IMG/VR virus record: IMGVR_UViG_3300032289_001451
Location: 1 to 24,396 of that record
DNA from: a virus
DNA: 24,396 bases
Reading direction: 5' to 3' (one strand)
In this document: one piece after another, positions 1-24,396 of the stretch
Numbering within the stretch: position 1 is the first letter of the stretch
Layout: every line of letters begins with the position of its first letter
Position numbers and translations under genes: made by a program
Notes under the pieces: generated by a model
What the model was told of the DNA's origin: nothing
The model's input: the letters and a program-made list of their open reading frames with translations, nothing else
Databases searched by the model: none

Positions 1-1
1 T

Positions 2-598
2 AAAATTATTAACAGTAAAGAGTATAGACAAAACATTATTGATACTCTAGAAATTTCTAGACAAGAATTGTTAAAAAATGATTCTTTATTGAATTTTATT
101 AAAACTGCTAAAGCGGGACTGCAAGCGGCAAGCCAAGGTGCTGTTGCTGCTGCCGGAGTTGCAGATACTGGCAAAAAAGAAAGTGTATTTTACAGCCAAC
201 GTCCCCTAAGCGAAGGCCAAGTCTACTTGGTGTTTAACAAAATTACACAGTTAAACGAAGGACCATTTGATGCTATCAAAGGTGCAGCAGGCAAGGCCGC
301 TGATTGGGCAAAGACTAAAGGTACAAATCTTACTACAAAAGTTACAGCAGATAAATTAACGTCTGCATGGCAAAAAGCAGGATCGCCAACGGACAGCAAC
401 AAAGTTGCTGAATTCTTAGAAAAGCAAGGTGTTGATGCAGAAATAATCAAGCAGGTGTTCACTTCGATGAAACTGCCAGCGCCTGGTTCCGCTGATACAG
501 TAGATTTTGAAACAGTTAAAACAATGATTGCTAAATTACCAACAGACCGTAAAGTGCGTCTGCTTAAATTTATGAACAAACAACCACAGGTATCCTAA
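2..598 (+). CDS. Partial phage protein of unknown function (3' part), with prohead-protease-like sites
   Basis: The reading frame is open from the window's left edge, so the true start lies upstream. A TTG at 68 is in frame, but nothing marks it as a start. The visible part is about 198 residues. It is Ala/Gly-rich in the middle and contains LSEGQVYLVF followed by QLNEGPFDAIKG. Both LSE|G and LNE|G fit the T4 gp21 cleavage rule (L/I)xE|G; the second would cut after base 259. The C-terminal ~95 residues (KLTSAWQKAGSPTDS onward) look like a small folded helical domain. The stop is one base before the next ATG, so the two genes are translationally coupled. I do not recognise a named family. A virion or capsid-internal role is inferred from the cleavage motifs and the structural neighbourhood. 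Confidence 0.75.
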   Translation, partial: KIINSKEYRQNIIDTLEISRQELLKNDSLLNFIKTAKAGLQAASQGAVAAAGVADTGKKESVFYSQRPLSEGQVYLVFNKITQLNEGPFDAIKGAAGKAADWAKTKGTNLTTKVTADKLTSAWQKAGSPTDSNKVAEFLEKQGVDAEIIKQVFTSMKLPAPGSADTVDFETVKTMIAKLPTDRKVRLLKFMNKQPQVS

Positions 599-599
599 T

Positions 600-1457
600 A
601 TGAGAATCCATCAAATTATAGTAGAATCAGTAGAACCTTTAGAAGAAGGTCCGATACTTAATAAAATAGGATCAGGAATAGGCAAAGCTGTGGGAGCAGC
701 AGCCAAGGGCGTTGGATCAGTTGCAGGCGGAATAGTAGGAATAGGCAAAGCCATTCGAAAAGGCTACAAAGCAGGTAAAGACACTGTGGGTGGAGCAGGC
801 GACGATCCGGAAACCACAGACGATGGAACAACTGCGCAAAGTAAACCAGCTGCAAATACCGCAACTCAGGGACAGTCTACAGCACCAGCCGCCGGTACGG
901 GCGCACCAGCAACAACTGAACCAGCCGCCGCACCTGCACCTAAAGCAGCGCCTAAGTCTGCATTTGGAAAATTATCAGCAGCAGCTAATGGTGAAGAACC
1001 AGCAGCAGCAACTACAGGACAACCGGCAGCAGCACCAGCACAAAATCCTAAAGCTGCGCCAGCAACTACGGGTCAACCAGCGACTGCGGCAGCACCAACA
1101 CCAGATCCCAAAGCAGATACTGCATATTCACAAGCACAAAAAGCTGTTTCCGGGCTAGCGCCTGAACAGAAAAAAGAAATTATAACAATGTTGCAAGCTG
1201 ATCCTAAAGTTAAAGCTGCAATGTCAGTAAAGCCAGTAGCAAAACCTGCAGCGAAGCCGGCAGTACCTGTAGCAAAGCCAGCTAATACTATGGCTAATGC
1301 ACCAGTAAGTAAAACAAATAAAGCAAAGCCAGCAGCACCTGCTCCAGCAGCACCAGTTAGTAAACCCGCAACGGCAAAAACTGGAACTGTAAAACAGAAA
1401 CAGTTAACACCTGCAGGGTTTGGTCAAATGGTTAGTGGATTAACCAAGAAAGGTTAA
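600..1457 (+). CDS. Ala/Pro/Lys-rich low-complexity protein with N-terminal LEE|G site; possible internal head protein
   Basis: The product is 285 residues and unrecognised by name. The first 16 residues form a short polar/hydrophobic leader ending PLEE, followed by GPILNKIGSGIGKA. This resembles the T4 capsid-targeting leader (about 10 residues ending in (L/I)xE before the gp21 cut). Residues 17-60 are Gly/Ala-rich. About 60-170 is low complexity with two ATTGQPA repeats and many AAP units. A short helical segment (AVSGLAPEQKKEIITML) follows, then a basic KPA-rich tail. The composition suits a disordered, nucleic-acid-associated protein. The start is one base after the preceding stop. The stop codon overlaps that of the opposite-strand gene by two bases (1455-1456). 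The function is inferred, not shown. Confidence 0.75.
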   Translation: MRIHQIIVESVEPLEEGPILNKIGSGIGKAVGAAAKGVGSVAGGIVGIGKAIRKGYKAGKDTVGGAGDDPETTDDGTTAQSKPAANTATQGQSTAPAAGTGAPATTEPAAAPAPKAAPKSAFGKLSAAANGEEPAAATTGQPAAAPAQNPKAAPATTGQPATAAAPTPDPKADTAYSQAQKAVSGLAPEQKKEIITMLQADPKVKAAMSVKPVAKPAAKPAVPVAKPANTMANAPVSKTNKAKPAAPAPAAPVSKPATAKTGTVKQKQLTPAGFGQMVSGLTKKG

Positions 1458-1642
1458 AAGAACGGAAGACCGCTTTTCTTAGTGGTCTCTAAGTTATCTT
1501 TAATAATATCGCCTATTATTTTTCTCTCATCTGCCGTGAGAAACAGTGCTTCTTGATAACTCATTCCTCGCATATACCAGCAAATTTTTAAAAGATCTTT
1601 TTTTATTTCAGTAGCATCTTTTTCAATCTGCTTAACATACAA
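1454..1642 (-). CDS. Short C-terminal domain, probably expressed as -1 frameshift extension of the gp26-like gene
   Basis: As a stand-alone frame this gives 62 residues from a TTG at 1642-1640. The frame has no ATG near its beginning and only a weak GAG upstream as a ribosome site. It is open further upstream, past the gp26 stop. A slip at the T_TTT_TTC heptamer (1687-1681) would join gp26 residue F299 to RERILRLSRPEIQ and then to this domain, giving a fusion of about 374 residues. The domain is helical and charged, with ICWYMRG, LTADERKIIGDII and a GLPFF end. The arrangement resembles the lambda G/GT tail assembly chaperones next to a tape measure gene. Initiation at TTG remains possible. 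Confidence 0.65.
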   Translation of the reverse strand: MYVKQIEKDATEIKKDLLKICWYMRGMSYQEALFLTADERKIIGDIIKDNLETTKKSGLPFF

Positions 1643-1644
1643 CT

Positions 1645-1687
1645 GGATCTCAGGACGCGAGAGTCTTAAGATCCTTTCGCGAAAAAA
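1645..1687 (-). promoter_or_regulatory. Candidate programmed -1 ribosomal frameshift signal
   Basis: On the minus strand the gp26 codons GAT TTT TTC contain the canonical slippery heptamer T_TTT_TTC (1687-1681). Six bases later an 8-bp stem begins: GGATCTTA (1674-1667) pairs with TGAGATCC (1652-1645), with one G-U pair and a 14-base loop. Slippage by -1 leads into the open frame that encodes the 62-residue domain, bypassing the gp26 TAA. A second inverted repeat (CGCGA beside the heptamer with TCGCG in the loop) could compete with the stem or form a pseudoknot. All elements are read directly; frameshifting itself is inferred. Confidence 0.7.
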
Positions 1688-2577
1688 TCTGTTTGATCCA
1701 GTGTAAGTTCTATTTTAAATTTGTGTTGACATTCAGCACATGAAACTTCAGAAGTCTTTAGTGCAATATCATCTTTAAGTTTAATAACGTGATCGCTAAT
1801 ATTATTAAAGATATCAGCAGACGTATTTGCAATAAATTCTTTGATAATTGCCGGATCGTCAACAGATCCTTCGGGCGTATCAATTTGTGAAATGCATCCA
1901 GTAATTACATCAACTGTTAGTTCAGTTAATTTAATAAATGATTGACCAAATTTTTCAACTTTCTCTTCTTCGGTTAAATTCTCTGAAGTTACAATATTAA
2001 TAATTTTCTGCTGTTCTAAAGTTCGAACAGCGGTCTTAGTAACTTCTTTATAAGAGTACGGACGTAAATGAACAGTTAGCGGACCAACAGTAATTTTTGA
2101 TTCATAGTTGAATGCTGTAGCACGAGCAAGATAATGGGATAGATCAACACCATAGTCGTTAAATGCCCCACATTCAGGACAGTCAGTGGTAATGTCCATC
2201 TCTTCGCCATATGTAGCAATTCTAATAGCAATTAAAATAGCATCCATGTCAATAGAAGGCATTTGCCATGGATTAGTAATGGAAGGTACACAACTTTTAA
2301 TAACTTCAACAGTTGCAGATCCGTTCATAAGTGCATCTGGAGTTTTAAACATTAATTCGTCTTTGGCAGTCATTGCATAAACTGCGTACTCGTCAATTTC
2401 ACTTTTATCTAGTGAACCAGCAGGATAGAATTCTCCCTTGCTAGGCAACTTGATATACAATTTTGGTTGTCTAAAATAATTAGCAAGCGGGTTAGGTTTC
2501 CTTGCAGCCATTTCTACTGACTTTGCAATAGGATTGGGCATAGTTGTTAATGGTTCTGGCAACGAATTTTCAGTCAT
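1666..2577 (-). CDS. 26: gp26-like baseplate hub / tail assembly protein with four-Cys zinc site
   Basis: The product is 303 residues and resembles the T4-type gp26 baseplate hub family as found in marine T4-like phages, where it is longer than T4's own. Two CxxC pairs are visible, C133/C136 (DCPECGAF) and C280/C283 (SCAECQHKF), which could together bind one zinc. Between them lies a beta-rich part (ITVGPLTVHLRPYSYKEV) followed by a helical stretch. The ATG at 2577 has a good ribosome site (GGAGAAC) and a TATAAATA late promoter about 35 bases upstream. It is transcribed away from the tape measure gene. The 3' end carries a candidate -1 frameshift site before the TAA at 1668-1666. The family assignment comes from pattern recognition; the exact role, hub part or assembly chaperone, is less certain. 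Confidence 0.75.
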   Translation of the reverse strand: MTENSLPEPLTTMPNPIAKSVEMAARKPNPLANYFRQPKLYIKLPSKGEFYPAGSLDKSEIDEYAVYAMTAKDELMFKTPDALMNGSATVEVIKSCVPSITNPWQMPSIDMDAILIAIRIATYGEEMDITTDCPECGAFNDYGVDLSHYLARATAFNYESKITVGPLTVHLRPYSYKEVTKTAVRTLEQQKIINIVTSENLTEEEKVEKFGQSFIKLTELTVDVITGCISQIDTPEGSVDDPAIIKEFIANTSADIFNNISDHVIKLKDDIALKTSEVSCAECQHKFKIELTLDQTDFFAKGS

Positions 2578-2587
2578 TTTGTTCTCC

Positions 2588-2595
2588 GATAAATA
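2588..2595 (+). promoter_or_regulatory. T4-type late promoter (GATAAATA)
   Basis: GATAAATA differs from the T4 late consensus TATAAATA at one base. It lies about 50 bases before the tape measure start, with AAGGA as the ribosome site at about 2632. It is only 16 bases from an opposite-strand TATAAATA. Confidence 0.5.
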
Positions 2596-2611
2596 GAATA
2601 TCTACTCATAG

Positions 2612-2619
2612 TATTTATA
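2612..2619 (-). promoter_or_regulatory. T4-type late promoter (TATAAATA)
   Basis: This is an exact TATAAATA on the minus strand, 35 bases upstream of the gp26-like ATG at 2577. It would drive the leftward gp26/frameshift unit. Confidence 0.65.
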
Positions 2620-2645
2620 TGCGCAGTTTTCAAGGATTTTATTAA

Positions 2646-5600
2646 ATGGCAGACGTAACTGGCGATCTTAACGGGCAACCAATACAATTAAACAATGCAG
2701 CGACTGAAGCAACTTTAAAACAGTTACTTCAAGCCACATTGGCTATGTTGGCCTCGCAAGGTAAATCCAAATCCACGCAACAAAAAATACAATCGGACCT
2801 TGAAAAAGAACTTAGACGTCTAGCTGCCGCATCTAAAAAAACAGCAGGTGAGCTTGACAAAGAAGCAGAAAACACAAAGACTAGGTCAAAAAAATCCAAA
2901 GAACTTGAAGATAAAAAGAACAAGTTAACACAAGAAACAATCAAAGGGCTACAAAGCACTGTTGACGATCTAGACGGACTGCATAAAGCACTTACAGGTG
3001 CAGTTTCTGCAATATCAAGTTCAACATCTGCTATCGCTGGAATGGGTAACAGTATGACAGCCGCAGCCAGTGCGATGGGTGCCATTCCAGTTGTAGGCGG
3101 TGTGTTAGCAAGTGTACTAGGAACAGTTGCGGCTGCTGCTGAAAAAAGTTACAAAGCCTTTCAGCAATCTGCAAGCGTTGGTGCAAACTTTGGTGGCAGT
3201 ATAAATGACATGATTGGTGCTGCAACAAACGCAGGAATGACTATAGACGGGTTTAGCGCACTAGTAGCAAAGAACGGTGAGGGTCTAGCACTGTTTGGTG
3301 CTGGCGTAAATGACGGTGCTAAACGATTCGCTGACTTGGCAAAAAGAATTAGAAGCAGCGAATTTAAAGATCTAAACGCTAACCTTGCTAATCTTGGATA
3401 TAGTACTGAAGATGTAAATTCCGGAATGATACGCTATCAAACCATGATGGCTAAGACCGGAAAGGGAGCGCAATTATCTAACGAAGAATTAATTGCCAGT
3501 ACCGGTCAATACTTACAAAATCTTGATGCTGTTTCAAAATTGACCGGTAAAAGCAAAGAAGCTCTTCAGAAAGAAGAAGATGCACGAACTAGAGATGCAC
3601 AGTATCAGGTTGCTAAAAGGAAACTTGATAAAACTAGTCAAGATAATTTAGAAATGTTGATGGGCACAATGACCAAGACTGAACAAGAAGCGTTCAAAGG
3701 TGCATTGGCTACAGGAACAATGAATGAAGCAATGGTGAAATTAAATGTAGTTAACCCAATGTTAGCTAGAGAGTTAATGAACACTGCTCTTCAAACTAAA
3801 CAGTCTGGAAAACTTACTCAAGAAGCTGCAATTAATTTAGATACCAGTCTAACTTCAGCTGCAAAAGCAGGAGCAGATAATGCTACAGCTCAAACAGTAG
3901 CGGCACACATGGCAGGTACGTATGGTGATACTTACAATGATGCAAACGAAAGAGCTGCTCGGACTACAACTATGTCAGAGCAACTGGCTAAGCAACAAGA
4001 AGAATTAGAAAAACAACGAATTAAAAGAGAACAAGATTTAAGAGATGGCATGGATCCTGAATCCATGAAACGATTCCAAGAGAATATAGCAGAACTTAGC
4101 AACCGATTTACAAAACTTGCTGGAGAATTTGCTCCTAAGCTAATACAGGCATTTGACTTTATCGAAAAAACTCTAGTAGGTCCGTTAGGTACAGCATTTA
4201 AACTTATAGCTGATCATCTAGGCGCACTTGTAACAACTGTAGGACTGCTTTCAGTTGCAATGGTAGCGTTTAAATTAAAATTAAAATACGAACAAGGTAA
4301 AGCAGCTATGCGCGGCACGCCTAAAGATCCTATGTTTGTTCAAGATGTTAACGGTGGAGGAGGCCCTAGCACTGAAGGTGACGACCGTCGCAAAAAACGA
4401 ACTCAAAAAGTTAAATCGGGTAGAGCACTGCAAAATGCTAGTGGTTTAATAAAAGGCGTAGGTGTAGTAGGTGCAGTAGCCGGTGTAGCAACAATGGCTA
4501 GCGATCTAAGTGATATTAGCAATGATGTTAAAGAAGGAAAGATAACAGAAGCCGAAGCTTCAGAAAAACGTGGCGGTGCAATAGGAGGAGGAGCAGGCGG
4601 CGCAGCAGGTGCGTGGGGAGGTGCCGCAGCAGGTGCAGCTATCGGATCAATAGTTCCTGTCATCGGCACAGCCGTCGGAGGACTGCTAGGCGGCGCTATT
4701 GGATATTTTGTTGGAAATAAAGCAGGTGAAGTAGTAGGTGAAAAAATTGGAAAAGCAGTAGCACCTGTAACTAAAGCAACAAAAGAACAGACAGTGGCTA
4801 CTAAGGAAGCAACAGAACAAGCAGAAACATTAACCAAAGAACAAAAGAAAGCTACAGAAGCAGCAAAAACTCCTCCTAAACAACCAGACTGGTATAAGCC
4901 TGAAAGTACATTGGCATATTATCGAGATACTATGAAAGCTCCCGGAGCTTCTGCTGTAACTCCTAGTACTCCTAGTGTTTCTAGTGGAAATACTGTCGGA
5001 GCAGCTCCACCAATTAATCAAGATGCACAAAAGAATTTAGAGTTAATTAAAAATGCATTAGTTAAACAAGGTATTACCGATCCTAAGATGATTGCTGCTA
5101 CCCTTGGCAACGTAATGAAAGAGTCGGGCGGAAAAACTCAAAGCGAAAATTTAAACTATAAGAATACAAGCAACGACCGAATACGTAGTATTTTTAAGTC
5201 AGCTACTAAAGGTAAGTCTGACGCAGAAATAGAAGAAATGAAAGCTTCTCCAGAAAAAATGGCTGAAGCTAACTACGGATCAACTACTAAATTAGGTAAA
5301 GGTATGGGTAATACTGAACCCGGTGACGGTTGGAAATTTAGAGGTCGAGGATTTATTCAATTAACAGGTAGGACTAATTATGCTAGTGCATCTAAAGCAA
5401 TTTTTGGTGATGACCGATTAGTTAAAAATCCCGATTTAGCTAATGATCCTACAGTAGCAGCTGAAATTAGTGCATGGTATATGAAACGCGGTAATGCCGT
5501 CATGGCCAAGCAAATGGGCATTGACCAAAATAATATGACCCAAGCGCAGGCAAATGCATTAGCTACTAGTACCATTGCTGGAACAGATGTAACTAAAGCC

Positions 5601-5981
5601 GGAGGATACCTCGGCGGCGAAGTAATGGGTAAAGTTAACAAATATGCAGGAAGCAGTACAATTGCTTCAATTGCAGGTGCTCCGTTTTCTCCGTCAGCGC
5701 CTGCAACTACTGTAGCTCAAACAGCAGTTACTCCAGCGGCAACAACAACAGCAACAACAACTGCCGCATTAGCAGCAACTAATAAACCTGCAGCCGGAGC
5801 GCCAGTAAAACCACAAACACAAACAGTGTCAGCAACTCCAGCAGGCCAAGAAATGCCCTCAGAGTTGCTTGCACGGTTAAATACTAATCTAGAGGTGCTG
5901 GTAGCGTTGACCAAATCAGGAAACGAAAAACAACTTCGAGCTACAAATGGTATGAGCGGCAATTTGTTTGCTGCTGTATAA
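2646..5981 (+). CDS. Tape-measure-like tail protein with embedded GH19-type lytic domain
   Basis: The product is 1111 residues. Order of parts: a charged coiled-coil N-terminus (about 38-110); an Ala/Gly/Ser hydrophobic segment (112-166); a long helical region; a hydrophobic helix (about 526-542); a glycine-zipper stretch (about 643-708, many GxxxG); a linker; a GH19 chitinase/endolysin-like domain (about 798-985); an Ala/Thr linker; and a short C-terminal helix. The GH19 part shows KESGG and ENLNY with candidate acidic residues E826 and E834, then GDGWKFRGRG and QLTGRTNY. Great length, helical content and membrane-like segments suit a tape measure. The lytic domain would open peptidoglycan during DNA entry. 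It lies beside, and divergent from, the frameshift-bearing gp26-like gene, which supports the tape-measure call. Another large virion lysin remains possible. Confidence 0.75.
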   Translation: MADVTGDLNGQPIQLNNAATEATLKQLLQATLAMLASQGKSKSTQQKIQSDLEKELRRLAAASKKTAGELDKEAENTKTRSKKSKELEDKKNKLTQETIKGLQSTVDDLDGLHKALTGAVSAISSSTSAIAGMGNSMTAAASAMGAIPVVGGVLASVLGTVAAAAEKSYKAFQQSASVGANFGGSINDMIGAATNAGMTIDGFSALVAKNGEGLALFGAGVNDGAKRFADLAKRIRSSEFKDLNANLANLGYSTEDVNSGMIRYQTMMAKTGKGAQLSNEELIASTGQYLQNLDAVSKLTGKSKEALQKEEDARTRDAQYQVAKRKLDKTSQDNLEMLMGTMTKTEQEAFKGALATGTMNEAMVKLNVVNPMLARELMNTALQTKQSGKLTQEAAINLDTSLTSAAKAGADNATAQTVAAHMAGTYGDTYNDANERAARTTTMSEQLAKQQEELEKQRIKREQDLRDGMDPESMKRFQENIAELSNRFTKLAGEFAPKLIQAFDFIEKTLVGPLGTAFKLIADHLGALVTTVGLLSVAMVAFKLKLKYEQGKAAMRGTPKDPMFVQDVNGGGGPSTEGDDRRKKRTQKVKSGRALQNASGLIKGVGVVGAVAGVATMASDLSDISNDVKEGKITEAEASEKRGGAIGGGAGGAAGAWGGAAAGAAIGSIVPVIGTAVGGLLGGAIGYFVGNKAGEVVGEKIGKAVAPVTKATKEQTVATKEATEQAETLTKEQKKATEAAKTPPKQPDWYKPESTLAYYRDTMKAPGASAVTPSTPSVSSGNTVGAAPPINQDAQKNLELIKNALVKQGITDPKMIAATLGNVMKESGGKTQSENLNYKNTSNDRIRSIFKSATKGKSDAEIEEMKASPEKMAEANYGSTTKLGKGMGNTEPGDGWKFRGRGFIQLTGRTNYASASKAIFGDDRLVKNPDLANDPTVAAEISAWYMKRGNAVMAKQMGIDQNNMTQAQANALATSTIAGTDVTKAGGYLGGEVMGKVNKYAGSSTIASIAGAPFSPSAPATTVAQTAVTPAATTTATTTAALAATNKPAAGAPVKPQTQTVSATPAGQEMPSELLARLNTNLEVLVALTKSGNEKQLRATNGMSGNLFAAV

Positions 5982-5996
5982 ATTGGAAAATAATTA

Positions 5997-7691
5997 ATGA
6001 GCTGGAAAAAATATTTTACACCGGTTAATCTTGACAATAAAAGTGGATCGTCTAGCCCAATTTCTGGCGGATCTAGACCCGGGCCATACAAAACAAATTA
6101 TTCAAGTTATCTACCAGATGTATACGCAGGTACTCCAAATCGTATTGAACGATATATGCAATACGACACAATGGATATGGATTCAGAAGTAAATGCTGCC
6201 TTAGATATCCTTGCTGAATTCTGTACACAAAAAGACAAAGAAAACGGAACTCCGTTTCAACTTAATTTTAGAAATCAAGCCACCGGAACTGAAATTAAAT
6301 TACTAAAAGAAAGTCTACAAAAATGGACAAAGCATCAACAATTTGAAACACGTATTTTTAGAATTGTACGTAACACTTTTAAATATGGCGATTGTTTCTT
6401 TGTAAAAGATCCCGAAACTAAAAAATGGTTGTTTGTTGATGCTTCTAAAGTTACAAAGATTATTGTAAATGAAAGTGAAGGAAAAGTTCCCGAACAGTAC
6501 GTAATTAAAGACATTAACTTTAATTTTAAAAATCTAATTGCAACAACTCCGCATGGCACAACAAATACTGCTCCTAGCGGTACTAGCAGTTACACAACCG
6601 GCGGCGGTTTTGGTCGCGGTATGGTAGGAGCAGCCGCCCAATCTATAGGATCTCGATTTAGCAACGAAGTTAATGAAGTTACAGTAGATGCTAAAAATGT
6701 AATACACATTTCATTATCAGAAGGTCTAGACAACAACTATCCTTTTGGTAACAGTCTATTAGAATCAGTATTCAAAGTCTACAAGCAGAAAGAATTGCTT
6801 GAAGATGCTATTATTATCTATCGTATACAACGTGCTCCAGAAAGACGTATTTTTTACGTTGACGTAGGAAACATGCCAGCACACATGGCTATGGCATTTG
6901 TTGAGCGTGTAAAAAATGAAATTCAACAACGACGTATTCCAAGCGCCAGTGGCGGTGGTAACTTAATTGATGCCAGTTATAATCCACTATCAACTAACGA
7001 AGATTACTTCTTCCCACAGACAGCAGAAGGTCGTGGAAGCAAAGTTGAAACACTGCCGGGTGGTACTAATCTAGGCGAAATTACAGACTTACGTTTCTTT
7101 ACTAATAAATTATTTCGTGCGTTAAGAATTCCAGCAGCTTACTTGCCAACAGGCATTGAAGAAGCTTCAAACACTGTTGCTGACGGAAAAGTAGGCACAG
7201 CGTATATTCAAGAATTGCGATTTAACGAGTACTGCAAACGTTTACAAAATTCAGTAATTGAAACATTTGATTTAGAATTCAAACTATGGATGATTAACAA
7301 TGGCGTGTCCATTGATAACAGTTTGTTTGAATTAAAATTCCATCCACCACAGAATTTTGCAGCTTATCGTCAAGCAGAATTAGACACAACTCGAGTTGCT
7401 ACATTTGCACAATTAACACAGATTCCACATCTCAGTAAGCGATTCGCTATGAAACGTTTCTTAGGAATGAGTCCTGAAGAAATTGCAGAAAACGAACGCA
7501 TGTGGAAAGAAGAAAACATAACTAGTACAACCACAGCCACAGATGCAGCAGGTGACCTACGAGGCGTAGGCATTACTCCTTCAGCAATTGGTGCAGAACA
7601 AGAAGGCCAAGCAGCAGAAGCTCCAGAAGACATGGCAGCAGCAGCCGAAGGCGGTGCTGAAGCACCTCCGCCAGAAACTCCAGCACAGTAA
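5997..7691 (+). CDS. 20: Portal vertex protein gp20
   Basis: The product is 564 residues, near the T4 gp20 length (524) plus a tail. Recognisable gp20 stretches are the N-terminal ERYMQYDTMDMDSEV, QRAPERRIFYVDVGNMP in the middle, EDYFFPQTAEGRGSKVETLP and FFTNKLFRALRIPAAYLP. It forms the dodecameric ring at one capsid vertex through which DNA passes and on which the prohead core assembles. A Gly/Thr/Ser-rich insert lies at about 182-222. The last ~50 residues are a low-complexity, acidic Ala/Pro/Glu tail, probably disordered. It starts 16 bases after the tape-measure stop, with GGAAA as the ribosome site. It heads the T4-order head module. Confidence 0.95.
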   Translation: MSWKKYFTPVNLDNKSGSSSPISGGSRPGPYKTNYSSYLPDVYAGTPNRIERYMQYDTMDMDSEVNAALDILAEFCTQKDKENGTPFQLNFRNQATGTEIKLLKESLQKWTKHQQFETRIFRIVRNTFKYGDCFFVKDPETKKWLFVDASKVTKIIVNESEGKVPEQYVIKDINFNFKNLIATTPHGTTNTAPSGTSSYTTGGGFGRGMVGAAAQSIGSRFSNEVNEVTVDAKNVIHISLSEGLDNNYPFGNSLLESVFKVYKQKELLEDAIIIYRIQRAPERRIFYVDVGNMPAHMAMAFVERVKNEIQQRRIPSASGGGNLIDASYNPLSTNEDYFFPQTAEGRGSKVETLPGGTNLGEITDLRFFTNKLFRALRIPAAYLPTGIEEASNTVADGKVGTAYIQELRFNEYCKRLQNSVIETFDLEFKLWMINNGVSIDNSLFELKFHPPQNFAAYRQAELDTTRVATFAQLTQIPHLSKRFAMKRFLGMSPEEIAENERMWKEENITSTTTATDAAGDLRGVGITPSAIGAEQEGQAAEAPEDMAAAAEGGAEAPPPETPAQ

Positions 7692-7697
7692 TAAATA
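7690..7697 (+). promoter_or_regulatory. Late-promoter-like octamer (AATAAATA)
   Basis: AATAAATA overlaps the gp20 stop and is one mismatch from TATAAATA. It lies only 4 bases before the next ATG (7702). A transcript from it would be nearly leaderless for that gene, so it may serve later genes or be chance. Confidence 0.3.
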
Positions 7698-7701
7698 CAT
7701 T

Positions 7702-7947
7702 ATGCTTCTTAATGAATTTTTTCAGTTTAAAGACTCCACAAACGATTTTGCTAACGATCGTCGGTATGACAACGCCTCTGATTCGTCTGTCTTAGAAAAA
7801 AGTGACACAAGAAAACTGCGCTTGACCTTACGTCAAATCAATCAACTACGCATGCAAAGCGAAGCTCATGATTTTGAAACCCAATCGGAAATGGGTTTTA
7901 TTAAACAGATGTATGGAACTCCAGTTGAACCAACCGAATCCCAATAA
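7702..7947 (+). CDS. Small conserved-looking protein between portal and core genes
   Basis: The product is 81 residues from the ATG at 7702; longer in-frame starts run back inside gp20 and were rejected. It begins MLLNEFFQFKDS and has a basic helical core (TRKLRLTLRQINQLRMQSEA) followed by FIKQMYGTPVEP. It has no membrane segment or signal peptide and no recognised family. The position directly after gp20 is where T4 encodes small prohead core proteins, but this one is basic in the middle rather than strongly acidic, so I do not call it gp67. Its last 35 bases overlap the next gene in another frame. Confidence 0.7.
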   Translation: MLLNEFFQFKDSTNDFANDRRYDNASDSSVLEKSDTRKLRLTLRQINQLRMQSEAHDFETQSEMGFIKQMYGTPVEPTESQ

Positions 7948-8563
7948 TATCACAGCATTTGTACTAGGAAATGGAACGAGCAGATTAGAAATAAATCATC
8001 ATGCTCTAAAACCTCACGGTGTTGTATTTGCCTGTAACGCAATCTATCGAGAATTTGAACCAGATTATCTAGTAGCAGTTGATGTTAAAATGGTAAACGA
8101 AATAATTGCAGCAGGCTATCACAACAAGCATCCAGTGTGGACTAATCCTAACAAAGGCGTAACTACAAAGAAAGGCCTAAACTTTTTCAATCCGCATAGA
8201 GGATGGAGTAGCGGTCCTACAGCGTTGATGTTAGCGATTGAAAAAGGCCACAAACATATTTTTATAATGGGTTTTGATTACGAAGGTAATAACGGTAAAT
8301 TTAACAATGTATATGCTGACACCTATAACTATAAAAAAAGCACAGACACTGCAACGTATCACGGTAACTGGTTAACCCAAACAGAAAAAATTATAAAAGA
8401 CTGGAATAACGTATCTTTTCATAGAGTTATTCCAGAAAACGGATATATACCTGATAAACTAAGAATATTAAAAAATTTAAAACATATAACGGTTAAAGAT
8501 TTTCATAATATGTACCAGGGTACTATTTACAATATAGAAACCAATCAAAAAAGTACCATTTAA
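7913..8563 (+). CDS. GNGTS-motif Rossmann-like protein, possible glycosyltransferase or MptE-like enzyme
   Basis: The product is 216 residues from the ATG at 7913. An in-frame ATG at 7868 adds 15 residues unlike a folded N-terminus, and neither has a clear ribosome site. It opens with a beta-strand and loop, ITAFVLGNGTSR, then FACNAIYREFEPDYLVAVD, GWSSGPTALMLAIEKGHKHIF and IMGFDYEG. This layout (GNGxS loop, CN.iY, then SG..A..LAi..G....i.GfD) resembles GT42 sialyltransferases and the DUF115/MptE-like fold, which bind nucleotide-linked substrates. No close family can be assigned by eye. It is an enzyme-like gene set inside the head module. It could modify virion or cell glycans or be unrelated to the head. 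The function is inferred from the motif pattern only. Confidence 0.75.
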   Translation: MELQLNQPNPNNITAFVLGNGTSRLEINHHALKPHGVVFACNAIYREFEPDYLVAVDVKMVNEIIAAGYHNKHPVWTNPNKGVTTKKGLNFFNPHRGWSSGPTALMLAIEKGHKHIFIMGFDYEGNNGKFNNVYADTYNYKKSTDTATYHGNWLTQTEKIIKDWNNVSFHRVIPENGYIPDKLRILKNLKHITVKDFHNMYQGTIYNIETNQKSTI

Positions 8564-8577
8564 CCACATATTTTACA

Positions 8578-8595
8578 GTATTATGTAAATAATAC
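8578..8595 (+). promoter_or_regulatory. Palindrome with GUAA loop overlapping a late-promoter-like TGTAAATA
   Basis: GTATTAT (8578-8584) and ATAATAC (8589-8595) form a perfect 7-bp stem with a GTAA tetraloop. TGTAAATA (8584-8591) sits within it, 36 bases before the core protein ATG. It has no following T-run, so it is not a classical terminator. Confidence 0.4.
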
Positions 8596-8627
8596 ATGAC
8601 AGCCTATCTATGTAAGGAGAATACAAC

Positions 8628-9455
8628 ATGGCAAATAAACAAACACTAGAACAGATGCTAGAGCATTTGATCAATGACGATCAACAAAAAGCTGAAGAAT
8701 TGTTCCACGAGTATGTGGTTGCAGCTTCACGTGAAATTTATGAATCTTTGATTGATTCTGAAATCGCAGAAGAAACAGAAGAAGACGACGAAGAAGAAAT
8801 GGAAGAAGCAGCCGACACAGAAACTGAAGGCGATGACGAAGAAGTAGAAGAAGGTTTCGACGATTTAGCCATCGAAGCTGATGACGAAATGGATGCTGGT
8901 ATGGGAGGTGACGAAACCGACGACCTAGCTGGTGAAATGGGACCAGAAGAAGAAGGCGAAGAAAAGTCTGAAGAAGAACTTTTCATGGACCTAGACGCTA
9001 TTGTTGACGAACTACAAGCTAAGTTCGACGAATTAAAAGGCGAAGAAGAAATGGGCGATGAAGAAGGTGAAAACCCATTCGCTAAAGAAGAAGGTTTTGA
9101 TGATTTAGCTACAGTACGTGAATATGTTGAGAAAGTTCCAGCAGGTCACGGCGCAGAAAAGAAAGGCGCAGCTGAATCTGGCGCAGTTACTAAGTCAATC
9201 GTAGCTGGCAAGAATGATATGGGCGGCACAACCGCTAACATCTTAGGTGGAAAAGAAGATACTAGTTCTAAAGGTACAGCAGGCGGACTAGCAAACAACA
9301 AGCCTAAAGAAGACAATGCAGGCAATATTAATGTTCCTGGTGCTAAGAACGGTAATGCGTTTTCTAAGAAAGAGCCAGGTCATGGTGCTGAAAAAGCAGG
9401 TGCAAAAGAATCTGCTGATAACAAGCAATCAATTTTCCGTGGTCGTAGAGAATAG
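8628..9455 (+). CDS. Acidic prohead core protein (gp67/gp68-like)
   Basis: The product is 275 residues. The N-terminal ~45 (EQMLEHLINDDQQKAEELFH onward) is an amphipathic helical segment of the type seen in T4-like prohead core proteins. Residues ~45-150 are extremely Glu/Asp-rich, with VEEGFDDLA and KEEGFDDLA as two repeats. The C-terminal third is Gly/Ala/Lys-rich, with a second repeat pair (AGHGAEKKGAAES and PGHGAEKAGAKES) and a basic FRGRRE end. The position between the portal and the protease matches T4 genes 67/68, and acidic composition is characteristic of T4 core proteins. It is much longer than either T4 protein, so the gp67/68 label is by position and composition. The ribosome site is a strong TAAGGAGA. 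Confidence 0.7.
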   Translation: MANKQTLEQMLEHLINDDQQKAEELFHEYVVAASREIYESLIDSEIAEETEEDDEEEMEEAADTETEGDDEEVEEGFDDLAIEADDEMDAGMGGDETDDLAGEMGPEEEGEEKSEEELFMDLDAIVDELQAKFDELKGEEEMGDEEGENPFAKEEGFDDLATVREYVEKVPAGHGAEKKGAAESGAVTKSIVAGKNDMGGTTANILGGKEDTSSKGTAGGLANNKPKEDNAGNINVPGAKNGNAFSKKEPGHGAEKAGAKESADNKQSIFRGRRE

Positions 9456-9458
9456 GAA

Positions 9459-10097
9459 ATGATGGTGAATAGACTCACACTAGCAGAACATTTGAATTTC
9501 GACCAGGCTCGGATTGTTCTAGAGAGCGAAGAAGATGGTACCGGCAAAAAGTCGCTCCATCTCAACGGGATTTGCATCCAAGGTGATATCCGCAATGCAA
9601 ATCAACGTGTTTATTCTTCTCAAGAAATTGGCAGGGCTGTCAAGACGCTCAACGAACAAATCTCTGGTGGCTATTCCGTTTGTGGAGAGTTAGATCACCC
9701 GCAGGATTTAAAAATCAATCTAGATCGTGTTAGTCATATGATTACCAAGATGTGGATGGATGGTCCTAACGGCTACGGAAAACTTAAAATTATTCCAACT
9801 CCAATGGGTCAGTTAGTTCAGACCATGTTGGAGAGTGGAGTAAAGTTGGGAGTATCGAGTAGAGGTTCCGGCGAAGTAGATGGCAGTGGTAATGTTCAAG
9901 GCTTTGAAATTATCACAGTTGATATTGTAGCACAACCAAGCGCCCCGGGAGCATACCCAACACCAGTTTATGAACACCTGATGAATAATACAGGTGGCTA
10001 TAAAGCATTTCAATTAGCACAAGAAGTAAGAGGCGATGTAAAGGCACAGAAGTACATAGCAGAAAGTCTGAGAAAAATCATCTCAGGACTTAATTAA
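9459..10097 (+). CDS. 21: Prohead core protease gp21
   Basis: The product is 212 residues, matching T4 gp21 in size. The likely Ser-His-Asp triad is visible: H80 in GELDHP, S133/S134 in LGVSSRGSG, and D155 in TVDIVAQPSAP, with spacing as in the T4 enzyme. It is activated in the prohead, digests the gp22 core and trims gp23 and other head proteins after (L/I)xE. Its own C-terminus holds YIAES, a plausible self-cleavage site. The ATG at 9459 (a second at 9462) has TAGGAA just before it, overlapping the end of the core gene's stop region. It lies between the core protein and scaffold genes as in T4. Confidence 0.95.
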   Translation: MMVNRLTLAEHLNFDQARIVLESEEDGTGKKSLHLNGICIQGDIRNANQRVYSSQEIGRAVKTLNEQISGGYSVCGELDHPQDLKINLDRVSHMITKMWMDGPNGYGKLKIIPTPMGQLVQTMLESGVKLGVSSRGSGEVDGSGNVQGFEIITVDIVAQPSAPGAYPTPVYEHLMNNTGGYKAFQLAQEVRGDVKAQKYIAESLRKIISGLN

Positions 10098-10112
10098 CAG
10101 TAGGAGAATCAC

Positions 10113-11204
10113 ATGCTAGATATCGTAAAACAACTGTTTGAGAACAATGTGATTTCCGAAGAAATCAAATCGGAAATTGAAAAAAGCTGGCAAGGCCGTA
10201 TTCAAGAAAACCGTGACCTAGTTACTGCTGAATTACGTGAAGAGTTTGCTCAGAAATACGAACACGACAAAAATGCAATGGTGGAAGCCGTTGAAGCTAT
10301 GTTAAGTGATCGTCTTCAAGCTGAGTTAGTAGAGTTTGCAGAAGATCGTCAAGGTCTTATCGAAGCTCGTGCTAACTATGCTGCCAAGATGACTCAAGAT
10401 TCCAAAGTAATGGAATCGTTCGTTCTTAATAATCTTAAGAAAGAAATTTCTGAACTACACGAAGATCGTAAATCAGTAGCAGACAATGTTGCAAAATTAG
10501 AATCTTTTATTGTGGATAGTCTAGCCAAAGAAATCGCAGAATTCCACGCAGACAAGAAAGATTTAGCTGAAACTAAAGTGCGTTTAGTACGCGAGTCTAA
10601 GGCTAAGTTTGAGGCAGTCAAGAAAGATTTCGTTGCACGTTCAGTAAAAATCATCGAAGAAACAGTCTCCAAGGGATTGAAATCTGAAATGACTCAACTG
10701 AAGGAAGACATTGAACTTGCTCGTAAGAATGATTTTGGTCGCAGAATTTTTGAAAGCTTCGCAAGCGAATTTGCTGCAAGTCATTTAAATGAAAAATCTG
10801 AAACTGCAAAACTATTAAAAGTAGTTGCGCAGAAAGAAATGGAATTAGCTGAAGCAGCAAAAATTGTTGTAGAAACACAAAAATTAGTTGAAAGCCATGA
10901 AAGTCAGTTAAGAGTAATGAAAGACGTAACTACTCGTAAAGAAATTATGAGTGAATTGCTTGCTCCATTGTCCGGGGACAAGAAAATGGTTATGAAAGAA
11001 TTACTTGAATCTGTGCAAACAGAAAAACTACATGGTGCTTTTGACAAATACTTAACTGCTGTCATGGACGGTGGTATTCCGGCAAAGAAGACACTAATCG
11101 AAGGCAAAGAAATTACAGGCAATAAGCAGGCTACTAATACAAGCAGTGAAGAAAAAACTGCTGAAATTTTTGACATCCGCAGGCTTGCGGGACTTAAAGT
11201 TTAA
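10113..11204 (+). CDS. 22: Prohead scaffold protein gp22
   Basis: The product is 363 residues, longer than T4 gp22 (269), and almost wholly helical and charged. It contains degenerate repeats of about 30-38 residues, seen as LQAELVEFAEDRQGL, LKKEISELHEDRKSV and LAKEIAEFHADKKDL. They probably extend the coiled-coil core. Possible gp21 sites include LIE|A, LAE|A and LIE|G, fitting digestion during maturation. The end FDIRRLAGLKV is typical of gp22 in this phage group and probably contacts the shell. The position directly before gp23 is diagnostic. The ribosome site is TAGGAGA. Confidence 0.9.
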   Translation: MLDIVKQLFENNVISEEIKSEIEKSWQGRIQENRDLVTAELREEFAQKYEHDKNAMVEAVEAMLSDRLQAELVEFAEDRQGLIEARANYAAKMTQDSKVMESFVLNNLKKEISELHEDRKSVADNVAKLESFIVDSLAKEIAEFHADKKDLAETKVRLVRESKAKFEAVKKDFVARSVKIIEETVSKGLKSEMTQLKEDIELARKNDFGRRIFESFASEFAASHLNEKSETAKLLKVVAQKEMELAEAAKIVVETQKLVESHESQLRVMKDVTTRKEIMSELLAPLSGDKKMVMKELLESVQTEKLHGAFDKYLTAVMDGGIPAKKTLIEGKEITGNKQATNTSSEEKTAEIFDIRRLAGLKV

Positions 11205-11215
11205 GGAGAACTATA

Positions 11216-12388
11216 ATGTCACAACTACTCGAGTCACGCTGGTCGGAAACCAAAGAGGCCCTTTTAGAAGGTCTTCAAGGCCAAAAGCGTTCAGTTATGG
11301 CAGTCACTCTAGAAAATACCCGCAAGTATTTGGCAGAGTCTGCTACAGCTGGAGCTACATCCGCCGGCAACGTTGCTACCCTAAATCGTGTGATCCTACC
11401 AGTGATCAGACGTGTGATGCCTACGGTCATCGCTAATGAATTAGTTGGCGTTCAGCCAATGACTGGCCCAGTTGGTCAAATCCACACATTGCGTGTTCGT
11501 TATGCAGATAACTTCGCTAGCACAAATGGTACTGACGTTACAGCTGGTGAAGAGGCACTAAGCCCATTCAAGATTGCTGAAGGTTATTCTGGTGCAGCAG
11601 CAAACGACAAAGCAGCTTCTACAGCAGCTTTAGAAGGTGTTGCAGGTAACAAACTAAGCATTCAAATCTTGAAACAAACAGTTGAAGCCAAGACACGTAA
11701 ATTGTCAGCTCGCTGGACGTTTGAAGCTGCTCAAGATGCACAAGCCCAACAAGGCATTGACATCGAAGCAGAAATCATGGCTGCTTTAGCTCAAGAAATT
11801 ACTGCTGAAATCGATCAAGAAGTTATTGGTAGCTTGAACAGCCTAGCTGGTGTTGTATTAACATTTGACCAAGCTGCTGTTTCTGGTACTGCTACATTCG
11901 TTGGTGACGAACATGCTGCTTTAGCTGTTCAAATCAATCGTGCAGCTAACTTGATTGCTCAGCGTACACGTCGTGGTGCTGGTAACTATGCTGTTGTTTC
12001 ACCAACAATGTTAACAGTTCTACAATCTGCTACTACAAGCGCATTTGCTCGTACAACAGAAGGTACTTTCGAAGCACCTACAAACACTAAGTTTGTTGGT
12101 ACATTGAACGGTGCTCTACGTGTGTTTGTAAACAGCTACGCAACTAGCGATGATATCCTTATTGGATACAAAGGCGCAAGCGAAAGCGATGCACCAGCAT
12201 TCTACTGCCCATACATCCCATTGATGTCAAGCGGTGTTGTATTAGATCCGTCAACCTTCGAACCAGTCGTATCATTTATGACACGTTATGGTTATGTTGA
12301 GTTGACTAATACTGCTTCTTCACTAGGTAATGCAGCTGACTACCTAGCTAAAGTTCAAGTAACATCTAATAACCTACGTTTTGCTTAA
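11216..12388 (+). CDS. 23: Major capsid protein gp23
   Basis: The product is 390 residues with the gp23 signature VATLNRVILPVIRRVMPTVI, then GVQPMTGPVGQIHTLRVRYA and a C-terminal part with VVSPTMLTVLQS and FYCPYIPLMSS. It builds the hexamers of the capsid. The N-terminal ~41 residues form a helical prodomain, and gp21 cleavage is likely at YLAE|SATAGAT. An LLE|G at about 16-19 is a second candidate. At 390 residues it is clearly shorter than T4 gp23 (521), so the T4 insertion domain is probably absent or small. The ribosome site is AAGGAGA. The gene ends 24 bases before a strong terminator. Confidence 0.97.
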   Translation: MSQLLESRWSETKEALLEGLQGQKRSVMAVTLENTRKYLAESATAGATSAGNVATLNRVILPVIRRVMPTVIANELVGVQPMTGPVGQIHTLRVRYADNFASTNGTDVTAGEEALSPFKIAEGYSGAAANDKAASTAALEGVAGNKLSIQILKQTVEAKTRKLSARWTFEAAQDAQAQQGIDIEAEIMAALAQEITAEIDQEVIGSLNSLAGVVLTFDQAAVSGTATFVGDEHAALAVQINRAANLIAQRTRRGAGNYAVVSPTMLTVLQSATTSAFARTTEGTFEAPTNTKFVGTLNGALRVFVNSYATSDDILIGYKGASESDAPAFYCPYIPLMSSGVVLDPSTFEPVVSFMTRYGYVELTNTASSLGNAADYLAKVQVTSNNLRFA

Positions 12389-12412
12389 TCAGTAATTCGT
12401 TGTTGCAATATC

Positions 12413-12436
12413 AAAAAAGCCCTTCGGGGCTTTTTT
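12413..12436 (+). terminator. Rho-independent terminator after gp23
   Basis: AAAAAAGCCC-TTCG-GGGCTTTTTT is a perfect 10-bp stem with a UUCG tetraloop and a T6 tract. The A6 on the other side makes it potentially bidirectional. It ends the head operon. Confidence 0.95.
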
Positions 12437-12453
12437 GTTGACTTAAATATTGG

Positions 12454-12723
12454 GTGAAAATAGAATCAGATAAAGACTTTACCGAGTTAAGAAAACAATT
12501 TTCAATTTGGCGAAAACGTTTTCCTATGTTTAAGCACGATGTTATTAATATAGAAAGAATGATAGATAGTCACATACAGCAATACAGCAAATATCTTGTT
12601 AGTTATAGACAGACCCATAATAAAAGCTACCTAGAAAAAGCCCAACAAGAAATAGATGCGATTAATCAAATACTCAGCACAGTTGAAAAAATTGAGTTGA
12701 TGGCAATGATTGCCCGCGGATAA
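12454..12723 (+). CDS. Small helical protein of unknown function downstream of gp23
   Basis: The product is 89 residues from a GTG at 12454. No ATG occurs near the start of the frame and the ribosome site is weak (ATTGGG). It is entirely helical and charged, with FTELRKQFSIWRKRFPMFKH, a central IERMIDSHIQQYSKYL and a C-terminal IDAINQILSTVEKIELMAM. It probably forms a coiled coil or helical bundle. There are no membrane segments and no recognised family. It starts 18 bases after the terminator and follows a CTTAAATA (12442-12449), too close to be a comfortable promoter for it. Its TAA overlaps the next late-promoter motif. A role in head or neck assembly is only a guess from position. Confidence 0.65.
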   Translation: MKIESDKDFTELRKQFSIWRKRFPMFKHDVINIERMIDSHIQQYSKYLVSYRQTHNKSYLEKAQQEIDAINQILSTVEKIELMAMIARG

Positions 12724-12726
12724 ATA
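12719..12726 (+). promoter_or_regulatory. T4-type late promoter (GATAAATA)
   Basis: GATAAATA has one mismatch to the consensus and lies 68 bases before the ATG at 12794. It overlaps the preceding stop codon. Confidence 0.5.
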
Positions 12727-12742
12727 AAGAGTCAGAAGATTT

Positions 12743-12761
12743 ATGCAGAATCCCTCTGCGT
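12743..12761 (+). promoter_or_regulatory. 5' leader hairpin
   Basis: ATGCAGA (12743-12749) pairs with TCTGCGT (12755-12761): 7 bp including one G-U pair, with a 5-base loop. It lies between the late promoter and the TAAGGAGA ribosome site of the next gene and has no T-run. It may stabilise the mRNA 5' end. Confidence 0.4.
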
Positions 12762-12793
12762 AGACCTAGAACGTCAAATTAAGGAGAAACAAA

Positions 12794-13180
12794 ATGGGAC
12801 GTCCATTAAGAAAAGATGTAAACGGTGTTGATGCAATTAACACCCCAGCAAGTACCGCAACTGGTATTACTTGCGAATTTTATGATGGTTCAACAAACCA
12901 AACAGACGGTATTTTAATCAAGCAGCGCGGCGCAAGCTCATTCATGGTCGCCCGTATTGGCTCACCAGATACAAGATACATAGCAAAATTAGTATCAGGA
13001 ACTCCAGCAGCAGAATACGAGATGCGTATTCGTGGATCTACAACTGGTTTACTAGATCAAAACTTAGTAGCTATTCGTAAGTTAACCAAGCGTATTGCTA
13101 TTGACTTTAGCGGTAACCGCTACAAATGGTACTTAGAAAGCGATTCGTCTGCAGACTATATTGTTCTAACAGCACTATAA
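12794..13180 (+). CDS. Small conserved phage structural-type protein (MGRPLRKD family)
   Basis: The product is 128 residues with a strong ribosome site (TAAGGAGA). It starts MGRPLRKDVNGVDAI and is beta-rich, with ILIKQRGASSFMVARI, AEYEMRIRGSTTG and IDFSGNRYKWYLES. Similar short proteins are common in structural regions of marine T4-like phages, but I know of no assigned role. A virion component is inferred from size, beta content and its own late promoter and leader. It is the first gene of the appendage block and is followed 15 bases later by the next. Confidence 0.7.
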   Translation: MGRPLRKDVNGVDAINTPASTATGITCEFYDGSTNQTDGILIKQRGASSFMVARIGSPDTRYIAKLVSGTPAAEYEMRIRGSTTGLLDQNLVAIRKLTKRIAIDFSGNRYKWYLESDSSADYIVLTAL

Positions 13181-13194
13181 TCTAGGATTAAAGT

Positions 13195-14253
13195 ATGGGA
13201 CAAGTAATACAAGTCAACGGCGATTACAATATAAAATCCAAGCAAGGTGCTACAATCACCTTAGATACTGGTCCCACAGGTCAAACTAGAGTAACCGGTA
13301 ATTTAGTTGTTGAAGGTGATACTTTATTCATTGAAACCGAGCAGTTAACGATCAATGATAACATCATCACAATTAATGCCGGTGAAACAGGTGCAGGTGT
13401 GTCGTTGGGAACTGCCGGTATCGAAGTTGATAGAGGTACCGAATTTAACATTGGTTTCATATTCACAGAAGCTGATAACGCTTGGAATATTGTTGGCGGC
13501 ACAGCTGGCTCATATTTTTTTGTAGACAACAGCGGTAATTCTGTAAGTAAACTACGACTAAAAGAAATTTTAACTGACATAACCGATGACGGCGACTTAA
13601 TTTTAATCGGAGAAGGCACCGGAGTAGTTAAAGTTGGCAGTCGTGGAGACGCAACCGGAACGGTATATGCAAATCTTGTTACAGATCCCGGCGATATACC
13701 AAACAAGCGATATGTAGATCGAGCTATTCAAGATTCGCCTACTTTTCAGATTAGAGCATTAGACACTCGAGTGGCTATTCGAGACAGTGGGGCAACACCA
13801 AATATTCCAGACACTGCTGGATCGTTAGCGTATTGGCAATCAGTTACTACTAGAACCGAAACGGAAAGTGCAGTTGGATTTATTGTAGATGATATAGTGA
13901 CTGCAGAAATATATGCAGATAGAGCAGAACTGTTTGGTTTAAATATTTTTAATGAAGATGCAGGTGTAGGAGTTCCCGACAGTGTGGTGTTACAGGCTCT
14001 CAGTACTCCAGCAAATATTAAATTTGACACTAACAAAGAAGGGTTACCACAGGGCGGTAAAGTTCAATTTACCTACGGAATACAACTAGACTCTGTTGGA
14101 GGATTGGGAAATCCAACAGTAGTTTCAAACTCAACAGTGGTTTATGCTAGAGCTCCAAGTATTGGTACAACTGGAATTTTCTTTGTTAACTCGGCTGACA
14201 ACGGTGAGCTTATAAGTAAAAGAAAAGCATTACTCTTTAGCATGATTTTCTAA
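13195..14253 (+). CDS. Beta-rich virion/fibre-type structural protein
   Basis: The product is 352 residues. Its N-terminal half is made of short beta repeats: QVIQVNGDYNIKSKQG, TRVTGNLVVEGDTLFIETEQ and LTINDNIITINAGETG, then GTAGIEVDRG. This is the pattern of T4-like phage structural proteins that form beta-helical or fibrous folds. The C-terminal part (VQFTYGIQLDSV, GTTGIFFVNSADN, LISKRKALLFSMIF) looks like a compact beta domain ending in a conserved hydrophobic strand. It has no signal peptide or enzyme motif. It is followed by three closely spaced genes of similar character. It is probably a fibre or collar component; the exact place in the virion is unknown. Confidence 0.75.
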   Translation: MGQVIQVNGDYNIKSKQGATITLDTGPTGQTRVTGNLVVEGDTLFIETEQLTINDNIITINAGETGAGVSLGTAGIEVDRGTEFNIGFIFTEADNAWNIVGGTAGSYFFVDNSGNSVSKLRLKEILTDITDDGDLILIGEGTGVVKVGSRGDATGTVYANLVTDPGDIPNKRYVDRAIQDSPTFQIRALDTRVAIRDSGATPNIPDTAGSLAYWQSVTTRTETESAVGFIVDDIVTAEIYADRAELFGLNIFNEDAGVGVPDSVVLQALSTPANIKFDTNKEGLPQGGKVQFTYGIQLDSVGGLGNPTVVSNSTVVYARAPSIGTTGIFFVNSADNGELISKRKALLFSMIF

Positions 14254-14265
14254 CAGGAAAAAGAA

Positions 14266-14643
14266 ATGATTTATAGCACAAGATTAACAACAAGTAGTGA
14301 TCAAGCAGTTTACACCAGTACAACTACAGGAGCCCCAATTGGCGGGTTAGTAGTTGGGCAGGTAAACGCAATCACTACTATGATTATTTGTAATACAGCG
14401 ACCCCTGATCTAACAGACGAAACAGTTGGCAGTGCAACAATCACTATTAATTTATGCAAGTATGATCCTTTAGGACCAACAAGCACAGCTACTAACAGAA
14501 TTATCAGCGAACTAATTGTACCCGCAGGCGAAACTGTATTTTTAAGTGAAGAGCGTATTGTGCTAGACAGCGGAGATCAAATTAGAGCAACAGCATCTGT
14601 AGGTAATAGACTAAGCATAACAGTGAGCGCATTACCAGTATGA
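14266..14643 (+). CDS. Small beta-sandwich-type structural protein, paralogue-like to the 18499 gene
   Basis: The product is 125 residues with almost no charged helices. Strand-like segments include ITTMIICNTATPDLTDET, ATITINLCKYDP, ELIVPAGETVFL, LDSGDQIRATAS and RLSITVSALPV. The same order (hydrophobic strand with CN, beta strand, IP/VPxxE turn, L-xx-GDxL, terminal strand) appears in the 110-residue protein at 18499. They are probably distant copies of one fold. The start is 12 bases after the previous stop with AGGAAAA as the ribosome site. The stop overlaps the next ATG (ATGA). It is probably a virion part that caps or decorates fibres. Confidence 0.7.
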   Translation: MIYSTRLTTSSDQAVYTSTTTGAPIGGLVVGQVNAITTMIICNTATPDLTDETVGSATITINLCKYDPLGPTSTATNRIISELIVPAGETVFLSEERIVLDSGDQIRATASVGNRLSITVSALPV

Positions 14644-15176
14644 GATTCTTAAAACAAAAATCTCTCAGTAGATTAAATCCTACAGATCAAACACTTTTTA
14701 CAAATCAATACGGCCGTGCCGTAATGAATCTAAAAGGCGGATTGATGTTGCCAAAAGGCACAACAGCTGAACGCCCATTCGGTACCATGCCCGGCCAGAC
14801 CGGAGCAAGGCACCCAGCAGGTGTTAACGGATATATTCGATATAACACCACTAATGATCCTCTTACAGGATTAGACATTGGCATTGAAGCGTATGTACAA
14901 GATCATTGGGAAGTTATACGTGCGCCAGGTGCTAAATCTATCTACAAACAGACTCTAGGCCCAGGTGACGGCATCGAAACAACATTTGGTCCTTTAGATC
15001 AAATTCCTAGTTCTGCAAACAACATTATAGTATTAGTAGAAAACGTTATGCAAATTTCGGATACTAACTATAGTCTTGCAAACAACTATTTAGGTTCGGG
15101 GAATACATATATTGTATTCACTAGCCCTATTCCCTACACTAAAAATATCACAATATTATTTGGCTTTGCTAACTAA
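14640..15176 (+). CDS. Tail-fibre-type protein with phage C-terminal beta domain
   Basis: The product is 178 residues and starts in an ATGA overlap with the preceding gene, so it is probably translated by coupling. Residues ~30-95 contain LKGGLMLPKGTTAERPFGT and NGYIRYNTTNDPLTGLDIG. This 'parameters of the particle' motif (GxxRYNT...E.Y..D.W) also ends the two larger fibres at 16099 and 17442. Residues ~105-178 are the common phage fibre domain GDGIETTFGPLDQIPSSANN, NIIVLVENVMQ and YIVFTSPIPYTKNITILFGF. Together these indicate a fibre or adaptor. There is no enzyme motif. Confidence 0.75.
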   Translation: MRFLKQKSLSRLNPTDQTLFTNQYGRAVMNLKGGLMLPKGTTAERPFGTMPGQTGARHPAGVNGYIRYNTTNDPLTGLDIGIEAYVQDHWEVIRAPGAKSIYKQTLGPGDGIETTFGPLDQIPSSANNIIVLVENVMQISDTNYSLANNYLGSGNTYIVFTSPIPYTKNITILFGFAN

Positions 15177-15194
15177 CTAGGATCTAGGTAAATA

Positions 15195-15218
15195 TACATA
15201 TCGAATTGGAGATATGTA
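15195..15218 (+). promoter_or_regulatory. Hairpin presenting the ribosome site in its loop
   Basis: TACATATC (15195-15202) and GATATGTA (15211-15218) form a perfect 8-bp stem. The 8-base loop GAATTGGA carries most of the GGAG ribosome site, and the ATG follows at once (15219). This arrangement could control translation initiation. An upstream GGTAAATA (15187-15194) resembles a late promoter but would start inside the stem. Confidence 0.5.
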
Positions 15219-16085
15219 ATGGCCCTAGTATTAGCAGACCGTGTAAAAGTAAGATCCCAAACAGCAGGAACGGGTACAATTACCCTAGCGGATACTGCCT
15301 TGGGTTTTCAAAGTTTTGAAGCTGTCGGCAGCGGCAACGACACCTACTACGGAATCATTGACAATGTAGGAAATTGGGAAATTGGCCAAGGTACATATAC
15401 TAAAGTTTTAACTGTAGAAACTTTATCCCGCAATACAGTTATATCATCATCAAACAACAATAATAAAGTAAATTTTCCAGTCGGCGGGAAAAATGTATTT
15501 GGCACATTTCCATCAAGCCTAGCACAGACTATTGCAGGCACTGGCAGTGTTGGAGATCTTCGCAGTGAAAGCAATATCAACATTGACATTAACTTATCGG
15601 ACTCGACTCTGCATCGTTGGCAGTTTGGTGAAGATGGCATACTGACCTTACCGCCAGAGGGCACAATCAGTAACAGCGGCAATAACTGGACCTTTGGTTC
15701 AGACGGCACATTATCCTATCCCAGAAGTGCCCTACAACGCGACACTATCACAGTGACGTGTCCAGGCAACGCCAGTACTGTGGTTTACACAGCGGCTTCT
15801 GCCGTTCAATACACTGTAAAATTATTGATACAAGTTGAAGGCTTTGAAGGCGCGGCGGCGGCTACCGACTCACAAGCGTGTGAAATGATCATAGCCAAAA
15901 GTTTTAGAGCCGATGACATAGCTTCTTCAGTATATGCTGTTGTACATACCAGTACAGCGCCATTGGCAACATTTACCGCACAGTGGAACGCACTTACCAG
16001 CAGAATACAAGTACTGTGTACCACGCCCAGTGCCAATGCGGTATACGTTAGAATATTCGCAACAGAAATTACACAAGCACCTTAA
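15219..16085 (+). CDS. Tail-fibre/appendage protein
   Basis: The product is 288 residues. The N-terminal ~95 residues form a domain widespread in phage appendage proteins: MALVLADRVKVRSQTAGTGT, GFQSFEAVGSGNDTYYGIID, WEIGQGTYTKVLTVETLSRN and VNFPVGGKNVF. It probably anchors to the virion. The middle has two short repeats of WQFGEDGILTLPPEGTIS and WTFGSDGTLSYP. The C-terminal ~110 residues are beta-rich, with two Cys (CEMIIAKSF, QVLCTTPSA), and could be a small receptor-facing domain. The ATG sits at the base of an 8-bp hairpin. It is followed 13 bases later by the next fibre gene. Confidence 0.75.
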   Translation: MALVLADRVKVRSQTAGTGTITLADTALGFQSFEAVGSGNDTYYGIIDNVGNWEIGQGTYTKVLTVETLSRNTVISSSNNNNKVNFPVGGKNVFGTFPSSLAQTIAGTGSVGDLRSESNINIDINLSDSTLHRWQFGEDGILTLPPEGTISNSGNNWTFGSDGTLSYPRSALQRDTITVTCPGNASTVVYTAASAVQYTVKLLIQVEGFEGAAAATDSQACEMIIAKSFRADDIASSVYAVVHTSTAPLATFTAQWNALTSRIQVLCTTPSANAVYVRIFATEITQAP

Positions 16086-16098
16086 GGAATAATATAAC

Positions 16099-17322
16099 AT
16101 GGCAGGCATATTAGGCGATGATCTTAATTTAGGTGGTGAAGGCGAATTTGGCAGCGAGCCAAAAGATGTGCCATCAGTAGGTAAAATCAGCGGCCAAATG
16201 CTGGGGAAACGTGTAACAGACACCTTATATAATTTAGAACGTAACGGCATTGATCTAGCATTTGATACAGATCTAATGTATCTAAAAGTAGGGCCATACA
16301 GAGCACCGAGCCTACCAGAAAATATCTACGAAGACGGAGATCCAAGCGGAAATGCATTAGCAACAGGTCGTGGTATTGGAATTAATATTGATGGTTTTTC
16401 TAATGACCTAACTGTAAATGGATCTGCTCATGTGTCGTCTAACTTAACAGCGATAGGAAGCACTGCTACTTTTTCTAACATTGTTTTTAACAACACAAAT
16501 AATATAAGTTCTGTAACTGGAAATATTGTCATTGCTCCTACCGGAGTTGATGCATTTGTTCGGTACGGAGAAGTTCGAAATACAGCATTAAAAGTCAAAG
16601 ATAATTATATCCAAGCCACTGGAACTAATCAAAGTATTGTACTTGATGCCAGCGGAACCGGGCGTATTGAAATACAAAGCAATACAAATATTGCTGGAAA
16701 TTTATCAGTTGACACAGATATAATTGCACGTTCGGATGTAACAATTGCAGGGCAACTGATCATCGGTAACAATCCTATAGATACTGTAACTGTTAATACT
16801 GATTTTACACAAACTATCGAACCAGGAGTTACTAATTTATATGACTTAGGATCAAGTGATAAAAAATGGAGAACACTGTATCTTAACGGATCTGTTAATA
16901 TTACTTCTGCAGTTATTACGGACTTGAGAATTAGCGACCAAACATCGTTTTTAGGTAATACTATTACCAGCATTCGAAGTAATGATAATTTAAATTTATT
17001 TTCAAATACCGGAATTATTGAAATAGAAGATTTAACAATTGAAAATAATGTTATATCTAACACTCTTAATACTCCTTTAACATTTAAAAGTACAGGAAGA
17101 GGCTATGTTGAATTTGACAGCACCAACGCTATTGTTATTCCTGTAGGGGACATATCACAACGACCATTTGGTGAAATTGGTGAAACTAGATGGAATACTG
17201 ATTTTCAGTATCTTGAATGTTTTGACGGATCGATTTATCAAGTGGCAACAGGTGGTGGTACTGTTGTTACGGCAACTATCATGCAGGAACTTGGCGAAAT
17301 ATATAGCTTGATATTGGGTTAA
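16099..17322 (+). CDS. Beta-helical tail fibre protein (paralogue of the 17442 product)
   Basis: The product is 407 residues. After a Gly/Glu leader comes VGKISGQMLGKRVTDTLYNL then GIDLAFDTDLMYLKV. The body is repeated strand-turn units (NLTVNGSAHVSSNLTAIG, QSIVLDASGTGRIEIQSNTN, IAGNLSVDTDIIARSDVTIA), typical of triple beta-helix fibres. YDLGSSDKKWRTLYLNGSVN and GETRWNTDFQYLECFDGSIY are signature turns of such fibres. It ends MQELGEIYSLILG. The product at 17442 shares the opening, the YDLGS..W motif, the RYNT-like motif and the LILG end, so one probably arose by duplication. The ribosome site is TTAAGGAAT. Confidence 0.8.
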   Translation: MAGILGDDLNLGGEGEFGSEPKDVPSVGKISGQMLGKRVTDTLYNLERNGIDLAFDTDLMYLKVGPYRAPSLPENIYEDGDPSGNALATGRGIGINIDGFSNDLTVNGSAHVSSNLTAIGSTATFSNIVFNNTNNISSVTGNIVIAPTGVDAFVRYGEVRNTALKVKDNYIQATGTNQSIVLDASGTGRIEIQSNTNIAGNLSVDTDIIARSDVTIAGQLIIGNNPIDTVTVNTDFTQTIEPGVTNLYDLGSSDKKWRTLYLNGSVNITSAVITDLRISDQTSFLGNTITSIRSNDNLNLFSNTGIIEIEDLTIENNVISNTLNTPLTFKSTGRGYVEFDSTNAIVIPVGDISQRPFGEIGETRWNTDFQYLECFDGSIYQVATGGGTVVTATIMQELGEIYSLILG

Positions 17323-17334
17323 TTTTTCAATCTG

Positions 17335-17342
17335 TATAAATA
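17335..17342 (+). promoter_or_regulatory. T4-type late promoter (TATAAATA)
   Basis: This exact match to the T4 late consensus lies in the 119-base gap before the second fibre paralogue, 100 bases upstream of its ATG. Confidence 0.7.
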
Positions 17343-17350
17343 CTAACGAT

Positions 17351-17374
17351 TACAAGAAACGACCATTTCTTGTA
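17351..17374 (+). promoter_or_regulatory. 5' leader hairpin 1
   Basis: TACAAGAAA and TTTCTTGTA form a perfect 9-bp stem with a 6-base loop. It starts only 9 bases after the late promoter, so it would lie at the very 5' end of the transcript. No T-run follows. Confidence 0.5.
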
Positions 17375-17409
17375 TGATCAGACTGTGGTAAACCCGCAAT
17401 GCAAGGTGG

Positions 17410-17434
17410 TTAACCGTGAAACACGGGGTTAAGG
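17410..17434 (+). promoter_or_regulatory. 5' leader hairpin 2 next to the ribosome site
   Basis: CCGTG (17414-17418) and CACGG (17422-17426) pair around an AAA loop. TTAA on both sides can extend the stem across a GG bulge and reach the TAAGGAG ribosome site. An upstream AACCC (17391-17395) can instead pair with GGGTT (17426-17430), an alternative fold. Confidence 0.4.
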
Positions 17435-17441
17435 AGAGCAC

Positions 17442-18494
17442 ATGGCTATCGGTCGAATTTCCGGTCCGCTCTTAAAGTCAAACCTCATCAGAGACGGTGT
17501 GGATTTAGCCTTTGAGACAGACCTCTTATATCTTGATGTTAATAATAGCCGCATTGGTGTAAACACCAGCTCACCTCAATACTCACTAGATGTTGTTGGT
17601 AGTGCAAAGACCACAACACTAAAAGTAGACAATCAATTTACTATTGGAAACTTCACAGTATCCGGTAACACAATTGCCAGTACTGCTCAAACAATTAATT
17701 TTACAACCGTTGGCGCGGACGTTACAGCATATCATTCTAGACTGTTAGTAAATGATATCGAGCTTAACGGAAACACAATCTCTACGGTTGCAACAAATCA
17801 AAATCTAGAACTACGTCCATCTGGTACAGGCATTGTAGACATACAGTCAAGTGCTAGAGTTACCGGCACACTTACTGTTGATGGCAATATCACAGCGACC
17901 GGCGATATTAGAATTGATGGCAATTTAGTTATTGGTAATGCTATTACTGATTCTATTACTATCAATGCCAGTATTAGAAGCAGCCTAATTCCAGAGACTA
18001 ACGCTACATACGATCTTGGCTCAGCATCTTACAATTGGAGAAATGTATATGCACAGACTATTACTGCAGATACACTCGCTCTAACAGCATTCAATGTAGG
18101 CAATTTGATTTTTACAGATAATCAAATTACAACCACTCCAGGCCAGAATCTTATATTAGATGCTAATGCAGCTGGCTCGGTAGTATTGGGACACTATGCT
18201 GTTCGTGACAATGTTATCACAAACTTTGTTAACGATTCTATTTCAACATTTAGACAAACAGGTACAGGGTATGTAAAATTTGAAGGAACAAATGCGTTTG
18301 TTCCACCTGTAGGTCCTACGTCTGATAGACCAACAGCATACGCTGTCGAAGGTATGACACGATATAACACAGATTCTAAGTCTTTAGAAATCTGGGACGG
18401 ATTACAATGGTCAAGTCCTGCAGGCTCGATTGGAGCTGTTTCTGAAGGAACAGCCACAGATATTGCCGCAAGATTTGCACTAATTTTAGGATAA
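17442..18494 (+). CDS. Beta-helical tail fibre protein (paralogue of the 16099 product)
   Basis: The product is 350 residues. It starts MAIGRISGPLLKSNLIRDGV then DLAFETDLLYLDVNNSRIGV and NTSSPQYSLDVVGSAKTTTL. The last is a chaperone-free fibre motif (rIGV.T..P...L.v.G) frequent in phage and bacterial fibres. Beta-helical repeats follow (NLELRPSGTGIVDIQSSARV, GTLTVDGNITATGDIRIDGN), then ATYDLGSASYNWRNVYAQTI, EGMTRYNTDSKSLEIWDGLQ and a terminal RFALILG. Shared landmarks with the 16099 product indicate a tandem duplication. Unlike the copy upstream, it has its own late promoter and a long structured leader, suggesting separate control of dose. Confidence 0.8.
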   Translation: MAIGRISGPLLKSNLIRDGVDLAFETDLLYLDVNNSRIGVNTSSPQYSLDVVGSAKTTTLKVDNQFTIGNFTVSGNTIASTAQTINFTTVGADVTAYHSRLLVNDIELNGNTISTVATNQNLELRPSGTGIVDIQSSARVTGTLTVDGNITATGDIRIDGNLVIGNAITDSITINASIRSSLIPETNATYDLGSASYNWRNVYAQTITADTLALTAFNVGNLIFTDNQITTTPGQNLILDANAAGSVVLGHYAVRDNVITNFVNDSISTFRQTGTGYVKFEGTNAFVPPVGPTSDRPTAYAVEGMTRYNTDSKSLEIWDGLQWSSPAGSIGAVSEGTATDIAARFALILG

Positions 18495-18498
18495 CACG

Positions 18499-18831
18499 AT
18501 GCCAACCACATTTAGAAATTCAATAAACACTGATATAGGAATATCCCCAGTTGACGTACTGAGCACTCCTGATGGGTTTAGAACCACAGTAATAGGCTGT
18601 AATCTTGCTAACACAACAGATTACGACACAGTTAACGTTGATGTAATAGTAGTAGGAGGTGGTAGTGAATCGGCATATTATGTTAAAGGAATAACTATTC
18701 CTCCGAACTCGTCTCTTAAAGTTATTACCAACGGCGAGAAATTGATTCTGCCTGAAGGGCATATTTTAAGAATTGTCAGCGATACTGCTAGCAGTATCGA
18801 TGCAACAGTAAGTTTTGTAGAAATATCATAA
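18499..18831 (+). CDS. Small beta-sandwich-type structural protein
   Basis: The product is 110 residues, starting 4 bases after the fibre stop with AGGA inside the fibre's last codons as the ribosome site, so it is coupled to the fibre. Beta segments are TTVIGCNLANTTDYDTVNVD, VIVVGGG, AYYVKGITIPPNSSLKVI, GEKLILPEGHILRIVS and ATVSFVEIS. The layout matches the protein at 14266. Such proteins recur next to fibre genes in T4-like phages and may be an accessory of the fibre or a decoration. Its role is not established. Confidence 0.7.
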   Translation: MPTTFRNSINTDIGISPVDVLSTPDGFRTTVIGCNLANTTDYDTVNVDVIVVGGGSESAYYVKGITIPPNSSLKVITNGEKLILPEGHILRIVSDTASSIDATVSFVEIS

Positions 18832-18841
18832 GGAATAACAA

Positions 18842-19213
18842 ATGGCTAATTCAAGTTATTATTTAGGTACAGACCCACAATCTAGATTAGGCGATACTCC
18901 TAGATTTTTCTACGCACTTCGAAAAAATGAAAATGGCAGCATGTTTCTAGTACGAAGCGATCAGATGAAAGAAGCTGATTCTATTGAGATCAACGTACCC
19001 GGTGCACCAGAAAATAATTTTGATGGTTTTGAAGTTGGAGTAGATTTTTTTGAAGGGCTCGATGTTAATCATAACGAACCTTATGAAAATTTAAAGTATC
19101 AACAATATAGATGGGATGATAGAGCTATTTTTTATTACATCGATAACGATGGACAACTAGTAGCAAGAGTTAATAGCGGCCACGTATATACTGCTGGCGT
19201 TTCAGAGGAATAA
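18842..19213 (+). CDS. Conserved small phage protein (SYYLGTDPQSRLGDTPRFFY)
   Basis: The product is 123 residues with a good ribosome site (TAAGGAA). The N-terminus SYYLGTDPQSRLGDTPRFFY is followed by a mixed alpha/beta domain, FLVRSDQMKEADSIEINV. Then come acidic stretches (FEVGVDFFEGLDVNHNEPYE) and an aromatic segment, LKYQQYRWDDRAIFYYIDND. It ends GQLVARVNSGHVYTAGVSEE. It has no membrane segment or catalytic motif. It sits between the fibre accessory and the giant fibre gene, 8 bases before the latter. I regard it as a virion or fibre-assembly protein of unknown role. Confidence 0.7.
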   Translation: MANSSYYLGTDPQSRLGDTPRFFYALRKNENGSMFLVRSDQMKEADSIEINVPGAPENNFDGFEVGVDFFEGLDVNHNEPYENLKYQQYRWDDRAIFYYIDNDGQLVARVNSGHVYTAGVSEE

Positions 19214-19221
19214 AATAAACT

Positions 19222-22200
19222 ATGGCTGATTTTAAATTAAGTAGATTTAAGTGTACCTGGAGAGGCGAGTGGTCGTCTATCACAAAATACAATCCAGACG
19301 ATATTGTTAATTTTGGAGCATTGGTATATGTATGCCTTACTTCACATACTTCAAACACCGATTTCTACTCAGATCTAAATGCAATTAATGGAGACATACC
19401 ACCGTTAGCGATTCCTAGATGGCAATTAATGGTTACTTCCGCACGTTGGACCGGCGATTGGCAAACAGAGTATGACTACGTTATTGGTGATATTGCCAAA
19501 TACAGCGGAATTTCTTATATTTGTACAGCACCACATACGTCGTCAGCGTTAGTCAGCGGATTTTATGAAGAACTTACACACTGGACTGTGTTAATTTCTA
19601 CAGAGACTTGGTTTTCAACTTGGTTACCTGTCACCTACTACAAACTAAATGACGTTGTTAGATTTGGCGGCAGAGTATATCGATGCAATCTTCCACACCT
19701 TTCTGCAGGCGGCGATAATCCTACATTAGAATCAAGTATTGCCAACTGGGACGTTGTTAGTATTTCAGATAACTGGACCGGAAATTGGCAAACATCAACA
19801 CTATATAAAACCAATGACTTTGTCAAATATAATGGTAGAGTTTATCGCTGTACTATCGGTCACGTGTCAACACAAAATATAGAAGAAGGCATACCTTACG
19901 ATATAGCCAACTGGGTATTAATTTATGACGGCATACAATATCGCGGTGATTGGCAGGCAACGACATTATATTATCCAAATGATATTATAAAATTTGGCGG
20001 ATATATTTACAAAAAGAATAATGTTTTAGAAGTATCGGGTACATTTTTCAACTCCACTCAGTGGGAAATATATTCTCCTGGTGTTGAATTTGAAACAGCA
20101 TGGAGCCCGCTGGTTCAGTACAACAAGGGAGATATTGTTAGGTACGGCGGAAACATATATGCAACAACAGAGGATATATTTGGATCAGCATTAACTCCGG
20201 GAGTCGAACCCGGAGTTAATAGTGCATGGACGCTGCTGTTTGAAAATAGTAGAATGCGTGGAGAGTGGACTAGTGCCATTCAATACCGACCAGGAGATGT
20301 GGTTAGACGTGGAGGCAACTTGTATGTTGCTATACTTAAAAATACATTTGTAGATCCAGACACCGCAGAAGATGGTAGCTCTACTAACTCAACATACTGG
20401 CAATTAATTATTACTGGAACACGATGGAGAGGTATCTGGGACACTGACGTTACCTATATTACCGGCGACACAGTGCTTTGGATATCCAGTACATTCAAGT
20501 GCGTTGATAAACATGTATCAGATGCTACAAATAGACCAGACGATGATCCGTTAATTGGGATGGGAACTGAAGCTGGCGCAGGCGACAGCACATTAACTGG
20601 CAGATATTGGATCAAAATTACTGAAGGATCAGCAGTTAATAGATTGAGAAATCGTGGAGATCTAAGAACATTTGGTCTAGATGAAGACGGTAGTACTGTA
20701 GGATTTACTAATATCTCAGTGGGTAATGTAGGACAAGCTGTTGTAGCATCTAGCACAAATAACGCAAGCTGGATTGATCTTAATCAAAGCAATCGAGTAT
20801 ACTATGTTTCTCTCACAGGTGTAGACGAAGAAACTCAAGGTGGTTCTCCTAACGCTACATTTAGAACCATACGATATGCATGTGATTATATCCTTGCTGA
20901 CCAAGCAACTAGATCACCGGCAACTATATTTGTTAGAACTGGCGTGTTTGAAGAAATATTACCAATACGTATTCCTGCATTTGTAGGAATCGTAGGAGAC
21001 GAATTACGTAGTACTGTAGTAGCTCCTGCAAATCAAGTGTTATCCACAGCTTATTTAAATACGCTGTCATCGGCATCTGCATACATACAAGATATTGCAG
21101 GATTTATCATACAAGAAATTCAAGTTGGTGCAGATGATCCAGTAGATCCAACTACTGTTTTATATGGAACTGTACCACAAGACTTTTCCGGATCTGCTGC
21201 ATCACCCGGTGAAGTGTTAGCTATTAAATCATTATTGGAACTATTTGAAAGTAGAATTACTACATTTAATTCGCAAACACCAACTAGCACAAATAACGTA
21301 ACTGCAGAAACATTTAAACTAAATGCCGCGGCACAACTAGTTAATAATAAATCTTTTATTCTTAATGAAGTTACACTATATCTTGAAACCACAGCAGCAT
21401 TTGTGCCGCCAGCAAGATGGAATCAAGATATTAACGCACTAATCGATGCAGTAATTTACGATCTACGATATACTGGAAATTATAAAACATACGAACTTGC
21501 AACATATTTTATAAATGCAAACTCATATAATAGAAATAAAATACAAAATATGTTTTTGTTGCGTGATGGTACCGGTTTACGAAACATGACGCTTAGAGGA
21601 TTATCTGGTACATTAACTCCAGCGCAAACACAAATAGAATATGTATATCAACGTCCAACTGCGGGCGCCTACGCAAGTTTAGATCCAGGATGGGGAGTAG
21701 GCGACACTACAGCATGGGTAGGGACTAAATCACCGTATGTGCAAAACGTAACAACCTTTGGTACCGGATGTGTTGGACTAAAAGTTGACGGAGATTTACA
21801 CGCTGGCGGTAATCAAACAATTGTATGTAATGATTTTACACAAATTTTAAGTGACGGCATTGGAATATGGTGTAATAGTGCAGGCCGATCAGAAGCAGTA
21901 TCAGTCTTTACTTACTATAATCATATTGGCTATCTGTGTACTGCTGGCGGAAAAATTCGAGGTACCAACGGAAACTGTTCATATGGAAAATTTGGAGCGA
22001 TCTCAATTGGTTCAAGCGCAGGCGAAAATCCAATAACGGCTACTGTAAATAATCGATATTACGAAGCCGACGTTTCACAAGTACTGTGCAGTAACGGACA
22101 GATAAAGAAATTTTTCTTTAGTAATGCCGGCACAACCTATACACAGGCAACAATGACACTGGCAGGTGCAGGTATTAATGCGTCCATACTAGTTGACGAA

Positions 22201-24396
22201 TTTAGAGACGGCGGCACATATGAAGTTAGAATTACTGACCCAGGTGACTCTTCAAATGCAGGCGGCGCTGGTTATACATTTACAACTAATTCTGCACAAA
22301 GCGGAAATTCTAGATCAATTCAACTAGCCGGCTCAGACTCTGCCGAACGTGATGTATACATTGGAATGCGAGTATATATAAGTGCAGGCCTAGGAGTTGG
22401 TCAATACGGTTATGTTGCAGACTTTGATGATGCTGGAAAATATGCATACGTAGCAACAGAGTCAACACCGAGTATAACAGTGTTGAGTACTAGTTCTTCT
22501 GGAAATACCGTAACATTAAATTCAAGTCCTCCCGAATCAGTAAAGGTAGGAGATCCTGTAATATTTTCATCTACAGACGATTCACAATTTGGAAACATAC
22601 AACCACTAACGGTCTATTATATTAAATCATTGGGCAGTAATGTTATTACACTTAGCTTAGACGGTAGCGACCTTGATCCTGTGTATTTCTTAATTAATGG
22701 AAGTAATGCCCTGAGCAATATGACTATCCACTTTTTAGGATGGGAAAATGTTATTCCAGGAACACCAATCGAAAGTACACTTGATGGCACAACAGTATAT
22801 TATGTTGAACCTAGAGTTAGCTTTACTAGTCCTGGTTTTACCACTACCGCAGCAGCTTTGCCTGCAAACAAACAGTGGACATCTATTACAAGATCCGCTG
22901 ACAAGTTTTTTGCATCAGCGTTAGATATTAACTATGTTGGAGTGTCAACTAATGGAGAAGCGTGGAGTCAACTAGCCGGCCTCCCAGAGACAGCGAACTG
23001 GAACAAAATTAAATTTGTAGGTGGCGTTCTTATGATATTCGGTGCAGACGGTGAAGCTGCACGATCAACAGACAACGGTGTAACTTGGTCAGCAATGACA
23101 ATGCCGCTTGGTCTTGAATATCGAGATGTTGCTTATGGAAATAGTGTTTGGATAGCCGTTCCTAGCGGCAGTGCAACGTATGCAAGATCAACTAACGGCG
23201 GAGTAAGCTGGACTTCAGCAGCACTACCAGAAGGTGCAGACTGGAATTCTATTACATACGGCAAAGGTAAATTTGTTGCTGTGGCACTAAGCGATTCGTC
23301 AATAGTTGATACGGTATACAGCACTGACGGAACTAACTGGACTGCCGGCAGTACAGGTATAGGAGCCATCAGCGTAACATACGGCAATGGCCGATATGTT
23401 GCAATTGCTGGAGGAACTGCTTTATCAATAGCAACTGCAATTAGTTTCGACGGAATAACCTGGATAACAGGGACACTACCGTCTACACTTAATTGGCAAC
23501 AAGTTACTTACGGACAAGGTTTGTTTGTTGCAGTTGCTAGCGGAACAAATGTATGTGCAACCTCAGATGACGGCGTAAACTGGACAACACAAAATATTGG
23601 AACTTCAGCAACATGGGCCGGAGTAGTATTTGCACCGGGAGTATCTTCTTTACCTGGCAAATTTGTTGCAATATCAGGATCATCAGTTAACTCAACCTCA
23701 GCTAGAATTATTAATACAGGTGTTACCACCAAAGCTAGAGCAACGGTAGTATCCGGTAGAATTAGCGAATTTAACATATGGGAGCCAGGAAGCGGATATA
23801 GTTCTTCCCCAATCATGTCAATAACAGATCCTAATAATAGCTCTGAAGTAGCAACACTGGCTAGAATCGGAAACGGAGTATTGGCTAGCCCAACTATTCT
23901 TAATGCAGGTACAGGATGGGCAACTACCAGTACTTCTGCAACAATAATAGGCGACGGATACAAAGATCAGTATCACCTTGGAAGTGATTTAATTATTAAC
24001 AATTTAAGTAGACTGCCTGGTCCAGGCGATAACTTAAGATTTGCAAGCATCAACGACTACACGTACAAGCTGTTAGCAGTTACTATTTTATCCGGAACTT
24101 TCCCGAATGTAACCGCAAGAATTTCTGTTGCTAAAGATATTAATAGGGGCGAATCTCCTGAGCATGACGAAGCAATACAGATTAGGCAGTTATATAGTCA
24201 GGTTCGATTGACAGGACACGACTTCTTAGACATTGGCCTAGGTAATTTTGAACAAACTAATTATCCGGATGTACTAAATCCAATAGGAACTATTGTATCA
24301 CCAGAGCAAGAAGTTCAAGAAAAAGAAGGTGGTCGTGTGTTCTACACATCAACTGACCAGGACGGTAACTTCCGAGTAGGTGAGTTATTTGCTGTA
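19222..24396 (+). CDS. Giant modular tail fibre/adhesin (5' part; cut by window end)
   Basis: The frame is open from the ATG at 19222 to the last base, so at least 1725 residues are encoded and the 3' end is missing. Residues ~10-460 hold eight tandem units of about 50-65 residues, each W.G.W followed by Y..GDIVKYGG..Y.C (starting near 13, 76, 130, 185, 240, 290, 345, 402). These resemble CBM5/12 carbohydrate-binding modules. From ~520 a pectate-lyase-like beta-helix opening appears (VYYVSLTGVDEETQGGSPNA, TFRTIRYACDYILA). A long beta-rich stretch follows. Residues ~1235-1480 contain six Asp-box-like turns (S.DG..W) with Trp at 1248, 1289, 1330, 1373, 1414 and 1454, a regular ~41-residue period that suggests a beta-propeller. 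It is probably the host-recognition fibre. Confidence 0.85.
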   Translation, partial: MADFKLSRFKCTWRGEWSSITKYNPDDIVNFGALVYVCLTSHTSNTDFYSDLNAINGDIPPLAIPRWQLMVTSARWTGDWQTEYDYVIGDIAKYSGISYICTAPHTSSALVSGFYEELTHWTVLISTETWFSTWLPVTYYKLNDVVRFGGRVYRCNLPHLSAGGDNPTLESSIANWDVVSISDNWTGNWQTSTLYKTNDFVKYNGRVYRCTIGHVSTQNIEEGIPYDIANWVLIYDGIQYRGDWQATTLYYPNDIIKFGGYIYKKNNVLEVSGTFFNSTQWEIYSPGVEFETAWSPLVQYNKGDIVRYGGNIYATTEDIFGSALTPGVEPGVNSAWTLLFENSRMRGEWTSAIQYRPGDVVRRGGNLYVAILKNTFVDPDTAEDGSSTNSTYWQLIITGTRWRGIWDTDVTYITGDTVLWISSTFKCVDKHVSDATNRPDDDPLIGMGTEAGAGDSTLTGRYWIKITEGSAVNRLRNRGDLRTFGLDEDGSTVGFTNISVGNVGQAVVASSTNNASWIDLNQSNRVYYVSLTGVDEETQGGSPNATFRTIRYACDYILADQATRSPATIFVRTGVFEEILPIRIPAFVGIVGDELRSTVVAPANQVLSTAYLNTLSSASAYIQDIAGFIIQEIQVGADDPVDPTTVLYGTVPQDFSGSAASPGEVLAIKSLLELFESRITTFNSQTPTSTNNVTAETFKLNAAAQLVNNKSFILNEVTLYLETTAAFVPPARWNQDINALIDAVIYDLRYTGNYKTYELATYFINANSYNRNKIQNMFLLRDGTGLRNMTLRGLSGTLTPAQTQIEYVYQRPTAGAYASLDPGWGVGDTTAWVGTKSPYVQNVTTFGTGCVGLKVDGDLHAGGNQTIVCNDFTQILSDGIGIWCNSAGRSEAVSVFTYYNHIGYLCTAGGKIRGTNGNCSYGKFGAISIGSSAGENPITATVNNRYYEADVSQVLCSNGQIKKFFFSNAGTTYTQATMTLAGAGINASILVDEFRDGGTYEVRITDPGDSSNAGGAGYTFTTNSAQSGNSRSIQLAGSDSAERDVYIGMRVYISAGLGVGQYGYVADFDDAGKYAYVATESTPSITVLSTSSSGNTVTLNSSPPESVKVGDPVIFSSTDDSQFGNIQPLTVYYIKSLGSNVITLSLDGSDLDPVYFLINGSNALSNMTIHFLGWENVIPGTPIESTLDGTTVYYVEPRVSFTSPGFTTTAAALPANKQWTSITRSADKFFASALDINYVGVSTNGEAWSQLAGLPETANWNKIKFVGGVLMIFGADGEAARSTDNGVTWSAMTMPLGLEYRDVAYGNSVWIAVPSGSATYARSTNGGVSWTSAALPEGADWNSITYGKGKFVAVALSDSSIVDTVYSTDGTNWTAGSTGIGAISVTYGNGRYVAIAGGTALSIATAISFDGITWITGTLPSTLNWQQVTYGQGLFVAVASGTNVCATSDDGVNWTTQNIGTSATWAGVVFAPGVSSLPGKFVAISGSSVNSTSARIINTGVTTKARATVVSGRISEFNIWEPGSGYSSSPIMSITDPNNSSEVATLARIGNGVLASPTILNAGTGWATTSTSATIIGDGYKDQYHLGSDLIINNLSRLPGPGDNLRFASINDYTYKLLAVTILSGTFPNVTARISVAKDINRGESPEHDEAIQIRQLYSQVRLTGHDFLDIGLGNFEQTNYPDVLNPIGTIVSPEQEVQEKEGGRVFYTSTDQDGNFRVGELFAV

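Follow-up and report, generated by a model that had tools for sequence, protein, structure and literature searches.

The question raised by the gp26-like gene of virus record IMGVR_UViG_3300032289_001451 is whether it encodes one protein or, through a programmed -1 frameshift, two. The stretch of DNA analyzed, here termed the window, spans positions 1 to 24,396 of that record (24,396 nucleotides). A reading of its sequence alone had proposed that the gp26-like protein is fused by -1 frameshifting to a 75-residue extension, on the basis of (i) an in-phase T_TTT_TTC heptamer close to the gp26-like stop; (ii) an 8-bp stem beginning 6 bases past the heptamer; and (iii) a -1 frame that is open across the stop. 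All three were recovered by computational analysis (Table 1). The heptamer is in the X_XXY_YYZ phase, and the 0-frame stop was found 4 codons past TTC (GAT TTT TTC GCG AAA GGA TCT TAA); thus, its placement near the stop was correct, although the wording of nine codons or less was loose. No stop was detected in the -1 frame from upstream of the heptamer to the TAA that ends the extension, and the predicted junction reads ...TDFF followed by RERILRL....

Table 1. Features of the gp26-like locus, with positions counted from the first letter of the window
Feature	Position	Strand	Details
gp26-like ORF	2577-1666	minus	303 aa; PF12322 (T4_baseplate), phrog_150; C-terminus ...TDFFAKGS
Slippery heptamer T_TTT_TTC	1687-1681	minus	in phase; GAT TTT TTC = 1689-1681
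0-frame TAA stop	1668-1666	minus	ends short form
-1-frame extension	1681-1457	minus	75 codons, RERILRL...KKSGLPFF; stop TAA 1456-1454
Downstream stem-loop, putative stimulator	1645-1674	minus	arms 1674-1667 / 1652-1645, 8 bp; inner GAC/GTC helix 1665-1663 / 1656-1654
Tape-measure-like neighbor	2646-5981	plus	1111 aa, divergent; presumed client of chaperone

The gp26-like protein, which has two CxxC pairs, was matched to PF12322 at 66.2 bits (curated cut-off 24.5), and its structural model was matched by Foldseek to T4-like hub assembly proteins in BFVD (E 1e-23). Of the 18 ORFs in the window that reach 150 codons, this gene was the only one found to have a near-stop in-phase slippery heptamer together with an open -1 frame. 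When 332 ORFs of at least 150 codons from related loci were examined, all of the cases with an open -1 frame had the heptamers of the gp26 site, either TTTTTTC or the overlapping AAATTTT. Elsewhere in the window, the ORF at 7868-8563, positioned between the portal gene and the structural genes, displayed a strong match to phrog_30607 and weak CST-I sialyltransferase/MptE-like matches. The ORFs at 2-598 and 600-1457, the latter encoding a low-complexity Ala/Pro-rich protein, have in common an LxE/GP-like motif (QLNEGPFDAIKG and LEEGPILNKIG) that by eye resembles the T4-type prohead protease site.

Conservation of the heptamer was determined in three sets of IMG/VR loci: (i) close relatives (n = 80); (ii) further relatives (n = 80), which were retrieved by a profile of distant members and have some contigs in common with the close set; and (iii) cyanophage-type loci (n = 80). 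T_TTT_TTC was in phase in 80/80 close loci, with the extension complete at 75-76 codons except in L074 (contig end), in 79/79 testable further-relative loci at identities down to 47%, and in 80/80 cyanophage-type loci, where it was always 10 nt 5′ of a TAG stop; the members of these sets are related by descent and are not independent events. As the sets hold related sequences, codon choice provides a better test than locus counts. Phenylalanine codons elsewhere in the gene were TTT in 490 and TTC in 138 cases (78% TTT), such that TTT-TTC would be expected by codon usage in about 17% of cases. When sequence pairs with the same residue were compared, synonymous differences were 0.00 at the three heptamer codons compared with 0.2-0.8 at most neighbors. 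A chance heptamer was ruled out by this conservation and codon choice. The checks proposed earlier, namely conservation of the heptamer and the -1 frame in related loci and suppressed synonymous variation, gave positive results in these sets.

The nature of the extension was approached through T4 gp51. Residues 1-201 of T4 gp51 were matched to PF12322 (3.9e-52); gp51 is therefore a paralogue of gp26 that is longer by about 48 residues, and its residues 147-246 match phrog_634. This gp51 family was also matched by the -1 extensions of cyanophages (3.8e-31), ValKK3 (3.5e-21), and phiAS5 (1e-14), and in 80/80 loci the cyanophage "gp51 gene" coincided with the -1 frame of gp26, with complete extensions of 60-68 aa. 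Cyanophage gp51 has been published as a shortened separate gene rather than as a frameshift product, comprising only the C-domain at about 20% of the T4 length and lacking the first ~200 residues (Sullivan et al. 2010, PMC3037559); a frameshift would explain this shortness, as the missing part is gp26. Profile matches were not detected for the window-type extension with phrog_634, nor at significance for the jumbo phage extension with the cyanophage extension or the T4 gp51 C-terminus. Similarly, hhalign comparison of the jumbo phage gp26 set with T4 gp26/gp51 was weak, and the link is carried by the Pfam and PHROG matches. An xSYxExxxLSxxER-like pattern common to the jumbo and the cyanophage/gp51-type extensions was seen by eye, and this pattern, together with position, use of the same slip site, and length, suggests that the window-type extension is the gp51 counterpart.

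Taken together, we assign a probability of roughly 90% to the reading that this one gene encodes two overlapping tail assembly chaperones through a -1 slip, with gp26 as the short form and the gp26-extension fusion as the long form. Most ribosomes would terminate at the 0-frame stop and release gp26, the short form (TAC-N), while a minority would slip back one base at the heptamer, where the UUU and UUC tRNAs could re-pair to UUU UUU. The hairpin 6 nt downstream may aid the slip, and translation of 75 further codons would generate the long form (TAC-NC). If lambda G/GT is a guide, the gp26 part may coat the tape-measure protein encoded next door, the helical extension may recruit tail-tube or hub components, and a fixed ratio of short to long chaperone may load the tape-measure protein. 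The slip heptamers differ, being T_TTT_TTC in the window versus G_GGA_AAG in lambda. We infer the occurrence of the frameshift, its efficiency, and the chaperone function from the heptamer, frame, stem, conservation, and domain relations. A G/GT-like chaperone fusion of gp26 to a C-terminal domain, as first proposed from the sequence, is strongly supported by the comparative evidence: the coding capacity for short and long forms with a common N-domain is present in 80/80 close and 80/80 cyanophage-type loci. The tape-measure-like gene described as adjacent and divergent was likewise confirmed, with weak matches to tape-measure PHROGs 794 and 167 (E 2e-6 and 1e-5, respectively) and a divergent large ORF beside gp26 in 52/52 testable relatives. 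This tape-measure-like protein also has a GH19/endolysin-like domain at residues ~886-950. When the gp26 and extension models were compared with solved tail chaperone folds (HK97 gp13, YqbN), no confident PDB match was obtained, only generic helical ones; the extension was weakly matched in structure to a Microbacterium phage tail assembly chaperone (E 1.5, TM 0.60). The gp26 model also matched uncharacterized jumbo phage proteins of ~380-690 aa (Foldseek E about 1e-7 to 1e-3) from Ralstonia RSL1 and RP12 and Erwinia phiEaH2 and Special G, which are candidate tail chaperones.

The frameshift could be real and its fusion product a component of the baseplate hub instead of a tape-measure chaperone. 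T4 gp26 carries the annotation baseplate hub, and genetics placed it there, yet it is counted among the hub assembly chaperones as well, and gp51, annotated as "baseplate hub assembly catalyst," is needed for assembly yet absent from the virion (PMC3004832). A short/long pair made by -1 frameshifting beside a tape measure is, moreover, the hallmark of tail chaperones, and the tail assembly chaperones (TACs) of T4-like phages were identified in the work of Vladimirov et al. 2022, according to papers that cite it. A structural hub role is thus considered unlikely, and the chaperone reading is retained.

A second alternative is that a small gene of its own, gp51, encodes the extension and is translated by internal initiation or stop-start coupling, with the heptamer incidental. 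Public annotation does treat gp51 as its own gene, with gp26 and gp51 joined in none of the annotated records examined, and TAATG or TGATG is present at the gp26 stop in 121Q, ValKK3, and Mendera. However, the window and most members of its clade have no start at the stop codon. In the window extension, a TTG at codon 13 was the sole start-type codon ahead of codon 36 and had no Shine-Dalgarno-like match, as anticipated by the earlier remark that this frame lacks an ATG and a good ribosome site. A conserved start was not found among 55 sequences, of which 21 lack any ATG, GTG, or TTG ahead of codon 36, and an early start with a Shine-Dalgarno-like match was detected in 1/55 only. From the 0-frame stop to the first conserved Met (codon 36), differences in the -1 frame by codon position were 0.31/0.20/0.50, a coding pattern, and the protein was conserved from codon 0, upstream of the annotated starts. 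These data indicate that the -1 frame is under protein selection from the predicted slip site onward. Mean column identity was 74% for the extension compared with 64% for gp26, and the AlphaFold2 model of the extension is a confident helical domain (mean pLDDT 92), in agreement with its original description as well formed. Reinitiation would also not need the fixed heptamer phase and codon choice. An extension with its own start was ruled out for lack of a conserved start or ribosome site, and a separate gene is rated as highly improbable. Within the window clade, neither loss of the heptamer nor a good start and ribosome site for the small frame, which had been named beforehand as evidence against a frameshift, was observed.

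Support for the downstream stem was counted directly as pairs in 42 distinct sequences of the window clade. The seven core pairs were ~95% paired and included pair 7-36 (GC 23, AU 14) and pair 8-35 (GC 34, AU 5, GU 3). Pairing was 0.75 in register and fell to 0.31-0.44 with partners slid 1-3 bases, and 0/500 shuffles were as well paired or had as many compensatory cells; the real stem did not surpass the shuffles in how many pairs showed a compensatory change or in how many pair types occurred. The predicted stem is therefore found to covary in the window clade at a stimulator distance within about 5-9 nt, and part of this covariation could be protein constraint because both arms are also coding. 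The stem was weak or absent in RaK2, Munch, phiAS5, and Phosso and variable across other lineages; hence, conservation of the stem, which was also proposed as a check, held in the window clade but not in general. As the source of the fusion, slippage during transcription of the T run, instead of a ribosomal slip, is scarcely credible. Nearly all members do have a T6 run, but T6 is short for such slippage, the run retains its X_XXY_YYZ phase and in nearly all of them closes with C, and a covarying stem is found at stimulator distance.

The predicted ribosomal slip site extends well beyond the window. T_TTT_TTC with an extension was identified in named jumbo phages (Atu_ph07, RaK2, 121Q, PA5oct, CBB, Vibrio 2.275.O, SCTP-2, XaC1, Munch, and Phosso) and also in Aeromonas phiAS5, ValKK3, Stenotrophomonas phage Mendera, and the contig L193, while T_TTT_TTT or T_TTT_TTG variants occur in XacN1, Melnitz-3, C48C1, CM1, and RL38J1. 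KVP40-like phages are among the carriers of the gp26-site heptamer. The extension was found in 485 public phage records, in many of which gp51 is probably mis-annotated as a separate gene, and hundreds of T4-like phages keep the candidate slip site. ECML-4 (L185), Vibrio K493 (L187), and Cygsa01 (L182), which form one clade in the tree, have no T6 heptamer (xTT_TTC) and keep the -1-frame gp51-like ORF; a TAATG overlap is present in two of the three, and these phages may use stop-start coupling or a weaker slip. T4-type gp26 and gp51 were grouped together beside frameshifting relatives (support 90/89, just below the strong mark), which fits a later duplication in a tree whose root could not be placed; T4 appears, from sequence comparison, to make the short and long forms from duplicated genes 26 and 51. 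We favor as the probable history that (i) the -1 slip is ancestral for the long chaperone throughout the lineage of gp26 (cyanophages, KVP40-like, Aeromonas, Rhizobium, and T4-like jumbo phages), such that gp51 would be no independent gene in most; (ii) T4 came to its separate genes 26 and 51 by a later duplication, which took the place of the slip; (iii) the heptamer was lost a second time in an Ackermannviridae-like clade; and (iv) a covarying hairpin was added as stimulator in the jumbo/freshwater clade. T4 gp26 (L087:5803-6429) also displayed a weak match (E 9e-4) to phrog_1140, the gp28-type "hub distal subunit" family, which makes gp28 another possible relative of these chaperones.

The sequence-only reading held up in its frameshift mechanism but probably not in its claim to novelty, and it missed that the extension is the likely gp51 counterpart. 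Its statement that the T4 gp26 lineage has no established example probably does not hold: Vladimirov, Gautam & Davidson 2022 (doi 10.1016/j.virol.2021.11.003) named the tail assembly chaperone genes of T4-like phages, and the phage Adele paper (PMC12846349) cites that study for poly-T -1 signals in the TAC-N genes of these phages. Judging from papers that cite the 2022 study, frameshifting in T4-like chaperone genes is, as a kind, largely described before. The genes meant are presumably 26 and 51, given the PF12322 matches and the annotation of gp26 and gp51 of Acinetobacter phage Stupor as tape measure chaperones. As in the window, the T4-like TACs of that study, as citing papers describe them, comprise a short form and a long form with an extra C-domain, and the PRFect paper, citing it, states that some T4-like phages do without frameshifting and carry two genes, one short and the other a longer fusion. 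T4 would have its two forms from two divergent genes, whereas the window has one gene with a predicted -1 slip to a 75-aa C-domain. The lambda gpG/gpGT pair (Xu, Hendrix & Duda 2004; review PMC5009743) is likewise adjacent to the tape measure; however, no sequence or fold relation to it was found, and the tape-measure gene of the window is divergent, not downstream. The TAC locus of phage Adele (Vandenendeviridae/Andersonviridae, PMC12846349) belongs to other phage families and resembles the window in its conserved GTTTTT slip site, a -1 frame that is stop-free for >200 bp, and a downstream ORF misannotated as a gene. No published frameshift for cyanophage gp26/gp51 or jumbo phage gp26 was found in the literature searched, to which Vladimirov et al. 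2022 did not belong. Novelty is therefore moderate and resides in the jumbo/freshwater clade, covarying stem, breadth, and gp51 mis-annotation.

Overall, these results link the T4 assembly factor gp51, whose function has long been unclear, to the tail chaperone system of long-tailed phages. KVP40, RaK2, and the cyanophages provide a ready test set for whether slip efficiency sets the ratio of short to long form, and T4, apparently with two genes, provides a natural comparison to the frameshifting phages.
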